64,000 nt of DNA, from assembly GCA_001302245.1 (NCBI GenBank), contig LGYU01000014.1, positions 62,001-126,000 of the forward strand. Reading direction: 5' to 3'. A program made the position numbers and the translations under genes. Origin of the DNA: Chitinophagaceae bacterium PMP191F (GTDB lineage: Bacteria; Bacteroidota; Bacteroidia; Chitinophagales; Chitinophagaceae). Below the pieces are notes generated by a model, which ran no database searches, was not told where the DNA came from, and saw only the letters and a program-made list of their open reading frames with translations. Below are positions 1-64,000 of the stretch, one piece after another (the first letter of the stretch is position 1; each line of letters begins with the position of its first letter).

Positions 1-268
1 TAGTGGCCCAATAAGCGCCGTTAAAATTTTTGCCATGCAGCAGTATAATATTGTGACCATTGTATTGTGCTGGCTGCACATCCATATAGGCCATTTTTAA
101 CTGTTCGCCTTGTATGTTGAGCGAAATGTACTGTACTGGATAGGGATAGGCGTAATTTTCAAGACAAATACCCAATGGAACTACCCTGGAAGATTGAGCA
201 ACGGAAACCACAGTAAAGAGTATTATGGCAATACCTGTCAGCACTATTTTTTGAAACCACTTTTGCAT
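1..268 (-). CDS. Alpha/beta hydrolase, N-terminal part (cut by window edge)
   Basis: Only the first 89 codons are present; the rest lies left of the window. The ATG at 268 opens a protein with a typical export signal: Lys-3, a hydrophobic stretch of about 15 residues, then a cleavage-like VSVAQS. About 45 residues later the motif LLHGKNFNGAYW appears, which matches the HG oxyanion-hole region after strand beta-3 of alpha/beta hydrolases of the epoxide-hydrolase/lipase type. The nucleophile elbow and the rest of the triad are outside the window, so the substrate cannot be told. It lies 78 bp downstream of hemE on the same strand and may be the tail of the heme transcript, although nothing ties it to heme chemistry. 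Confidence 0.7.
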   Translation of the reverse strand, partial: MQKWFQKIVLTGIAIILFTVVSVAQSSRVVPLGICLENYAYPYPVQYISLNIQGEQLKMAYMDVQPAQYNGHNIILLHGKNFNGAYWAT

Positions 269-345
269 AACACCGATTTTTATTGTGAGATGGAATGATG
301 CAGAGATTTTGAAATGCTCAATTCTAAAATCTCTGCATCTCAACA

Positions 346-1392
346 TCATGCATTTGCTTTTACGGCAGAGAAGCGTTTTACAGCTTCTACAAAAGCTTTT
401 GCATGCGCAACGGGTACGTTGGGTAAAATACCATGCCCCAGGTTGGCCACATAATGTCCATGACCAAACTTGCTCAGCATTTCTTCTACAGCCTGTTCAA
501 TAACCGGTATAGGAGCAAGTAATTTGGCAGGATCAAAATTGCCCTGCAGGGTAATGTTTTTCCCTGCCAGTTGACGGGCTATTGCCGGTTCAATACACCA
601 ATCAATACCCAGACCATGTGCACCGGTCTGGCTCATGCTTTCCAGGGCAAACCAGGCACCTTTGGCAAAAATGATCACAGGACATTGATCTTTCAGAGCA
701 GTGACGATCTGGCGGATATACCGCAAAGAATACTCCTCAAAATCGCCAGGACTCCACAAACCACCCCAGGAATCAAATATCTGTACGGTGTCTGCTCCTG
801 CTGCCACCTGTGCCTGCAGGTATGCAATTGTGGTATCGGTGATCATCTGTAGTAAACGATGTGCTGCTTCCGGCTGGGTATAACAGAATGCTTTGGCCTC
901 ATCAAAGGTTTTGGAACCTTTGCCCTGCACCATATAACAGAGCAATGTCCAGGGTGCACCTGCAAAACCGATCAACGGTACGCGGCCAGCCAGTTCTTTT
1001 TTAGTAACACGGATAGCATCCGGTACATAACCCAGCTTTTCCTGTATATCGGGAATGATCAGTTTGTCAATGTCTCTGTATTGTTTGATGGGGTCTGGTA
1101 ACAATGGTCCTTTACCTTCTATCATTTGCACTTCCATACCCATGGCCTGTGGTACCACCAGGATATCAGAAAATAAGATAGCGGCATCAACCCCTACCTG
1201 TTCTACAGGCTGAATGGTGATCTCTGCTGCCAGTTCGGGAGTCTGACAACGCTCAAAGAACGAATACTTTTCTTTCAGCTTCATATAGTCGGGCAGATAG
1301 CGGCCTGCCTGGCGCATCATCCATACGGGTACACGTTCAGTTTGTTCTCCCCTCAATGTGCGTAACAATAGATCATTTTGCAGCTTGCTCAT
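346..1392 (-). CDS. hemE: Uroporphyrinogen decarboxylase
   Basis: Cytoplasmic enzyme that removes the four acetate carboxyls of uroporphyrinogen III to give coproporphyrinogen III. The 348-residue length is normal for the family. The N-terminal signature [17 protein letters not shown] is clear at about residues 20-36, with the Arg and Asp residues that hold the substrate. The second signature, with GFAGAPWTL, follows near residue 140. The start codon overlaps the end of hemD by 4 bp (ATGA-type), so the two are translationally coupled. It is the last pathway gene in the minus-strand group hemA-hemC-hemD-hemE. Confidence 0.97.
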
Positions 1393-2123
1393 TCGTGTTG
1401 ATTAATATTATGTAAATAAAACAGCAGGTTTTTTATCATTGTTTCCTGCGACGGGTCGTCGCTGGTAATAATACGATTATTGGTATAGCGGTTTATTTCC
1501 GCCGCAGTTGTTGGTCCGATAGCAAAACAGGCAGTTGTTGCCGGGACCGTATTGACCGAAAAAAAACTTCTTACAGCACTGGGGCTAAAAAACAATACCG
1601 CATCGGTATTGGTATCAATAACCGCCGGTGTTGGTTGCGTTTCATATACCACTACTTCAGTAACTGTAATGTTTTTTGCCCTTAGCAGTGAAGGTAATTC
1701 TTCCCTGCGCAGGTTGCCACAGAAAAACACCACGTGTTGTACATTGCCATTGCTGATAATAGCCTCAGCCAGTTCTGCTGCACTGGCACCGGTAGCGATG
1801 ATCTGTTTTGCGCGCAGGTATTTTTTTACCAGTTGTGCTGTAGTACCCTGCATACAGAAAATCTTCCATTGGTCGGTAACAAAATAAGTATTGTCATGAT
1901 CAAAATGCAGTGCAGTATATTCAACAGCATGACCGCTGGTAAATACTACATACAGATCTTCCGGGCGCAGTGCCCATGATATCACTTCATCATGCGTTTG
2001 CTGTGATAAAACGGGCTGTATGGAAATGAACTCTTCTTCTCTGAACACAATGCCTTGTTGTATCACTGCAGCTTTCAGCAACGGGTTGATCTTTTTCGTG
2101 CTAAGTACAGTGTACTGCGACAT
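1389..2123 (-). CDS. hemD: Uroporphyrinogen-III synthase
   Basis: Closes hydroxymethylbilane into uroporphyrinogen III with inversion of ring D. HemD is a poorly conserved family, so the call rests on length (244 residues), the two-domain alpha/beta pattern, the C-terminal region resembling [12 protein letters not shown] (the typical 'a.G..Ta..l' motif) and the position exactly between hemC and hemE. The ATG at 2123 lies 3 bp after the hemC stop, and the end overlaps hemE by 4 bp. Expected co-transcription with both neighbours. Confidence 0.92.
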
Positions 2124-2126
2124 GTG

Positions 2127-3068
2127 TTATTGAATATTGCTTTGCCGGCGGATGCCATCTGCAATGGCTTGTCCACCGTTTTGTAATAATTCCAGTGCTG
2201 CTGTAGTGCCAAGTCCTGTACTTCCTGTGGCAGGAAGTTTTTTCTCAATAGCAGCCTTCTGCTTGCCATCCAGGGAAAGAATGCTGCCTTCAAAATGCAA
2301 CTGTCCGTTCTGTACGCTGGCCAGCGCGCTTACAGGGGTAGAGCAGCCGCCCAGCAGCGTGCGTAAAAAATCTCTTTCAATACCGGCGCACAAAGCAGTA
2401 TCAGCATCATTCAGTAAAGCGCAGGATTCTTTTGCATAAGTATCATTATCACGACACACTACCATAATAGCGCCTTGTGCAGGAGCAGGCAACATCCAAT
2501 CCAGTTCAATGGCATTGGCCGGCCGCAGGTGAATGCGTTCCAGTCCGGCGGCGGCAAAGATGGCCCCGTTCCAGTTACTTTCTTCCAGCTTACGTAAACG
2601 TGTGTTTACATTGCCGCGTAAGTTATCGATCACATGTTCAGGATAGCGGTTCAGCCATTGTGCTTTGCGGCGGATGCTGCTGGTAGCGATGGTGAATGGT
2701 GAGTTATGAGCTGATAGTTGAGAGCTGATAGTTGCCATATCTCCCTTAAACACCAGCAGGTCTTTGTACGAGCCGCGTTTCAATACTCCGGCCTGCACAA
2801 TACCTTTTGGTAACTGCGTCGGTACGTCTTTCATGGAGTGTACTGCAATATCAATGCGATCATTGAGCATAGCAATATCAAGGCTACGGGTAAAAACGCC
2901 CTGCACACCCATTTCATACAAAGGAGTTTGCAGATCGATATCTCCTTCGCTTTTTATATACACCAGTTCGCTGGCAAAACCCTGTTGCAGCAATAATTCC
3001 TGCACCTGTGTGGCCTGCCATACGGCTAGTTGACTTTCTCTTGTTCCGATCCTGATCACTTTTTTCAT
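2127..3068 (-). CDS. hemC: Porphobilinogen deaminase (hydroxymethylbilane synthase)
   Basis: Polymerises four porphobilinogens into hydroxymethylbilane. The start is placed at 3068 because the family N-terminus (VIRIGTRESQLA) begins right there; an in-frame extension to 3104 has no family counterpart. Visible marks are HSMKDVPT, the SSIRRKAQ arginines, LRGNVNTRL, and the cofactor cysteine in LLGGCSTPVSA that carries the dipyrromethane. Length is 313 residues. Odd point: between the DLLVFKG strand and IATSS there is an in-frame stretch encoded by 2691-2736 that matches intergenic word repeats found elsewhere in this window and lengthens a surface loop by several residues. The catalytic core is intact, so the enzyme is probably functional. 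Confidence 0.96.
   Translation of the reverse strand: MKKVIRIGTRESQLAVWQATQVQELLLQQGFASELVYIKSEGDIDLQTPLYEMGVQGVFTRSLDIAMLNDRIDIAVHSMKDVPTQLPKGIVQAGVLKRGSYKDLLVFKGDMATISSQLSAHNSPFTIATSSIRRKAQWLNRYPEHVIDNLRGNVNTRLRKLEESNWNGAIFAAAGLERIHLRPANAIELDWMLPAPAQGAIMVVCRDNDTYAKESCALLNDADTALCAGIERDFLRTLLGGCSTPVSALASVQNGQLHFEGSILSLDGKQKAAIEKKLPATGSTGLGTTAALELLQNGGQAIADGIRRQSNIQ
2691..2736. repeat. Intergenic-type word repeat inside hemC coding sequence
   Basis: The plus strand here contains gtgaatggtgagtt (2692-2705), identical to 14 bases in the argC-argG spacer (38906-38919), and two near-copies of gagctgatagttg in tandem. The word tgagagctga (2719-2728) recurs at the 3' end of the LolC/E gene (18852-18861). 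On the hemC strand it is read in frame with no stop, adding Ser/Thr/His-rich residues to a loop. Seen directly; the idea of a past repeat insertion is inference. Confidence 0.6.
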
Positions 3069-3208
3069 CCGTGTAAAATAATTGTTAGCAGCAGTAGCTG
3101 GCAATGGTTATATGTCCGGGCAAAATACACCTGTTGCCCGGCTCAGGCAAATGCTGCTGGTTAATTATATGTAAGGAATGTATGCCTGGTTTTTTTGCCG
3201 CTGCAAAG

Positions 3209-4444
3209 TTAATTGGTACCCCTGGCAATAAACTCATTAATAGCCTCTATGTAGTTGCAGCCTCCCTGGTTATGTACGCGCATTTTAGATGCCATGCCAT
3301 TGATAACACGTTGAATTTTCTGTTGTGTATCAGCCGGGCAGCTATCAGCAAGGGTAAGCTGGCTGTATAATGGAAAGGTCTGTATTTCCTGTAGTTTGCT
3401 TTTAACTGCTTTCAGTATGGGAACGTGTCTGCGCATGTTTACCCATTCAACAAATTCAGTTCTGTGCTCTTCAATGATTTCCAGGGCTCTTGGCACTTCT
3501 TCCTGGCGTTTCTGAAGGGTTTCATCCTTCAGTTTTGACAGATCATCTACGTTTACCAGTTGAATATCGGGTAATTGCCGGGCGGCAGGTTCTACGTTGT
3601 AAGGAATGGAAAGGTCTATGATCAGTTTCTGACCCATATTGGCAAGCTGGGCGGTATGTACTACCGGTTTTGCCGAATTGGTGGCTACCAGAATAATGTC
3701 AGCCTGCTGGATATGTGTGGTCAGATCTTCATAGGCTGCATGGTGCAAGCCCAATTCACCGGCCAGTGCAGCAGCTTTCTCTTCGGTACGGTTAATAAGC
3801 GTAATATGTGTGGCATCGAGGTAGTCAACCAGGTTTTTACAGGTATTGCGCCCAATTTTGCCAATACCCAGCAACAGTATCTTTTTACCTGCTACTGACC
3901 CCATTTTTTCTTTAATATATTGAACAGCAGCGAAAGAAACAGATACTGTACCCCCGCTTAATGCAGTTTGATTTTTAATGGCTTTGGACGATTGCAGTAC
4001 ACAATTCACCAGGCGTTCCATAAAAGCATCGATATGATTGTGCTCCCAGGCAAATTTTACAGCCTGTTTAATCTGTCCTACAATTTCATAATCTCCTAGT
4101 ATCTGGGAATCAAGACCTGCAGCAACTGAGAACAGGTGGTCAATGGCCTGGCTGCCTTTTTTGATATATGACAATTTTTTAAAGGTATCAATGTTACCTT
4201 CAGTTTGTGTACACAGCAGGTGTACCAATTGATCAGCATGCTCTGCAAAACCATAAATTTCAGTACGGTTGCAGGTAGAAAGCACAAAAAGTTCCTGTAT
4301 TCCGTAAGATGGAGCAAGTGAAAGTAACTCGGCATATTGCTCATTATTAATGGCAAATGAGCCTCTTACAGAGGCATTGGTCTTTTTGTAGTTAATCCCC
4401 GCTACGAAAAACTTTGAAATATCTTTAAAGTACTGTCCGTGCAT
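3209..4444 (-). CDS. hemA: Glutamyl-tRNA reductase
   Basis: First committed step of the C5 heme route: reduces glutamate on tRNA-Glu to glutamate-1-semialdehyde with NADPH. The active-site cysteine is in LSTCNRTEIY at about residue 55. The nucleotide-binding motif LLLGIGKIG lies near residue 190 with NRTEEKA after it, and a C-terminal helical dimerisation region ends the protein. An ATG at 4444 is preferred over two upstream TTG codons; it gives 411 residues. A -7 promoter element lies at 4474-4481. It heads the minus-strand heme group, 140 bp before hemC. The partner hemL is not in the window. Confidence 0.96.
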   Translation of the reverse strand: MHGQYFKDISKFFVAGINYKKTNASVRGSFAINNEQYAELLSLAPSYGIQELFVLSTCNRTEIYGFAEHADQLVHLLCTQTEGNIDTFKKLSYIKKGSQAIDHLFSVAAGLDSQILGDYEIVGQIKQAVKFAWEHNHIDAFMERLVNCVLQSSKAIKNQTALSGGTVSVSFAAVQYIKEKMGSVAGKKILLLGIGKIGRNTCKNLVDYLDATHITLINRTEEKAAALAGELGLHHAAYEDLTTHIQQADIILVATNSAKPVVHTAQLANMGQKLIIDLSIPYNVEPAARQLPDIQLVNVDDLSKLKDETLQKRQEEVPRALEIIEEHRTEFVEWVNMRRHVPILKAVKSKLQEIQTFPLYSQLTLADSCPADTQQKIQRVINGMASKMRVHNQGGCNYIEAINEFIARGTN

Positions 4445-4473
4445 CAACAATCAATTATAGAATATGAACACCG

Positions 4474-4481
4474 CAAAAATA
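4474..4481 (-). promoter_or_regulatory. Bacteroidota -7 promoter element for hemA
   Basis: Read on the minus strand this is TATTTTTG, fitting TAnnTTTG, 30 bp before the hemA ATG. No good -33 TTTG was found at the usual spacing, so only the -7 half is supported. Confidence 0.45.
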
Positions 4482-4655
4482 CTTTCGAAAGGTGCAACGA
4501 CCTAATATCTCTGTCATCTGTCTGTCATTTTACCACCTGATTGTACTCACATAAAAGGGTGACAAAAGTCAGTATCTGCTGCATTGCAGGGCATTTTGAT
4601 ATAAATTGACCGGGCAAAAGATTGTACAGGCAGTATTTCAAGTGTGTTCACTTAG

Positions 4656-4663
4656 TACTTTTG
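4656..4663 (+). promoter_or_regulatory. Bacteroidota -7 promoter element for hemH
   Basis: TACTTTTG fits TAnnTTTG and ends 15 bp before the chosen hemH ATG (4679), implying a very short leader. A convincing -33 element is not seen. It also argues against the upstream start at 4622, which would lie ahead of the promoter. Confidence 0.5.
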
Positions 4664-4678
4664 CTAACCATTTGTATT

Positions 4679-5740
4679 ATGACTACTACTAAAAAAGGAA
4701 TTGTTTTAATGAATCTGGGCTCTCCGGATTCCACCAGCGTAAAAGATGTGCGCAGGTACCTGAATGAATTTTTGATGGACGAGCGCGTAATTGATATGAA
4801 CTGGCTGGCAAGAACACTGCTGGTAAGAGGCATCATTGTACCGTTCAGAGCTCCCAAATCGGCCCATGCTTACCAGGCTATCTGGTGGAAAGAGGGTTCT
4901 CCGTTGATGGTGCTTACAAAACAATTGCAACAGGCAGTACAACAACAGGTAGAAGAACCTGTGGTAATTGCCATGCGTTACGGAAATCCTACACCACAGG
5001 CTGCGTTTGATGAACTGATGGTAAAAGTTCCCGGACTGGAAGAGGTGATCGCTGTACCTCTGTATCCGCACTATGCAATGTCGAGCTATGAAACAGCCGT
5101 GGAATATGCAAAGGAAGTACACTCTCGCAAAAAATATCCTTTCAAACTGACTTTCATTGAGCCTTTTTATAATGAATCGCATTACCTGCATGCGTTGAGT
5201 GAAAGCATAAAACCTTATCTACAACAGGAATACGATCATATCCTATTCAGCTATCATGGTATACCGGAAAGACATGTGCACAAAACAGATCCCGGTGGCA
5301 AGCATTGTCTACAGGTAAATGATTGTTGTAATGTAGCATCAGAAGCACATAAATTCTGTTACCGGCATCAATGTCTCACCACTACCAAACTGGTAGCGGC
5401 AGAACTGGAAATACCCGAACATAAATATAGTTTCTCATTTCAGTCACGACTGGGACGTGATGAATGGTTAAAACCTTATACGGCGCCACTATTGGAAGTG
5501 TTACCGTCACAAGGCATTAAAAAGTTAGTGATAGTTTGTCCTGCATTTGTAAGTGATTGCCTGGAAACGCTGGAAGAAATTGCCATGCAGGGAAAAGAAT
5601 CGTTCCTGGCTGCGGGTGGAGAATCATTCACCCTGATACCCTGTTTAAATCTGCATCCGTTGTGGGTACAGGCACTTGCCGGATGGGTAAAACAGGACAC
5701 ACAAAGCTGGGAAAGAACAGTAGCAGATAGTGTGCGGTAA
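4679..5740 (+). CDS. hemH: Ferrochelatase
   Basis: Inserts ferrous iron into the porphyrin macrocycle in the last part of heme synthesis. The start at 4679 gives 353 residues and begins with the family N-terminus GIVLMNLGSPD. The catalytic histidine region SYHGIPERHV is near residue 195, followed by a cysteine-containing stretch (KHCLQVNDCC) and, towards the end, CPAFVSDCLETLEEI with the conserved glutamates. It is divergent from hemA and lies just before the HemJ-like gene, so the last two chemical steps of the pathway are side by side. Confidence 0.96.
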   Translation: MTTTKKGIVLMNLGSPDSTSVKDVRRYLNEFLMDERVIDMNWLARTLLVRGIIVPFRAPKSAHAYQAIWWKEGSPLMVLTKQLQQAVQQQVEEPVVIAMRYGNPTPQAAFDELMVKVPGLEEVIAVPLYPHYAMSSYETAVEYAKEVHSRKKYPFKLTFIEPFYNESHYLHALSESIKPYLQQEYDHILFSYHGIPERHVHKTDPGGKHCLQVNDCCNVASEAHKFCYRHQCLTTTKLVAAELEIPEHKYSFSFQSRLGRDEWLKPYTAPLLEVLPSQGIKKLVIVCPAFVSDCLETLEEIAMQGKESFLAAGGESFTLIPCLNLHPLWVQALAGWVKQDTQSWERTVADSVR

Positions 5741-5894
5741 AGCTGAAGTATGATTTCTGAAATAAGAGATCTGAAAGGCGGAAGAAAAATATAAAATAAC
5801 AAGTACGGAATAGCTTAGTGTGTTGGACCGTGGCTCACGGCTCATAGTTGGTATTAGGCAAGCCTTCAACTTAAAATTTACTACTTACAACCTG

Positions 5895-6422
5895 ATGTAC
5901 AACTACGTAAAAGCGCTGCATATCATTTTTATTGTTACCTGGTTCAGTGGTATGTTCTATATCGTACGATTATTTATTTACAATACTGAGGCGGGTGAGA
6001 AAGAAGAACCTGCGCGTACTATTCTGCATGATCAGTTTGCAATCATGATCAGGCGTTTGTGGATGGGAATAACCTGGCCATCGGCAGTATTGACATTGGT
6101 GTTTGGAGGCTGGATGTGGAGTTTGTTACAAGCGCTTCCCGGATGGTTGTTAATCAAACTATGTTTTGTAGCAGGATTGTATGTATATCATTTTACCTTG
6201 CATGCTATTTACAAACAGCAGATGCAAGGTGTTTTCAAATATACCAGTCAGCAATTACGTATATGGAATGAGGTGGCCACTATCTTCCTGGTGGCTATAG
6301 TAATGCTGGTAGTGGTAAAACAGAATATGAGTGTGGTATGGGGATTAACCGGGTTGATATTACTGGTAATAGCTCTGATGAGTGCGATCAAAATTTACAA
6401 GATCGTGCGTGCAAAAAGATAA
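5895..6422 (+). CDS. hemJ: HemJ-like protoporphyrinogen IX oxidase (membrane)
   Basis: A 175-residue protein with four predicted membrane helices. The N-terminus MYNYVKALHIIFIVTW followed by FSGMFYIVRLF is the hallmark of the HemJ (UPF0093/CopD-like) family, which oxidises protoporphyrinogen IX in the membrane of bacteria lacking HemG or HemY. The conserved histidine of the first helix and the FSG..Y..R motif are present. The start at 5895 is used because the upstream 25 codons lie in word-repeat-like spacer and have no family match. It sits 155 bp after hemH, completing the oxidation step between coproporphyrinogen and heme. Confidence 0.85.
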   Translation: MYNYVKALHIIFIVTWFSGMFYIVRLFIYNTEAGEKEEPARTILHDQFAIMIRRLWMGITWPSAVLTLVFGGWMWSLLQALPGWLLIKLCFVAGLYVYHFTLHAIYKQQMQGVFKYTSQQLRIWNEVATIFLVAIVMLVVVKQNMSVVWGLTGLILLVIALMSAIKIYKIVRAKR

Positions 6423-6550
6423 AAATAATGAAGGGTTTCTTTTCTGCGTATCTGTTACTGGAAGAACCAATGATTTTTGTGGAATAAAATCGGCAAAAAG
6501 CATTCCTCACCCTGGGGAAAATCCAGGTAGAAGAACCGTAGAGGTAAGCA

Positions 6551-6736
6551 TTAAAGTGTTGAAATAGGGTACGGAATACTTGTCTGAATATGGATACTAT
6601 CAGTAATCAATAATTGATCCGCCCACTCAGGATAAAAGGCTTGTAATGCTTGTTGAATGAACCGGGGAGAATAAGGCTGCCAGAAATATAACGGTGCATA
6701 ACGACCGTAATAAAAGAGAAAAACCTTTCCTGATTT
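6551..6736 (-). pseudogene. Startless open frame, possible gene remnant
   Basis: A 61-codon frame lies between stops at 6551-6553 and 6737-6739 on the minus strand. It has no ATG, GTG or TTG start in a sensible place. The translation looks protein-like (VFLFYYGRYAPLYFWQP, then FIQQALQAFYPEWADQL) with many aromatics and ends in a natural-looking tail. I do not recognise the family. It could be the decayed C-terminus of a lost gene or chance. Confidence 0.2.
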
Positions 6737-6752
6737 TTAGTGTTTTAAAAGG

Positions 6753-6780
6753 AAAGGGGAGTAGGAATACCCCCCTTTTT
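6753..6780 (+). terminator. Terminator-like hairpin after hemJ
   Basis: aaagggg (6753-6759) pairs with ccccttt (6772-6778), followed by further T residues. A second overlapping stem, cctttcc/ggaaagg (6724-6730 with 6751-6757), is mutually exclusive with it. It lies 330 bp beyond the hemJ stop, so its target transcript is uncertain. Confidence 0.4.
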
Positions 6781-7611
6781 AACCCCTAAACCCTAAACCG
6801 TAGAAAAGGTTTTTCACGTAATGCTTTATAAAATTAAGTCAAATATCTTAGCTCTGAAAGGTAGAACCACTACGTATTTGTAGTGATCATCCATATGTAA
6901 GAAAAAACCGTACCAACACTTATTCAAACATACTGCACACAAATTCCTGCATCACGTTCTTACATAAAATATATTTCCAGAAATTATGCCAAAACTAAAT
7001 AATGTGGAAAAACTACTCGCATAACCAATGCGTTGCAAGCCTTTTTAATCTCGTTTTAACACTATGTTGACGGCATCTGGCAGCTTACCCGCTTAACTGT
7101 TTAGCCATTAAAACCATTAGTGCACTAAAAATATATACAAATCGACCGGTGATCATTGATCAGATTTTTTTTGATCCTTATTTTTTTATGTAATATCTGT
7201 GATCGTGTACGTATAGCAGCAGTATACAACAGTTGCCGGCAAGGTGTTGCAGGATCAGGTTTTCATTGGAAAAATGCTTTTTTGCATTGCGTATGCACTA
7301 ATTAGTTAGTTCTGATCAGTTTATAAAGCATATAGAAGATAGTTGGAGGTAGTTAATATTAATGTGTCTGGGTATGATCTGTCTTTGTATTCCATGAACA
7401 GGATCTGCGCAGGAATATACAGGTAAGATTCAGGGGCGGGAATTATAGCCTTACTGAGTTAGTCCGGCGAATCGTGTGACCACAGAAGAAAGTAATGTCT
7501 GATAGTCGGAAAAACGGGGAGAGCTACTCCGGAAACGAAAAAAAACAAAAATAACCGGTGTTTGGCGGGCTTCAGGCAGGCCTTGTTCACTGTGCGTGCC
7601 TATAAATTCAG

Positions 7612-7619
7612 TAACTTTG
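7612..7619 (+). promoter_or_regulatory. Bacteroidota -7 promoter element for ileS
   Basis: TAACTTTG fits TAnnTTTG, 46 bp before the ileS ATG. A TTG at 7583-7585 is a possible -33 half but the spacing (26 bp) is longer than usual. Confidence 0.45.
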
Positions 7620-7665
7620 CACACTTTTTAACCACGGATTTTTACTGAATTACCGGATAAATTTT

Positions 7666-10600
7666 ATGGCAAGCAAGTACAGAGAGTTCTCGCAACTGAA
7701 TTTACCCTCTATAGAGCAGGAAATATTGGCTTCTTGGGCTGATAATCAGGCTTTTGAGAAAAGTGTGTCTTTACGCGAAGGAGCAACTCCTTTCGTATTT
7801 TACGAAGGTCCGCCCAGCGCCAACGGTATGCCTGGCATTCACCACGTTATCAGCCGTACATTGAAAGACCTGGTTTGCCGCTACAAAACCATGCAGGGCT
7901 TTCAGGTAAAAAGGAAGGCCGGATGGGATACCCACGGTTTGCCCATTGAACTGGGCGTGGAGAAAGAACTGGGTATTACCAAAGAAGATATTGGCAAAAA
8001 GATCACCGTAGAAGAATACAATAAAAAGTGCCGCGAAGCGGTAATGCGCTATAAGGACAAGTGGGACGATCTGACCCGCAAAATGGGCTATTGGGTAGAT
8101 CTGCAGCATCCCTATATCACTTTTGAAAACAATTACATAGAAACGCTGTGGTACCTGCTGAGCCAGTTGTACAAAAAAGGATTGTTGTATGAAAGTGTGA
8201 GTATTCAGCCTTATTCACCTGCCGCCGGTACCGGTTTGAGCTCGCACGAGCTGAACCAGCCCGGAACTTACAAAGTGGTGAAGGATACCAGTGCAGTGGC
8301 CATGTTCAAGGCTGTACGCAATGCAAAAACTGAATTTCTGTTTCAGGCCGCACACAATGCAGATGCTGCTACTGCCGAAGAGCTTTTTTTCCTGGCATGG
8401 ACCACCACTCCCTGGACGCTGCCCTCCAACCTCGGTTTGACCGTGGGAAGCAATATCAGCTATGTACTGGTAAGGAGCTTCAATCCCTATACACACCTGC
8501 CGGTGAACGTAGTGCTGGCCAAAGACCTGGTAAAGAACTACTTTAAACCAGAAGGTGAAAACGCAGATTTCAGCAGCTATCAAGAAGGTGATAAATTGTT
8601 GCCCTGGAAAATACTGGCTGAGTTTAAAGGCGCACAACTGGAAGGTGCCCGTTACGAACAATTGCTGCCTTTTGAGGCCAATTCACCGGAAGCTGTTAGC
8701 TACAGCATTGAAAATGCACAACCGTTCCAGGTAATGGTAGACAGTTTTGTTACTACCGAAGATGGTACCGGCATTGTGCATACTGCACCCGATTTTGGTG
8801 CAGATGACTATAAAGTAGGAACCAAATATGGTATCGGTTATTTTACCGGTGTGAACGAATACGGTCGCAGGGAAAAACTGGTATTAGTAGACAGGCAGGG
8901 GAAATTTGTAGAAGGCCTGGGTGAGTTCAGCAACCGTTATGTAAAGAACTACAAAGATGATCCCAATTATGTGGATGTGAATGTTGACATCTGCGTAAAA
9001 CTGAAAAAAGAGAACCGCGCGTTCAAAATAGAAAAATACGAGCACAATTATCCGCATTGCTGGCGTACTGATAAACCGGTATTGTACTATCCGTTAGATG
9101 CCTGGTTTATTAAAACTACTGCTGTGCGCGAACGTATGGTGGAACTGAATAAAACCATCAACTGGAAACCAAAATCAACCGGCGAAGGCCGGTTTGGTAA
9201 CTGGCTGGAGAATATGGTGGACTGGAACCTGAGTCGCAGCCGTTTCTGGGGTACTCCTTTACCTGTATGGAAAACAGAAGATGGGCAGGAGGAAAAATGT
9301 ATCGGTTCTATACCCGAATTGCTGGAAGAGTGTGCAAAAGCCGATAAGGCCTTAGGTACCAATAATGGAAAACTTACTAAAGAACATACACTTGATCTGC
9401 ATAAGCCTTATGTGGATGAAATAGTGCTGGTGAGCGATAGCGGAAAACCCATGAAGCGTGTACCCGATCTGATCGACGTATGGTTTGACAGCGGCGCCAT
9501 GCCGTATGCTCAGTGGGGATTAGATCATGAAAAACTGAAAGCAGGCGATCCCTATCCGTTCAATCAGCCATTTGATAAAAATTATCCTGCTGATTATATC
9601 GCAGAAGGGGTAGACCAGACAAGAGGCTGGTTCTATACTCTGCATGCCATCGCCGGGTTGCTGTTTGATTCGGTAGCCTATAAAACCTGTGTATCGAACG
9701 GGTTGGTACTGGATAAGAATGGTAACAAAATGAGTAAGCGTTTGGGTAATGTGGTAGATCCGTTCCAGACCATACAACAATATGGAGCGGATGCCACACG
9801 CTGGTACCTGATCACCAATGCTTCTCCGTGGGAGAACATGAAATTTGATGTGGATGGTATCAAAGAAGTACAACGCAAATTCTTCGGCACACTGTACAAT
9901 ACCTACCAGTTCTTTGCACTGTACGCCAACGTAGATGGCTTCTCATTCAAAGAGGCGTATGTGCCGCTGGAACAGCGTCCGGAAATTGACCGCTGGATCC
10001 TGTCATCACTCAATACATTGGTAAAGAAAGTGAACGAGTACATGGACGATTATGAGCCTACGCAGGCCGGTCGTTTAATGGAAGAGTTCCTGGACGAGCA
10101 TCTGAGCAACTGGTATGTTCGTTTGTGCCGTCGCCGTTTCTGGAAAGGAGAATATGAACTGGATAAGATCTGTGCTTATCAAACGCTGTACGAGTGCCTG
10201 GAAACGCTGGTAAAACTGATGGCGCCGTTATCGCCATTCTTCAGTGATGTGCTGTACCGGAACCTCAACGCGGTAACCGGCCTTAATAAAGAAGAATCAG
10301 TACACCATGCATTGTATCCGAAGGCCAACGAAGCAGCTATTGATGGCGCACTGGAAGAAAGGATGCAGATGGCGCAGGATATCTCTTCGCTAATCCTGTC
10401 GCTGCGTAAAAAAGTGAACATTAAGGTTCGTCAGCCGTTACAGAAGGCGCTGATCCCTGTACTGAATCCCGCCATGAAAAAACAGTTGAGCCTGGTGGAA
10501 GACCTGGTGAAAAGCGAGGTGAACGTGAAGGAGCTGCAGTATCTGACGGAAGACAATGGGTTTATCAAGAAAAGAATAAAGCCTAACTACATTGCACTGG

Positions 10601-11091
10601 GAAAAAAACTGGGTGCAAAAATGAAAGCAGTAGCGGCAGCGTTAGGAAGTTTTGCACAGGAAGACATCAGTAAGTTAGAAAAAGAAGGCAGTATTTCATT
10701 GTTTATTGATAACGAACCCTTAATATTACAGGTTAATGAAGTAGAGATAGCCAGCGAAGATATTCCCGGCTGGATGGTGGCAAACAAGGACGCTCTGACC
10801 GTAGCTTTAGATGTAACTATAACCCCCGAACTGGTAAGCGAAGGCAATGCCCGCGAGCTGGTTAACCGTATCCAGAAAATCCGCAAAGATAATGGGTATG
10901 AACTGACTGACAGGATATTGGTACAGGTTACCGAACACCAGGAACTAAAGGAACCGATAGCCCGATTTAATACCTATATTTGCGCCGAAATTTTGGCAGA
11001 TAAACTGGAGTTAGTACCCGGTTTATCAGATGGCACTGAAATTGAAGTGAATGATATTCCTTTAAAAGTGTTCGTTACAAAAAAAGCGTAA
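7666..11091 (+). CDS. ileS: Isoleucyl-tRNA synthetase
   Basis: Charges tRNA-Ile with isoleucine in the cytoplasm. This is a long 1141-residue enzyme of the eukaryote-like type that is usual in Bacteroidota. The class I HIGH motif appears as PGIHH at residues 56-60 and KMSKR at 688-692, with the large CP1 editing insertion between (LAWTTTPWTLPSN marks its entry). The anticodon-binding helical domain and a C-terminal extension follow. The stop is 4 bp before the next gene's ATG, so the DksA-like gene is almost certainly co-transcribed. Confidence 0.98.
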   Translation: MASKYREFSQLNLPSIEQEILASWADNQAFEKSVSLREGATPFVFYEGPPSANGMPGIHHVISRTLKDLVCRYKTMQGFQVKRKAGWDTHGLPIELGVEKELGITKEDIGKKITVEEYNKKCREAVMRYKDKWDDLTRKMGYWVDLQHPYITFENNYIETLWYLLSQLYKKGLLYESVSIQPYSPAAGTGLSSHELNQPGTYKVVKDTSAVAMFKAVRNAKTEFLFQAAHNADAATAEELFFLAWTTTPWTLPSNLGLTVGSNISYVLVRSFNPYTHLPVNVVLAKDLVKNYFKPEGENADFSSYQEGDKLLPWKILAEFKGAQLEGARYEQLLPFEANSPEAVSYSIENAQPFQVMVDSFVTTEDGTGIVHTAPDFGADDYKVGTKYGIGYFTGVNEYGRREKLVLVDRQGKFVEGLGEFSNRYVKNYKDDPNYVDVNVDICVKLKKENRAFKIEKYEHNYPHCWRTDKPVLYYPLDAWFIKTTAVRERMVELNKTINWKPKSTGEGRFGNWLENMVDWNLSRSRFWGTPLPVWKTEDGQEEKCIGSIPELLEECAKADKALGTNNGKLTKEHTLDLHKPYVDEIVLVSDSGKPMKRVPDLIDVWFDSGAMPYAQWGLDHEKLKAGDPYPFNQPFDKNYPADYIAEGVDQTRGWFYTLHAIAGLLFDSVAYKTCVSNGLVLDKNGNKMSKRLGNVVDPFQTIQQYGADATRWYLITNASPWENMKFDVDGIKEVQRKFFGTLYNTYQFFALYANVDGFSFKEAYVPLEQRPEIDRWILSSLNTLVKKVNEYMDDYEPTQAGRLMEEFLDEHLSNWYVRLCRRRFWKGEYELDKICAYQTLYECLETLVKLMAPLSPFFSDVLYRNLNAVTGLNKEESVHHALYPKANEAAIDGALEERMQMAQDISSLILSLRKKVNIKVRQPLQKALIPVLNPAMKKQLSLVEDLVKSEVNVKELQYLTEDNGFIKKRIKPNYIALGKKLGAKMKAVAAALGSFAQEDISKLEKEGSISLFIDNEPLILQVNEVEIASEDIPGWMVANKDALTVALDVTITPELVSEGNARELVNRIQKIRKDNGYELTDRILVQVTEHQELKEPIARFNTYICAEILADKLELVPGLSDGTEIEVNDIPLKVFVTKKA

Positions 11092-11095
11092 TAGT

Positions 11096-11956
11096 ATGGC
11101 AACCAAGAAGAAAGCGGCTAAGCCAGCTAAAAAAACGATTGCCCCTAAAAAGCCCGCCCCTGCTAAAAAGGCGGCTGCCAAACCTGCACGTGCTGCAGGG
11201 AGCAAGGTAACCGCGAAGCCCGCGGCTAAAAAGGTAGCATCGAAGCCTGTTGCAAAAGCAGCACCCAAAAAAACGGCTAAGCCTGCTCCTAAACCGGTTG
11301 CCAAAGCAGCTGTAGCTAAAACCCCCGTGGTGGCTGTGAAATCTGCACAGAAGCCGGTTGTAAAACCCGCTGCAGTTCCGCCGTCGCCCCCTGTTAAAGT
11401 AGAAAAGAAAGTTGAGGTAAAACCAGAACCGGTTGCACCGCCACCCCCACCCAAAAAACCGGTAGCTCCGGCTAAACCAGTGAAGGTGGTCATTCCAGAA
11501 ATTAAAACAAAAACGGTTCGCAAATACGAACCGGAATTTACTAAATCCGTATTGGATCAACCCGAAAATACACAAACAGGACCAACCATGAGATACAGCG
11601 ACGCCGAATTAGCCGAGTTCAAAGATTTGATTTATAAGAAATTGGATCAGGCCAAGAAAGAGCTTTCTTATCTGCAGGGACTCATTACCCGCAAAGATGA
11701 AATGGGTGGTGATGAAACGGAAAACCGTTACATGACCATGGAAGATGGCAGTATGAGTATGGAGCGCGAGCAGTTAGCCCAGATGGCCAGCCGCCAGATT
11801 AATTATATTGATCACCTGGAAAAAGCACTGATGCGCATCGAAAATAAAACCTACGGTATTTGCCGTGTAACCGGTAAACTGATCGATAAAGCACGTTTAC
11901 GCGCGGTTCCCCATGCCACACTGAGTATCGAAGCCAAGCAGATGATGAACAAATAA
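11096..11956 (+). CDS. DksA/TraR-like protein with histone-H1-like N-terminal tail
   Basis: A 286-residue fusion-like protein. Residues 1 to about 140 are a low-complexity basic tail of Ala, Lys and Pro repeats (AAKPAKK, KPAPAKKAA, KKTAKPAPKP) resembling bacterial histone-H1-like proteins, expected to bind nucleic acid. Residues about 165-286 resemble the DksA/TraR fold: a helical hairpin (coiled-coil) followed by YGICRVTGKLI and ALL-type C-terminal segment RLRAVPHATLSIEAK. Of the four zinc-ligand cysteines of classical DksA only the first is kept; the others read Thr, Ser and Ala, so zinc binding is unlikely. The acidic tip typical of DksA (D-x-x-D-x-A) is not obvious. It lies 4 bp after ileS and ends in a strong terminator. 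Likely an RNA-polymerase- or nucleoid-associated factor; the exact role is unknown. Confidence 0.8.
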   Translation: MATKKKAAKPAKKTIAPKKPAPAKKAAAKPARAAGSKVTAKPAAKKVASKPVAKAAPKKTAKPAPKPVAKAAVAKTPVVAVKSAQKPVVKPAAVPPSPPVKVEKKVEVKPEPVAPPPPPKKPVAPAKPVKVVIPEIKTKTVRKYEPEFTKSVLDQPENTQTGPTMRYSDAELAEFKDLIYKKLDQAKKELSYLQGLITRKDEMGGDETENRYMTMEDGSMSMEREQLAQMASRQINYIDHLEKALMRIENKTYGICRVTGKLIDKARLRAVPHATLSIEAKQMMNK

Positions 11957-11978
11957 TCCTCTTTCGGTTTAAATAAAT

Positions 11979-12014
11979 TAAGGGGTCGGAAAGTATTTTT
12001 CCGGCCCCTTTTAT
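11979..12014 (+). terminator. Rho-independent terminator after the ileS transcript
   Basis: aaggggtcgga (11980-11990) pairs with tccggcccctt (12000-12010, one G-U pair) around a short loop and is followed by TTATT. An A-rich left flank means it may also act on the opposite strand. Confidence 0.85.
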
Positions 12015-12026
12015 TGTTTTGATAAA

Positions 12027-12058
12027 CCGGTACAGACTGGATTCTGTACCGGCTTTTA
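12027..12058 (-). terminator. Terminator hairpin after dipeptidyl peptidase gene
   Basis: A perfect 10-bp stem, ccggtacaga (12027-12036) with tctgtaccgg (12043-12052), lies 8 bp beyond the minus-strand stop codon. A T-rich run on that strand follows (TTTATC), and on the plus strand CTTTTATTTT follows, so it probably works in both directions between the convergent genes. Confidence 0.7.
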
Positions 12059-12060
12059 TT

Positions 12061-14196
12061 TTAGAATCCGCTGCGTTGGGATATTTCCCAGAATGCTGCC
12101 GGCATTGGCTTGTTCAGCAGGTAATTGTAATAGAAATTATACGCCTCTGTACGATTGTGGGCGCCTTTCAGACCACCAATACCATGACGTTCGCCGGGGT
12201 AGATCATCAGTTCAAAATGTTTCTTCAGATCTTCCAGTTTATTGATCAGTGTCAGTGTGTTCTGCATGTGCACATTGTCGTCTGAAGTACCATGAATAAT
12301 GCGCAACAGGCCCTTGTACTGGTTGGCATAGGTCATTACAGACGTTTTTTTATACCCTTCCGGGTTTTCCTGCGGCGTGTCCATATAGCGTTCTGTGTAG
12401 TGCGAATCGTAAAACTGCCAGTCGGTAACTGAAGAGTTGGCTATGCCATAAGGAAATACACTTGCGCCATAGGTAAGCGCCATACAGGTCATATAACCAC
12501 CAAAGCTGCCACCGGTAATACACAGTTTGCTGCCATCTACCCAGGATTGATTTTTGAGCCATTTGCCACAGGTCATAAAATCTTCAATTTCATATTTACC
12601 CATCTGGCGGTGGATGTAGTTCATACCCACTTTACCAAAGTGGCCACTGCTGCGGTTGTCCATTACTACCTGCACCAGGCCTTCCTGTGCCCACCATTGT
12701 GTAGCGCCGGCAGGAGTTACCCAGCGGTCATACACACGGCCTGCATTGGGACCACCGTAAATGCTCACCAGCACCGGGTACTTTTTGTTAGGATCAAAAT
12801 TGGTGGGGTAGGTGATGGTCATGGGCAGATCAAATTTGCCATCATCTGATTTTACACGTACCAATTCTGTTTTTGGCAGATTGTATGCATCAAAATCAGC
12901 GCCTTTGCTGTTGCCCAGTTCACGTATTATTTTCCCTTTGATATCTACCAGCGCCATAGTAGACGGAGTAGATACATTGGAATATGTAGTGATGAAATAT
13001 TTTGCGTTGGGAGAAAGAGAAATCTGGTCGTGGCTGTAATCGCCAAAAGTAAGACGGGTTAAACCTTTGCCATCGAAGTTCACTTTGTAGAAATCGAAAC
13101 GGGCAGAGTTTTCTTTCCGTGCGCGGAAGTAGATCACTTTCGCTTTTTCATCCACCCTGGTTATGTCAGTTCCCCAGAAATTGCCGGTTGTAATCTGGTT
13201 TACCAGCTTGCCCGTAACGTCGTGCAGGTACAGGTTTTCCCAGCCATCTTTATCGCTCTGCATAATAAAACCTTTATTGACAGAGAGAAATTCAATACGG
13301 TCAGATTTATCGAGGTCGATCCAGGTAGATTGTTTTTCATCGTAAACCTCTTTTTTGCTGCCATTGTTGACATCCACAGCATACAGCTTCAGATTGTCCT
13401 GTCCGCGGTTAAGCCATTGTATCCAGAGCTGACCATCAGGGGTCCAGTAAGGTGCGCCAAAATACTGGTCGTCCTTTTCATTAAAATCAGCCCAGGTGGT
13501 AGTGGTATTGTCTACCGATACGATACCTATTTTAACAGCCGGGTTTTTATCACCAGCTTTGGGATAATGCTGGTTTTCAAGATAACCATGTTGTCCGTCA
13601 ATAACATAAATAGGAAATACAGGTACCTGTGTGTCATCGGAACGGAAATAAGCAATGTGTTTGCTGTCCGGACCCCACCAAAATGATTTGTAGCGGCTGG
13701 CACGGCCCAGGATCTCTTCATAATACACCCAGGAAGCATAGCCGTTCAGAATGGTTTCAGAACCATCTTTGGTGAATTGTATCTCTTTACCGGTAGCAAT
13801 TTCTTTTGCATACAGGTTATTGTCTTTTTTAGTGTAGGCTACCCATTTACCATCGGGTGAAGTGGTTTCATTACGTTTGTCGGATGCTGTGCTCTGCTGA
13901 CCAAAGCCTCCGGCCATACGGGGGGCTTCGGACAACTGGCCGGTATATGGAACTGCTTTGCCGGTTTTCACTTCTACAGACATAGGCGTGTTTTTCCCGT
14001 CGGCGCCTCTTTGCAATTCAATGTAATGTTCATCATCCACCCATCCGCGAATGAGTGGTAATGGTTTGCTGATATTAGCCTGACCGGTGTTTTTGAACAG
14101 CTGGTCGTATGTGAAGTTCTTTTGCTGCGCGGCGGCTGGCAGACCAACGGCAGCCAGCAACAGGCAGGTAGATAGAGACAGTACAGCGTTTCTCAT
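12061..14196 (-). CDS. Dipeptidyl peptidase IV-like serine peptidase (S9B)
   Basis: Exported peptidase expected to cut Xaa-Pro or Xaa-Ala dipeptides from peptide N-termini in the periplasm. The start at 14196 gives a signal peptide (MRNAVLSLS, then LLLAAVGLPAAAQ) and a 711-residue protein; the longer frame to 14268 has no signal logic. An N-terminal beta-propeller is followed by the prolyl-oligopeptidase catalytic domain with the nucleophile serine in GGSFGGYM, the aspartate in GTSDDNVHMQN and the histidine in GERHGIGG. The YEEILGR motif of the DPP-IV substrate clamp (double glutamate) is present near residue 155. A single-gene transcript with terminators behind it. Confidence 0.94.
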   Translation of the reverse strand: MRNAVLSLSTCLLLAAVGLPAAAQQKNFTYDQLFKNTGQANISKPLPLIRGWVDDEHYIELQRGADGKNTPMSVEVKTGKAVPYTGQLSEAPRMAGGFGQQSTASDKRNETTSPDGKWVAYTKKDNNLYAKEIATGKEIQFTKDGSETILNGYASWVYYEEILGRASRYKSFWWGPDSKHIAYFRSDDTQVPVFPIYVIDGQHGYLENQHYPKAGDKNPAVKIGIVSVDNTTTTWADFNEKDDQYFGAPYWTPDGQLWIQWLNRGQDNLKLYAVDVNNGSKKEVYDEKQSTWIDLDKSDRIEFLSVNKGFIMQSDKDGWENLYLHDVTGKLVNQITTGNFWGTDITRVDEKAKVIYFRARKENSARFDFYKVNFDGKGLTRLTFGDYSHDQISLSPNAKYFITTYSNVSTPSTMALVDIKGKIIRELGNSKGADFDAYNLPKTELVRVKSDDGKFDLPMTITYPTNFDPNKKYPVLVSIYGGPNAGRVYDRWVTPAGATQWWAQEGLVQVVMDNRSSGHFGKVGMNYIHRQMGKYEIEDFMTCGKWLKNQSWVDGSKLCITGGSFGGYMTCMALTYGASVFPYGIANSSVTDWQFYDSHYTERYMDTPQENPEGYKKTSVMTYANQYKGLLRIIHGTSDDNVHMQNTLTLINKLEDLKKHFELMIYPGERHGIGGLKGAHNRTEAYNFYYNYLLNKPMPAAFWEISQRSGF

Positions 14197-14265
14197 GAAT
14201 GAAATAATTAGGCGATGAATGTACGATGGTGCCCTGAATATTTTTAAACCGGCTGTCAAATAAGA

Positions 14266-14273
14266 CAAAAGTA
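14266..14273 (-). promoter_or_regulatory. Bacteroidota -7 element for the DPP-IV gene
   Basis: Read on the minus strand, TACTTTTG fits TAnnTTTG, 70 bp before the chosen start codon. It lies inside the longer alternative frame, which supports the shorter start. Confidence 0.45.
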
Positions 14274-14452
14274 GTCAGTCATTGGGGCTTTACGGTGAGG
14301 CGGAGAATTAACAAATTGTGGCATGTGCAGATTTACAGGAAGTTCCAGGGGAGCCTTGTTACATTATTATTGACGGTCTTGAAACCGGGCGCTCCTTTAA
14401 TAGGTTTACTTGAAGCTGTATATGTGGTATGAATGATAGTAAGAGAAGAATG

Positions 14453-15084
14453 TTATTTGATAAGTGATAAGGCCGGCTTTTTAAGCATTGCATTAGCTTT
14501 CTTCAACTTTTCCGGGAACAACGTGTCTGTAGCCGCTACATTGCTTTTTGTAACAATGAAAACAGGTGAATGCTGTTTTTTAACTGCACTTTTGCGGGCT
14601 TTATTTTTTCCGGTTACAGATATATTAACAAATTTAATCAATCCGTTTAATAAAAAAGCCAAATAATCAATAGGCAAGGTTGGATCAAAAGTAACTATGG
14701 TAATTTTGTTTTTAATCTTGTATACCCCTTTAATTGTAAATTCTTTACTAAATTCTAAATAGTATGTTTTTACAATTCGGTGATAGAGTGCTGTTTGTTC
14801 TTTAGTGCTACCTAGGAACATGATTGTACATTCCGGGGTGCCCTCTGTAAAGTCTTTTATAATCTGAATCACAGTAGTCAGTACTTTTAAAATATCTCCA
14901 TTATTGGAATTGAAAGGTCATCAATAGAGCCATCAGCCAACAGGTCTCCAAAAGCAAGATTGAAAACGTTATTCATGTGAGTAGGCGTAAACTCTACAAC
15001 TTTTATTATGGCGCGTTTTCCGGTACTGGTAAAAGTGTGGCGTGTAGCTAACAGACGGTCATAAGAATAAGGTCTGACAGTCAT
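14453..15084 (-). pseudogene. DUF6934-family gene broken by one frameshift
   Basis: Two adjacent minus-strand frames are two halves of one protein. The first (14887-15084) gives a 65-residue start with SYDRLLATRHTFTSTGKRA, VFNLAFGD and DDLSIP. The second (14453 to about 14905) continues with NNGDILKVLTTVI, then FLGSTKEQTALYHRIV and FTIKGVYK. Joined, these follow the DUF6934 family order (FxSxGxxGxIxK, YNLAFGD, DD, NNGDxxKVLxTV, GSTxxRxxLYR). One missing base near 14905-14907 separates them. The extra C-terminal part (about residues 125-205) is basic and less typical. Function of the family is unknown. A sequencing error cannot be excluded; if real, the gene is inactive or uses frameshifting. 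Confidence 0.75.
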
Positions 15085-15209
15085 ATGAAACCGAGCATTT
15101 CATATAGAAACAAAAAAGAATTGATTATGCCTAAGAAATAAAATGATAAAGATTTTATTAAGCCAGAGCAAAAGTCTTTACCGATGTTTTGTGAAGTTAT
15201 TATCATATA

Positions 15210-15250
15210 AAAATGCGCGATACAAAAGAGTTGTATCGCGCATTTTATTT
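15210..15250 (-). terminator. Strong terminator after the ABC exporter gene
   Basis: aaaatgcgcgatacaa (15210-15225) and ttgtatcgcgcatttt (15231-15246) form a perfect 16-bp stem with a 5-base loop, 35 bp beyond the minus-strand stop. The T run is present on both strands, so it can also close transcripts from the other side. Confidence 0.85.
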
Positions 15251-15280
15251 AAAAAGCTGATTTGTATTTACATGCTGCAA

Positions 15281-17116
15281 TTATTTCACTTCCTGCATCT
15301 CTACCAGTTTGCGATAGAAACCATTTTGTGCAATGAGCGAGTCATGTGTGCCGCGTTCAACGATCTGGCCTTTCTGCAATACAATGATCTCGTCTGCATG
15401 ACGGATAGTGCTGAGGCGGTGCGCAATGACAACACTGGTACGGTTGGCCATCATTTTATTGATAGCATCCTGCACCAGGCGTTCGCTTTCGGTATCAAGA
15501 GAAGAAGTTGCTTCATCCAGGATCAGGATGGGGGGATTTTTCAATACCGCACGGGCAATGGTTACACGCTGACGCTCACCCCCACTCAGTTTGCTGCCGC
15601 GATCACCGATATTGGTCTGATAGTTCTCTTCCTTCTGCATAATGAAGTCGTGCGCATTGGCAATCCTGGCTGCCTGTTCTATATCATCAATGGTTGCCAC
15701 GGGATTACCTAATGAAATGTTGGCAGCAATGGTATCATTGAACAGGATGGGTTCCTGCGTTACAATACCAATCTGGTCGCGCAGTGATAGCAGGGAAATA
15801 TCTTTGATATTAATGCCATCAATTAACAACTCACCATTGCTGACGTCATGAAAACGAGGGATCAGATCGGCCAGGGTTGATTTACCTGCACCGGAAGAGC
15901 CTACCAGTGCTACTGTTTTCCCTTTTTCAATGGTCAGGTTGATATTGTCAAGAATGGTAACATCATCATACTTGAAGGTAACATTGCGAAACTCAATGCC
16001 TTTATTAAAACTGTTCAGTTGTACAGGGTTGGGTGCCTCCTGTACTGTAACGGGCGCTTTTAATACTTCTTCAATACGTTTGATGGCAGCGCTTCCACGT
16101 TGTGAATTGTAAAAGGCTGTTGACAATGATTTTGCCGGGTTGATGATCTGTGTAAAGAATACGATGTAGGTAATAAATGCATCAGATTGTAAGGCTGGTC
16201 CACCCAACAGATCCTTGCCTCCTAATACCAACTGACCGCCAAACCACAATACGCAGCACAGCACAATTACACCCAGGAACTCTGACATAGGAGATGCGAG
16301 GTCCCTGCGGAAATTCATTTTGTTACGTATATGGTTCAGGGCTGTATTGGTGCCAAGAAATTTAGATTCTAATAATTTCTCTGCATTAAATGCTTTGATA
16401 ACACGAAGACCACCCAGTGTTTCGTCCAGGATAGACATCATCAATCCCATCTTCTCCTGAGCTTCGTTAGATTGCTTTTTTAAAGAACGGCTTACACGGC
16501 CTATAATAAAACCGGTAAGTGGCAACAGTACCAGCAAAAATAGCGACAACGTGGGACTGAGCATGGTAAGGCTTACCAAGATGATCAGTATGGTCATAGG
16601 TTCCCTGATAAGACCTTCCAGTGTGCTCATCACACTCCATTCTACCTCATTCGCATCATTGCTCATACGGCTGATCAGGTCACCCTTGCGTTGCTCTGTA
16701 AAAAAGCCGATAGGCAATTCCAGGATCTTAATATACAGATCTGCACGCAACCTTGTCATAACATAGTTGCGCATAGGCGCCAGTACGCGGTAAGAAAGGT
16801 ATGTGAATGCGTTTTTAAGGAAAATAGAGGTAATGATCACCACGCAAATGAAGCCCAGGGCGTATACTTTGCTATGGTTATCGATCAGTTGGGTGAGTAT
16901 GTATTTGAGATAGAGCAGGATGCTGTCTGCCGAAAAATGCAGATCCGGGCGTACACGAACTGGCGCATCTTTTCCGAACAGCAGTTGCAGAAAGGGGGCC
17001 AGCATGGCCAGTGATACCAGCGAAAATACAATTGATAACAGGTTGAAAATAAAGTACAATACAATGCTTCCTTTCTTGTCACGGAGGTAATATAAAATTG
17101 TCGAAAACCGCTTCAT
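15281..17116 (-). CDS. ABC exporter half-transporter, MsbA-like
   Basis: A 611-residue protein with an N-terminal exporter membrane domain (six predicted helices, residues about 15-320) fused to an ATPase domain. The ATPase has Walker A GSSGAGKST, the signature LSGGERQRVTIARA, Walker B ILILDEATSSLD and the switch histidine in IAHRLSTIRHAD. The family exports lipids (MsbA, lipid A core) or drugs; the homodimer acts in the inner membrane. The substrate cannot be fixed from sequence, but a single housekeeping-like copy between unrelated genes suggests lipid export. It is divergent from rbfA with 66 bp between starts. Confidence 0.9.
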   Translation of the reverse strand: MKRFSTILYYLRDKKGSIVLYFIFNLLSIVFSLVSLAMLAPFLQLLFGKDAPVRVRPDLHFSADSILLYLKYILTQLIDNHSKVYALGFICVVIITSIFLKNAFTYLSYRVLAPMRNYVMTRLRADLYIKILELPIGFFTEQRKGDLISRMSNDANEVEWSVMSTLEGLIREPMTILIILVSLTMLSPTLSLFLLVLLPLTGFIIGRVSRSLKKQSNEAQEKMGLMMSILDETLGGLRVIKAFNAEKLLESKFLGTNTALNHIRNKMNFRRDLASPMSEFLGVIVLCCVLWFGGQLVLGGKDLLGGPALQSDAFITYIVFFTQIINPAKSLSTAFYNSQRGSAAIKRIEEVLKAPVTVQEAPNPVQLNSFNKGIEFRNVTFKYDDVTILDNINLTIEKGKTVALVGSSGAGKSTLADLIPRFHDVSNGELLIDGINIKDISLLSLRDQIGIVTQEPILFNDTIAANISLGNPVATIDDIEQAARIANAHDFIMQKEENYQTNIGDRGSKLSGGERQRVTIARAVLKNPPILILDEATSSLDTESERLVQDAINKMMANRTSVVIAHRLSTIRHADEIIVLQKGQIVERGTHDSLIAQNGFYRKLVEMQEVK

Positions 17117-17182
17117 GTAGGTTAAAATAGTGAGTAAAACGGTGCAAAGTAACTAATTTTACTGCTTTAATACGTTAAGGAA

Positions 17183-17557
17183 ATGCAAGAAGGAAAACGA
17201 CAGAAACAGATAGCCGCACTGCTGAATGAAGAGCTGAATACCATTTTTCAACGGCTGGGACTTAATATGATTGAGGGTGGAATGGTATCGATCTCCTCTG
17301 TAAAAGTGACTCCTGATCTGCTGGAAGCACGCATTTACCTGAGCTTTTTCCAGACAAAGAACGCGCAGGCTGCATTGAAAAAGGTTGAAGACCGCAGTTG
17401 GGAGATCAAAAAAGAGCTGGCTGCACGTGTAGCCAAACAATTACGCCGCATGCCTGAATTGAGATATTTCCATGACGATACACTGGATTATGTATTCAAA
17501 ATGGAAGAAGTGTTTAAGAAGATCAAAGAGGATGAACAGAAAAAAGAGGAAGAATAG
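17183..17557 (+). CDS. rbfA: Ribosome-binding factor A
   Basis: A 124-residue KH-fold protein that helps 30S maturation and cold adaptation. The N-terminus QKQIAALLNEELNTIF and the later VSISSVKVTPDL strand followed by LRRMPELRYFHDDTLDY are the family marks; the C-terminus is a short Glu/Lys tail. It is followed by the LolC/E permease gene after 73 bp, an arrangement common in Bacteroidota. Confidence 0.95.
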   Translation: MQEGKRQKQIAALLNEELNTIFQRLGLNMIEGGMVSISSVKVTPDLLEARIYLSFFQTKNAQAALKKVEDRSWEIKKELAARVAKQLRRMPELRYFHDDTLDYVFKMEEVFKKIKEDEQKKEEE

Positions 17558-17630
17558 CAGCCGTCACGCATTACTTTCATACCGGCCTTGCTGGTGATAG
17601 CGCCCAATATTCAACTTTAAACCTGCAATC

Positions 17631-18854
17631 TTGAACTTCCTGTTCGCCTGGCGATACTTCAGAGCAAAAAAATCTACCAATGCCATCAACATCATTGCCT
17701 GGATAAGCATGGTGGCCATGATGTGTATCACGTTTGCTTTTATTGTGGTGTTGAGTGTGTTCAATGGTTTTGAAGGACTGGTAAAATCACTGTATTCTTC
17801 TTTTTATACCGATCTGCAGTTTACCGCTGCGCAGGGAAAGATCATTACCGTATCGCCGCAGCAACTGGAGCAGTTGCGTGGTATGAAAGATATTGCCGCC
17901 TGGTCGCTGATAGCAGAAGATAAAACGCTGCTGATAAACGGCGATGTTCAGGTGATTGTACAACTGAAAGGTGTAGATACATCTTATCGGGATGTAACTG
18001 ATGTAGCGCCCAAAGTATTCCGGGGCATATTTGAGACAGGTAGTGCAGATGAACCTGCTTTGGTACTGGGCAGTGGTGTTGAAAATGCTCTGATGATCCG
18101 TTCGGATAAAAACCTGTACCCGTTAACTGCCTATCTTTTTAAACGAGGTATGGATGTAAATGTAAACGATCCTTACCAGTCTGTTGCTGCCGCAAAAATT
18201 ACTACTGCCGGTACTTTTCTTATTCAGCAGGATATCGATAACAAATACGCCATCACCAACATCGATTTTATGAAACGGATGATGGGGCTGAAAGAGAATG
18301 AATACAGTGCCCTTGAAATTGCATTGTATGATGAACGAAAAGCTGATCTGGTGAAAAAACAACTGGCTGGCATTTTTGGCAATAGTTATCATATTGAAAC
18401 CAAGTACGAGCAGAACGGTAGCTTGTACAATGTAATGGCAGTAGAAAAATGGGCCATCTTTGGTATTCTTACCCTGATGCTGGTAGTGGCGGCATTTACC
18501 ATGATCGGTGGTCTTACTATGCTGGTACTGGAGAAACAGAAAGATATACAGGTGCTGAAGGCAATGGGAGCAGGCAGAGGTTTGATCCAGAAAATATTTC
18601 TTAGTGAAGGTCTTTTGCTGGCTGCATTGGGTGCGGGAACCGGTATTGTACTGGCGGTGATCTTCTGTTGGCTGCAGGTGAAATTTAAACTGATCGCATT
18701 GGAAGGCGGTACTTTCCTGATAGATTATTATCCCGTAAAACTGGTACCCGGCGATTTTCTGCTGGTAACCTTTACTGTATTGCTGGTTGCTCTGCTGGCA
18801 GCCTGGTTCCCCTCACGAAAAGCTTCATTGGAGCCTATTGAGTTGAAGAGCTGA
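17631..18854 (+). CDS. Lipoprotein-releasing system permease (LolC/LolE family)
   Basis: Inner-membrane component that, with a LolD ATPase, lifts lipoproteins out of the membrane for transfer to the outer membrane. The frame opens with TTG at 17631; the family N-terminus NFLFAWRYFRAKKS begins there and no upstream ATG exists in frame, so a TTG start is chosen. One N-terminal helix, a large periplasmic domain (residues about 50-265) and three C-terminal helices with the MacB/FtsX pattern (IFGILTLMLVVAAFTMIGGL, then DIQVLKAMGA) are seen; 407 residues in total. The last codons and the stop lie in a word-repeat segment. No lolD in the window. Confidence 0.9.
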   Translation: MNFLFAWRYFRAKKSTNAINIIAWISMVAMMCITFAFIVVLSVFNGFEGLVKSLYSSFYTDLQFTAAQGKIITVSPQQLEQLRGMKDIAAWSLIAEDKTLLINGDVQVIVQLKGVDTSYRDVTDVAPKVFRGIFETGSADEPALVLGSGVENALMIRSDKNLYPLTAYLFKRGMDVNVNDPYQSVAAAKITTAGTFLIQQDIDNKYAITNIDFMKRMMGLKENEYSALEIALYDERKADLVKKQLAGIFGNSYHIETKYEQNGSLYNVMAVEKWAIFGILTLMLVVAAFTMIGGLTMLVLEKQKDIQVLKAMGAGRGLIQKIFLSEGLLLAALGAGTGIVLAVIFCWLQVKFKLIALEGGTFLIDYYPVKLVPGDFLLVTFTVLLVALLAAWFPSRKASLEPIELKS

Positions 18855-18965
18855 GAGCTGAAGTCAGCTGTCTGAAGTCTGAAAAATCTCCTGGATTATC
18901 AAGAGTGTATTGTTAAAACAAAAGCCTAAAGTCAGCTCTTTCAGACGCCGTACTTCAGACTTCGT
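18852..18965. repeat. Inverted word-repeat cluster (gaagtctgaa type) after LolC/E gene
   Basis: gaagtctgaa (18874-18883) is inverted as ttcagacttc (18954-18963), and aagtcagct occurs twice (from 18861 and 18930). The left edge tgagagctga includes the permease stop codon and matches part of the repeat in hemC. The same gaagtctgaa word recurs at 24561. Confidence 0.6.
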
Positions 18966-18999
18966 ATTTCTACAACAATATTAAGGACAGAAAAATAAT

Positions 19000-19029
19000 A
19001 AAGCGCCGGTATATAATACACGGCGCTTT
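19000..19029 (-). terminator. Terminator after transketolase subunit gene
   Basis: aaagcgccg (19000-19008) pairs perfectly with cggcgcttt (19021-19029), followed on the minus strand by TATTATTTTT. Probably serves both convergent genes. Confidence 0.75.
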
Positions 19030-19030
19030 A

Positions 19031-19060
19031 CCTATAACTTATTACTTAAATCTACAACTT
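19031..19060. repeat. Word repeat (aacttattacttaaa type)
   Basis: cctataacttattacttaaa followed by a ctacaactt word. aacttattacttaaa (19036-19050) is identical to 33327-33341 at the end of argE'. It begins directly after the transketolase stop codon. Confidence 0.6.
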
Positions 19061-19062
19061 GC

Positions 19063-19899
19063 TTAGTAATCTCCCAGTGTTTCGGGCAACTGGGCCAGTG
19101 CTTTTGCCAATTGCTCATCGTTAGGGGCAATACCATGCCATTCGTGATGACCTTCCATAAAGTCAACACCTTTGCCCATAACTGTTTTCATCAGTATTAC
19201 AATTGGTTTACCCTTGCCAACAAAGGTCTTCGCTTTGTCCAGGGTAGCCACAACGGCATCAACATCGTTACCATTATCAAGATGGATCACTTCCCAGCCA
19301 AAAGCCAGGAATTTGGCTCCCAGGTCGCCCAGTGCCATAACCTGGTTGGTAGTACCATCAATCTGTTGTCCGTTCCAGTCAACGGTAGAGATCAGGTTGT
19401 CAACCTTATGGTGAGCAGCAAACATGATCGCTTCCCAGTTCTGACCTTCATCCAGTTCTCCATCACCATGTAACGAGTACACAATGTGGCTGTCATTGTT
19501 CAGTTTTTTAGCCAAAGCAGCGCCAATAGACACGCTCATGCCTTGTCCTAATGAACCGCTGGCCATGCGGATACCTGGTAAGTGTTCGTGGGTTGCCGGG
19601 TGACCCTGCAGGCGGGAATTCAATTTACGGAAAGTAGCCAGTTCTTTGATATCAAAATAACCGGCTCTTGCCAGTGTGGAATAGAAAACAGGAGAAATAT
19701 GCCCGTTGGACAGGAAGAAAACATCCTCGTTCACTGCATCCATGTTGAATTTGGGGTCGTGCTTCATCACTTTAAAGTAAAGTGCGGTAAAATAATCCGC
19801 ACATCCCAATGAACCTCCGGGGTGGCCGCTGGCTGCACCATGTACCATACGAACGATGTCTCTGCGTATCTGCGTGGCAATCTCTTGTAAGGAAGGCAT
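19063..19899 (-). CDS. Transketolase, N-terminal (thiamine-binding) subunit
   Basis: A 278-residue protein covering only the PP domain of transketolase, as in the split enzymes common in bacteria. Visible are the opening IATQIRRDIVRMVHGAASGHPGG, the GSLGQGMSVSIGAALAKK region and the thiamine-diphosphate motif with GDGELDEGQNWEA. The matching C-terminal (Pyr) subunit is normally the next gene downstream; here that position is taken by the convergent LolC/E permease, so the partner must be encoded elsewhere. Role: two-carbon transfer in the non-oxidative pentose phosphate route, or another ketose-linked pathway. Confidence 0.92.
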   Translation of the reverse strand: MPSLQEIATQIRRDIVRMVHGAASGHPGGSLGCADYFTALYFKVMKHDPKFNMDAVNEDVFFLSNGHISPVFYSTLARAGYFDIKELATFRKLNSRLQGHPATHEHLPGIRMASGSLGQGMSVSIGAALAKKLNNDSHIVYSLHGDGELDEGQNWEAIMFAAHHKVDNLISTVDWNGQQIDGTTNQVMALGDLGAKFLAFGWEVIHLDNGNDVDAVVATLDKAKTFVGKGKPIVILMKTVMGKGVDFMEGHHEWHGIAPNDEQLAKALAQLPETLGDY

Positions 19900-19924
19900 A
19901 TAACTATCTTTAAATTAATGCAGG

Positions 19925-19932
19925 CAAAACTA
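19925..19932 (-). promoter_or_regulatory. Bacteroidota -7 element for the transketolase gene
   Basis: On the minus strand TAGTTTTG fits TAnnTTTG, 26 bp before the ATG at 19899. Confidence 0.45.
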
Positions 19933-20140
19933 CATGAAAATGCTATGTATAGTCCAGCCCCGGTAAATTTTTCTTTATTATTTCAGATGTGGAAACTTTG
20001 ATACTGATAAGAAAGTGTTTGGTTCAGGAGTTGTTATTCAGAAATAAGGCTGTAATTTGCATAGCGGTTTGGTTAACGTGTAGAACGGGCAGGATTAGCA
20101 GCACGTATGTTAATACGTATATATAATCAAAATAAGGCTA

Positions 20141-21271
20141 ATGTTTGACGTATTATTTTCCGTTGCCATTTCTTTCGCCATCACTTTTTTAGCGATCCCT
20201 GTTATAATAACAGTGGCCGATCGAAAAAAACTATACGATATTCCTGACGAACGTAAGGTGCATCGGAATCCTATTCCTTCATTGGGTGGCTTAGGCATTT
20301 TTGCAGGTTTCATCATTGCCTGTTTAATAACGATCCCTTTTTCCGGCTCATCAGAATTCCAGTACTTTTTCGCAGCCTCTTTTGTCATCTTTTTTCTGGG
20401 ATTGAAGGATGATATCCTGGTGATCTCGCCTATAAAAAAATTCATTGGCCAGGTATTGGCCGCTTTCCTGATAGTTTACAAGGGCAATGTACAGATCAGC
20501 AGTATGCATGGATTTCTGGGGATTTATGAATTACCGGAAATGTTCAGCCTGCTGTTCACATATCTTACCATAATTGTCATTGTCAATTCTTTCAATCTGA
20601 TAGATGGTATTGATGGCCTGGCAGGTAGCCTGGGTTTAATGGCTACTACTGTTTTCGGATTGTACTTCCTGGCAGTGCAAATGCCGGGTTATGCAGTGTT
20701 ATCGTTCTCACTGGCCGGCAGCCTTGCTGCATTCCTGTTATTCAATTTTCAACCAGCCAAAATATTCATGGGCGATACCGGTTCCATGCTTATTGGTCTT
20801 ATTAATGCCATACTGGTAATAAAGCTGATCAATGTGGCTAATGTAGCCAGTGTTCCTTATCCGCTGGAAGCTGCACCAGCCATTGGTTTTGCCATCCTGA
20901 TGATACCGCTGCTGGACACATTGCGTGTATTTGCTATCCGCATTGTACACGGCCGTTCGCCCTTCAGTCCTGACAGGAACCATATTCATCATCTGTTGCT
21001 GGATAAAGGGCTTTCTCACCGCGGTATTGCCCTTACACTGGTATCTGTCAATATCTTCTTCATTATAGCTGCCTATGCCGGACGTCAGTTGCTGGGATGT
21101 ACCTGGATGATCCTGGCTATCTGCGGTATCTTCTTTGCCGGTATTGCCGTATTGTATTATACACGCCGCACACGTCCCCGGTTGTTTGTGGCCAAAGCCG
21201 CAGAGGCTGATAAAAATGCTTCCAAAATAGTGCCTCTTACACAGGATACCATACTGGAGCAAAAAAACTAA
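20141..21271 (+). CDS. Undecaprenyl-phosphate sugar-1-phosphate transferase (WecA/TagO-like)
   Basis: A 376-residue polytopic membrane enzyme of the MraY/WecA family. It should attach GlcNAc-1-phosphate (or a related sugar phosphate) from the UDP-sugar to undecaprenyl phosphate, starting an O-antigen, capsule or secondary polymer. About ten membrane helices are seen. Catalytic marks are the FFLGLKDD region, NLIDGIDGLAG, FMGDTGSMLIG and the RNHIHHLLL motif of the WecA branch; the loop signature after it excludes MraY. No other glycan genes are adjacent. The last 30 residues are a cytoplasmic tail. Confidence 0.9.
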   Translation: MFDVLFSVAISFAITFLAIPVIITVADRKKLYDIPDERKVHRNPIPSLGGLGIFAGFIIACLITIPFSGSSEFQYFFAASFVIFFLGLKDDILVISPIKKFIGQVLAAFLIVYKGNVQISSMHGFLGIYELPEMFSLLFTYLTIIVIVNSFNLIDGIDGLAGSLGLMATTVFGLYFLAVQMPGYAVLSFSLAGSLAAFLLFNFQPAKIFMGDTGSMLIGLINAILVIKLINVANVASVPYPLEAAPAIGFAILMIPLLDTLRVFAIRIVHGRSPFSPDRNHIHHLLLDKGLSHRGIALTLVSVNIFFIIAAYAGRQLLGCTWMILAICGIFFAGIAVLYYTRRTRPRLFVAKAAEADKNASKIVPLTQDTILEQKN

Positions 21272-21361
21272 CACGCAGATATTTAGAGGGTTAGGAACCC
21301 GGAATCAGGCGTTTTATTAAATCCGGGAATCACCAAATTTCAAAATCAGCCATTGTTTCTC

Positions 21362-21392
21362 TTTGTGCAATTTTTGAATTAATGTAGGTTTG
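21362..21392 (+). promoter_or_regulatory. Bacteroidota promoter for frr
   Basis: TTTG at 21362-21365 and TAGGTTTG at 21385-21392, 19 bp apart, match the -33/-7 consensus well. The frr ATG at 21415 follows 22 bp later. This is the best two-part promoter in the window. Confidence 0.65.
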
Positions 21393-21414
21393 CAGCGCAT
21401 TCAATGTTTAAATT

Positions 21415-21978
21415 ATGTCAGACGAATTAAATAAAATCGAAGATCAGTTGCAGGAAGCCATGAAAAAGGCTATTGCACACCTGGAAGCAGAATTGGTAAA
21501 AGTGCGTGCCGGTAAAGCATCTCCTAACCTGGTAGATGGCATTGTGGTAGATTACTATGGCAGTCCTGTACCTATCAGTCAGGTAGGAAATGTTGGCGTA
21601 GCAGACGCCCGTACACTTACTATTCAGCCCTGGGAAAAAAATATGCTGCAGCCTATTGAGCGTGCTATCATTGCAGCCAATATTGGCATTAATCCGCAGA
21701 ACGATGGTAATATCATCCGCCTGTTCATGCCTCCGTTAACGGAAGAACGCAGAAAAGAACTGGTGAAAAGAGCACAGGGTGAAGGAGAACATTCTAAAGT
21801 AGCTATCCGCAACCTGCGTCGTGATGCAATGGAGCAGGTGAAGAAATTGCAGAAGAACGGGTTGAGTGAAGATGTGAGCAAGGATGCAGAAAAAAATATC
21901 CAGGATGTTACTGACAGGTACATTGTACTTGTTGACAAGCATCTTGCAGCGAAAGAAAAAGAGATCATGACGGTATAA
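21415..21978 (+). CDS. frr: Ribosome recycling factor
   Basis: A 187-residue protein that, with EF-G, splits post-termination ribosomes. The opening helix, VRAGKASPNLVDGI, VDYYGSPVPISQVGNV, the hinge QPWEKNMLQPIERAI and PPLTEERRKELVK are all typical. The length is normal. It is flanked by its own promoter and terminator; pyrH and tsf, common neighbours elsewhere, are not present. Confidence 0.97.
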   Translation: MSDELNKIEDQLQEAMKKAIAHLEAELVKVRAGKASPNLVDGIVVDYYGSPVPISQVGNVGVADARTLTIQPWEKNMLQPIERAIIAANIGINPQNDGNIIRLFMPPLTEERRKELVKRAQGEGEHSKVAIRNLRRDAMEQVKKLQKNGLSEDVSKDAEKNIQDVTDRYIVLVDKHLAAKEKEIMTV

Positions 21979-22001
21979 CTACCGGCTAAACATACTGAAC
22001 G

Positions 22002-22038
22002 AAAAGCCGCCTGTGATAACAACGGGTGGCTTTTTTAT
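22002..22038 (+). terminator. Terminator after frr
   Basis: aaaagccgcc (22002-22011) pairs with gggtggctttt (one wobble) ending at about 22034 and is followed by T residues, 24 bp after the frr stop. Confidence 0.75.
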
Positions 22039-22142
22039 TTACACAAACGATTGCTCCGGATACCCTGATTGGGAAAAAACTGCTTACATATCAGGTATTT
22101 AGAACGAAATGTAATAATTTAATACAGCAAAACACTTAGCTC

Positions 22143-22889
22143 ATGGGAAATGTAAAGCTGGCCGATATCAGTACACGTGCACCAAAAGATCTGGACAAAC
22201 AACAAACAAAAGTTGCTACCGAACAGTTACTGGTTGAACTGAATGAGCTGCAGAACCTGCTGTATGCAGAATCAAAACATTCCATACTGGTAGTATTGCA
22301 GGGAATGGACGCAAGTGGTAAGGACGGTACTATCCGCAATGTATTTGGCATAATGAACCCCCAGGGCGTGGCGGTACATTCATTCAAAGTGCCAACTGCT
22401 GAAGAGCTGGGACATGACTTTTTGTGGCGCATTCACAAAAATGTTCCCATCAAAGGCATGATTGAAATTTTTAACCGTTCACATTATGAAGACATCCTGG
22501 TAACGCGTGTACATAAATGGTGCAACGATAAAATGGCCCGCAAACGCATGAAGGCCATCAATGATTTTGAACAGTTGCTGCAGGAGCACAACAATACACA
22601 TATTCTGAAGTTTTACCTGCATATTTCACCACAGGAACAACAGCAACGGTTGAGTGAACGTGTAAGAGACCGTACCAAACAATGGAAATATAATGAGAAC
22701 GATTTTACGGAAGCAGCCTTATGGGATGAATACATGCACATGTATGAAGATTGTTTTGAAAACTGCAATGATGTTCCCTGGACCATTGTACCCTCCGATC
22801 AGAACTGGTATAAAGAGTATATCATTGCCAAAAACCTGCGCGATACCCTGAAAGGGCTGGACATGCAATATCCCGGTATCAAAAAATAA
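22143..22889 (+). CDS. ppk2: Polyphosphate kinase 2 family protein
   Basis: A 248-residue single-domain PPK2. These cytoplasmic enzymes use polyphosphate to phosphorylate nucleoside mono- or diphosphates. Walker A is GMDASGKDG at residues 54-62; the catalytic region with FNRSHYEDILVTRVHKW follows near 113-129, and the lid arginine stretch ERVRDRTKQWKYNE near 180. The single-domain size and this pattern fit the group active on AMP and/or ADP, but the preference is not certain. A lone gene with 120-160 bp spacers. Confidence 0.92.
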   Translation: MGNVKLADISTRAPKDLDKQQTKVATEQLLVELNELQNLLYAESKHSILVVLQGMDASGKDGTIRNVFGIMNPQGVAVHSFKVPTAEELGHDFLWRIHKNVPIKGMIEIFNRSHYEDILVTRVHKWCNDKMARKRMKAINDFEQLLQEHNNTHILKFYLHISPQEQQQRLSERVRDRTKQWKYNENDFTEAALWDEYMHMYEDCFENCNDVPWTIVPSDQNWYKEYIIAKNLRDTLKGLDMQYPGIKK

Positions 22890-23001
22890 AACATGGTTGC
22901 TGCTATTAATGTACGGTTATATGCAGCCTGGCAGTGCCTGAAGTATTTCAAATACTTTATATTAGTATATCATTATCTGTTAATCATTAAAACCAACCGT
23001 T

Positions 23002-23418
23002 ATGGGATTTGTAAAAGAGTTTAAAGAGTTTGCCTTAAAAGGCAATGTTATTGATCTTGCAGTAGGTGTTATTATTGGTGGTGCATTTGGAAAAATTGTC
23101 GATTCGGTGATCAATGACCTGGTAATGCCCATAGTAGCACGGATTATTAACTCTCCCGACTTTAGTAATGCATATATTCTGCTGAAAGGAGAAGTGCCCG
23201 CCGGAACCTCGCTGGCAGAGGCCAAAAAAATAGGACCTGTTTTTGCTTACGGTAACTTCATCACTATCATCATCAATTTCCTTTTACTGGCTATGATCAT
23301 ATTCATGATGGTGAAAGCGATCAACAGGATGAAAAGGAAAGAAGAAGTTGCGCCTCCGGCAGCTACGCCTACAGAAACATTGCTTGCTGAAATACGCGAT
23401 GAGCTGAAGAAAAAGTAA
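23002..23418 (+). CDS. mscL: Large-conductance mechanosensitive channel
   Basis: A 138-residue inner-membrane channel that opens on osmotic downshock. The N-terminal [22 protein letters not shown] (amphipathic S1 plus TM1 with the pore-lining [19 protein letters not shown]) is unmistakable. A periplasmic loop, TM2 ([17 protein letters not shown]) and a C-terminal helical bundle ending in EIRDELKKK follow. The 17-bp palindrome aagtattt-c-aaatactt at 22941-22957 lies upstream and could be an operator. Confidence 0.97.
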
Positions 23419-23474
23419 GCAGGTGGCCTGAACAGGTAGCGTAAATTTTATTCAGAACAATTAAATAGTATGTA

Positions 23475-24518
23475 ATGAGGAAAGTCATTTTGCTCACAGG
23501 GTTATCCGTATGCGCTATTGCAGGCATGGCCCAGGACAAGTCAGTAAAAGAAATGCAGAGCACGTCAGAAAAATCGATAGCCGACGATACAACACATAAA
23601 TCCGGCTGGAAAGCCGGTGGCGTATTTTCGCTGAACGTAGGGCAGGGAAGCAGCAGTAACTGGGCAGCAGGTGCTGAAAAATTCTCTTTCTCCCTGGCAT
23701 CTTATCTCAGCGTATATGCCAATTATAAAGCAGGGCGTTTTACATGGATGAATACCCTTGACCTGGGATATGCATTGGTAAATACCACTTCACAGGGAGT
23801 GCGCAAAACAGACGATAAGATAGATTTCTATAGCAAGGCTGGGCATGAGCTAACCAAAACACTCAGTTTAGCAGGTGTGGTAAACTTCCGTTCACAGTTT
23901 TATGATGGGTATGATTACAGTTACCTGGGCAAATACCAGCGCAAAACATCTTCTTTCATGGCGCCGGCCAACCTGATCGTAGCGCCGGGTGTTGACTGGC
24001 ATCCGGTGAGTTATTTCAGTGTGTTTGTGTCGCCCATTTCAAGCCGCATGGTATTTGTGACAAACGATCCCTGGAATTATTATTTCCCCAACGGCGTGAT
24101 CCCCGCAGCAGACGGTGGAGGGTTTGAAGCCCCTCTTTCTGTTAATTATGGCGTTGATCCTGCCCGCAAAGTGCGTGTAGAACTGGGTGGATTTGCTTCT
24201 GTAAACTTCAATAAAGAGATCTTTAAGAACGTATCATACAAAAGCCGTGTGGATCTTTATTCTAACTACCTGAAAGTGAGACGTTATACACCTGTAGGCC
24301 CTCACCAGGTACAGGAAACTACCATTGGTGCCAAACCACAGAATGTGGACGTGTTCTGGACCAACCTTATTGTAATGAAAGTCAATAAGTTCCTGAACGT
24401 AACTTATAATTTTGACCTGATCTACGACGACGATGTACGCCAGTTTGGACCCGATAAAGATGCTGCAAGAACGCAGGTGAGGTCGCTGCTGTCTGTGGGT
24501 TTTTCGGCAAAATTCTAA
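23475..24518 (+). CDS. DUF3078 outer-membrane-like beta protein
   Basis: A 347-residue exported protein with an N-terminal signal (MRKVILLTGLSVCAIAGMAQ). The mature part begins with a GWKAGGVFSLNVGQGSSSNW motif and then alternates aromatic/polar strands (SLASYLSVYANYKAGRF, LDLGYALVN), as in the DUF3078 family of Bacteroidota. It ends in a phenylalanine (VGFSAKF), as expected of an outer-membrane beta-barrel. Function unknown. Followed by a terminator and repeat words. Confidence 0.85.
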   Translation: MRKVILLTGLSVCAIAGMAQDKSVKEMQSTSEKSIADDTTHKSGWKAGGVFSLNVGQGSSSNWAAGAEKFSFSLASYLSVYANYKAGRFTWMNTLDLGYALVNTTSQGVRKTDDKIDFYSKAGHELTKTLSLAGVVNFRSQFYDGYDYSYLGKYQRKTSSFMAPANLIVAPGVDWHPVSYFSVFVSPISSRMVFVTNDPWNYYFPNGVIPAADGGGFEAPLSVNYGVDPARKVRVELGGFASVNFNKEIFKNVSYKSRVDLYSNYLKVRRYTPVGPHQVQETTIGAKPQNVDVFWTNLIVMKVNKFLNVTYNFDLIYDDDVRQFGPDKDAARTQVRSLLSVGFSAKF

Positions 24519-24560
24519 CAGGGATATTCCTTACATTTGTCGGAATACGTCCGGAAGACG

Positions 24561-24676
24561 GAAGTCTGAAAGTCCGGAAGAGGGATCACTTCTTCCGGAT
24601 TTTTAATCTTTCAATCATCCGGCAAACAGGGAACCGTATTTCCTTCCGATTTCCGGATCTCCTGTCTTTCAGACTT
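24561..24676. repeat. Inverted word-repeat cluster with terminator before scpA
   Basis: aagtctgaaag (24562-24572) is inverted as ctttcagactt (24666-24676). Between them the word ccgga(a/t) occurs many times, and a hairpin ccggaaga/tcttccgg (24574-24581 with 24591-24598) followed by ATTTTT can terminate the DUF3078 transcript. The gaagtctgaa word also occurs at 18874. Confidence 0.6.
24574..24605 (+). terminator. Terminator after DUF3078 gene
   Basis: ccggaaga (24574-24581) pairs with tcttccgg (24591-24598), then ATTTTTA. It lies 56 bp beyond the stop. Confidence 0.65.
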
Positions 24677-24691
24677 TATAAAGCCAATGTT

Positions 24692-25573
24692 TTGAATCAG
24701 CCAACATACCAGATCCGGTTACCACAATTTGAAGGTCCTTTCGACCTGTTGTTGTTTTTCATTGAGCGCGATGAACTGGATATTTACAATATTCCCATTA
24801 CCAGGATCATCAAAGATTTCCTGGATTATATTCATCACCAGGAGCGACTGAATATTGAGCTGTCCAGCGAGTTTATCCTGTTTGTATCCACGTTAATGCG
24901 TATCAAGGCAAAAATGTTGTTGCCGCGTAAGGAACTGGATGCAGAAGGTAACGAGATCGATCCCCGCCAGGAGTTGATTGATAAGATCCTTGAATACAAA
25001 CGTTACAAGGAAGCATCCGCGCAAATGGCCGAAATGGAAGCCATGCGCATGCTGATGATGAAAAGAGGTAACCTGCAGAAAGAGCTTTCCACCATTGGTG
25101 AAGAATCCGGTGAAGGAACAGAGATACAGACCATTACATTGTTCAAACTGATGAAGACGTTTGAACGTGTAATGAAGAAGGTAGAGCAACGCAATGTAAA
25201 ACCGGTGCATACAGTGGTGCAGTACAATTACACCATTGAAGAAAGCAGGGAATACATGCTGGATACCGTGAAGCGGGAAAAACTGTTATCGTTTGAAAAG
25301 ATCTTCGACATTTGTAACGACCGCATACATGCTATCTTCCTGTTCCTGTCTATGCTGGAACTGGTGCAGCAGAAGTACATGATGATCATGGTAGGTGAAG
25401 GAAGAAATAATTTCATTATCGAGTTCAACGAACACCGCGAAGCGGATATTGAAGTTTCTATTCCCCGTCGTGAAGGCGAAGAAGACAGAGCGCACGATGA
25501 AACACATGAAGAAGATAAAAAGGAACAACCCCGCGACCTGTTTTCTGACAGCGAAGATGCTGAACAGGCTTAA
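24692..25573 (+). CDS. scpA: Segregation and condensation protein A
   Basis: Kleisin subunit that bridges SMC heads and binds ScpB in the condensin complex. The start is a TTG at 24692: the conserved N-terminus YQIRLPQFEGPFDLLLFFIE follows at once, and the nearby ATG (24687) is out of frame and hits a stop. Residues about 5-90 form the SMC-neck-binding helices, the C-terminal winged helix lies around 185-250, and an acidic/basic tail of about 45 residues (EEDRAHDETHEEDKKEQ) closes the 293-residue protein. scpB and smc are not nearby. Confidence 0.93.
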   Translation: MNQPTYQIRLPQFEGPFDLLLFFIERDELDIYNIPITRIIKDFLDYIHHQERLNIELSSEFILFVSTLMRIKAKMLLPRKELDAEGNEIDPRQELIDKILEYKRYKEASAQMAEMEAMRMLMMKRGNLQKELSTIGEESGEGTEIQTITLFKLMKTFERVMKKVEQRNVKPVHTVVQYNYTIEESREYMLDTVKREKLLSFEKIFDICNDRIHAIFLFLSMLELVQQKYMMIMVGEGRNNFIIEFNEHREADIEVSIPRREGEEDRAHDETHEEDKKEQPRDLFSDSEDAEQA

Positions 25574-25576
25574 TGT

Positions 25577-26218
25577 TTATTCATAGATCCATAACAAAAC
25601 CGGTTTGTCCGATGTGTCCAGTATATGTGCCAGTTTCTGCAGGTAAGGTGGCGATACTGTAGGACAACCATCGCTCTGGCAAATAGGATAAGGTGCTACT
25701 GCTTTATCAGGCACACAGCTATGTGAATGCAATACCACAAATCTTTTAAAAGCATTGCTGTTGGTCGTATCCAGGCCGTATAGTTTATACGCAAGTCCGA
25801 ATTTCCCTTTGTAAGGATTGCCGATCTTATATTTCCCCAATGAAGTGCAGCCACAACCCGGCTCATTGCCATATCGCCGGCCATTCAGCCAGTTTTCATT
25901 ACATCTTCCATGTGTTACCAATCCTGCATCAATAACAGAATCTTTTTTAAGGTCGTATACAAAAAAACGTTCCTTCCCGGATTCGACACTCATGTCTACC
26001 ATAAAACATACCTGCGTATTGTAGTTGTGCGATCTGGCGTATGCTGTTGCAACAGCGGCTTTATTGTTTAGCTTGTTAAGTATACTGCTTTTTACATCAG
26101 TTGCATGTCTGGCAGTATGCATACCCTTTGCCGGATGCAGACGGGTTAAATACCAGGCTGCACTACCCAGCACAAAACACAGCAATAACACACCGGTAAG
26201 GATGAAAAAGCGGCGCAT
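25577..26218 (-). CDS. L,D-transpeptidase-like murein catalytic domain protein
   Basis: A 213-residue exported or membrane-anchored protein (start at 26218 gives MRRFFILTGVLLLCFVLGSAAW as signal anchor). The catalytic region has VVLHSHSC and a later CQSDGCPTVSPPYL, with the cysteine in the SxGC motif of L,D-transpeptidase folds; it matches the YkuD_2-type 'murein L,D-transpeptidase catalytic domain' family. Expected role is cross-linking or trimming of peptidoglycan stem peptides in the periplasm. The stop is 3 bp from the scpA stop on the other strand, so the two are tightly convergent. Confidence 0.85.
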   Translation of the reverse strand: MRRFFILTGVLLLCFVLGSAAWYLTRLHPAKGMHTARHATDVKSSILNKLNNKAAVATAYARSHNYNTQVCFMVDMSVESGKERFFVYDLKKDSVIDAGLVTHGRCNENWLNGRRYGNEPGCGCTSLGKYKIGNPYKGKFGLAYKLYGLDTTNSNAFKRFVVLHSHSCVPDKAVAPYPICQSDGCPTVSPPYLQKLAHILDTSDKPVLLWIYE

Positions 26219-26312
26219 GAAGAATGGTTTGGGAAAATGAGATGTAGTAATAACGCTAATCCACAGCACAGCAGATAGAAAAATCGTTAAATATTCTTAA
26301 AACCGGATAAGA

Positions 26313-26371
26313 GAAGACAACCTTGATCGGGTTGTTGAATATTGTGCTGCTTGTAGTAAAAGGTTGTCTTC
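26313..26371. other. 12-bp inverted repeat with 35-base loop
   Basis: gaagacaacctt (26313-26324) is perfectly inverted as aaggttgtcttc (26360-26371). It sits between the starts of the L,D-transpeptidase gene and the end of dxs. It lacks a T run, so it is not an obvious terminator; it may be an RNA structure or a repeat. Confidence 0.4.
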
Positions 26372-26387
26372 CTTTGCAGGTGTATAA

Positions 26388-26421
26388 AAACCAAAACCGC
26401 TTCCTGTTGAGAAAGCGGTTT
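26388..26421 (-). terminator. Terminator after dxs
   Basis: aaaccgctt (26394-26402) pairs with aagcggttt (26413-26421); on the minus strand it is followed by TGGTTTTTATA. It lies 24 bp beyond the dxs stop. Confidence 0.7.
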
Positions 26422-26444
26422 CACTATTTTAATACGAACAGGTA

Positions 26445-28376
26445 TTAACCTAACAAATGACTTACCTGTACTTTATCTTTTATCATATTGCGTACAGCGG
26501 CTGCAATGGCTGGTGCATCATACCCGCTTTCGTGTTGCAGTTCTTTAGGTGTTCCATGTTCTACCAGTCTATCCGGAATACCCAGTATCACCACATCAGC
26601 TTTGTAGTTGTGCTGTGCCATAAACTCCAGGATGGCGCTGCCAAAACCGCCGGTTACTGTACCATCTTCAACAGTTACGATTTTATTGAACTTGCCAAAC
26701 ACTTCATGCAACAATGCTTCATCCAGCGGTTTTACAAAACGCATGTCGTAATGGGCGGGGTTCAATCCTTCTGTTTTCAGTTCACGGATCGCAGCAGTAG
26801 CAAAATTGCCCGGGTGACCCAGTGAAAGAATAGCAACATCTTCTCCGTCTTTTATTTTGCGACCCTTGCCGATCTCAAGTGCTTCAAATGGTGTTTGCCA
26901 TTCGGGCATCACGCCTTCTCCGCGTGGATAGCGGATCACAAACGGATGTGTATTGGTAGGTAACTGTGCCGTGTACATCAGGTTGCGCAATTCTTTTTCA
27001 TTCATGGGCGCGCTTATCACCATGTTAGGTATACAACGCATATATGCTATATCATACGCTCCGTGGTGCGTAGGACCATCTTCGCCTACCAGGCCAGCTC
27101 TGTCTAAACAGAAAATCACGGGCAGGTTTTGGATCGCCACATCATGAATTACCTGGTCGTAGGCCCGTTGCATGAAGGAAGAGTAGATATTGCAGAATAC
27201 CGTTAGCCCCTGTGTTGCCATACCTGCGCTCAATGTAACAGCATGCTGTTCACAGATGCCTACATCAATAGCGCGGTCGGGCATTTTATCCATCATGAAT
27301 TTGAGAGAAGAACCGGAAGGCATTGCCGGTGTAATACCGAAGATCTTACTGTTCTTTTCTGCCAGTTCAATAATGGTTTTACCAAAAACGTCCTGGTATT
27401 TGGGAGGCTGTGGTGTTTCGTATTGTTTTTTATAGATCTCACCGGTGATCTTATCAAACAGGCCCGGCGCGTGCCAGCGTGTCTGATCTTTTTCAGCCAG
27501 TGCGTATCCTTTACCTTTTACCGTAACAACATGCAATAGTTTAGGACCGGGAATGTTTTTCAGATCCTGCAATGTATCGGTAAGCTTGGTAATGTTATGT
27601 CCGTCAATAGGGCCAAAATAACGCAGCTTCAGCGCTTCAAAAAGGTTGCTGCTTTTATTGATGAAGCCTTTGATGCTGTGTTCCAGCTTGCTGGCCATTT
27701 CACGACTGAAGTTTTTACCTACCGGTAGTTTACCCAATGCTTTCCAGATATCATCCTTAAACTTGTTATAGGTTTGAGAAATGGAAATGTCTGTCAGGTA
27801 TTCTTTCAGCGCGCCCACATTGGGATCAATGCTCATGCAGTTATCGTTCAGAATGATCAGGATATCTGAATCGGCTACACCTGCATGATTCATTCCTTCA
27901 AAGGCCAGACCTGCTGTCAGCGCGCCATCGCCAATAACGGCAACAGCCTTCCTGTTCTCGCCCTGGTATTTGGCAGCAATGGCCATACCCAATGCGGCTG
28001 AAATGGAAGTGGAAGAGTGCCCTACGCCGAAAGTGTCATATTCGCTTTCTGCACGATTAGGGAAACCGCTGATACCATGGTACTTGCGGTTGGAAGGAAA
28101 TTCATCACGGCGACCAGTAAGTATTTTATGTCCATAAGCCTGGTGACCTACATCCCATACCAGTTGGTCGTACGGTGTATTATAAATATAATGCAATGCA
28201 ACGGTAAGCTCTACCACACCCAGGCTGGCAGCAAAATGCCCGCCATGTACACTCACTACATCAATGATATACTGACGCAGTTCATCACATACCTGGGGTA
28301 ATTGTTCCCTGCCTAATTTTTTAAGATCGGCAGGAGAATTTATTATTTTCAATAAGGGGCCAGGAGTAATCTCCAT
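26445..28376 (-). CDS. dxs: 1-deoxy-D-xylulose-5-phosphate synthase
   Basis: First step of the MEP isoprenoid pathway: joins pyruvate and glyceraldehyde-3-phosphate using thiamine diphosphate. At 643 residues it is full length. Marks are HGGHFAASLGVVELT, the histidine in VWDVGHQAYGHKILTGR, the thiamine motif GDGALTAGLAFEGMNHAG, and CEQHAVTLSAGMATQG plus DRAGLVGEDGPTHHG in the second half. It is divergent from the sensor kinase gene. It feeds isoprenoids, including the geranylgeranyl diphosphate used by the GGGP synthase-like gene at 42412. Confidence 0.97.
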   Translation of the reverse strand: MEITPGPLLKIINSPADLKKLGREQLPQVCDELRQYIIDVVSVHGGHFAASLGVVELTVALHYIYNTPYDQLVWDVGHQAYGHKILTGRRDEFPSNRKYHGISGFPNRAESEYDTFGVGHSSTSISAALGMAIAAKYQGENRKAVAVIGDGALTAGLAFEGMNHAGVADSDILIILNDNCMSIDPNVGALKEYLTDISISQTYNKFKDDIWKALGKLPVGKNFSREMASKLEHSIKGFINKSSNLFEALKLRYFGPIDGHNITKLTDTLQDLKNIPGPKLLHVVTVKGKGYALAEKDQTRWHAPGLFDKITGEIYKKQYETPQPPKYQDVFGKTIIELAEKNSKIFGITPAMPSGSSLKFMMDKMPDRAIDVGICEQHAVTLSAGMATQGLTVFCNIYSSFMQRAYDQVIHDVAIQNLPVIFCLDRAGLVGEDGPTHHGAYDIAYMRCIPNMVISAPMNEKELRNLMYTAQLPTNTHPFVIRYPRGEGVMPEWQTPFEALEIGKGRKIKDGEDVAILSLGHPGNFATAAIRELKTEGLNPAHYDMRFVKPLDEALLHEVFGKFNKIVTVEDGTVTGGFGSAILEFMAQHNYKADVVILGIPDRLVEHGTPKELQHESGYDAPAIAAAVRNMIKDKVQVSHLLG

Positions 28377-28395
28377 CTGGGCAAAATTTAAGCAT

Positions 28396-28403
28396 CAAAA
28401 GTA
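28396..28403 (-). promoter_or_regulatory. Bacteroidota -7 element for dxs
   Basis: TACTTTTG on the minus strand, 20 bp before the dxs ATG. The upstream half is not clear. Confidence 0.45.
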
Positions 28404-28593
28404 CATTTTTCCCACGTCAAGTGCGCACAGAACCTCATTTTAACACAACAAATTCAATACCGCTGAGGTTGCAGAAACAGGCAATTTTTTGTTGATTTAC
28501 AGGCCGGTACCCCAAAACTGCTGCGCAGCGCTGCCGGTAGGCCATTTATTAGGCCATATATCCTAAATGAACTATATAAACTGGCTAATTACC

Positions 28594-28601
28594 TAGATTT
28601 G
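28594..28601 (+). promoter_or_regulatory. Bacteroidota -7 element for the sensor kinase gene
   Basis: TAGATTTG fits TAnnTTTG and ends 15 bp before the ATG at 28617, arguing for that start over the in-frame TTG at 28599, which overlaps the element. Confidence 0.5.
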
Positions 28602-28616
28602 CCAGGTTCAACACCT

Positions 28617-29666
28617 ATGGCAAAAAAAATATCATACTACTGGATTTGCCAGGTATGCGGATGGAGCGCTTTTATCCTGGCGTACATCTTCTTTTACCTG
28701 ACATTGCGCACGAGGGTCACAGCAAATTTCTATAACGTACTGATGGTGGATGCAGTGGTGGGCTTTACCGTTACCCACGTAATGCGCATTTTCATCAAGC
28801 AGTACAGGTTTGTAGAAAAGCCCGTGAACAAGCAGATCTTTTATATCATCTTCAGTTCGGTGCTGGCCTCTTTTGTGTACGCATCTATTGCCGCTTCACT
28901 TGAACAATTGCTCAAAATAGAACCGGACAGGCTGAAGGCCATGGCCCTTACTACCAAGATCATGTGGGCTATTCTGGGTTGTTTCCCTTTCATTCTTATC
29001 TGGACACTGATTTACTTTGCCTATCACTTTGTATTGAGAACAAGACAGTCGCAGTTCGACAGGATACGATTGGAAGCGCTGGTAAAAGAACTGGAACTGA
29101 AAACCATCAAATCGCATATCAACCCGCATTTTATTTTCAATGCCCTGAACAGTATCCGCGCTCTGATCGATGAAAATCCCAATCGCGCCCGGAATGCCAT
29201 TACAGAGCTGAGCAATATCCTGCGCAGCAGTATGCAGGCTGAAAAAGTGGAAACCGTGCCTTTTGAACGAGAACTGAACATTGTAAAAGATTACCTGGCA
29301 CTGGAGTACATTCGTTTTGAAGATCGCCTGAAAATAGAATATGAAATTGATGAGGATACGCTTGATCAGCCGGTACCACCCATGATGCTGCAGACACTGG
29401 TAGAGAATGCTATTAAACACGGTATTGGAAAACAGGTGAGTGGTGGTATGGTAAAAGTGATCTCCGACTTCAAAGATAATTTCCACGAGCTGGTTGTACA
29501 AAACTCCGGTTACCTGAATGGACAGCGGAATGGTGACGGATTCGGGTTGTCCAGTACCAAAAACAGGTTGCAGTTATTGTTTGGCGAAAAAGCTAACTTT
29601 GAGATCAAGCAGGTTGAGAACGGACTGGTAGAAGCCAGGGTGCAGATACCTGTTTACATAAATTAA
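28617..29666 (+). CDS. LytS/YehU-type sensor histidine kinase
   Basis: A 349-residue membrane kinase. Four hydrophobic segments (about residues 10-150) are followed by the His_kinase domain with the phosphoacceptor region LKSHINPHFIFNALNSI (histidine in NPHFIFN), and an HATPase_c domain with VENAIKHGIG (N-box) and GFGLSSTKNRLQLLFG. There is no recognisable extracellular sensor domain, so the membrane helices themselves may sense. The response regulator starts 5 bp downstream, forming a LytTR two-component pair typical of Bacteroidota. Confidence 0.93.
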   Translation: MAKKISYYWICQVCGWSAFILAYIFFYLTLRTRVTANFYNVLMVDAVVGFTVTHVMRIFIKQYRFVEKPVNKQIFYIIFSSVLASFVYASIAASLEQLLKIEPDRLKAMALTTKIMWAILGCFPFILIWTLIYFAYHFVLRTRQSQFDRIRLEALVKELELKTIKSHINPHFIFNALNSIRALIDENPNRARNAITELSNILRSSMQAEKVETVPFERELNIVKDYLALEYIRFEDRLKIEYEIDEDTLDQPVPPMMLQTLVENAIKHGIGKQVSGGMVKVISDFKDNFHELVVQNSGYLNGQRNGDGFGLSSTKNRLQLLFGEKANFEIKQVENGLVEARVQIPVYIN

Positions 29667-29671
29667 GGAAT

Positions 29672-30406
29672 ATGATCAAAGCCATTATTATTGATGACGA
29701 ACGTTTGGCCAGGAATGAGCTGAAGAAACTATTAATGGACTTTCCCGAAATTGAAGTGGTGGCCGAAGCTGCCAATGCCGTAGAAGGGATCGAAAAAATT
29801 GAAAATATCAATCCGGACCTGGTATTTCTTGATATACAGATGCCTGGTAAAACCGGGTTTGATCTGTTGTCGGAGCTGGATAGAACTCCCAACGTTATTT
29901 TCACTACAGCCTATGATGAATATGCGCTGAAGGCATTTGATGTAAATGCCCTGGATTACCTGCTGAAACCAGTAGAGCCTAAGCGCCTGGCAGATGCAAT
30001 TCAGAAACTGCATCTGCAGGAAGAGCGTGATCAAAATCCCGTAAATCCGGCCAACGTCAATCGTTCTATCCTGAACGAAGACGACCAGGTGTTTGTGAAA
30101 GATGGAGAACGCTGCTGGTTTGTAAAGCTGTCAGATATCCGTTTGTTTGAAAGTGTGGGCAACTATGCGAAAGTGTATTTTGGTCCCAACAAACCGTTGA
30201 TCTTAAAATCGCTCAATGCACTGGAAGAAAGACTGGATGAAAAGATCTTTTTCCGCGCCAACCGTAAGCATATTGTAAACCTGCGGCTGATAGATAAGAT
30301 CGAACCTTATTTTAATGGCGGTTTATTGCTGGAGTTGAAAGGCGGTGAAAAAATTGAAGTAAGCCGACGACAGACGGTGAAGTTTAAAGAAATGATGAGC
30401 CTTTAA
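29672..30406 (+). CDS. LytTR-family response regulator
   Basis: A 244-residue regulator. The receiver domain (residues 1-120) has the acidic pair in IIIDDERLAR, the phosphoacceptor aspartate in LVFLDIQMPG at about residue 54, the TTAYDEYALKAF segment and the lysine in YLLKPVE. A LytTR DNA-binding domain follows (about 140-240) with SVGNYAKVYF and FFRANRKHIVNL. Targets are unknown. Same operon as the kinase. Confidence 0.95.
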   Translation: MIKAIIIDDERLARNELKKLLMDFPEIEVVAEAANAVEGIEKIENINPDLVFLDIQMPGKTGFDLLSELDRTPNVIFTTAYDEYALKAFDVNALDYLLKPVEPKRLADAIQKLHLQEERDQNPVNPANVNRSILNEDDQVFVKDGERCWFVKLSDIRLFESVGNYAKVYFGPNKPLILKSLNALEERLDEKIFFRANRKHIVNLRLIDKIEPYFNGGLLLELKGGEKIEVSRRQTVKFKEMMSL

Positions 30407-30416
30407 AATAACATGG

Positions 30417-30446
30417 AATGGCATCGGTAAAGGATGCCATTTTTTA
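30417..30446 (+). terminator. Terminator after the two-component pair
   Basis: aatggcatc (30417-30425) pairs with gatgccatt (30433-30441), followed by TTTTTA, 10 bp after the regulator stop. Confidence 0.85.
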
Positions 30447-30481
30447 TTTGATTTTTCTTTCCCTAAAAAACCATTCTATAC

Positions 30482-31768
30482 ATGCTAAAAAAGATAGCCC
30501 TTTGCAGTGTTGCGCTATTGGCTGCCAAACAAAGTTTTTTACAGAGTATTGATAAAATCATCAATGCTGCTGAAGTAGAACGCATTGAACGCATTTTATC
30601 TGCTGATGATATGCAGGGACGTCGCACGTTTACACCCGGTATTGATAAAGCTGCAGATTTTATTGCAGAAGAGTTTAAAAAATCAGGCATTAAACCTGTA
30701 GATGGTAAATCGTATTTCCAGGAATTTGCTATGATCCGTACCAAATCAACTTCTGCTGCGGTAACTGTCAATGGTACTGCTATTGAAGATAAGAATGTAC
30801 TGGTGTTGTCTGCACAACCTGAGATCGCTATTAAAACTCCCGGTAAATATGAGCTGGTGACTATCGGTGCAACTGATACACTGTCATCTGTGATCACACG
30901 TTTGCAGAAAACCAACAAAACTTATTTTCTGCAGGTAGATACAGCACATGCACGGATGTTTGCCAATACCAAACGTCGTGCTGCACAATTCTTTTTCAAT
31001 GACGCTACTATTGTTGCTGTATTGACAGCCGAACCTGTTAAGAATTGTGATATAAACTATAAACAAGAGGTTACTAAAATGCCTTTGAAAAATGTGGTAG
31101 GCATTATTCCTGGCAAAAGCAGAAAAGATGAATACGTGATCTTCTCTGGTCACTATGATCACCTGGGTATTGGTAAACCTGATGCTAAAGGTGATTCTAT
31201 TTTTAATGGTGCGAATGATGATGCAGCAGGCTCTACTGCTGTAATGATGCTGGCACACTATTTTGCACAGCAGAAAAATAACGAACGCACATTGATCTTT
31301 GCTACGTTCACTGCTGAAGAAATAGGTGGGTTTGGTGCGCAATATTTCAGCCGACAGTTTGATCCGGCCAAAGTAATGGCTATGTTCAATATTGAAATGA
31401 TCGGCACTGAAAGCAAATGGGGAACAAATTCTGCTTACATCACAGGTTATGAAAAAAGCAGCATGGGTGAGATATTAAGTAAGAACCTGGAAAAAACCAG
31501 CTTTAAATTTTATCCTGATCCCTATACTGCGCAAAACCTTTTCTATCGTTCTGATAATGCTACACTAGCCAGACTGGGTGTACCTGCGCATACCATTTCT
31601 ACCTCCAAAATGGATAATGAACCCAATTATCACAAACAAAGCGATGAGATTGGTACACTGGATATGAAGAACATGGCAGAGATCATCAAAGCTATTGCTA
31701 TCAGCTCTACTTCTATTGTTGCAGGAAAAGATACACCATCAAGAGTAGATGCCAGCCAGTTAAGATAA
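30482..31768 (+). CDS. M28-family metallopeptidase, exported
   Basis: A 428-residue zinc peptidase. A short hydrophobic N-terminus (KKIALCSVALLAAKQ) suggests export. The M28 ligands are visible: His in FSGHYDHLG, Asp in NGANDDAAGST, the Glu pair in FTAEEIGG, and the last histidine in EPNYHKQSDE. A protease-associated-like region precedes the catalytic domain. Likely an aminopeptidase in the periplasm; the exact specificity is unknown. It is unlike the larger M28 gene at 55988. Confidence 0.88.
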   Translation: MLKKIALCSVALLAAKQSFLQSIDKIINAAEVERIERILSADDMQGRRTFTPGIDKAADFIAEEFKKSGIKPVDGKSYFQEFAMIRTKSTSAAVTVNGTAIEDKNVLVLSAQPEIAIKTPGKYELVTIGATDTLSSVITRLQKTNKTYFLQVDTAHARMFANTKRRAAQFFFNDATIVAVLTAEPVKNCDINYKQEVTKMPLKNVVGIIPGKSRKDEYVIFSGHYDHLGIGKPDAKGDSIFNGANDDAAGSTAVMMLAHYFAQQKNNERTLIFATFTAEEIGGFGAQYFSRQFDPAKVMAMFNIEMIGTESKWGTNSAYITGYEKSSMGEILSKNLEKTSFKFYPDPYTAQNLFYRSDNATLARLGVPAHTISTSKMDNEPNYHKQSDEIGTLDMKNMAEIIKAIAISSTSIVAGKDTPSRVDASQLR

Positions 31769-31771
31769 TGT

Positions 31772-31901
31772 GCAAATTTGACAATATGCGCATGTGCAAA
31801 AGCTTTTAAATAAGAAAACCCCGGATACCCCGGGGTTCTTTATTTATCAGTAATCTGTAAATATGTATTTCATTAGTACTTCAGCTAATTGTCAAATTTG
31901 C
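31772..31901. repeat. Inverted word pair gcaaatttgacaat around a terminator
   Basis: gcaaatttgacaat (31772-31785) occurs inverted as attgtcaaatttgc (31888-31901). The right copy encodes the last codons of argH (Lys-Phe-Asp-Asn) and abuts its TAG stop. The left copy begins 3 bp after the M28 peptidase stop codon. Confidence 0.6.
31815..31844. terminator. Bidirectional terminator between M28 peptidase gene and argH
   Basis: aaccccgg (31817-31824) pairs with ccggggtt (31830-31837), followed by CTTTATTT on the plus strand and, on the minus strand, by TTTTCTTA. It sits between convergent genes. Confidence 0.75.
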
Positions 31902-33189
31902 TAATCGTTTTCTTCATTGCCGCAGCGATCATTTCATTGCACAGGTTACCGATACTGCCTTCATGCGTATGGTGTAGCTGTTTTTTATAATCGAACTGGA
32001 AAGTGCCTTTTTCAATCTGGTTACCCACTTCTTTATAAGCTTCACGGAAAGGAATGCCTTTGTTCACCAGTTCATTTACAGCTTCCACACTGAACAGGTA
32101 CCTGTATTTCTCATCGTCCAGGATATTGTCTTTTACTGAAATGTTTGACAACATCAAACGGGTGAGTTGCAAACAGGCTTTCAGCTCTTCAATAGCCGGG
32201 AACAGTATCTCTTTGGTCAATTGCAGATCACGATGATAACCGGAAGGCAGGTTGTTTACCAGCAATACCAGTTCATTGGGAACGCTTTGTATACGGCTGC
32301 ATTTGGCGCGGATCAGCTCAAATACATCCGGGTTCTTTTTATGCGGCATGATGCTGCTGCCTGTGGTCAGTTCGGAAGGAAAGGAGATGAAGCCAAAATT
32401 CTGGTTGATATACAAACAGCAATCCATGGCCAGTTTCCCCAATGTAGCAGCCACACTGCTCATACCCATAGCTACTACTTTTTCAGCTTTACCGCGGGTC
32501 ATCTGCGCATATACTGAATTGTAGTTGGGTGATGCAAAATACATCAGTTCGGTAGTCATGGTTCTGTTCAGCGGGAAAGAAGAGCCATAACCGGCACCGC
32601 TTCCCAGCGGATTTTTGTTAGCTACCGCATAAGCGGCTGCCAACAATTCCATATCATCTACCAGGCTTTCTGCATAAGCCCCAAACCACAATCCAAAAGA
32701 TGAGGGCATGGCAATCTGCAGATGCGTATAGCCGGGTAATAATTTGTCTTTGAATTTTTCGCTTTGTTCAATCAGCAGGTCAAACAACTGTTGTACTTCA
32801 GCTTTGACAGCCAGTACTTCTGCACGCAGGAACAATTTGATATCTACTGCCACCTGGTCGTTGCGACTGCGACCGCTGTGGATCTTCTTCCCGGCATCAC
32901 CGATCATGTTGGTCAGCAGAAACTCCACCTGCGAGTGTACATCTTCAATACCTTCTTCTATGACGAATTTTCCCTGCTCAATATTCTGGGCTATGGTATG
33001 TAATGCAGCTACCGCTTTGTCAGCTTCTTCCTGCGTCATCAACCCTACAGTGGCCAGCATTTTTACATGCGCTATGGAACCCTGTACATCGTATTTTGCC
33101 AGCAGCAGATCAAATTCCTTATCACGACCCACCGTAAACTGTTCTACCAATTGAGAGGTGCTGGTAGATTCTTTACTCCATAGTTTCAT
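31885..33189 (-). CDS. argH: Argininosuccinate lyase
   Basis: Last step of arginine synthesis: splits argininosuccinate into arginine and fumarate. At 434 residues it is of normal size. Marks are EGIEDVHSQVEFLL, HSGRSRNDQVAVDI, LPGYTHLQIAMPSSFG and the flexible catalytic-serine loop GSSIMPHKKNPD. It is the last gene of the arginine cluster, and its final codons lie in a word repeat. It is separated from argE' by 133 bp that hold two inverted word repeats. Confidence 0.97.
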   Translation of the reverse strand: MKLWSKESTSTSQLVEQFTVGRDKEFDLLLAKYDVQGSIAHVKMLATVGLMTQEEADKAVAALHTIAQNIEQGKFVIEEGIEDVHSQVEFLLTNMIGDAGKKIHSGRSRNDQVAVDIKLFLRAEVLAVKAEVQQLFDLLIEQSEKFKDKLLPGYTHLQIAMPSSFGLWFGAYAESLVDDMELLAAAYAVANKNPLGSGAGYGSSFPLNRTMTTELMYFASPNYNSVYAQMTRGKAEKVVAMGMSSVAATLGKLAMDCCLYINQNFGFISFPSELTTGSSIMPHKKNPDVFELIRAKCSRIQSVPNELVLLVNNLPSGYHRDLQLTKEILFPAIEELKACLQLTRLMLSNISVKDNILDDEKYRYLFSVEAVNELVNKGIPFREAYKEVGNQIEKGTFQFDYKKQLHHTHEGSIGNLCNEMIAAAMKKTISKFDN

Positions 33190-33202
33190 ATCTTAATTTC
33201 TT

Positions 33203-33341
33203 TTAGGTTATAGGTTGTAAGTGATAAGTTATATGTTTTAGTCATCCGGTTATTAGTATTTGCCCGGTTGTAGCTTTTGCTCTTGGTTAACAATATTTCA
33301 GCAACAGCCGCAAACCTATAACCTACAACTTATTACTTAAA
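33203..33341. repeat. Inverted word-repeat pair in the argE'-argH spacer
   Basis: Left part (33203-33236) contains aggttataggttgtaagtgataagtt; right part (33312-33341) contains cctataacctacaacttattacttaaa, the same words on the other strand. The right part includes the last codons (Leu-Ser-Asn-Lys-Leu) and stop of argE'. aacttattacttaaa (33327-33341) is identical to 19036-19050. The 75 bp between show no gene. Confidence 0.65.
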
Positions 33342-34408
33342 ACATGTTCCAGTAACTTCACATACAACGCAATCCCTTCTTTGATCTCTTCAATATAAAT
33401 GTATTCGTCGGCAGTGTGGCTGCGAGCTGAATCACCGGGACCGATCTTTAATGCGGCAAACGGCATCAACGCTTTGTCTGATGTGGTAGGTGATCCATAA
33501 TAGCTTCTACCCAACGCAATGCCTGCCTGTACTATCGGATGATCTATAGAAATTCCGGTTGAACGTAAACGCATACTTCTGGGTTGTACTGAACTTTGAA
33601 CATGTTCCTGTATCACTGCCAATATTTCTTCAAAAGTATACAACTCATTCACACGGGTGTCCACTACAAATTTGCATTGTGCGGGCACCACATTGTGCGC
33701 TTTATTATCTGTTTCTATAACTGTTACACTCATTTTTACCGGTCCCAGCAGGTCAGATACTTTGGGAAAACGGTAAGTGCGGAACCATTCAATATCCCGC
33801 AGTGCATTATATACGGCATTATCTCCCTCTTCACGGGCGGCATGACCAGCTTTGCCATGTGTTACAGCATCCAGCACCATTAGTCCGCGCTCTGCTACAG
33901 CCATTTGCATTTGTGTTGGTTCACCTACTACCCCAAAGGAGATGGGTCCCAGTTCAGGAATTACCAGTTCAATGCCATTCAAACCGCTGATCTCTTCTTC
34001 GGCAGAAGCGGCCAATATAAAGTTGTATTGCAGATCTGTTCTTTCGTAAAAATAAAGAAAGGCAGCAATCAGCGATACCAGTGGGCCGCCAGCATCATTA
34101 CTGCCAAGTCCGAACAGTTTTCCATCTTTTTCAACAGGAGTAAACGGATCAAGCGTATACCCTTTGTTGGGTTTTACGGTATCGTGATGAGAGTTCAGCA
34201 GGATGGTAGGCTTGGATGCGTCAAAGTGTTTGTTCTTTGCCCAAACATTGTATCCTTTCTGTTGGACCGGGATATTGCGTTGCTGAAAAAATGCAGTGAG
34301 GATAGCGGCTGTCTGATCTTCTTCTTTACTAAAAGAAGGTGTACTGATCAGTTGTTTCAGCAGTTCAATTGCATCCTTTTGTAATGTATGTAGATCGGTT
34401 GTTACCAT
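33323..34408 (-). CDS. M20 N-acyl-ornithine/N-acyl-citrulline deacylase (ArgE-type)
   Basis: A 361-residue zinc peptidase-fold enzyme. Metal ligands appear in SHHDTVKPN, LGSNDAGGPL, SAEEEISG, GEPTQM and near the C-terminus in RSHTADEYI. In clusters that carry the argF' transcarbamylase the acyl group is removed after carbamoylation, so the substrate here should be N-acyl-citrulline (acetyl or succinyl) rather than acetylornithine. This is inferred from the neighbours. The stop codon falls in a word repeat. Confidence 0.88.
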   Translation of the reverse strand: MVTTDLHTLQKDAIELLKQLISTPSFSKEEDQTAAILTAFFQQRNIPVQQKGYNVWAKNKHFDASKPTILLNSHHDTVKPNKGYTLDPFTPVEKDGKLFGLGSNDAGGPLVSLIAAFLYFYERTDLQYNFILAASAEEEISGLNGIELVIPELGPISFGVVGEPTQMQMAVAERGLMVLDAVTHGKAGHAAREEGDNAVYNALRDIEWFRTYRFPKVSDLLGPVKMSVTVIETDNKAHNVVPAQCKFVVDTRVNELYTFEEILAVIQEHVQSSVQPRSMRLRSTGISIDHPIVQAGIALGRSYYGSPTTSDKALMPFAALKIGPGDSARSHTADEYIYIEEIKEGIALYVKLLEHVLSNKL

Positions 34409-34411
34409 ATA

Positions 34412-34490
34412 GTAATTGAAAGTTGAGCATTGAAAATCGATTATTGAATATTAACTCTCAATATACAATGAACAATTTTCAATATTCACA
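34412..34490. repeat. Inverted word repeat (attgaaaat type) between argB and argE'
   Basis: cattgaaaat (34428-34437) is inverted as attttcaat (34475-34483) within a run of related words (attgaa, gaatatt, caatata, caatattc). It starts just upstream of the argE' start codon. It carries no gene. Confidence 0.5.
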
Positions 34491-34508
34491 TAAACGCTAC
34501 CAGGTTGG

Positions 34509-35297
34509 TTAACCCTGTAACTTAATAGTAGTTCCCTTTTCTCCCTTTACCAATTGCTGCAATTCTTCTGCTTTACCGATAATCACGCGGTGTACACCAC
34601 TATTCAGTGCTGCAAAGGCATTGTCCAGTTTAGGGATCATACCGGCAAAGATCTTCTGTTCTGCTTTCAGTGTCTGGTAATGATGGGGAGTAATAACAGA
34701 AATAACTGTATTATCATCATTGGCATCCAGCAAAACACCGCTCTTTTCAAAAGAATATACCAGGTTCACTTTGTATTGTGTACCCAGTGAGCGCGCAGTT
34801 TCCTGTGCAATGGTGTCTGCATTGGTATTCAGCAACTGGCCGTGCTTGTCATGTGTAATAGGTGCCAGCACTACTGCTATGTCCTGTTCCAGCAGGCTGT
34901 TCAGCAGCTTGCTGTTTACACTGTCCACATCACCCACAAAACCATAATCAGTATTAGCATTGGTCCTTTTATGTGCCTGTATCACGTTGCCGTCTGCACC
35001 GCTCATACCAATAGCATTGCAACCATGCATCTGTAACTGTGCCACAATGTTCTTATTGATCAGACCGGCATATACCATGGTAACGATCTTCAGTGTTTCA
35101 GCATCGGTGATCCTTCTGCCGTCTACCATTTGCTGCGGAATGTTCAATTGTGCAGCCATCTTGGTAGCCAGTTTACCGCCACCATGTACCAGTATTTTTT
35201 TACCGGGCAGTTTGGCAAAATCTTCCAGGAAAGCCGGCAATTTTGCTGCGTCATCAATAATATTACCGCCGATCTTGATTACATACAGGTTGTCCAT
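34509..35297 (-). CDS. argB: N-acetyl- (or N-succinyl-) glutamate kinase
   Basis: Phosphorylates the side-chain carboxyl of N-acylglutamate. At 262 residues it has the glycine-rich opening VIKIGGNIID, LVHGGGKLATKMA, and the amino-acid-kinase nucleotide site toward the C-terminus (AGMIPKLDNAFAAL). In Bacteroides relatives the natural substrate is N-succinylglutamate, so the acyl group is left open. Only 5 bp separate it from argF'. Confidence 0.93.
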   Translation of the reverse strand: MDNLYVIKIGGNIIDDAAKLPAFLEDFAKLPGKKILVHGGGKLATKMAAQLNIPQQMVDGRRITDAETLKIVTMVYAGLINKNIVAQLQMHGCNAIGMSGADGNVIQAHKRTNANTDYGFVGDVDSVNSKLLNSLLEQDIAVVLAPITHDKHGQLLNTNADTIAQETARSLGTQYKVNLVYSFEKSGVLLDANDDNTVISVITPHHYQTLKAEQKIFAGMIPKLDNAFAALNSGVHRVIIGKAEELQQLVKGEKGTTIKLQG

Positions 35298-35302
35298 AGG
35301 GC

Positions 35303-36262
35303 TTATTTATTCAGGGAAGACAGTATTTCACTCAATACCGCCTGTGCCGCCCACACGCGGTTGGATGCTTCATGTGTAACCAGGCTGTTCGGGCCATCCA
35401 GTATTTCATCGCTTAACTCTACGTTCCTACGTACAGGCAGGCAATGCATTACCCTGGCGTTATTGGTCAGTTGCAGCTTTTCGTTGGTCAGCATCCACTC
35501 CGGATCGTTGGTATATATTTTACCATAATCATTAAAAGTGCTCCAGTTCTTTACATATACATAGTCCGCATCTTTCAACGCTTCATCCTGGTTGTGGGTA
35601 ATGGTAGCACCTTTGGTGAATTGCTCAGACAGCTCATAATCTTCAGGATGGGTAATTACAAAATCTGCTTTGCCCCATGCATTCACCCACTGTGAAAAAC
35701 TGTTTGCCACGCACTGCGGCAATGGTTTTACGTGTGGTGCCCAGGTCAATACGATCTTCGGACGTTTGATAGCAGTGGCTGTTTCTGTAATAGTGAGAAT
35801 ATCTGTAAGGCTCTGCAGTGGATGCAGGGTCGCACTTTCAAGACTCACCACCGGAATACCGGCGTATTTGATAAATTGTTGGATGAAGAGCTCACTGTAA
35901 TCATCATCCCTGTTCTTGAGCGAAGGAAAAGTACGGATGGCCAGTATATCGAAATACTTACCCATAATGGGAGCTGCATCCTTTACGTGCTCCACAGTGC
36001 TGCCGCTCATGATGGCTTCTTCTTCAAATTCCAGCGCCCAGCCTTCCTGTCCTACGTTGAACACAATGGCTTCCATGCCCAGGTTCTGGGCAGCGATCTG
36101 TGTACTGAGACGTGTGCGCATACTGGGGTTGAGAAACAATAGACCAATGCGTTTGTTGGTGCCCAGGGCTTTGTCTTTAAAAGGATCTGCCTTGTATGAA
36201 AGGGCTTTTTTTACCAGGCTGTCAATGTCCTGTACGTCATGAACAGAGATAAAATTCTTCAT
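35303..36262 (-). CDS. argF': N-acyl-L-ornithine transcarbamylase (argF' type)
   Basis: Carbamoylates an N-acylated ornithine to N-acyl-citrulline. This 319-residue protein resembles the Bacteroides fragilis succinylornithine enzyme rather than classical OTCase: carbamoyl-phosphate motif SMRTRLSTQ (residues 47-55), HPLQSLTDILTI, a proline-rich loop WAPHVKPLPQCV and HCLPVRRNVELSD near the end. The residue known to set acyl preference (Pro90 in the B. fragilis enzyme, Glu92 in the Xanthomonas acetylornithine enzyme) is Val90 here, in GSTVEH. The lack of the acidic residue favours succinyl use, as inference. Tightly packed between argD and argB. Confidence 0.93.
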   Translation of the reverse strand: MKNFISVHDVQDIDSLVKKALSYKADPFKDKALGTNKRIGLLFLNPSMRTRLSTQIAAQNLGMEAIVFNVGQEGWALEFEEEAIMSGSTVEHVKDAAPIMGKYFDILAIRTFPSLKNRDDDYSELFIQQFIKYAGIPVVSLESATLHPLQSLTDILTITETATAIKRPKIVLTWAPHVKPLPQCVANSFSQWVNAWGKADFVITHPEDYELSEQFTKGATITHNQDEALKDADYVYVKNWSTFNDYGKIYTNDPEWMLTNEKLQLTNNARVMHCLPVRRNVELSDEILDGPNSLVTHEASNRVWAAQAVLSEILSSLNK

Positions 36263-36267
36263 CGTAA

Positions 36268-37422
36268 TTAATGAACGGGATTTGAGATCAATTCTTGAAT
36301 TTCTTCTTTTACTGCTTCCAGGAATTCGTCGGCATCTTTTTTCCGCAATGCCAGTGAAGGCAATAAGCGGATCACGTTCGGCTTAGCTTCGCCGGTGAAA
36401 ATTTTATGTTTCCACAGCAGGTTTTTCTTCAGGTCTTTCAGTGCCTGTGGTACATCAAAACCGATCATTAAACCGCGGCCGCGTACATTCTTAATTTCAG
36501 CGATCTTGCCTAGTTCACGCATCAGGTATTCACCTACTTCAGCAGCATTGCTGATGAGGTTTTCCTGTTCTATTACTTCCAGTACAGCCAATGATGCTGC
36601 ACATGCCAGGTGATTACCTCCAAATGTAGTACCCAGCATAAAGTGTTTGGACTGGATCTGCGGAGCAATCATGATACCAGCCACGGGAAAACCGTTGCCC
36701 ATGCCTTTGGCCATAGAGTAAATGTCTGCATCCACACCGGAGAAATCCTGTGAAAAGAATTTACCGCTGCGTCCGTATCCGCACTGTACACTGTCAGCAA
36801 TGAATATAGCGCCATATTCTGTACACAGTCTGCGGATGGTTTGTAAAAAGACATCACTGGCTACATTGATGCCACCTACACCCTGTATGCCTTCAATGAT
36901 CACCGAAGAGATTTCATTGCCTTGTTCTTTGAAGCAGGCTTCCAGCGCTTCTTCATCGTTGAAGGGAAGAAATATTACATTCGGTGTCTGGTTCACGGGA
37001 GCTACCAGCGCAGGGTTGTCTGTGGCAGCAACAGCCAAAGATGTTCTGCCATGAAATGATTTGGTAAAAGCGATGATCTTTTTGCGGCCATTGGTGAATG
37101 ATGCCAGTTTCAGTGCATTCTCATTGGCTTCAGCACCAGAGTTGCATAGGAATAACTGGTAGTCTGGTTTACCGGATACTTTGCCCAGCTTGTCAGCCAG
37201 TTCTTCCTGCAACGGCATTTTTACTGAATTGGAATAGAAACCCACTTTGTTCAGTTGATCGGTAATACGCTGTACATAATGTGGGTGTGTATGGCCTATG
37301 GAGATAACGGCGTGTCCGCCATAAAGATCAAGATACTGATCGCCATTGCTGTCCCACACATAAGAGCCTTTGGCTTTCACGATGGCGATATCATTAATTG
37401 GATAAACGTCGAATAACTTCAT
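36268..37422 (-). CDS. argD: N-acyl-ornithine aminotransferase
   Basis: PLP enzyme that turns N-acylglutamate semialdehyde into N-acylornithine. 384 residues of aminotransferase class III. Marks are GGHAVISIGHTHPHY, LCNSGAEANENALK, SFHGRTSLAV, the PLP aspartate in FIADSVQCGYGR and the Schiff-base lysine in YSMAKGMGNGFPV. It ends 5 bp before argF' starts. Upstream it is separated from argC by a broken gene and repeats. Confidence 0.95.
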   Translation of the reverse strand: MKLFDVYPINDIAIVKAKGSYVWDSNGDQYLDLYGGHAVISIGHTHPHYVQRITDQLNKVGFYSNSVKMPLQEELADKLGKVSGKPDYQLFLCNSGAEANENALKLASFTNGRKKIIAFTKSFHGRTSLAVAATDNPALVAPVNQTPNVIFLPFNDEEALEACFKEQGNEISSVIIEGIQGVGGINVASDVFLQTIRRLCTEYGAIFIADSVQCGYGRSGKFFSQDFSGVDADIYSMAKGMGNGFPVAGIMIAPQIQSKHFMLGTTFGGNHLACAASLAVLEVIEQENLISNAAEVGEYLMRELGKIAEIKNVRGRGLMIGFDVPQALKDLKKNLLWKHKIFTGEAKPNVIRLLPSLALRKKDADEFLEAVKEEIQELISNPVH

Positions 37423-37423
37423 T

Positions 37424-37447
37424 GTTATAAGTTGTAGGTTATAAGTT
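37424..37447. repeat. Word repeat left of the broken four-helix-bundle gene
   Basis: ttataagttgtaggttataag, immediately upstream of the argD start. It is the inverse of the words at 37851-37876, so the pair brackets the pseudogene. Confidence 0.6.
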
Positions 37448-37492
37448 AATCACTGCTTTTCTGACTTTGTTGATCAGTGCGATGAGTATGCT

Positions 37493-37802
37493 TTAAACCT
37501 TGTTAATAATATCCGATAATTCTTCAAATACCGGGTTGTCTATATAACTGAGATCCCTGGAAAGGATCAAAAAATATTCTGCTTCATTTGCACAGCCCAG
37601 GGAAATATTTAAAAAATGCACCAATTCTGTTTGTGATCTTTCGCCACACCCTCCGCAATGTTGACTGGTACGGATGCTGCTTTTTTGAGTTGACTGGTCA
37701 GGCTGTAAAGCTCTTCTTGGGGAAAAAGTTTGGTGATCTTATATACCCTGAGTGTAATTCATGTGCTTTCTCCCAAACTTTCAGGTCTTTGTAGTTCTGC
37801 AT
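37493..37802 (-). pseudogene. Four-helix-bundle (S23/IVP family) gene, two frameshifts
   Basis: Reading three frames in turn from the ATG at 37802 rebuilds a protein of about 102 residues: MQNYKDLKVWEKAHEL, then LRVYKITKLFPQEELYSLTSQ with LKKAASVPVNIAEG, then a third piece with RSQTELVHFLNISLGCANE and AEYFLILSRDLSYIDNPV. This is the order of the four-helix-bundle family related to 23S rRNA intervening-sequence proteins and Avd. Frame changes fall near 37752 and near 37650. The conserved DLxVWxxA, NIAEG and LxxSLGSxxE-like motifs are all recognisable. It interrupts the arginine cluster between argC and argD and is bracketed by inverted word repeats. It is clearly decayed unless both shifts are sequence errors. 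Confidence 0.85.
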
Positions 37803-37850
37803 AGCATATTGATTTTTAATGATGCTACTATCAAAACGCAACCTGTATTC

Positions 37851-37876
37851 ACTTATAATTTACAACCTATAACTGG
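37851..37876. repeat. Word repeat right of the broken four-helix-bundle gene
   Basis: cacttataatttacaacctataactgg, directly after the argC stop on the minus strand. It is the complementary version of the words at 37424-37447. Confidence 0.6.
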
Positions 37877-37879
37877 TTT

Positions 37880-38881
37880 TTAAAACCCAACCGATTTCAG
37901 CCTCAACCCTGTACTTTCATCCAATCCAAACAAAAGATTCATGTTCTGAACAGCTTGTCCGGAGGCTCCTTTCAGCAAGTTGTCGATAGCAGAATGGATC
38001 ACCAGCTGGTTATCTATTTTTTCCAGTTGGATCAGGCATTTGTTGGTATTTACTACCTGTTTCAATGCAATGGCTTCTGTACTTACATGGGTAAAGGGAT
38101 GATTCTTATAGAACTCCTGGTACAGCGACAGTGCTTCTGCTTCACTTAAAGAGCAATCAATCTGCGAGCTTACAAAAATACCCCTGGTAAAATCTCCTCT
38201 CCAGGGAATGAAGCGTACTGCTGCGCCCGGAGCCGAAGGTGTTGCAGGAAATGATCCCTGTAAAGTGTGCAACGACTGATAGATCTCCTTTAAATGCTGA
38301 TGGGTAAGTGTTTTGTATGCCTGTATGTTGTTGGCTCTCCAGCTAAAATGTGAAGTGGCTGATAAGCCCTGCCCGGCACCGGTAGAACCGGTAATGCCGG
38401 TGGTATATACATTGTCCAATAAACCGGCTTTTGCCAATGGCAATAAACCCAGTTGAATACCGGTTGCAAAACATCCGGGATTGGCAATGTTGTGTGCAGC
38501 TTTGATCAGTTCTTTCTGCAACTCCGGAAGACCATATACAAACTGGCGACTGCCAATCACTGCACCATGACTTAAACGGAAGTCCTGTGACAGATCAATG
38601 ATCTTGATATGATCGGCAATGGTATTTTCTGTCAGGAATTTTTTTGCTTCTCCATGACCTACGCACAGAAATAAAACATCAATCTCATCGCTCAGTTCAC
38701 CGGAAAAAATAAGATCAGTATCACCTTCCAGGTCTGTATGTACTTTGGCAATGGGGTTGCCTGCATTGCTTTTACTGTTGATAAAAACAATCTCTGCATG
38801 GGGGTGGTTAATGAGAATTCTCAATAACTCACCACCAGTATATCCTGCGCCACCCGCAATACCTATCTTGATTTTGTTCAT
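37880..38881 (-). CDS. argC: N-acetyl- (or N-succinyl-) gamma-glutamyl-phosphate reductase
   Basis: NADPH-dependent reduction of N-acylglutamyl phosphate to the semialdehyde. The ATG at 38881 is preferred to an in-frame TTG at 38887; it gives 333 residues. Marks are the dinucleotide motif GIAGGAGYTGGELLRIL, the active-site cysteine in NPGCFATGIQLGLLPL and the TGSTGAGQG loop. Next in the cluster is the broken gene, then argD. Confidence 0.95.
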   Translation of the reverse strand: MNKIKIGIAGGAGYTGGELLRILINHPHAEIVFINSKSNAGNPIAKVHTDLEGDTDLIFSGELSDEIDVLFLCVGHGEAKKFLTENTIADHIKIIDLSQDFRLSHGAVIGSRQFVYGLPELQKELIKAAHNIANPGCFATGIQLGLLPLAKAGLLDNVYTTGITGSTGAGQGLSATSHFSWRANNIQAYKTLTHQHLKEIYQSLHTLQGSFPATPSAPGAAVRFIPWRGDFTRGIFVSSQIDCSLSEAEALSLYQEFYKNHPFTHVSTEAIALKQVVNTNKCLIQLEKIDNQLVIHSAIDNLLKGASGQAVQNMNLLFGLDESTGLRLKSVGF

Positions 38882-38900
38882 GTTCAAGGATGTTGTTGTG

Positions 38901-38999
38901 AAATTGTGAATGGTGAGTTGTGAGTGCTCGCTGTTGTTTTTGATGCTTTATAGGTCTATCAACTTTTCAATAGCAAAGACCAGTTCAACATTCAACATC
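38901..38999. repeat. Mixed word repeats in the argC-argG spacer
   Basis: gtgaatggtgagttgtgag (14 bases identical to the insert in hemC) is followed by caacttttcaat and by ttcaacattcaacat words. It fills most of the 120-bp spacer; no gene is seen in it. Confidence 0.5.
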
Positions 39000-39001
39000 T
39001 C

Positions 39002-40201
39002 CTATTTGTCATTATCAGCTTGTACCGCAGTCCAGATAGAAGTCTGGTTGCCGAAGATCTTGCTGAAACCGCGAACATCTTCACCGGTAAAGCCGGTATT
39101 CATTTCACCATATTTTCCAAACTTGCTGCTCATCAGGTCGTACGGAGATTCGATACCGATCACCTGGAAGCGGTAAGGTTGCAGGTGAATGAATACATCG
39201 CCGGTTACATTGCGCTGTGAATTTTCCAGGTATGCTTCAATATCTCTCATCACGGGGTCGAGAATCTGACCTTCATGGAGCCAGTTACCATAGAACTGAG
39301 CCAGTTGATCTTTCCAGTTCAATTGCCATTTGGTAAGCACGTGCTTTTCCAGTGCATGGTGACCTTTCAGAATGATCATGGGAGCAGCAGCTTCAAAACC
39401 TACACGGCCTTTAATGCCTATGATGGTATCGCCTACGTGAATATCGCGCCCTACGCCATAAGCACCGGCAATGGTTTGCAGGTATTGAATAGCCTCAGTG
39501 GGATGCGCAAAACTTTTATCGTTAACTTTTTTCAGTTCACCTTTTTCAAAGCTCAGTTTCACTTCTTCACTACCGGTTTTGGTAACCTGGGTAGGCCATG
39601 CTTCTTCGGGCAGCATGCCTTTGGAAGACAATGTTTCTTTACCGCCTACGCTGGTACCCCATAAGCCTTTGTTGATAGAGTACATGGCTTTATCAAAATT
39701 CATTTCCACACCTTTTTCTTTCAGGTAGGAGATCTCTGCTTCGCGGCTCAGTTTCAGGTCGCGGATAGGCGTGATGATCTCAATACCGGGGATCATGATG
39801 TGGAAGATCATGTCGAAACGAACCTGGTCATTACCGGCACCGGTACTGCCGTGTGCAACAGCATCGGCTTTCAGCTTCTTTACATGCTCGGCAATGTGCA
39901 GTGCCTGGCTCAGGCGCTCGGCACTTACACTCAGCGGGTAGGTATTGTTCTTTAAAACATTTCCGTATATCAGGTATCGGATAATGCGGTCATAATATCC
40001 TTTGATGGCATTAACAGTAGTGTGCGTGGTAACACCCAGTTTGTACGCGTGTTGTTCAATCTGCTTCAGCTCTTCTTCACTGAAACCACCGGTGTTTACA
40101 ATGATACTGTGTACTTCGTATCCTTTTTCTTCGCTGAGGTATTTTACGCAATAGGATGTGTCAAGTCCCCCGCTAAAACCAAGTACAATTTTCTTTGCCA
40201 T
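39002..40201 (-). CDS. argG: Argininosuccinate synthase
   Basis: Joins citrulline and aspartate using ATP. 399 residues. The PP-loop LGFSGGLDTSYCVKYL at the N-terminus, AHGSTGAGNDQVRFD, and SVEGxxWG-like region INKGLWGTSVGGKE are clear. It lies 18 bp after the GNAT gene and is thus the second gene of the cluster. Confidence 0.97.
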   Translation of the reverse strand: MAKKIVLGFSGGLDTSYCVKYLSEEKGYEVHSIIVNTGGFSEEELKQIEQHAYKLGVTTHTTVNAIKGYYDRIIRYLIYGNVLKNNTYPLSVSAERLSQALHIAEHVKKLKADAVAHGSTGAGNDQVRFDMIFHIMIPGIEIITPIRDLKLSREAEISYLKEKGVEMNFDKAMYSINKGLWGTSVGGKETLSSKGMLPEEAWPTQVTKTGSEEVKLSFEKGELKKVNDKSFAHPTEAIQYLQTIAGAYGVGRDIHVGDTIIGIKGRVGFEAAAPMIILKGHHALEKHVLTKWQLNWKDQLAQFYGNWLHEGQILDPVMRDIEAYLENSQRNVTGDVFIHLQPYRFQVIGIESPYDLMSSKFGKYGEMNTGFTGEDVRGFSKIFGNQTSIWTAVQADNDK

Positions 40202-40219
40202 CTTCTGTTAAAAAGGATT

Positions 40220-40954
40220 TTATAGATTGAAAAAATAATGGAACAATGATTTGGGTTTCAGTCCGCCACCACCGGTGCCGTTCTGGTTGTCCTTGTTTTC
40301 TTTTTTAAGAAAGGGACGCAGCAGTTTCCACTCGCGGATGCGGTGCAGCCTGTCGAACACTTTCGATTTGCTTTCGAAGAACTCTTTGGTTTCCTGCGGC
40401 TCATAATGATCTTTAGGATCGTACAGCATGGCAGTGCACATACAGTTCTTACGTTCTTTGCTCATCAGGATCTCGTAATTCACACAGCTTTTACAGCCAG
40501 CCCAGAAGGCATCATCCTGCGTAAGCTCAGAATATGTTACAGGCTCATAACCCAACTCGCTATTGATCTTCATCACAGCAAGACCAGTAGTAAGGCCAAA
40601 GATCTTGGCTTCCGGGTACAGGGCACGGCTCAGTTCAAATATTTTGCGTTTAATGGCTTTGGCAAGACCACTTTTACGAAACTCTGGCGATACAATCAAT
40701 CCTGAATTGGCTACATATTCGCCATGACTCCAGGTTTCAATATAGCAGAAGCCTGCCCAGATGTTATTTTCATTGAAAGCAATCACGGCCTTTCCCTCGC
40801 GCATTTTTTCCTGGATGTATGCTGGAGTGCGTTTGGCAATACCGGTTCCACGGGCTTTGGCAGAGGCAGCCATTTCATCGCAAATGATCTGTGCAAAGTC
40901 AAAGTGCGACTCGTTGGCGATAAGTATCTGAAATTGCGGTTGTGTTGTGTTCAT
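40220..40954 (-). CDS. GNAT acetyltransferase at head of arginine cluster, candidate N-acylglutamate synthase
   Basis: A 244-residue protein with a GNAT core in residues about 10-165: strand GFCYIETW, then the acyl-CoA-binding turn FRKSGLAKAIKRKIFEL, then NSELGYEPVTYSEL. After it comes a cysteine-rich stretch (WAGCKSCVNYEI, then KNCMCTAMLYDP) and a basic C-terminus. No argA or argJ is seen in the cluster, and a gene of this type opens arginine clusters in other Bacteroidota, where it has been proposed to acylate glutamate. That role is therefore the leading hypothesis here. The four cysteines could bind a metal or sense redox state. The start is the ATG at 40954, with a hairpin about 55 bp upstream. 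Confidence 0.8.
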   Translation of the reverse strand: MNTTQPQFQILIANESHFDFAQIICDEMAASAKARGTGIAKRTPAYIQEKMREGKAVIAFNENNIWAGFCYIETWSHGEYVANSGLIVSPEFRKSGLAKAIKRKIFELSRALYPEAKIFGLTTGLAVMKINSELGYEPVTYSELTQDDAFWAGCKSCVNYEILMSKERKNCMCTAMLYDPKDHYEPQETKEFFESKSKVFDRLHRIREWKLLRPFLKKENKDNQNGTGGGGLKPKSLFHYFFNL

Positions 40955-41007
40955 TGTGGTAACAAACTGAAAATGTAAATAACGTAACTACACGAGTTAC
41001 AAACGAT

Positions 41008-41042
41008 ACATAAATTCCATACCGTAGGGGTATGATTTATGT
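41008..41042 (-). promoter_or_regulatory. Hairpin/operator candidate upstream of the arginine cluster
   Basis: acataaattccatacc (41008-41023) and ggtatgatttatgt (41029-41042) are inverted, with a two-base bulge. It lies 54-88 bp before the first start codon of the cluster, where an arginine-responsive repressor or leader structure could act. No regulator-specific consensus was confirmed. Confidence 0.35.
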
Positions 41043-41370
41043 AAACACGAAGACCTTATGGTAAGTGAGTATCAACGTCGTACCCTGACGGGGACAGGAC
41101 GACAAACAAAAACTGCACGAAGCTGTACAGGAAAAACCCCACGCACTATAGCCTCCGCACTGGCGGAAACATCAGCGAGCATTATGGTGAGATTTTTTTG
41201 CATTTTCTCTTTAAATGGGCTTTAAACTCAAATGGTTTTACACCGCAAAGAAACTACTTTTTTAATATGATGGGGCTTTTTTTATTGTAAAATTTTAGTG
41301 AAGGTTGGGCTGGAGGATGGTCAGACGGCCTCATGACCAGCCGGTTTGGTTGTTAAGTCGTGACCCCTAC

Positions 41371-41406
41371 AACCATCAGACAATCAAACCATCAAACAAT
41401 TGAACC
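41371..41406. repeat. Word repeat (caatcaaaccatcaaac type)
   Basis: aaccatcagacaatcaaaccatcaaacaattgaacc abuts the stop codon of the alpha/beta hydrolase lipoprotein gene on the minus strand. It is built of near-repeats of the unit (a)ccatca(g/a)ac(a)aat. Confidence 0.45.
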
Positions 41407-41407
41407 T

Positions 41408-42268
41408 TTATTGCGCCGCTTCGGTTGTTCCATTTGCCGCCTTCAGCAAAATATTGCGCACCACCTCTTCATGTTGCCAGCGGATCAGGTGGCCGGCATC
41501 CGGCAGATAAATGAATGCTGTCTGGCTGCCGGTAAGATGTTTACGGGCAAAATCAAGATTGGCCGGATTGACTATTTTATCTGCACCGCCCTGTACCACG
41601 GTGATGGGGAGTGAAAGGCTGTCCAGTACCGGTACCAGTTTGCGCAGCTCCCGTACATGCGCATATTTTTCATCAGTAGCGTGGTTGATAAAACGTGGTA
41701 GGAACACCCGTATAAACGGGCTACGGCCAAGCGGGTTGAACCACCAGAATTTTTCAATATCAGGATTCAGTGCGGGGGCCAGCATGACCAGGTGACTGAA
41801 TGATGCAGGGTAGCGGGCTGCCATGGCTGCTGCAATCGGTCCGCCGTATGAACTGCCCAGGATCACGCCGGGTGTTCCAGAGCGGTTCAGCCGCAACGCT
41901 TCATGAATGGCTATCGCCTGCCGGTCAATAGAAGTAACTGCTTTCTTTTTGTTATTGAAAGTAGACCGGTGATAGCCGGGTCTGTCCACTGAAATGATAT
42001 GGTAGCGCTGTTGTAGTACAGGATCGTCCATCAGGTTGCGGTTGCCATACCAGGCACCCGGGGCACCGTGTATCAGCAATAACGGGGGTAATGTATCTGC
42101 CCCGGTAGTGGCACAGAAAAGTTTTACAGAATCGTTCTGAATGGTAAAGTAAACAGGCTTTACCGGTTTGTTTTCATAATATTTCCTGATCTGTTTTTCA
42201 CTCATGGAAAAACGACTAAAACAACCAGTAAGACAGCATGCCGTAAGTATGAGCAATAGCCAACGCAT
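41408..42268 (-). CDS. Alpha/beta hydrolase lipoprotein
   Basis: A 286-residue exported hydrolase. The N-terminus MRWLLLILTACCLTGCFSR has a lipobox (LTGC), so it should be lipid-anchored. The oxyanion motif LLIHGAPGAWYG, the nucleophile serine in LGSSYGGPIAAAMA, a candidate acid in GGADKIVNPAN and the histidine in PDAGHLIRW give a full triad. Substrate unknown. It is the last gene before the gap upstream of the arginine cluster and points the same way, but a shared transcript is unlikely. Confidence 0.85.
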   Translation of the reverse strand: MRWLLLILTACCLTGCFSRFSMSEKQIRKYYENKPVKPVYFTIQNDSVKLFCATTGADTLPPLLLIHGAPGAWYGNRNLMDDPVLQQRYHIISVDRPGYHRSTFNNKKKAVTSIDRQAIAIHEALRLNRSGTPGVILGSSYGGPIAAAMAARYPASFSHLVMLAPALNPDIEKFWWFNPLGRSPFIRVFLPRFINHATDEKYAHVRELRKLVPVLDSLSLPITVVQGGADKIVNPANLDFARKHLTGSQTAFIYLPDAGHLIRWQHEEVVRNILLKAANGTTEAAQ

Positions 42269-42411
42269 ATCTAAAATTAACAGCGTTTATATTTTCCCGG
42301 TTAGTAACAGCAATAATTTAACAACATGGTAAGTTGTTGGACGGGCTATTTTACAAACTAGCCTTCTGGCAGAGGGCATTTTTATAAAAAAAGGGGAATA
42401 ATTTACCTGTA

Positions 42412-43167
42412 CTAAGATAATGCCGGAACAGAATGGATAGCAGCGCTCATTTCTTTTATCAGCGATGCATCTTTTTCGATGGCATTTCCAATTACGATCA
42501 CATCTGCGCCGGCCTTGCAATTGCGGTATGCTTTTTCCGGATCGGTAATACCGCCGCCTATTACCAGGGGAGCTTCTATTACCTGCGATACCTTTTCAAT
42601 CATACTTTCAGTAATAGGCCTTTTGGCGCCGCTGCCGGCATCCATATAGATCAGCTTCATGCCCAGCATTTCGCCGGCCATGGCAGTACACATGGCAATT
42701 TCATTTTTATCAGCAGGCATGGGAGTAGCGTTGCTGATGTACGACACTGTGGTAGGCGCGCCACCATCTACCACCATATAACCGGTAGAAATGATCTCAA
42801 GCCCGCTCTGTTTTACAAAAGGTGCGGAAATAACATGCTGGCCTATCAGCAATTCAGGATTGCGCCCTGAAATGAGCGACAGGTACAGCAATGCGTCTGC
42901 ATAAGGTGTTATCTGCGAAGGACTTCCCGGAAAAAGGACCACAGGAATATCGCAGTTCTTCTTTGCCTGTTGCACCACTTCGTCCAACCGGTTGCTGATA
43001 ACCAGGCTACCCCCTACAAACAGGTAGTCTACCTTTGCGTCAACAGCCAGTGTCAGTAACTCGTCCATCTTTTTCACCGTAACCTTGTCAGGATCTACCA
43101 GTACGGCAAATGACTTCTGACCTTTCGATTTATGGTGAAGCAGCGATTGATAAATACGATTCTTCAT
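42412..43167 (-). CDS. Geranylgeranylglyceryl-phosphate synthase family protein
   Basis: A 251-residue TIM-barrel prenyltransferase of the GGGPS/PcrB family. It transfers a prenyl group to glycerol-1-phosphate, the archaeal-type ether-lipid step also known in some Bacteroidota. The start at 43167 precedes the family opening; marks are FAVLVDPDK, VDYLFVGGSLV, VVLFPGSPSQI, STGYMVVDGG, MGMKLIYMDAGSGA and the phosphate-binding VIGGGITDPEKA with GADVIVIGNAIE. The chain length it accepts and its final product are unknown. No glycerol-1-phosphate dehydrogenase is nearby. Confidence 0.9.
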   Translation of the reverse strand: MKNRIYQSLLHHKSKGQKSFAVLVDPDKVTVKKMDELLTLAVDAKVDYLFVGGSLVISNRLDEVVQQAKKNCDIPVVLFPGSPSQITPYADALLYLSLISGRNPELLIGQHVISAPFVKQSGLEIISTGYMVVDGGAPTTVSYISNATPMPADKNEIAMCTAMAGEMLGMKLIYMDAGSGAKRPITESMIEKVSQVIEAPLVIGGGITDPEKAYRNCKAGADVIVIGNAIEKDASLIKEMSAAIHSVPALS

Positions 43168-43265
43168 GCATGGCCTATTGGTACTATTGCAAAAATGCGA
43201 AAAGTTTTTGGGTTTCATGCAGTTAATTCCGCACGTAAAAAACCTTAATTAACCTACGTAACCCG

Positions 43266-43427
43266 TTGATTGTGGGATGTAAACAGGAAAAAAGTAGCAT
43301 TTGTGGTAAAATATCTACGAACACTGCAGAGGTTAACTACAAAGGCCGGGTAATAGCCTGCAAAGGTCAGGCCCGAAAAGAAAGCGTGAGGGATGGCGAG
43401 CATGTGCAATTAATTAATCACTGGTAA
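43266..43427 (+). pseudogene. Short open frame, possible remnant or small protein
   Basis: A 53-codon frame opens at a TTG (43266) and ends at 43425-43427. Its translation includes GCKQEKSSICGKIS and NYKGRVIACKGQARK, then VRDGEHVQLINHW. The early cysteine would suit a lipoprotein, but no signal sequence precedes it, so this may be a fragment. No ATG and no promoter element support it. Confidence 0.2.
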
Positions 43428-43537
43428 AGCGGCCACTCTTGTCATATACTCCATACTATAAGGTTGAGAAGTGAAGGGGGGAGACTACTTTCAGAGGAGA
43501 GAATAGTGCATTTTTTTAGTTTTTGATTAAAAACAAC

Positions 43538-43545
43538 TAAATTTG
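43538..43545 (+). promoter_or_regulatory. Bacteroidota -7 element before a small plus-strand gene
   Basis: TAAATTTG fits TAnnTTTG and lies 14 bp before the ATG at 43560. A TTTG at 43522-43525 is too close for a normal -33. Confidence 0.4.
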
Positions 43546-43559
43546 TTAGCAAAACTTGT

Positions 43560-43697
43560 ATGGCAAATAATAATTCTAATCAGACACAGACGCCTACACC
43601 ATCTCCTAGACCCGAACGGATTGTGCTGCCGGTGTCAATTGTAATGGAGACGCGTAGCGCTAACAATGAAATAAGAAAAATAAAAGGTAGGCAATAA
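43560..43697 (+). CDS. Small Pro/Asn-rich protein (45 residues)
   Basis: ATG start directly after a -7 element. The protein begins with a polar Asn/Gln/Thr/Pro stretch (NNNSNQTQTPTPSPRPER), then a short hydrophobic IVLPVSIV and a basic end (IRKIKGRQ). Its last 38 bp overlap the 3' end of the convergent membrane-protein gene. It is too short for family assignment. Support is the promoter-start spacing and unbiased composition; it could still be chance. Confidence 0.4.
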   Translation: MANNNSNQTQTPTPSPRPERIVLPVSIVMETRSANNEIRKIKGRQ

Positions 43698-44217
43698 CTG
43701 GTGTAAGAGGAATTAGTAATAATATTTTAAGGGCCTTTTCATTATTTCTGTTTCTTTTAGTATTGTTTTGTTTATTAATCTCAAGTCTTGCTTGAATGTT
43801 CTCGCATATGTGAATTATCATAGTGAGATATTGTTCTTTTTCCCCTACTTTATCATTTATTATGTCTTTACTAAGTAAATTTTTAGGATTATCACCTGCA
43901 ACACTTATAGTGTAAGTGTCCAAGTTGGAAAAACTAAACCAAAGACTTACGGCTAATAAGATTAATGATATAATAGCACTTAACAGTAAATAACTGGGAT
44001 ACTTAGGAATATTAGTATTAAGCTCACTAATTATAAAGATAACGAGACCAGATGCTATTGGAAGTACAATTCCAAAAAGTCGCTCAGCTTTTGTAGAAAT
44101 GATTTTAGACGTTTCTATTGTTTCTCTAAGGTAAGCTTCACTTTGGGAAAGTATAATCGCCGCAGTTTTTTCTGAGATTTTGTCCCAATCCTTTAAATCA
44201 CATTGCCAATGTTTCAT
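43660..44217 (-). CDS. Hypothetical membrane protein, three predicted helices
   Basis: A 185-residue protein I do not recognise. The N-terminal 45 residues are predicted helical and polar. Two adjacent hydrophobic helices (about 48-68, FGIVLPIASGLVIFIISEL, and 75-97) come next, then a polar 65-residue region with an Asn/Arg-rich segment (NNTKRNRNNEK), then a C-terminal helix (LLLIPLTPVIAYLLFFLF). The layout of paired helices plus a cytosolic helical part is like small membrane effectors of defence loci, but no nucleotide-sensing partner is adjacent. The gene is markedly AT-rich compared with its neighbours, which suggests transfer. Its start codon overlaps that of a tiny divergent frame. Confidence 0.65.
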   Translation of the reverse strand: MKHWQCDLKDWDKISEKTAAIILSQSEAYLRETIETSKIISTKAERLFGIVLPIASGLVIFIISELNTNIPKYPSYLLLSAIISLILLAVSLWFSFSNLDTYTISVAGDNPKNLLSKDIINDKVGEKEQYLTMIIHICENIQARLEINKQNNTKRNRNNEKALKILLLIPLTPVIAYLLFFLFHC

Positions 44218-44347
44218 GAGTTTTTTTAATAGTGATCATATAGTTAAGGAGGATATCTCTGACATTAATCAATTGTCAAAATATAAAAAAATAGCGATTA
44301 TTAGTGAAAGATTAAATCTAATTCAGATGCTATCTATAGGGAAGTAA
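44216..44347 (+). CDS. Possible 43-residue protein, divergent from membrane protein
   Basis: An ATG at 44216 shares CATG with the opposite start codon. The frame runs to TAA at 44345-44347 and encodes a polar/hydrophobic mix (FFNSDHIVKEDISDINQL, then SERLNLIQMLSIGK). There is no promoter element or family match, and an AT-rich region makes chance frames likely. Confidence 0.2.
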   Translation: MSFFNSDHIVKEDISDINQLSKYKKIAIISERLNLIQMLSIGK

Positions 44348-44614
44348 GGTATATACAATCTTTGGATCTTATGGTTATCATAGCCTTTTAAATACCATTT
44401 TTTATGCGCACTGCCAAAAAAAATAAAGCACAAAAAGAGCCCTGAAAATGTGTAAAAAGCTAATAATGCAATGGCAGTCTGCGCTGTGTTATTTTAGCAA
44501 CCTTTTTCCACACGTTGTGCATATTTGAACCGCGGAAATCCGACATTCAAAAGATATTTTCGTTAGCCCACGTCAGCCCTTAACCATTTCGTAAATATTC
44601 TAATTTCTAACCTT
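44218..44614. promoter_or_regulatory. Leader region of the class II ribonucleotide reductase gene, with DnaA-box-like sites
   Basis: About 400 bp. The plus-strand half nearest the gene carries TTWTNCACA-like sites: tgtgtaaaa (44449-44457, inverse TTTTACACA), TTTTCCACA (44504-44512) and tgtgcatat (44516-44524, inverse ATATGCACA, one mismatch). DnaA controls ribonucleotide reductase in some bacteria, so this is a plausible regulatory cluster. No cobalamin-riboswitch core was seen. Confidence 0.35.
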
Positions 44615-47600
44615 ATGACTATTAAAAAGCAATCTGCAAAAGGTTTGCAGTTCAGCCGTCGCTTTACCCGCGAAGATGTCAACGTATTCGATCAGTTTGA
44701 GTACGATTACCGAACGTCGGTTATCCGTAATCCAAGCGGAGAAGTGGTATTTGAGATGAACAATGTGGAAGTACCGAAACAGTGGAGCCAGATTGCTACA
44801 GATATTCTTGCACAGAAATATTTTCGTAAAGCCGGGGTGCCCCAGCCTGATGGTTCATTGGGCAGGGAAACTTCCGTTAAACAGGTAGCCCACCGAATGG
44901 CCAATTGCTGGCGCGTATGGGGTGAAAAATATGGTTATTTCGCTTCTGCGCGGGATGCACAGGTGTTTTATGAAGAGCTGGTATATTGTATTATTAACCA
45001 GGCCTGTACACCCAATAGTCCGCAATGGTTCAATACTGGTTTGTTTGAGAGCTATGGTATCAAAGGGAAGCCCCAGGGACACTATTATGTTGACCCTGCA
45101 GATGGGGAACTGAAAAGATCTACTTCCGCATACGAACGTCCGCAACCACATGCCTGCTTTATTCTCAGCGTGGAAGATGACCTGGTGAATGCAGGTGGTA
45201 TTATGGATCTGTGGGTACGGGAAGCACGCATTTTTAAATACGGCAGTGGTGTAGGTACCAACTTCTCACACATTCGTGGTGAAGGTGAAAAATTGAGCGG
45301 TGGTGGTACTTCCAGCGGATTGATGAGTTTCCTGAAAATAGGAGACCGCGCAGCCGGCGCTATTAAAAGTGGTGGTACCACACGTCGCGCAGCCAAAATG
45401 GTTTGCCTGGATCTTGACCATCCCGAGATCTTGGATTTTATCAACTGGAAAGTAGAGGAAGAGAAAAAAGTAGGCGCCCTGATCGCTGCCGGTTATCCCA
45501 GCGATTATGAAGGCGAAGCATACAAAACAGTCAGTGGTCAGAACTCTAACAACTCTGTTCGTATTCCCAATGAGTTTTTTGAAAAGCTGGAAAAAGATGA
45601 GGACTGGGAACTGAAAGCAAGAAGCGATGGAAAGATCATGAAACGCATCCCTGCCAAAGAAATGTGGAACCAGATCTCGTATGCTGCATGGCGTTGTGCT
45701 GATCCCGGTACACAATATGATACTACTATTAACGAATGGCATACCTGTCCGCAGGGAGGACGTATCAATGCGTCTAACCCATGCAGTGAGTATATGTTCC
45801 TTGACAATACTGCCTGTAACCTCGCATCTGCCAACCTGCGTAAATTTTATGATGAAGCTACCAATACCTTCGATGTAGAAGGTTTTGAATATACCTGTCG
45901 TTTGTGGACTGTGGTGCTGGAAGTTTCTGTACTGATGGCACAGTTCCCGTCTAAAGAAGTGGCACAGTTAAGTTACGACTACCGTACGCTGGGACTGGGT
46001 TATGCCAACCTGGGTTCTATGCTGATGGTAATGGGCATTGCTTATGATAGCGAAGAAGCACGTGGCATTGCCGGTGCTATCACTGCTATCATGACCGGTA
46101 TTGCTTATAAAACTTCGGCAGAACTGGCTTCTATTTTAGGCCCCTTTGCCAAATACGAAGAGAATAAGAATGACATGTTGCGAGTAATGCGCAATCATCG
46201 CCTGGCTGCTTATGATGCAGATGATTATGAAGGACTGAGCATTAAGCCGCAGGGCATTAAAGCCAAATACTGTTCTGATGTACTGATGAAAGCTGCTACT
46301 AAGGCATGGGATGATGCTGTGCAGTTGGGTGAAAAATATGGTTACCGCAATGCACAGACCACTGTTATTGCACCTACTGGTACAATTGGCCTGGTGATGG
46401 ATTGTGATACTACCGGTGTGGAGCCTGATTTTGCGCTGGTAAAATTTAAAAAGCTGAGTGGTGGAGGTTACTTTAAGATCATCAACCAGTCTGTACCTAC
46501 TGCATTGAGAAACCTGCGTTATACCGAAAAAGAAATTGAATCCATTGTAAAATATGCAGTCGGTGCAGGAACTTTTGCCGGTGCGCCTTCTATCAATCAC
46601 CAGTCGCTGAGTGAAAAAGGATTCATTGCAGAAGAGATCAAAAAACTGGATGCTGCAGTAACATCTGCATTTGAAGTTGGTTTTGTATTCAATGTATATA
46701 CACTGGGTGAAGAATGTCTGCAACGTCTTGGCTTCAAACCCGAACAATATTTCAATTTTGAATGGAGCCTGCTGGAAGCCCTGGGTTTTACAGACGAACA
46801 GATCGAAGCGGCCAATGATTATGTGTGTGGCACCATGACTATTGAAGGTGCGCCTTACCTGAAGACAGAGCATTTGCCTGTGTTTGACTGTGCCAATAAA
46901 TGTGGTAAAAGAGGTGAGCGCTTTATTCATGCACACGGCCATATTCGTATGATGGCTGCTGCGCAACCATTCCTGAGCGGAGCTATTTCTAAAACGATCA
47001 ATCTCCCTAATGAAGCCAGTGTGGAAGAAATTGCAGATTCGTATATGATGAGCTGGCAACTTGGTTTAAAGGCCTGTGCACTTTACCGTGATGGTTCAAA
47101 GCTGAGCCAACCCTTAAGCAACAAGAGCGACAAAAAGAAAAAGTCGGGAGAAGACACAAGCGAAAAAGCGCAAGCAGAAGCAGAACCAGTAAACAATGAA
47201 TCAAACATTGTAGACCTGGGTAAACTGACGATTGGTGAATTGCTGGAAGAAGTGCAGAAACGCGTACAGGCTTCTCCCGACACTAAATTGAAACGTGAAC
47301 TGGCGCGCATTGTTGAGCGCAGAACCTTGCCGGCCAAACGTCGCGGATTTACACAAAAAGCCAAGATCAACGGACAGGCCATCTTCTTACGTACCGGAGA
47401 ATACAGCGATGGTACAGTAGGTGAGATCTTTATTGATATGGCAAAAGAAGGCGCTACCATGCGCAGTATGTTGAACTGTTTTGCTATTGCTATTTCAATA
47501 GGTCTTCAATACGGTGTGCCATTGGAAGAGTTTGTAGAGAAATTTGTGTTTACCCGTTTTGATCCTGCGGGTATGGTAGAGCATCCCAACATTAAGAGCA

Positions 47601-47995
47601 CTACTTCTATTGTAGACTTTATATTCCGTTCGCTGGCATACGAATACCTGAACAGAACAGACCTGGTACACGTGCTGGACAAACCGGAAGTAATGAATAC
47701 CGGTACCGATGATTGGGATGATATTCCTGTAGCACTGGAATATGATAAGAAAACAGCCCCCGCATTAAGTGATGTGCGTGTAGTACCCGCAAAATCCGGC
47801 AAAGCACCGGAAGCAGAGCCTGCAAAAACAGTACGTGCCGCTGTAAAAGCAGGAGCTAACCTGGATGCAGTGAATGCTGCTGCCAAAAGTATGCAAAGCG
47901 ATGCGCCGGCCTGCAATACATGTGGTCATATAACCATTCGCAGCGGTACCTGCTACAAATGTCTCAACTGTGGTAATAGCATGGGTTGCAGTTGA
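44615..47995 (+). CDS. nrdJ: Adenosylcobalamin-dependent (class II) ribonucleotide reductase
   Basis: Makes deoxyribonucleotides with B12 as radical source. The 1126-residue protein has the long architecture: an N-terminal domain, the ten-stranded barrel with HACFILSVEDDL, KSGGTTRRAAKMV, NPCSEYMFLDNTACNLASANL and APTGTIGLVMDCDTTGVEPDF, a linker rich in Lys/Glu (about 835-860), a TSCPD-type domain (about 870-1010) and a C-terminal zinc-ribbon-like CNTCGHI...CYKCLNC with two further cysteines (SMGCS). The downstream terminator and upstream leader show it to be a single-gene transcript. Confidence 0.96.
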   Translation: MTIKKQSAKGLQFSRRFTREDVNVFDQFEYDYRTSVIRNPSGEVVFEMNNVEVPKQWSQIATDILAQKYFRKAGVPQPDGSLGRETSVKQVAHRMANCWRVWGEKYGYFASARDAQVFYEELVYCIINQACTPNSPQWFNTGLFESYGIKGKPQGHYYVDPADGELKRSTSAYERPQPHACFILSVEDDLVNAGGIMDLWVREARIFKYGSGVGTNFSHIRGEGEKLSGGGTSSGLMSFLKIGDRAAGAIKSGGTTRRAAKMVCLDLDHPEILDFINWKVEEEKKVGALIAAGYPSDYEGEAYKTVSGQNSNNSVRIPNEFFEKLEKDEDWELKARSDGKIMKRIPAKEMWNQISYAAWRCADPGTQYDTTINEWHTCPQGGRINASNPCSEYMFLDNTACNLASANLRKFYDEATNTFDVEGFEYTCRLWTVVLEVSVLMAQFPSKEVAQLSYDYRTLGLGYANLGSMLMVMGIAYDSEEARGIAGAITAIMTGIAYKTSAELASILGPFAKYEENKNDMLRVMRNHRLAAYDADDYEGLSIKPQGIKAKYCSDVLMKAATKAWDDAVQLGEKYGYRNAQTTVIAPTGTIGLVMDCDTTGVEPDFALVKFKKLSGGGYFKIINQSVPTALRNLRYTEKEIESIVKYAVGAGTFAGAPSINHQSLSEKGFIAEEIKKLDAAVTSAFEVGFVFNVYTLGEECLQRLGFKPEQYFNFEWSLLEALGFTDEQIEAANDYVCGTMTIEGAPYLKTEHLPVFDCANKCGKRGERFIHAHGHIRMMAAAQPFLSGAISKTINLPNEASVEEIADSYMMSWQLGLKACALYRDGSKLSQPLSNKSDKKKKSGEDTSEKAQAEAEPVNNESNIVDLGKLTIGELLEEVQKRVQASPDTKLKRELARIVERRTLPAKRRGFTQKAKINGQAIFLRTGEYSDGTVGEIFIDMAKEGATMRSMLNCFAIAISIGLQYGVPLEEFVEKFVFTRFDPAGMVEHPNIKSTTSIVDFIFRSLAYEYLNRTDLVHVLDKPEVMNTGTDDWDDIPVALEYDKKTAPALSDVRVVPAKSGKAPEAEPAKTVRAAVKAGANLDAVNAAAKSMQSDAPACNTCGHITIRSGTCYKCLNCGNSMGCS

Positions 47996-48036
47996 TCAAC
48001 AACAGAAAATTTGGACGGTTTATCAACATAAACTTC

Positions 48037-48068
48037 AATCCGCTCATGTCTATGGGCGGATTTTTTTC
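48037..48068 (+). terminator. Terminator after nrdJ
   Basis: aatccgc (48037-48043) pairs with gcggatt (48056-48062) and is followed by TTTTTT, 42 bp after the stop. Confidence 0.75.
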
Positions 48069-48178
48069 GTATACATAGTACGTTATACCCTGAAAGTGTT
48101 ATATGTATTGGGTTTTGGATACCCAAAAGCATGCAAAAATCACCTATAGGTGGTATTTTATAAACCTCAGAACCTATA

Positions 48179-48186
48179 TAGCTTTG
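48179..48186 (+). promoter_or_regulatory. Bacteroidota -7 element for the small lipoprotein gene
   Basis: TAGCTTTG fits TAnnTTTG, 30 bp before the ATG at 48217. Confidence 0.45.
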
Positions 48187-48216
48187 ATCAATTATTAATT
48201 AAACCAATCTATTGTT

Positions 48217-48732
48217 ATGAAACGTGCACTCTCTCCGGCCATCTGTGTGATTGCAATATTGTTGTTTACCTGTTGCAAAAAAGGTGATACAGGACCCGCC
48301 GGCACAGCCAATGTGATCTATTCTGCATGGTTCACACCTGCTTCGTACACTAAAGACACTGTTTTTGGAATATGGGGATTTAAATATAACCAGGCTGCAC
48401 CCGGCATTACACAAAATGTGCTGGATAGTGGTACAGTACTTACGTTTGGTAAACTTTCCGGTTATAATGTTTCTATCTGGCCTACAGGAAACGTAGGGCA
48501 ATTACCAATTTCACTTACTTATATTTCCGGCAGTACCATGACAGATACCTGGTCTGCACAAGCTTCATTAGGTAACCTGCGTATCCGGTTTGTAAACGAT
48601 AAGAATTACTGGACTTCCATTTCCAATGCCCATTCATTCCGGTATATCATTATACCGGGAGGTAAAGCCGGCGGGCGTATGGCAAAGCGTAGCTATGAAG
48701 AGATCTGCCGTGAATACAATATTCCGGAATAA
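48217..48732 (+). CDS. Hypothetical lipoprotein with collagen-like start
   Basis: A 171-residue exported protein. The signal MKRALSPAICVIAILLFTC ends in a lipobox-like TCC, followed by KKGDTGPAGTANVIYS; the GDTGPAG piece is a collagen-like bit seen at the start of many Bacteroidota lipoproteins. The rest is a beta-rich domain (NVIYSAWFTPASY, SLTYISGSTM), ending with a helical, basic tail (KRSYEEICREYNIPE). Function unknown. It has its own promoter element and terminator. Confidence 0.8.
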   Translation: MKRALSPAICVIAILLFTCCKKGDTGPAGTANVIYSAWFTPASYTKDTVFGIWGFKYNQAAPGITQNVLDSGTVLTFGKLSGYNVSIWPTGNVGQLPISLTYISGSTMTDTWSAQASLGNLRIRFVNDKNYWTSISNAHSFRYIIIPGGKAGGRMAKRSYEEICREYNIPE

Positions 48733-48760
48733 GTCAACAGTTTGTTTTGGCGTTAATACA

Positions 48761-48794
48761 CTGCGGTGTTCCGAAAGGGACCCGCAGTTTTTTT
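48761..48794 (+). terminator. Terminator after the 48217 lipoprotein gene
   Basis: ctgcgg-tgttcc pairs with gggacc-cgcag around GAAA, followed by TTTTTTT. Confidence 0.8.
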
Positions 48795-48812
48795 ATGATG
48801 TAATTGTTGTTA

Positions 48813-48850
48813 ATAAAAAATCCCCGGTCGTAATACAACAGCCGGGGATC
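48813..48850 (-). terminator. Terminator after the SGNH-like gene
   Basis: atccccgg (48820-48827) pairs with ccggggat (48842-48849); on the minus strand TTTTTT follows. It lies 20 bp beyond the stop at 48870. Confidence 0.8.
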
Positions 48851-48869
48851 AATATTTTTCTATAACAGC

Positions 48870-49760
48870 TTAGCGTTTCAACGCTACGTTAGGTTTGCTG
48901 CTAGGTAGTACGCCATCTTTAACCATCATGTCCACAATCTGTTTGCCACCTTTCAGGTTAGCATGCAGGTAATCGGTAAATGCATCAAGATCATGTACTG
49001 CGCTGCTGTAGTCGTATACTTTGCAACCGGTAGCCTGTTCCACACTTGTTACCAGGTGGTCAATATTCTTTACCACATATTTAGGGAAGAAGGGCCCCAG
49101 TACAAATTTTACATCAACGTTTTTAGCACGGCAATAATCAGCCAGTTGTTTCAGCTCCTGTACGTGTGTTGCCGGGGTTTTAAATTCCACACTGCGCAAG
49201 CCCACTTCTTTAACCAACTGGTCGCTGATCACTTTGCTGAAGTACCAATCATCATCCAGTTTGTTGCGATAGTACAATGCACGCTGGAATACTTCATTGT
49301 TGAAACGATAAATGTGTGATACGTTGGACGCACTCCATGTTTGACTGGCTTTGTTTTTAATAACAGAATCAATACGTGCTGAATAGGGCATATAAGTAGT
49401 AAAGCCGGGCAGCAGTTTATCGTCAGACATTTCAACAATACTGATTTCTACCAGTACTGTTTTAACAGACGGATACCTGTCAATATAATCTTTGGTCAGT
49501 ACGGTAGCAATTTCACAGGGCATGCTGTAATAGCAAAGGCTGAATGTTTTTTCGCCGGTTGCTTCTTCTACATAGGGCTGATAAAAATTAAGACCGCGTG
49601 AATTGCCTACAATCAGGATATCAGCTTTGGCCTCGCCCCTGTACATGCGTGAATAGCGGAAAAGGCTGCTTTGTACTTCTTTTTGAAAAAACCATCCAAT
49701 CAGGCGATCACCTGCAAATGCAACGACCAGGAATACTATCACCCATATTGCTTTTTTCAT
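48870..49760 (-). CDS. SGNH-hydrolase-like partner of an MBOAT acyltransferase
   Basis: A 296-residue protein with one N-terminal membrane anchor (about residues 3-20). The fold marks of SGNH/AlgX/DltD-type proteins are present: block I ILIVGNSRGLNF, KTVLVEISIVE, and the C-terminal Asp-His pair in FTDYLHANLKGG. The serine of GNSR would be the nucleophile. It follows the MBOAT gene by 54 bp on the same strand; such pairs acylate extracytoplasmic sugars or polymers, with the MBOAT moving the acyl group across the membrane. The acceptor is unknown. Confidence 0.85.
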   Translation of the reverse strand: MKKAIWVIVFLVVAFAGDRLIGWFFQKEVQSSLFRYSRMYRGEAKADILIVGNSRGLNFYQPYVEEATGEKTFSLCYYSMPCEIATVLTKDYIDRYPSVKTVLVEISIVEMSDDKLLPGFTTYMPYSARIDSVIKNKASQTWSASNVSHIYRFNNEVFQRALYYRNKLDDDWYFSKVISDQLVKEVGLRSVEFKTPATHVQELKQLADYCRAKNVDVKFVLGPFFPKYVVKNIDHLVTSVEQATGCKVYDYSSAVHDLDAFTDYLHANLKGGKQIVDMMVKDGVLPSSKPNVALKR

Positions 49761-49814
49761 CTCAATGTATTTTGTGGTTGCAGCCAGTCCGTATGGCTGT
49801 GCTGCGCTGACTTT

Positions 49815-51257
49815 TTAGAACTGGAAATAAATGAATGCATTGGAAGAGAATGTTCCAAACAATGCAATAAGCCATAATAAACAGGCAAACATAGTAATAC
49901 GTAATGCCGGTTTATACAACTGGATATTGTTCAGTGAAAAACGCAGGTTGGTAACTTCAACACCCAGCAGAATGGTGAGCAACAATGCTCCCTTTAAGAT
50001 CTGGTATTTGTTGAATACGCTGTCCCAGTTAAAATCATTGAACGATACAATGCCTTTGATGATCTGGTTGGCTGTACTGAAACTATGATGTCCCAGGCTG
50101 CCCGACCTGAAATAGATCCACGCAAAAACGGTGAGCAGGTATACGGTAAGCATACAGATGGCCGAATTGAGTACGGAAGGCATGTGCACCAGTTTCACAA
50201 ACCTGCGCCATACCGGTGTAGTAATACGTTGTACAATCAGGTACAGACCATGTAAAAATCCCCAGAATACAAACGCCAGGTTAGCGCCATGCCACAAACC
50301 ACCAATCAGCATGGTGAGCATATTGTTTTTGTAGGTAGACAGTTTACCATGACGGTTGCCACCGAGCGGTATATACAGGTAGTCGCGCAGCCAGCTTGAC
50401 AACGATATATGCCAGCGGGTCCAGAACTCACTGAAACTTTGTGAGAAATAAGGGGTGCGGAAATTCTCCACAAAACGGTACCCCATCATACGAGCCAGAC
50501 CAATGGCAATATCGGAATAGCCCGAAAAGTCGCAATATATCTGGAAGGAATAGAAAATAACGCCTATTGTAAGATGGGAAGAGGAAAATTTACCGGGATC
50601 GGCCCAGATCTGATCAACAAAGGGAGCCAGAGAATCGGCCACCGCTACTTTTTTGAAAAAGCCCCACAGTACGCGGCCAAGACCGGAGTTGATATTGTCC
50701 CAACTGAAAGGTTTGTCCTCGTTCATCTGGGGCAACAGGTCACGGGCACGTACAATCGGGCCTGCCACCAACTGCGGAAACAGGGCGATAAAGGCCGCAA
50801 ATTTCAGCATGTTGTGTTCCACCGGTATTTCACGGCGGTAAATATCAATGGTGTACGACAGGCTCTGGAAAGTATAAAAGGAGATACCGATGGGTAATAT
50901 GATCTGCAGCGACGATACAGATGGCTGTAAACCAATTACATGCATCATGCTTACAAAACTGTCGATAAAAAAATTGAAATACTTAAAGAAACAGAGGAAC
51001 CCGAGATTCATTATCATACTGAAAATCAGGTACATTTTTCGCCTGCGCTGATCTTCAGTGGCCCCGATAAGCTTACCGAAATTGAAATCCATGAAGGTGG
51101 AGATCATGATGAGACTGAGAAAACGCCAGTCCCACCAGCCGTAAAACACATAACTGGCAAGTAAGATCAGCCACAGCCTTGAACGTCCTTTGGTAAGGAA
51201 GTAAAGGGGAAAGAAAATTACGCTAAAAACTAAAAAAGTAATACTGTTGAATACCAT
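49815..51257 (-). CDS. MBOAT-family O-acyltransferase (AlgI/DltB-like)
   Basis: A 480-residue polytopic membrane protein with about eleven helices. The family core is clear: the FSGYSDIAIGLARMMGY helix, the RWHISLSSWLRDYLYIPLGGNRHG segment and the invariant histidine in IGGLWHGANLAFVFWG. It should transfer acyl groups to an exported substrate together with the SGNH-like protein downstream. No alginate or teichoic-acid genes are near, so the polymer cannot be named. Confidence 0.92.
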   Translation of the reverse strand: MVFNSITFLVFSVIFFPLYFLTKGRSRLWLILLASYVFYGWWDWRFLSLIMISTFMDFNFGKLIGATEDQRRRKMYLIFSMIMNLGFLCFFKYFNFFIDSFVSMMHVIGLQPSVSSLQIILPIGISFYTFQSLSYTIDIYRREIPVEHNMLKFAAFIALFPQLVAGPIVRARDLLPQMNEDKPFSWDNINSGLGRVLWGFFKKVAVADSLAPFVDQIWADPGKFSSSHLTIGVIFYSFQIYCDFSGYSDIAIGLARMMGYRFVENFRTPYFSQSFSEFWTRWHISLSSWLRDYLYIPLGGNRHGKLSTYKNNMLTMLIGGLWHGANLAFVFWGFLHGLYLIVQRITTPVWRRFVKLVHMPSVLNSAICMLTVYLLTVFAWIYFRSGSLGHHSFSTANQIIKGIVSFNDFNWDSVFNKYQILKGALLLTILLGVEVTNLRFSLNNIQLYKPALRITMFACLLWLIALFGTFSSNAFIYFQF

Positions 51258-51726
51258 TACGGTTTGACTTAATCAATGATTGGTTGCAGGTTAATGTAAA
51301 ACAGTAAAAAGTGTGTTTTTGGCAACACTTTCAGCATAGCCTGTCCGTAAAAAACGATGAAAGGCTGTGCTTATTATATTTTATCATCAACCGTTATTAC
51401 GGGGCGTTGCCGCCATAACGTACTAAAGTGGTTATTTATTGGATATTCAGCAGGTAAATGAATAATGCACATGCAGGACAGATCTGAATAGCCTTACAAG
51501 CAAATGACCTTGCCTGCATCCCTGCCCGGATGTAGAATGTTTTTTGCAGGAAATGGATTCCAGAGGTGTATCAAAATTACAAGCAAAAATAGAAAAACCG
51601 GTCAATTCCCGGGCTTAAATATCGTAAATGTACCCAAAATTTAAATTTGGCATCATTTTGCTATGACCTCTATCGTTTTTATTATATAATTGTCGCCAAT
51701 TCAAAACTCAAACTCTGGAACCCTTT
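51258..51726. other. 470-bp gap between the MBOAT and small lipoprotein genes
   Basis: No gene recognised. It is AT-rich with a short inverted word (agcct/aggct near 51340-51365) and carries upstream signals of both flanking divergent genes. No clear TAnnTTTG element was found before 51727; tataattg (51687-51694) is the nearest resemblance. Confidence 0.4.
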
Positions 51727-51858
51727 ATGAAAAGAAAAACCATCCTGGCACTGGGTGCCGCCGTATTTATTATGCTCATTGCCACATCGTGCAACCGGTA
51801 TATTACCACCGCTGACGCTGCCAGTGGCAGATACAAAAGCTGCAAAAGCGTTCGTTAA
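51727..51858 (+). CDS. Small lipoprotein (43 residues)
   Basis: MKRKTILALGAAVFIMLIATSC is a complete lipoprotein signal with a lipobox (ATSC). The mature part is only about 21 residues: polar, Tyr/Ser/Arg-rich, with a second cysteine (RYKSCKSV). Tiny lipoproteins of this kind are common and little studied in Bacteroidota. Its stop is 5 bp from the convergent gene's stop at 51864. Confidence 0.7.
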   Translation: MKRKTILALGAAVFIMLIATSCNRYITTADAASGRYKSCKSVR

Positions 51859-51863
51859 CCGAT

Positions 51864-54251
51864 CTATCTGCCGTTTTTCTGTACAAAATCTTTCAGGAAA
51901 CTACAAGTATTGAACGCTTCTTTATAAAAAGCGGTAGAGGCATACTGTCTGCTGAGGGTAGAAAAGTAGCTGTTGCGTTTGTCGAAGTTGGATAACCAGG
52001 CAGACAGTTGCTTTTTGTAATTGTTTTCATATGTTGCCGGTAGCCTGCCCACTTGTTTCTGCTCACATTTTGCCGCCATAAAAAGACTTTTTGCCTTCAT
52101 ATTGGCATCAGCGGATAGTTTGTATGCCTGCAGGTAATAGGTTTTGGCTTTCTGCACATTGTAATATTCTGAATTGGCAACCATGCTGCTGTCATCAGGA
52201 TAGGCATATTCGGTGCCGCTCCAGTCGTATTGAACCAGCATCCAGCTATTGCCCCAGTAACTCATATGGTACAGCCCCTTGGCTATTTCATAACAGATCC
52301 GTGCCCGTTGCTCATCGCCGGTTGCAATATTCAACTGCTGCCCCAGTCTCAGCATTTTTTGTGTAAAAGTAAGTTTGGTGTAGCGCACGGTATCCTGTTT
52401 GGTAGGTGCATGAATATCCAGGATGAGGTCAGCAAAAGGATTGGCCGCCATCCAGGTATGGTATGGCTCATCAGTATAGTAGCTGGCAGGTACTTTTTTA
52501 AACCATTTTTCCGCTTCTGTAAAATTGAGCTGTCTTAACCATGATGTGCCCGCTACATCATTTACATCGTTGCGGTTGAATACTGTATGACTGATGAGAT
52601 ATTTTTCAAAAGGTGATGGTGTTTTGGATTCTATAATACGAACTACTTCTTCCACCTGTGCTCCAGTCATTTTATTGCGCAGCATATCAATTCCCTGCGA
52701 ATAATAACCCCAGCTTTCTTTTACATATTTTTTATTGATCTCATCTGCTACTGAAATACAGAACAAGCTACGTACCTGGTTATCGCTTTTGTTATATTTC
52801 GAAACCAGTATGTCTGCAAATATGCGCCGGTAGAATTTTGCATATTCTTCATCGTGCTGTGCTTTTTTCTCCAACCACTGTATTGAAGGCAGCAGTTGTG
52901 TTTCAAAGGTGGCATCTATCTTTTCCTGCTGATTGATAGTAAGTACCAGGTTGGTCATAGCCCACTGATCCTGCAGGTTCTGTGGAAGTGTTGTTTTCTT
53001 TGCTTCATCCAGTAACTGGCGGCTGATGCTATAGTCTTTGCTGATCAGGGCAAAATGTGCAGCAGCAAGGAGGTAAAAACCTTTGTTGCTGTTTTTTCCG
53101 GTAGCGGCCTGTTTACAGAAATCACTAAGTGCTTTTGCCTCCCGCTGCATTTTTTTAGAGGAAGTATCGGGCAGGTTGCTTTGGTACATGCCTTTGGGTG
53201 CTTTTTCTATAGAAGCAGTAAAATAACTTTCTTCCAGCTTGTGTATTTCGCGTACAGTAAGCAGTTGCAGAATAGAGGAAGCGGGGTAAAAACGATATAC
53301 CTGTTGCAGCGCTTTGGTTTCCGTTACATTGCTACCCAGCAGGAATAGTCCCAGCATATTGGCTTTTTCTTCATCGTTCTTACAATATGCCAGGCAGGCT
53401 TTGCGATCTGTTTCATCAAAACGTTTTACACACCAGTCAAAGCTCATGTAGTTGGAAATTTTGCGTACCTCGCTTTTGCTGAATAGCTTACTGAACAGGT
53501 AGGCTGCTTCTTCACGATGTCCGGTATGTAGCAATGCGCCTGCTTTCAGTGACAGGCAAAGGTCCTGTAACACACTGATGGTAGTATTGTTCTTTACCAG
53601 TTCATCGTACCACCGTAAACAGTCCTGGTAGCGATGACTGTAATGGGACAGGCGTAATACCTGGTATGCATACCGCAGGCGGATGAAATCTTTTTTGGAG
53701 ACGTTGTATAACTGTTGTCCGTTTTTGATCAGTTTCGACATTTTAATACTGTCTCGCTGAATAGGTTCCCAACTGGTCCAACTGCCGGTTACTTCAGGTT
53801 CTACCTGTTTGGCATACATCAGGTAGCCCAGTGCTTCCAGGTCTTTCTGTTGCTGAAAATACTGTGTCATGCCATTGTTCTTTACGGAATCAGGAATGGC
53901 GGGTGTTGTATTTTTTTCTATACCATTGTATAGTGCGGAAAGGTCTTTACGTGCAAACTGATTTACAAATGCGTAAGCTGCTTTGTCTGAAAAGGTATTA
54001 CCACCATAGCTGATCCATTCGGAGGCTGTTATAGCAGCAGTATTAACAGGTTCTTCTTCTTTATACAGGAACTGGTAATTGGTATAATAAAAAGACTCAT
54101 AACCCGGGGCATTGGCCAGCCTTTTATCAAAAAAGGAAACAAAGTAATCGTACGGATCGGGTTCACCTCCGGCACAACCTATTATGTTGTAGGGAAAACT
54201 AACCAGCAATGCAAGACTACTGCATGGCAATAAAAATTTTTTCCAGTTCAT
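51864..54251 (-). CDS. Large helical-repeat exported protein, unknown function
   Basis: A 795-residue protein that I do not recognise by name. A signal (KKFLLPCSSLALLVSF) is followed by NIIGCAGGEPDPYDYFVSFF, a motif I associate with an uncharacterised Bacteroidota group; the GC pair could be a lipobox. The body looks all-helical with TPR-like pairs (GHREEAAYLFSKLF, SISRQLLDEAKK, AKTYYLQAYKLSADA). Its start overlaps the end of the preceding gene by 35 bp, so the two are translated from one message. A role in surface protein or glycan handling is possible but unproven. Confidence 0.8.
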   Translation of the reverse strand: MNWKKFLLPCSSLALLVSFPYNIIGCAGGEPDPYDYFVSFFDKRLANAPGYESFYYTNYQFLYKEEEPVNTAAITASEWISYGGNTFSDKAAYAFVNQFARKDLSALYNGIEKNTTPAIPDSVKNNGMTQYFQQQKDLEALGYLMYAKQVEPEVTGSWTSWEPIQRDSIKMSKLIKNGQQLYNVSKKDFIRLRYAYQVLRLSHYSHRYQDCLRWYDELVKNNTTISVLQDLCLSLKAGALLHTGHREEAAYLFSKLFSKSEVRKISNYMSFDWCVKRFDETDRKACLAYCKNDEEKANMLGLFLLGSNVTETKALQQVYRFYPASSILQLLTVREIHKLEESYFTASIEKAPKGMYQSNLPDTSSKKMQREAKALSDFCKQAATGKNSNKGFYLLAAAHFALISKDYSISRQLLDEAKKTTLPQNLQDQWAMTNLVLTINQQEKIDATFETQLLPSIQWLEKKAQHDEEYAKFYRRIFADILVSKYNKSDNQVRSLFCISVADEINKKYVKESWGYYSQGIDMLRNKMTGAQVEEVVRIIESKTPSPFEKYLISHTVFNRNDVNDVAGTSWLRQLNFTEAEKWFKKVPASYYTDEPYHTWMAANPFADLILDIHAPTKQDTVRYTKLTFTQKMLRLGQQLNIATGDEQRARICYEIAKGLYHMSYWGNSWMLVQYDWSGTEYAYPDDSSMVANSEYYNVQKAKTYYLQAYKLSADANMKAKSLFMAAKCEQKQVGRLPATYENNYKKQLSAWLSNFDKRNSYFSTLSRQYASTAFYKEAFNTCSFLKDFVQKNGR

Positions 54252-55260
54252 AAGACGGGTATTTGGTTAACACCAGTGAATCGAGATGAAAAAGTGATAC
54301 CGTAAAATCAGGCATATGCCATTTTTCACGCAGGGCAGTTGCGGCATCCAGCACTTCGCTAATGTTGCTTGTTTCAGACCGCAATATATCACCTTTATTA
54401 AAAATATATCCTTTCCAGGCCGTATCATTAGTAATAAAAAAACGGTTCTCTCTGACCTGTACAAAAGACTGCTGTTTCAGGGAATCATCCGGCAGGTTCT
54501 GGATCAGCCCGCTGTAGGTATTGTTGCGATACAGTACTTTCCAGTTGAACAATGGAAAAGCTACATCCAGCGGCAGTGGATAAGTATCAAGACTGCCGGT
54601 ATATTTTTTCAGTTCGCTGGTTTCAAGAATAGAATTTTTTGTGGAAAGGGCTTTGAGGTTGCCCATGTTGTAACACATCAGCAATCCGCGATCAACCGGC
54701 GGTACGCCTGTTTTAATACGATACTTACATTGGTACAAACGTATTGTGGCTGATAGTACTACTTTCTCTTTACTGAATAATGGTTGTTGCCGGAGCTGCA
54801 GCAGTAAGTTGAAATATTTGTTGCGCGTAGTGGCGGTCCAGTCACAGTCAATTTGTATTTCCGGTACAGTGAGGTTGTATTGTGTTATTTGTGTTTCCAG
54901 CAACTGGTACAGTTTGCTGCCCAGCTCTGTAATATTATCAGCGGGTGTTAACTGTAAAGATTCATTGGTGATAAAGACTACCGGTATGATGGGGATGCTA
55001 TGTTGCTGCAACCAGGTTAATGAAGTGGTATTTGCCTGTACTTTGGCTACTGGCATGGACGTATTGGTGGTGGGGTTCCAGAGGATGTCAAAAAATTTGA
55101 CGTACAGCTTCTGTGTATGTGTTTGTTGCAGGGCCCGCAGTTCTGTACCGGTAAGGTCCAGTGACGTTTTCCAGTAATAAAATGCCCTTTGCACCGTGTG
55201 GTGCTGCCGGCAGGCGCCACACAGTATTAATAAAAACAGATACAGGTTCTTCAGCTTCAT
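54217..55260 (-). CDS. Lipoprotein with TIM-barrel-like domain (DUF3142-like)
   Basis: A 347-residue protein. The start at 55260 gives MKLKNLYLFLLILCGAC, a lipobox (CGAC), so it is lipid-anchored. The domain alternates strands and helices like a glycosidase-type TIM barrel: LYVKFFDILWN, IPIIPVVFITNES, VPEIQIDCDWTATTRNKY, VVLSATIRLYQ, GLLMCYNMGNL and DVAFPLFNWKVLY. The IQIDCDWT strand end with two aspartates resembles a catalytic or sugar-binding site. It is the first gene of a two-gene unit with the helical-repeat protein. Substrate unknown. Confidence 0.75.
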   Translation of the reverse strand: MKLKNLYLFLLILCGACRQHHTVQRAFYYWKTSLDLTGTELRALQQTHTQKLYVKFFDILWNPTTNTSMPVAKVQANTTSLTWLQQHSIPIIPVVFITNESLQLTPADNITELGSKLYQLLETQITQYNLTVPEIQIDCDWTATTRNKYFNLLLQLRQQPLFSKEKVVLSATIRLYQCKYRIKTGVPPVDRGLLMCYNMGNLKALSTKNSILETSELKKYTGSLDTYPLPLDVAFPLFNWKVLYRNNTYSGLIQNLPDDSLKQQSFVQVRENRFFITNDTAWKGYIFNKGDILRSETSNISEVLDAATALREKWHMPDFTVSLFHLDSLVLTKYPSYELEKIFIAMQ

Positions 55261-55369
55261 AACCGGCCTCAAAAATAAGAGCTTAAACCGAGCAGTGGCA
55301 TGAATATTAAAAATCCTTTGTAGTACAATGTTTACAGAATACGTACTTTTAGCGTTTTAAAACAGTGGA

Positions 55370-55852
55370 ATGACAATTCAATTCGGATACGATAAAAAGC
55401 AAGTGATCCAGGCCCTCCGTTACCATTTTATTACCCGCCCTGAAATAAAGATTCTGCTGGTGTTGATCAATGTGTTTGCCATTACATCGGCCATTTTGTT
55501 TGCCCTGCATAAAATACAGGCAATTTCTTTCCTGATATTTTCATTGTTGTGGATGGTGCTGATGCTGGTGATCTGGCGTATTCTGCCAGCCAGTATCTAC
55601 AGCAAGTCGGTCACTTTTAAAGATCACTTTATCATGCATTTTACCAGTGATGCGGTGGTGCTGGAAACCGAACGTGGTGGTAAGGGATGGACATGGGATA
55701 AGTTCAGTCATTTTGTTGAAAGTCCTTATTTTTTTCACCTGTACTTTGACAGCCGTTCTTTTTTTCTGGTACCTAAAGATAGTTTTGCAGGTATTCCGGA
55801 GGTGCAGGAAGTAAGGCAGTTGCTGAGGGCGAGGCTGGGGAAAGGGAAATAA
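55370..55852 (+). CDS. YcxB-like membrane protein
   Basis: A 160-residue protein. After a short cytosolic start come two hydrophobic helices (about 32-50 and 53-72), then a soluble beta-rich part with MHFTSDAVVLETERGGKGWTWDKFSHFVESP and a FLVPKDSFAG motif, which is the YcxB-like C-terminal domain pattern. Function unknown in the family. Single gene with its own terminator. Confidence 0.8.
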   Translation: MTIQFGYDKKQVIQALRYHFITRPEIKILLVLINVFAITSAILFALHKIQAISFLIFSLLWMVLMLVIWRILPASIYSKSVTFKDHFIMHFTSDAVVLETERGGKGWTWDKFSHFVESPYFFHLYFDSRSFFLVPKDSFAGIPEVQEVRQLLRARLGKGK

Positions 55853-55895
55853 ATGCCAAATGCCGAACGCTGAAGACTTAACGCAAAGACATTTA

Positions 55896-55932
55896 AAAAG
55901 GCAGAAAGGATTCGCTTTCTGCCTTTTGTATT
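55896..55932 (+). terminator. Terminator after the YcxB-like gene
   Basis: aaaaggcagaaag (55896-55908) pairs perfectly with ctttctgcctttt (55915-55927), followed by GTATTT. Probably bidirectional. Confidence 0.8.
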
Positions 55933-55987
55933 TATACAGGGTTGGTATTATCTCCACACCATCAATTAAGATCTGTCAATCCGCGTT

Positions 55988-57457
55988 CTAGTCTTTCCAT
56001 CTCCATTCGCCGGCGATGATCAGCGGATCTTTCAGGTTGTTATCCAGCAAAAACTGTTTGGTATCAGCATCGTTCATGCGTGTTGCGGGTAATTGCGGTG
56101 CATTGGCCGTTGCATAGATCATCATACAACTGAACCGTACCTGGTCTACCATCCATTTTTTATCAATCAGGTCAATGCGGTCGCAGTCTGCATGATAGCA
56201 ACGGAAAATATCACTGCGCATATTGCCGGTCGAAGAAGCTGTAGGAATACCCTGCAGCATAAATGGCTGATGATCGCTGTGTAAACCAGCCCTGCCTCCG
56301 CCACCATTGTTCTTGAAAGAAGTATCGACGGCTTTGATCACTTCACCTATCTCTTTAAAAAAGGCGTCAGCCTCTTTTCTGCCACCTGCGGTAAAACCGG
56401 AAGCAGCACCTGACATATCAAAGTTGAAAACATATTTCACCTGGTCAAGCGTTTTGCTTTTAAGCGCTTGTTTTACGTATGCGTTTGAACCCAGCAAACC
56501 CTGTTCTTCACCCATGAACATTACAAATTCAATGGTACGGTCGCATTGCAGGTTCAGCTTTTTGAAAGTACGGGCCATATCAAGAATGGAGAAAGAGCCA
56601 ATGCCATTGTCAGTAGCACCGGTAGCAAGGTCCCAGCTATCCAGGTGACCACCTACAATGATCTTTTCATTGGGGTATTTTTTACCGGGAATAGTAGCAA
56701 TAACATTTCTTGCTTTGATAGGACCACTGAAATTGGTCATGGCAATTTTGGCCTGCCATGTTTTTTGTTGCAGGATATCTTTCCACTTCATACCATCTTC
56801 GTACGTAATACACACGGCCGGAATAGGATTGAGTTTACCGGTAACAGAAGCGGTGCCGGTAAGCAGGATACCTCCCTGCACACTATTGAATAGAATAATG
56901 CCTTTGGCGCCATACTTAATAGCAAGAGCTGTTTTTTCAGAACGGTGCAGGTTGCGTGCGCCCTGGCTGCCGGGCAATAGTCCCAATGCCGCAAACACAA
57001 TTTTGCCATTGGCTTTTCCGGGGTTTTTCAGGTAATCATCTTCAAGCCCGTTACCCATATCTACCATCTCCAGTGTTTCGTTGACCTTTACCGGTGAATG
57101 TGCCAGAGCAACGGACTTGATGGTAATTGATTCGTGAGAGTCCGGATTGATGAAGGCAACATCAATGGTGCCCCGGCTCCAGCTTTCTACTTCAAATGGT
57201 TGAAATTTCAGGTTGGTATATCCATAAGATTTCAGCAGGTCGTATGCATACTGCTCTGCCTTTTTGCCATTCTCAGATCCTGTAAGACGATGACCGATGG
57301 TTTGCGACGCATCGCGCAGGGTTTCATACGCCCGTGAGTTGGCATTTACTTCATTGTTGATCTTTTCAAAAACCGGTTGGTTAGTGTTCTGGGCTGTAAC
57401 AGCCGCAGTTGAAAATGTAAGGGCTGCGGACAGCAGTAGTTTGTTCGATAGTATCAT
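55988..57457 (-). CDS. M28-family peptidase with PA domain, exported
   Basis: A 489-residue zinc exopeptidase. The start at 57457 yields a signal (SNKLLLSAALTFSTAAVTAQ). A protease-associated domain (about 115-260) is inserted before the catalytic core. Zinc ligands: His and Asp in VGGHLDSWDLATGATDNG, the Glu pair in FMGEEQGLLG, Asp in FNFDMSGAASG and His in CYHADCDRIDLID. Likely a periplasmic aminopeptidase or carboxypeptidase of the glutamate-carboxypeptidase-like type. Confidence 0.92.
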   Translation of the reverse strand: MILSNKLLLSAALTFSTAAVTAQNTNQPVFEKINNEVNANSRAYETLRDASQTIGHRLTGSENGKKAEQYAYDLLKSYGYTNLKFQPFEVESWSRGTIDVAFINPDSHESITIKSVALAHSPVKVNETLEMVDMGNGLEDDYLKNPGKANGKIVFAALGLLPGSQGARNLHRSEKTALAIKYGAKGIILFNSVQGGILLTGTASVTGKLNPIPAVCITYEDGMKWKDILQQKTWQAKIAMTNFSGPIKARNVIATIPGKKYPNEKIIVGGHLDSWDLATGATDNGIGSFSILDMARTFKKLNLQCDRTIEFVMFMGEEQGLLGSNAYVKQALKSKTLDQVKYVFNFDMSGAASGFTAGGRKEADAFFKEIGEVIKAVDTSFKNNGGGGRAGLHSDHQPFMLQGIPTASSTGNMRSDIFRCYHADCDRIDLIDKKWMVDQVRFSCMMIYATANAPQLPATRMNDADTKQFLLDNNLKDPLIIAGEWRWKD

Positions 57458-57550
57458 AGCATCCTGTTGTGTGGTTGGAATGTTTAAATGTAGGGATAAA
57501 ATAGGCACAGGGGCTTACCGCTCTTAAAGAAGTAGGAAGACCGGATAACA

Positions 57551-57585
57551 TAAAAAAGAGGTTCTCCCGCAAACGGGACAACCTC
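57551..57585 (-). terminator. Terminator at the end of the 58-kb membrane-protein unit
   Basis: gaggttctcccg (57558-57569) pairs with cgggacaacctc (57574-57585, one mismatch); on the minus strand TTTTTTA follows. It lies 36 bp beyond the stop at 57622. Confidence 0.8.
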
Positions 57586-57621
57586 TCACCAATCGCTATA
57601 ATGGAAGGGTATAGCGCGTTG

Positions 57622-58221
57622 CTAACAGATGCTGCATTTCAGCAATAAACGCATGTTTATTTTCTTTACTTCATATTCCCGGTGCAGTGTGGCAGGCGTT
57701 TTTTCATAAAAAAGCGGAGTGCCTATCATCATTCGCAGGTATAGTGTTTCCTGTTTGCCATTGGTAAGTGATGCCATTGAAACATCGTAGGCGGTTACAG
57801 GCAGGGCGATCGACTCACTCCATGCCTGTTGTTCTTTTTGTTTGAATACTGGCAGCCCTTCCGCATAGGCAAAGTATGATGCCTGCGGAATTTCGCCCTG
57901 GTCTGTCACTACCAAAGTTAAACCGGCAAACAAACCAATAGCTGCCTGTATAAAAATATCGTTATCCTGTTTGCAGGCAAATGTATGGGCGGGAATATCT
58001 TCCAGCCTTCGGCAACCGGCATTCATCACCTCAACGGTATAGTCTGTCACTATGCCCGGATCTGCATTTTCTGATAAAGGACGCCATGGCGAATACTGCT
58101 CACGCAGCTTATAATATAGTTGATTGTACTCATTGATCACAGAACTGTTCCATACAATTCTTGTCATGCGGTCAACGCCCTCGCCTGTTCTGCTAAAAAG
58201 TGACATCGTTTTTCTGCTCAT
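57622..58221 (-). CDS. Hypothetical soluble protein (199 residues)
   Basis: Not recognised. There is no signal or membrane helix. The sequence has mixed strands and helices with IQAAIGLFAGLTLVVTDQGEIPQASYFAYAEG in the middle and several cysteines at the end (LLLKCSIC). It follows the DUF1361 gene by 4 bp and is the last gene of the run, so it is probably co-transcribed with the membrane proteins upstream. Confidence 0.65.
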   Translation of the reverse strand: MSRKTMSLFSRTGEGVDRMTRIVWNSSVINEYNQLYYKLREQYSPWRPLSENADPGIVTDYTVEVMNAGCRRLEDIPAHTFACKQDNDIFIQAAIGLFAGLTLVVTDQGEIPQASYFAYAEGLPVFKQKEQQAWSESIALPVTAYDVSMASLTNGKQETLYLRMMIGTPLFYEKTPATLHREYEVKKINMRLLLKCSIC

Positions 58222-58225
58222 GGTA

Positions 58226-58915
58226 CTACAGGTATATAGACTTACTGATCTTTTTGATGGTGCAATACACCAAAGTCAGGAATACGGAGAAACACAGGAT
58301 CATACCCCACGCGTATTTGTATTGTAGCGGGTGACACAATACATTGGTAATATCGGCTACCAGATGAAAGGGGCTGGTAACAACATCCCAGCTATTGAAA
58401 CGGAGATAGCGTCCTATGTAAATGCCCAGTGCGTTCAGCCACATAATTGGGTAAACGAACAGCAATTCATGTTTGCCGGAAGCATGTATCTGGATCATCT
58501 TTTCCATTTGCCGTACTGATAAAATGCCCAATACCATTCCGTTCCAGGCAAAGGACAGGATCATTGCCAGGTCAAACCAGAATGGAACAACGTATGCATT
58601 GCTGAGATGAAAAAGATCGGTGATGATATAAAATGAGTTGGGTATGAGCAGCAGCCATATCAAAAAGACCGCTGCAAATTTTATTTTGTGCCTGATCCAG
58701 GATGGCCGTTGTTGCAGCCAGTGTGTAAGCACGTAGGGAATATAAGCCAGCACCAGGTTCCATACAAGGAACAGGAAAAGCGTATTGCCAGTGTATACTA
58801 CGCGTGACAGTACCATTAGTATGCTGAATGCCATGGAAGCGGTAAGCAAACGATCGGTCTCGCTCCGTAAAAAGATCCATTTATTGAAAGAAAGCTGTTT
58901 ACTGATGTTCTTCAT
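58226..58915 (-). CDS. DUF1361 membrane protein
   Basis: A 229-residue protein with six predicted helices. The pattern FLVWNLVLAYIPYVLTH, then LIPNSFYIITDLFHL and FWFDLAMILSFAWNGMVLG is that of the DUF1361 family. Function unknown. The first codons overlap the end of the kinase gene by 4 bp, and the next gene starts 4 bp later. Confidence 0.85.
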   Translation of the reverse strand: MKNISKQLSFNKWIFLRSETDRLLTASMAFSILMVLSRVVYTGNTLFLFLVWNLVLAYIPYVLTHWLQQRPSWIRHKIKFAAVFLIWLLLIPNSFYIITDLFHLSNAYVVPFWFDLAMILSFAWNGMVLGILSVRQMEKMIQIHASGKHELLFVYPIMWLNALGIYIGRYLRFNSWDVVTSPFHLVADITNVLCHPLQYKYAWGMILCFSVFLTLVYCTIKKISKSIYL

Positions 58916-59289
58916 ATTGACATGAGTATTTTGGGTACAAAAATGAGAAGGCCAATGACCAGGGCGGTGAATGCAGCTATCAGTACTGCTCCTGCAGCCA
59001 TGTCTTTAATAAGCCTGATCTGCGGATGTTGCTCTGTTGAAATAAAATCCATCATTTTTTCAATGCAGGTATTCAGTATTTCTGTTACCCACACAAAACC
59101 GATGGCAAATACCAGTGCAAATGATTCTGATCTGCTGAGCCCCATCCACATGGACAAAGCCAATGCTACCAGCGTAGCTGCAAAATGCAGCCACGCATTG
59201 TGCTCTCTTTTAAAAAAACTTCCGATACCACGAAAGGCAAATGCAAAACTTCTTGCTCTTGCATTGACAGAAAACTTTTGTTTTTCCAT
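58912..59289 (-). CDS. dgkA: Diacylglycerol kinase / undecaprenol kinase family
   Basis: A 125-residue inner-membrane kinase with three helices. Marks are the N-terminal FAFAFRGIGSFFKREHNAWLH and the catalytic segment VWVTEILNTCIEKMMD followed by IKDMAAGAVLI. It may phosphorylate undecaprenol (lipid carrier recycling) as in Gram-positive relatives, or diacylglycerol; sequence alone does not settle this. A 54-bp spacer separates it from the gene upstream. Confidence 0.9.
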   Translation of the reverse strand: MEKQKFSVNARARSFAFAFRGIGSFFKREHNAWLHFAATLVALALSMWMGLSRSESFALVFAIGFVWVTEILNTCIEKMMDFISTEQHPQIRLIKDMAAGAVLIAAFTALVIGLLIFVPKILMSI

Positions 59290-59343
59290 ACAACAATCAG
59301 CTTGATTACTTTCTGTTAAAAATTACATAAATACTACACCAGA

Positions 59344-59781
59344 TTATTCTGAGTTTGCATGGGGTGGGGTTTGGGTATCCTGTTCTGCATATAATTGCTT
59401 CAGAAAACCACCGGCAAAATACAGTGCCAGTATCAGCGCTGTATGTGCTGCCAGTATCAGAAAGAAAAGACAGCCTTCACCAAACAGTATCATAAACCCG
59501 AATGAAAACAGGTTGTAAAACAATACAATCAGAACAGATAAGCAGAAGCCAAGCCATACGATACGGGCGGGGGGACTATAGGGTAATTGTACGGAAAATC
59601 TGATCAATGCGTTGGTTAATGGCAATAGAGGAATCGCAAAAACAATACCAAGCACCGGCAGGATAAAAATGACAATAAAGCCAAAAATCTGTCCCATCAG
59701 TAATGTGCCGATACCAGTGATGAGAGCATTGAACAGGATGGTCTGAACCCATATCCGCAGGCTTAATTTAAGTATACTCAT
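59344..59781 (-). CDS. Four-helix membrane protein (145 residues)
   Basis: Not recognised by name. Four predicted helices, with a first part (LRIWVQTILFNALITGIG, then a long hydrophobic segment to FAIPLLPL) that matches the length and layout of the 146-residue protein at 62955. The two may be paralogues. It starts 4 bp after the DUF4173 gene, so it belongs to that operon. Confidence 0.7.
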   Translation of the reverse strand: MSILKLSLRIWVQTILFNALITGIGTLLMGQIFGFIVIFILPVLGIVFAIPLLPLTNALIRFSVQLPYSPPARIVWLGFCLSVLIVLFYNLFSFGFMILFGEGCLFFLILAAHTALILALYFAGGFLKQLYAEQDTQTPPHANSE

Positions 59782-59784
59782 ACA

Positions 59785-61374
59785 TTACCTGTTTGTATCT
59801 GATAATGAAAGTGATGTTTTGTGTAGCAGGTACCGGATGGTCTGTTCATCTGCGTAGTTCCACGACAGCCAGGACAACTGCCTCTGCGAAGCCAGGAAAG
59901 CTTTTTCACGCTGTTCCAGTTGCTGTATATAGCATCCGGAGCATATATCGGTATCTTCTGTTGGTACAGGAGTACTCTGTTGTACAGCCTGTTGTTTTTG
60001 CAACAACACAGCACGGTTCCTGTCCAGTAATGGCAGGGTTTTATCTGATAAAGATAACAGGAAAGGTACATCCAGCTCAATATTGTCTTTCTGTTTCAGA
60101 TTATAACCCACAATCAACTCATCCCAATGAATGGCGGAGGCCAAAACCAACACAACTATGCCAGCCCATGCATTCACCCGCAATAAAAAATATGTTGTTC
60201 TCCGTTGCCATATTTTGATGGACATGGTGACCAAACCTATAAATACCATAAGTAAAAAGAATAATACACCTATGCGTTTATAGGCAAGGCCATGACGGTT
60301 GATATAATAGTAATCGCGTACCAGCACAGATACTACCAGTACTGCGTTTTGTACAATCCATGCAGTGGCGCCGTATTTCAGCCATTTATTGCGTTTGTAG
60401 AAGTTCAGGTTGCCTTTAAAGAAGAACAGCACCACCATCATCGCCAGTATAACAGACAAGATCAATAGTTCGGTACCTTCATGTACCATTTTATAGGCAG
60501 GCTTATTGATCTGGTAATTTACATTGAACCACAGGCAGCTGATATCAATGGTGTTGATCACGGCCAGCAATGTATTCAGTAAAAATAAACTGATCAATCC
60601 GGTGGTGTTTTCGTTTTTCAGTGCCAGCATACCATCAGTCAGGCGGCCCATGAAATTTTTAGACAACTGGTAAAACGGCTGCTGCTGTCTTTTTTTGCGA
60701 GCACGTTGCAGGTGGTCGTGACAGTTGGTTTCTTTATTTGAAAAATAACTGACGCGGCTTTTCAACAGAATAGTAGCGGTGAGATATATACCCAACGCCA
60801 TGAATAACAGGCGTTGCCAGGAGAAGAGATTGATGAACAGGAATAAAAACCTTTCCAGTTGCACACCGGCCTTGGCTGCCATTTCCTGAAAAATGCTGTT
60901 GGCAAACAGGTAGATAATGAAAAATATTGCCAGCAGCGAAAGCGGAAATATTGCAAAACGGATAAACTTGCGGGTATTCCTTTTCCTGCTTCTCACTGGG
61001 TTTATTGTGCGGAACTGTTCGGTGATGGAAGCGCTGCACAATAGTATATTCATCAGTACAGATCCTCCGGCAAACCATACTGATCGATGTGCATACTCAA
61101 TAAATGCGGTCAGTAATAGTAAAGTAACTGTGAAAGCGACCTGGCTCAGCAGGGTATTGTGTACTACAATCATGGCCAGGCAAAAGAGATGGCCAACCAG
61201 TAGCCATCTCACAACAGCATGTTGCCCGGCTTTAGGATATAAAAAGGAAAGGGCGGATAACAGGAATGCATCGAACAGCACCATATTGATACCTGGTTTT
61301 TCCTGCCAGAATACCATGTTGAATAACAGCGCACCGGCAATGACCAGCAGCAGTTGTACAATATTTTTGTTCAT
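59785..61374 (-). CDS. DUF4173 membrane protein
   Basis: A 529-residue polytopic membrane protein with about eleven helices. The family pattern is seen in NPVRSRKRNTRKFIRFAIFPL, FFINLFSWQRLLF-type helices, LLNTLLAVINTIDISCLWF, VHEGTELLILSVILAMMVV and RDYYYINRHGLAYKRIGVL. A soluble C-terminal tail of about 110 residues has a CSGC pair. Function unknown. In Bacteroidota this family often lies near HTH_34 regulators, as here. Confidence 0.85.
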   Translation of the reverse strand: MNKNIVQLLLVIAGALLFNMVFWQEKPGINMVLFDAFLLSALSFLYPKAGQHAVVRWLLVGHLFCLAMIVVHNTLLSQVAFTVTLLLLTAFIEYAHRSVWFAGGSVLMNILLCSASITEQFRTINPVRSRKRNTRKFIRFAIFPLSLLAIFFIIYLFANSIFQEMAAKAGVQLERFLFLFINLFSWQRLLFMALGIYLTATILLKSRVSYFSNKETNCHDHLQRARKKRQQQPFYQLSKNFMGRLTDGMLALKNENTTGLISLFLLNTLLAVINTIDISCLWFNVNYQINKPAYKMVHEGTELLILSVILAMMVVLFFFKGNLNFYKRNKWLKYGATAWIVQNAVLVVSVLVRDYYYINRHGLAYKRIGVLFFLLMVFIGLVTMSIKIWQRRTTYFLLRVNAWAGIVVLVLASAIHWDELIVGYNLKQKDNIELDVPFLLSLSDKTLPLLDRNRAVLLQKQQAVQQSTPVPTEDTDICSGCYIQQLEQREKAFLASQRQLSWLSWNYADEQTIRYLLHKTSLSLSDTNR

Positions 61375-61410
61375 GAGTGGGTAGTTAAGCGATTGGTGAA
61401 AATGTGTCTG

Positions 61411-61446
61411 AAAAAAATGGCTGCCGTTGTTGCACCTCCGGCAGCC
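61411..61446 (-). terminator. Terminator after the radical SAM gene
   Basis: ggctgccg (61419-61426) pairs with cggcagcc (61439-61446); on the minus strand TTTTTTT follows. It separates the radical SAM transcript from the DUF4173 unit. Confidence 0.75.
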
Positions 61447-61529
61447 TGTTTTCCTTTGTGATAGCAGAACCGTTTACACAGGCTGAAAGCGAATGATCTG
61501 CACAAAACCGGTTTCTGTAGGGTATTTGA

Positions 61530-62936
61530 TCATGCTATTGCGGGAAAAGGAGTTAATGTGTTTTTGTTTTTACTGCCGTTCGGCACTTTTGAAAGGATTG
61601 CTTCCAGTACAGGCAGCATATTGTTCAATCCTTTTGTTTTAATGATGAAATTCCATAATGGTTCAAATTTTTTCCATCCACCGGCGTAAGTAAAATGTTT
61701 GACCCTGTGTTTCAGAACATCATGTTGTGCGCTGGCCTTCCATATATTTTTCCAGGAATAAAAGGAGCGGTAGGCCCAGTCATAACCTGCTTTTAGTTCT
61801 TCTGCTGTAAGACCAACCGTTTTGTATACTACCTGTCGTGTGTCGTAACGGTCCCATTCCTGGTGCAGCAGCCGGCCATCTTTTTGCATTTGCTGGTACA
61901 GGCGTGTGCCTGGGTACGGTGTAAGAATATGAAAAGTGGCTGTGGTAAGACCGCTCTTAACAGCCCAGTCTACAGTTTTTTTAAATACATCTTTATCATC
62001 ATCGTCAAGACCAAACACAAAACTGCCATTGATCATAATACCCAGGTCGTGCAAACGGCGGATGGCCTGTCCGTAGTCTTTACCCAGGTTTTGTTTTTTA
62101 TTGCTTTGTGAAAGATTGCTGTTGCTGAGTGTTTCAAACCCGATGAATACACTGCGCATGCCGGCTTCGGCTGCTTTTTCAATAAGGTTTCCCCGTAGAA
62201 TGGCATCAACGGTAGAAGCACCCTGGAACACACGTTGCATTCCTTTCATACCTTCAAACAACGCTGTTGAAAATTTCTGGTTGCCCAGCAGGTGATCATC
62301 CAGGAAATACAGGTGGCGACCGGGCAGCCGGTCAATCTCAGCAACTGCAGCATCTACCCGTTGTGTATAGAAAGAACGGCCCCCTTCAAAGAAAGCATCT
62401 TTATAACAGAAATCACAATGATGCGGGCAGCCTCTTGTTACCACAATAGAATTGGGAACAAGGTATAGTTGCCGTTTGATCAGGTCTCTGCGGATTGGAG
62501 GTACCTGTTCAATACTCCGCGCACTGTTGTGATATACTTTTCTGGCGCATTTGTTGCGGAAATCTTTCAGGAATGCGGGAAAAGTATCTTCGCCCGGACC
62601 GATAAAAATGCTATCAGCATGTGGCATAGCTTCATCGGGCAATGAAGTAACGTGCAAACCGCCCAGGCATACGTAGCAACCTTTGGCCCGGTAATGATCT
62701 GCCAGCCTGTATGCTTTGAAAGCATTGGTAATGTAAACCTGGATAATTACCAGGTCGGGTTGATCATCTGTAACAAGTTTTTCTACATGTTCATCCTGCA
62801 AGTCAACTTCATCATCAGCATCACAGTAAGCTGCCAGTGTAGCCAATCCCAGCGGAGGGAACAGAGAATACTTGACAGGACGCCAGTAGGGACTTTTGGC
62901 TTCTGTCAACGCCGGAAGGATCATTTTGATCTTCAT
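61530..62936 (-). CDS. B12-binding-domain radical SAM protein
   Basis: A 468-residue protein. Residues 1 to about 135 fit a cobalamin-binding fold (PPLGLATLAAYC, VIIQVYITNAFKAYRLADHY, GGLHVTSLPDEA, FIGPGEDTFPAFL) although the classic DxHxxG motif is not obvious. The radical SAM [4Fe-4S] motif is RGCPHHCDFCY (CxxxCxxC), with the barrel going on to FIGFETLSNSNL and LTPYPGTRLYQQM. Members modify lipids, hopanoids or small molecules, and the substrate here is unknown. It lies 18 bp after the small membrane protein gene, suggesting co-transcription. Confidence 0.9.
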   Translation of the reverse strand: MKIKMILPALTEAKSPYWRPVKYSLFPPLGLATLAAYCDADDEVDLQDEHVEKLVTDDQPDLVIIQVYITNAFKAYRLADHYRAKGCYVCLGGLHVTSLPDEAMPHADSIFIGPGEDTFPAFLKDFRNKCARKVYHNSARSIEQVPPIRRDLIKRQLYLVPNSIVVTRGCPHHCDFCYKDAFFEGGRSFYTQRVDAAVAEIDRLPGRHLYFLDDHLLGNQKFSTALFEGMKGMQRVFQGASTVDAILRGNLIEKAAEAGMRSVFIGFETLSNSNLSQSNKKQNLGKDYGQAIRRLHDLGIMINGSFVFGLDDDDKDVFKKTVDWAVKSGLTTATFHILTPYPGTRLYQQMQKDGRLLHQEWDRYDTRQVVYKTVGLTAEELKAGYDWAYRSFYSWKNIWKASAQHDVLKHRVKHFTYAGGWKKFEPLWNFIIKTKGLNNMLPVLEAILSKVPNGSKNKNTLTPFPAIA

Positions 62937-62954
62937 ACAGTAGAAATTTACCGG

Positions 62955-63395
62955 TTAAAAGGAAAAACTTTCTGGCTGGAATTGTTCATTGCCCATTTTT
63001 TGCAGCGCTTTGAATTGAGTAGTGATGGCTATCATGCCGGATAACAATGCAGTAATGAACAATACAGCCGTTTCCCGGAAATGCATATCTGTGATCCATA
63101 CAAATACTGAAAAGGTAGCCATGGTGCAGAATGCGCCGGTAAGCAATACGATCCAGAACAGCCACATGCCGGTAGCAAGACGTGAGCAGCAACGGTTAAT
63201 TAGCAGCAATAATATCAGTGCTACCGGGAGCGAAAACAATGAGCCGTACAATGTTCCGAAGATGAGCAGCAGGTCTATAGCATCAGCAAAATCACCAGAG
63301 TTACCCAGTATGGCGGTGCCTGTAATGGTATTGAGCAATAATGCAATGATCCAGATCTTGAATACTACCCATAGTTGTTGTTTGAATGATATCAT
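62955..63395 (-). CDS. Four-helix membrane protein (146 residues)
   Basis: Not recognised by name. Four predicted helices (KIWIIALLLNTITGTAI, LPVALILLLLINR, WLFWIVLLTGAFCTMATF, VLFITALLSGMIAI) and a polar tail. It resembles the protein at 59344 in size and topology. It lies between the HTH_34 regulator (53 bp upstream) and the radical SAM gene. Confidence 0.7.
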   Translation of the reverse strand: MISFKQQLWVVFKIWIIALLLNTITGTAILGNSGDFADAIDLLLIFGTLYGSLFSLPVALILLLLINRCCSRLATGMWLFWIVLLTGAFCTMATFSVFVWITDMHFRETAVLFITALLSGMIAITTQFKALQKMGNEQFQPESFSF

Positions 63396-63448
63396 TTTAT
63401 TTATTTTTTAAAAGTGCTTTGAAATGCAAAGTGAAAGGGCAAAAAAAA

Positions 63449-63748
63449 TTATTTTATGCCTTTGATCATGTTTTCGAGGGCTTCAATATGTTCTTTGAAT
63501 GCTTTTTCACCGGCTTTGGTAATAGAATAGGTGGTATTGGTTTTACGACCAATAAATCCTTTATGCACTTTGATGAAACCATTTTCTTCCAGGTTCACCA
63601 GGTGTGAGGCAAGATTTCCATCTGTAACGTCCATCATTTTCTTCAGGTCATTAAAGTTTACCTCCTCATTCACCACCAGGATGCTCATTACCCCGAGGCG
63701 AATGCGGCTGTCAAAAATTTTATTCAGATTTTCAATGGGATTCTTCAT
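63449..63748 (-). CDS. HTH_34 winged-helix transcriptional regulator
   Basis: A 99-residue one-domain DNA-binding protein. The winged helix is seen in SRIRLGVMSILVVNEEVNF, then LKKMMDVTDGNLASHLVNLEENGF (recognition helix) and the wing GFIGRKTNTTYSIT. It lies 9 bp after an integral membrane protein gene and before the membrane protein/DUF4173 run, so it probably controls that run. This is inferred from position. Confidence 0.9.
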   Translation of the reverse strand: MKNPIENLNKIFDSRIRLGVMSILVVNEEVNFNDLKKMMDVTDGNLASHLVNLEENGFIKVHKGFIGRKTNTTYSITKAGEKAFKEHIEALENMIKGIK

Positions 63749-63757
63749 GTTCCTGTT

Positions 63758-64000
63758 TTAACTGGCCCGTTCATATTTCCACCACATCAGTGCGCCATAT
63801 ACAATATGCAATACGCCGAAACCAGCGGCCCAAAAATACAACCCGTTCTTAGCAGACCACAGATTAATTACGCCCAGTATCAGTTGACCATAGCCCAGGT
63901 ACCGGATCTCGCCCAATGTATATTTGGATGCATTAACCAGCGCCAGACCGTAGAACAACAGGCAACCGGGTGCTACCAGTTCAAAATAACCGTATTCCAT
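63758..64000 (-). CDS. Membrane protein, C-terminal part (cut by window edge)
   Basis: At least 80 residues with three predicted helices (LVAPGCLLFYGLALVNA, YGQLILGVINLWSA, LYFWAAGFGVLHIVYGALMWW). The ATG at the very edge may be internal, because helix packing looks as if it continues upstream. It is 9 bp ahead of the HTH_34 regulator and so in the same operon. Membrane proteins of this kind often precede such regulators in Bacteroidota. Confidence 0.6.
   Translation of the reverse strand: MEYGYFELVAPGCLLFYGLALVNASKYTLGEIRYLGYGQLILGVINLWSAKNGLYFWAAGFGVLHIVYGALMWWKYERAS

Follow-up and report, generated by a model that had tools for sequence, protein, structure and literature searches.

The window analysed here is a stretch of 64,000 nt from Chitinophagaceae bacterium PMP191F (contig LGYU01000014.1, positions 62,001 to 126,000). 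In its arginine gene cluster, a spacer of 457 nt between argC and argD is filled on the minus strand by a gene of the S23/IVP family and two flanking arrays of 7-nt words (heptads), hereafter called arms. The features, in window positions, are:

37880..38887, minus strand: argC, the upstream neighbour (open reading frame; orthologues 61-72% identical in relatives of the same family; its stop borders the element)
37846..37874, minus strand: 5' arm, tandem heptads (C)AGTTAT-AGGTTGT-AAATTAT-AAGTGAA (from the sequence; directly 3' of argC)
37439..37802, minus strand: decayed S23/IVP four-helix-bundle gene (PF05635 pieces, translations, and undamaged homologues between argC and argD in relatives)
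37423..37451, minus strand: 3' arm, heptads of the AAGTTAT word, reverse-complemented (from the sequence; abuts the argD start codon)
36268..37422, minus strand: argD-type aminotransferase, the downstream neighbour (open reading frame; its orthologue adjoins the element in relatives; its start borders the element)

Read along the minus strand, the argC stop is followed by AAACCAGTTATAGGTTGTAAATTATAAGTGAATA, composed of AAGTTAT-word heptads, and then by the S23-like gene, which runs from an ATG at 37802 to a stop at 37439-37441. Next come GATTAACTTATAACCTACAACTTATAACA, with the AAGTTAT heptads inverted, and the ATG of argD. Scored for repetition at a lag of seven, the 5' arm (word AAGTTAT) reached 1.19 and the 3' arm 1.38.

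A sequence-only reading of 37424-37876 had proposed an S23/IVP-type gene, rebuilt from three successive frames, and this assignment was confirmed by the PF05635 profile. The spacer matches it in two minus-strand pieces (E 2.5e-10 and 4.1e-9) that both exceed the curated cut-off of 33.8 bits (43 and 39 bits); intact relatives score up to 142.7 bits. Both frameshifts described in that reading are present, and an additional in-frame TAA at 37493-37495 makes the gene more broken than was claimed. The proposed position between complementary repeats was also borne out: the self-complementarity score of the spacer, 34, was the best of 106 co-directional spacers sampled, whereas no mismatched spacer pair reached 24. 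The gene lies between protein genes and outside any rRNA gene. We consider this stretch to be probably a dying copy of an element made of an S23 gene and its heptad arms.

Inverted heptad arrays at S23 genes

The genome of PMP191F contains 15 loci with PF05635 (16 matches), at least six of which carry stops or frameshifts. At most of the other 14 loci, 7-nt repeats follow the stop codon of one gene and their reverse complement precedes the next gene. The words vary by locus (for example TAGTGAA/TAGTCAA, AAGTATA, GAGATTT, CGGTTTC and AAGTACG), and therefore the copies have a common layout without common terminal words. The earlier proposal of a minimal element, an S23 gene plus terminal words, thus stands as far as the unit with inverted arrays and its intact copies are concerned, but a single word set for all copies does not: the word is private to each element, while what the elements have in common is their layout, a 7-nt period and an AG core. 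Intact copies with unrelated flanks, which that reading had named as evidence against itself, likewise count against its wording of "the same words" and leave the idea of a unit standing. Just outside the window, about 2 kb ahead of its first position, L010 (contig C6:59836-60153) carries an undamaged S23 gene whose clear inverted arms read TAGTGAA/TAGTCAA.

Among 37 loci (eight from the genome of PMP191F and the rest from relatives), the arms of one locus matched each other with a score of at least 26 in 59% of cases, as opposed to 2.4% for mismatched arms. The corresponding values were 46% and 4% for 26 loci taken phylum-wide. A set of 80 named loci, from Bacteroidota, Balneolaceae and two MAGs (one of Chlorobiota, one labelled Saccharospirillaceae), was drawn from a scan with a narrower alignment and is biased to one S23 subfamily. 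In this set, 49% of own arms and 8% of mismatched arms scored at least 30; complementarity was weak in 26 of the 80. A scan with a diverse S23 alignment found no conserved stretch. Because terminators dominate plain local alignment over all spacers and make it weak for arm detection, it was replaced by lag-7 scoring, with the threshold set at 1% of shuffled flanks. By this measure, arrays lay upstream of 77%, downstream of 63% and on both sides of 56% of 149 S23 loci; lags of 5, 6, 8, 9 and 10 gave 1-7% at the same threshold. In the 80 named loci, the autocorrelation of the arms was 0.55, 0.54 and 0.48 at lags of 7, 14 and 21 and about 0.27 at other lags.

Of 296 near-complete Bacteroidota genomes, 235 contain PF05635, which is missing from all 14 genomes used as controls. 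Self-complementary arms flanked all eight S23 loci that were read on cyanobacterial plasmids and were clearly heptameric in seven; several come close to perfect tandem repetition (GAACAGG, AGTAGGG, AAAGCTA), and those of Stanieria are weaker. With one Riemerella and one Gemmatirosa copy that are also armed, armed S23 genes are known from Bacteroidota, Cyanobacteria and Gemmatimonadota. The termini consist of tandem 7-nt units in intergenic DNA beside start or stop codons. Arms and S23 gene form one unit, and we hold this with high confidence. On the Gemmatirosa plasmid (L301), the S23 arms have a period of 8 nt (GGGCAGGA) and retain the AG core; it may be that unit length is a property of the S23 lineage.

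Across 83 loci, both arms of a locus have one consensus heptad in common, with the unit W-A-G-W-W-N-T. The 5' arms have a fixed AG in 71% of cases and its complement CT in 7%, and the polarity of the arms is therefore constant. Where several S23 paralogues of one genome have clear arms, each has its own word, the same in both arms; the word therefore belongs to the element rather than to the genome. Word similarity rose from 0.45 at S23 identities below 40% to 0.70 above 80%, and word and protein identity were correlated (Mantel rho 0.35, permutation maximum 0.19), which may reflect co-evolution or shared descent only. Permuting the heptads within one arm did not lower the match between arms (mean fraction at or above the observed value, 0.48). 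Exact heptad-by-heptad pairing of the arms is not supported by this null permutation test, and since permuted heptads match as well, it is the word that is kept and not a particular stem.

This result bears on the possibility that the arms are simply an RNA stem with no connection to the S23 protein and with a role between operon genes as RNase III site, terminator or stabiliser. Such a stem would fit arms that are inverted and placed directly after stop and before start codons, and in predicted RNA folds, 23-47% of the outermost 70 nt at the 5' end pair with the 70 nt at the 3' end, as opposed to 15% when another locus supplies the 3' arm. Stems of this kind occur in rRNA intervening sequences (IVSs), where RNase III cuts them (PMC4990558). 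However, the order of heptads is unmatched between arms, a stem needs no exact 7-nt period, and the arms are far commoner at S23 genes than in other spacers. The protein itself is strongly conserved: dN/dS was 0.03-0.10 in every scorable close pair, and this strong purifying selection indicates that S23 is a working protein gene. We therefore regard a stem independent of S23 as unlikely and retain the unit of gene and arms.

The argC/argD junction in relatives

The spacer between argC and argD exists in filled, decayed-remnant and empty states, so orthologous spacers occur with and without the gene, a point that the sequence-only reading had put forward for checking. A resident gene conserved in all relatives, which that reading had set against its own proposal, was not what we found: among the relatives sampled, eight have an undamaged gene, one (L084) has a remnant and 18 have none. 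Matched arms were present in nine of nine carriers (the eight intact relatives and the decayed copy of the window), with words ranging between species from AAGTTAT through TAGGCTT to ACGCTTA. Intact copies measure mostly 402-616 nt, and most non-carriers have word-free spacers of 10-103 nt. One non-carrier (L091) has a single array at this junction, whose spelling follows that of the S23 element elsewhere in the same genome (L065).

The S23 gene could be a resident of the operon, inherited vertically with many losses and with fast-evolving arms. Purifying selection on S23, the remnant in L084 and the decay of the window copy all agree with this, as does the possibility that the S23 genes linked to argC form one clade (p-AU 0.92). 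The distribution of carriers does not agree. On a tree of ArgC and ArgD, which here takes the place of a species tree, carriers are interspersed with non-carriers, with 10 changes for 10 positives, and several sister pairs of a carrier and a non-carrier are supported at 95-99. S23 identity and ArgCD identity were uncorrelated (rho 0.06). When L130, an intact carrier from a different family with the order argC, S23, argD, was added as the ninth, the S23 and ArgCD trees rejected each other (AU p 4.9e-6 and 9.7e-5). Simple vertical descent at this junction is thus rejected by the maximally patchy presence and the mutually conflicting trees, and we consider a resident gene with many losses improbable. 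Together, the conflict between the trees and the possible single clade suggest that the S23 lineage keeps its junction while changing hosts.

Junctions elsewhere were kept in a similar manner. Both flanking genes were homologous in 2% of comparisons at S23 identities below 0.3 and in 97% above 0.8. Those recognised by eye include fadJ/fadA (46 loci with a thiolase downstream), odhB/lpd, nuoC/nuoD and moxR/DUF58; in cyanobacteria, they are cas6/cas4 and the junction between two ribonucleotide reductase genes. We conclude that junction-specific horizontal movement of the elements is likely. No recombinase was found for them and no insertion or excision event was observed, and at argC/argD the movement could proceed by homologous recombination through the flanking genes.

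Heptad arrays without a gene

Three other spacers of the arginine cluster carry heptads and no S23 gene:

33190..33322, minus strand: spacer between argH and argE, words AAGTTAT/AGGTTGT, both arms (from the sequence and lag-7 scoring)
34409..34508, minus strand: spacer between argE and argB, a different word (TTGAAAG type)
38888..39001, minus strand: spacer between argC and argG, a different word

It had been claimed that the other arginine spacers repeat the words of the argC/argD element. This is the case for argH/argE, a gene-less array with that element's word, but not for argE/argB and argC/argG, which spell others. Further gene-less heptad spacers or traces occur in the window at 24519-24691, 40955-41407 and 55853-55987. 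A spacer between convergent genes at 18855-19062, also without S23, has a GAAGTCT-type word with an AAGTTAT-type word at its end.

In the family to which PMP191F belongs, gene-less lag-7 arrays occupied 7-40% of spacers in genomes with at least four S23 genes and 0 of 49, 0 of 41 and 2 of 32 spacers in S23-free genomes. S23-rich genomes of other families had them in 0-5% of spacers. Scaling of these arrays with S23 copy number was thus rejected phylum-wide and holds within this family only, and because gene-less arrays are rare in other S23-rich families, the spread of arms is not general. Some gene-less arrays are spelled with a word that a resident S23 element also uses: in genome G010, L318 agrees letter for letter with L248 and L249 over at least 25 nt, and in genome G022 a gene-less array reuses the resident word GGATGTT.

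Heptamer arrays might instead arise by slippage, as proposed for STRR/LSSR heptamers, with S23 genes settling beside them. The abundance of gene-less spacers in the genome of PMP191F and in those of its family that have S23 would suit such an origin, as would the published arrays described without mention of S23 in the passages of PMC4679880 and PMC4692102 that we consulted. Slippage does not account for the near absence of arrays from S23-free genomes of the same family, for argC/argD spacers that lack S23 and are mostly array-free, for an element-specific word common to both arms within one genome, or for gene-less arrays spelled with the words of resident S23 elements. We thus find it an improbable source of the arms and favour arms that belong to S23 elements. 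In two loci (L242:16546-16874 and L250:9105-9313), gene-less arrays are nested: an inner array, with a word of its own, is mirrored within an outer one, a picture that the insertion of one element into the loop of a second would give.

Known systems and a proposed mechanism

S23 open reading frames sit in the rRNA IVSs of Leptospira and Coxiella, and the origin of IVSs was still called unclear in 2016 (PMC4990558). The elements described here belong to the same gene family and are of similar size (428 nt for the Coxiella IVS, PMC4990558; 402-616 nt for most intact argC/argD copies). Both consist of an open reading frame closed by complementary termini, as found here at argC/argD and at S23 loci, and both are patchily distributed, with horizontal transfer and few fixed insertion sites (PMC4990558). 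In contrast to IVSs, which lie in rRNA, the S23-heptad elements lie between protein genes of operons and end in tandem heptamer arrays with element-specific words; their S23 is under strong purifying selection, whereas Coxiella S23p is probably not made (PMC4990558). Among the loci read, none lay inside rRNA and conserved 23S motifs were absent from the S23 loci; single motifs gave three stray hits, including two in S23-less argC loci.

Intergenic arrays of the heptamer TAACTGA in Beggiatoaceae (PMC4679880) and, with about 70 inverted pairs, of GGGAATC in Xanthomonas and Nostoc (PMC4692102) are described in passages of these papers as of unknown function. The Xanthomonas pairs are convergent and lie just after stop or just before start codons, according to the same passages (PMC4692102). 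These arrays, like cyanobacterial STRRs, resemble ours in their 7-nt unit and their position beside start or stop codons; they differ in that the passages propose regulatory or G-quadruplex roles and make no mention of S23 (PMC4679880, PMC4692102). REP/RAYT palindromes and MITEs are also short inverted spacer elements with gene-less copies, but S23-heptad copies have tandem heptads, no common terminal sequence, and S23 in the place of a transposase. A search of an open-access library retrieved no paper that joins S23 to heptamer arrays. The S23-heptad element is widespread and apparently undescribed; we place it with the IVSs, and it may prove to form a separate class.

Our reading, which we consider probable as a whole, is of an IVS-like, junction-specific and horizontally moving element, of which we infer the mechanism of mobility and the contact between S23 and the heptads. 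An element of about 400-600 nt, made up of a 7-nt word array, an S23 gene and the inverted array, would fill a junction within one operon. By analogy with S23-bearing rRNA IVSs, it would act as a hairpin-closed insert, tolerated through its position outside the host's coding message. Each subunit of an S23 oligomer would recognise one AG-core heptad on RNA or DNA in single-stranded form, and this recognition would help the element to copy, home or be kept. Binding by S23 would serve either movement or, as with rRNA IVSs, what becomes of the transcript, and decay of S23 would leave the arms behind.

The ring protein TRAP binds a short motif at fixed spacing, and the S23 homologues 2gsc and 2rld are PDB entries with five chains each. 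From this precedent and these structures, we propose that S23 binds its own heptads, one per subunit; we put recognition of the heptads by S23 at slightly below an even chance. The title of the 2gsc paper, as cited in PMC3936711, refers to five four-helix bundles. RNA-level processing of the kind seen in rRNA IVSs is a more tentative suggestion, drawn from the analogy.

An alternative in which an IS200-like Y1 transposase or a reverse transcriptase of DGR type acts in trans on the elements, which would then be non-autonomous transposons or MITEs, is very unlikely: S23 copy number does correlate with the number of Y1 transposases (rho 0.59, p 5e-5, 41 relatives) and S23 resembles the DGR accessory protein Avd, a member of a homologous fold family (PMC10053308), but three genomes with at least three S23 genes have no Y1, RVT_1 is absent from 14 of 22 such genomes and from that of PMP191F, the elements lack common termini, and insertion is junction-specific. 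Because the genome of PMP191F has no RVT_1 match, which also sets it apart from DGR systems, a reverse transcriptase is not needed, and dependence on one is rejected for this genome.

We know of no role for S23 proteins. Under the preferred reading, two orphan observations, heptamer repeats and rRNA IVSs, gain one partner that may explain both. If S23 recognises heptads, each protein and its cognate 7-nt word would form an orthogonal nucleic-acid recognition pair, with many pairs per genome, and a predicted consequence is that DNA can be inserted between operon genes without breaking them. More speculatively, S23-heptad elements might be a new, junction-specific mobile class without recombinase or reverse transcriptase, in which an S23 ring reads a private word and of which IVSs, STRRs and the GGGAATC and TAACTGA arrays would be members or remnants.

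Genes annotated as 23S_rRNA_IVP have been noted in cas loci, where they were treated as having a cas-associated function and their arms were not noted (PMC3936711). The copies between cas6 and cas4 on plasmids of Pseudanabaena and Anabaena 90 (L292 and L298) carry heptad arms, and the Anabaena 90 CRISPR-Cas operon with the S23 element is of type I-D.
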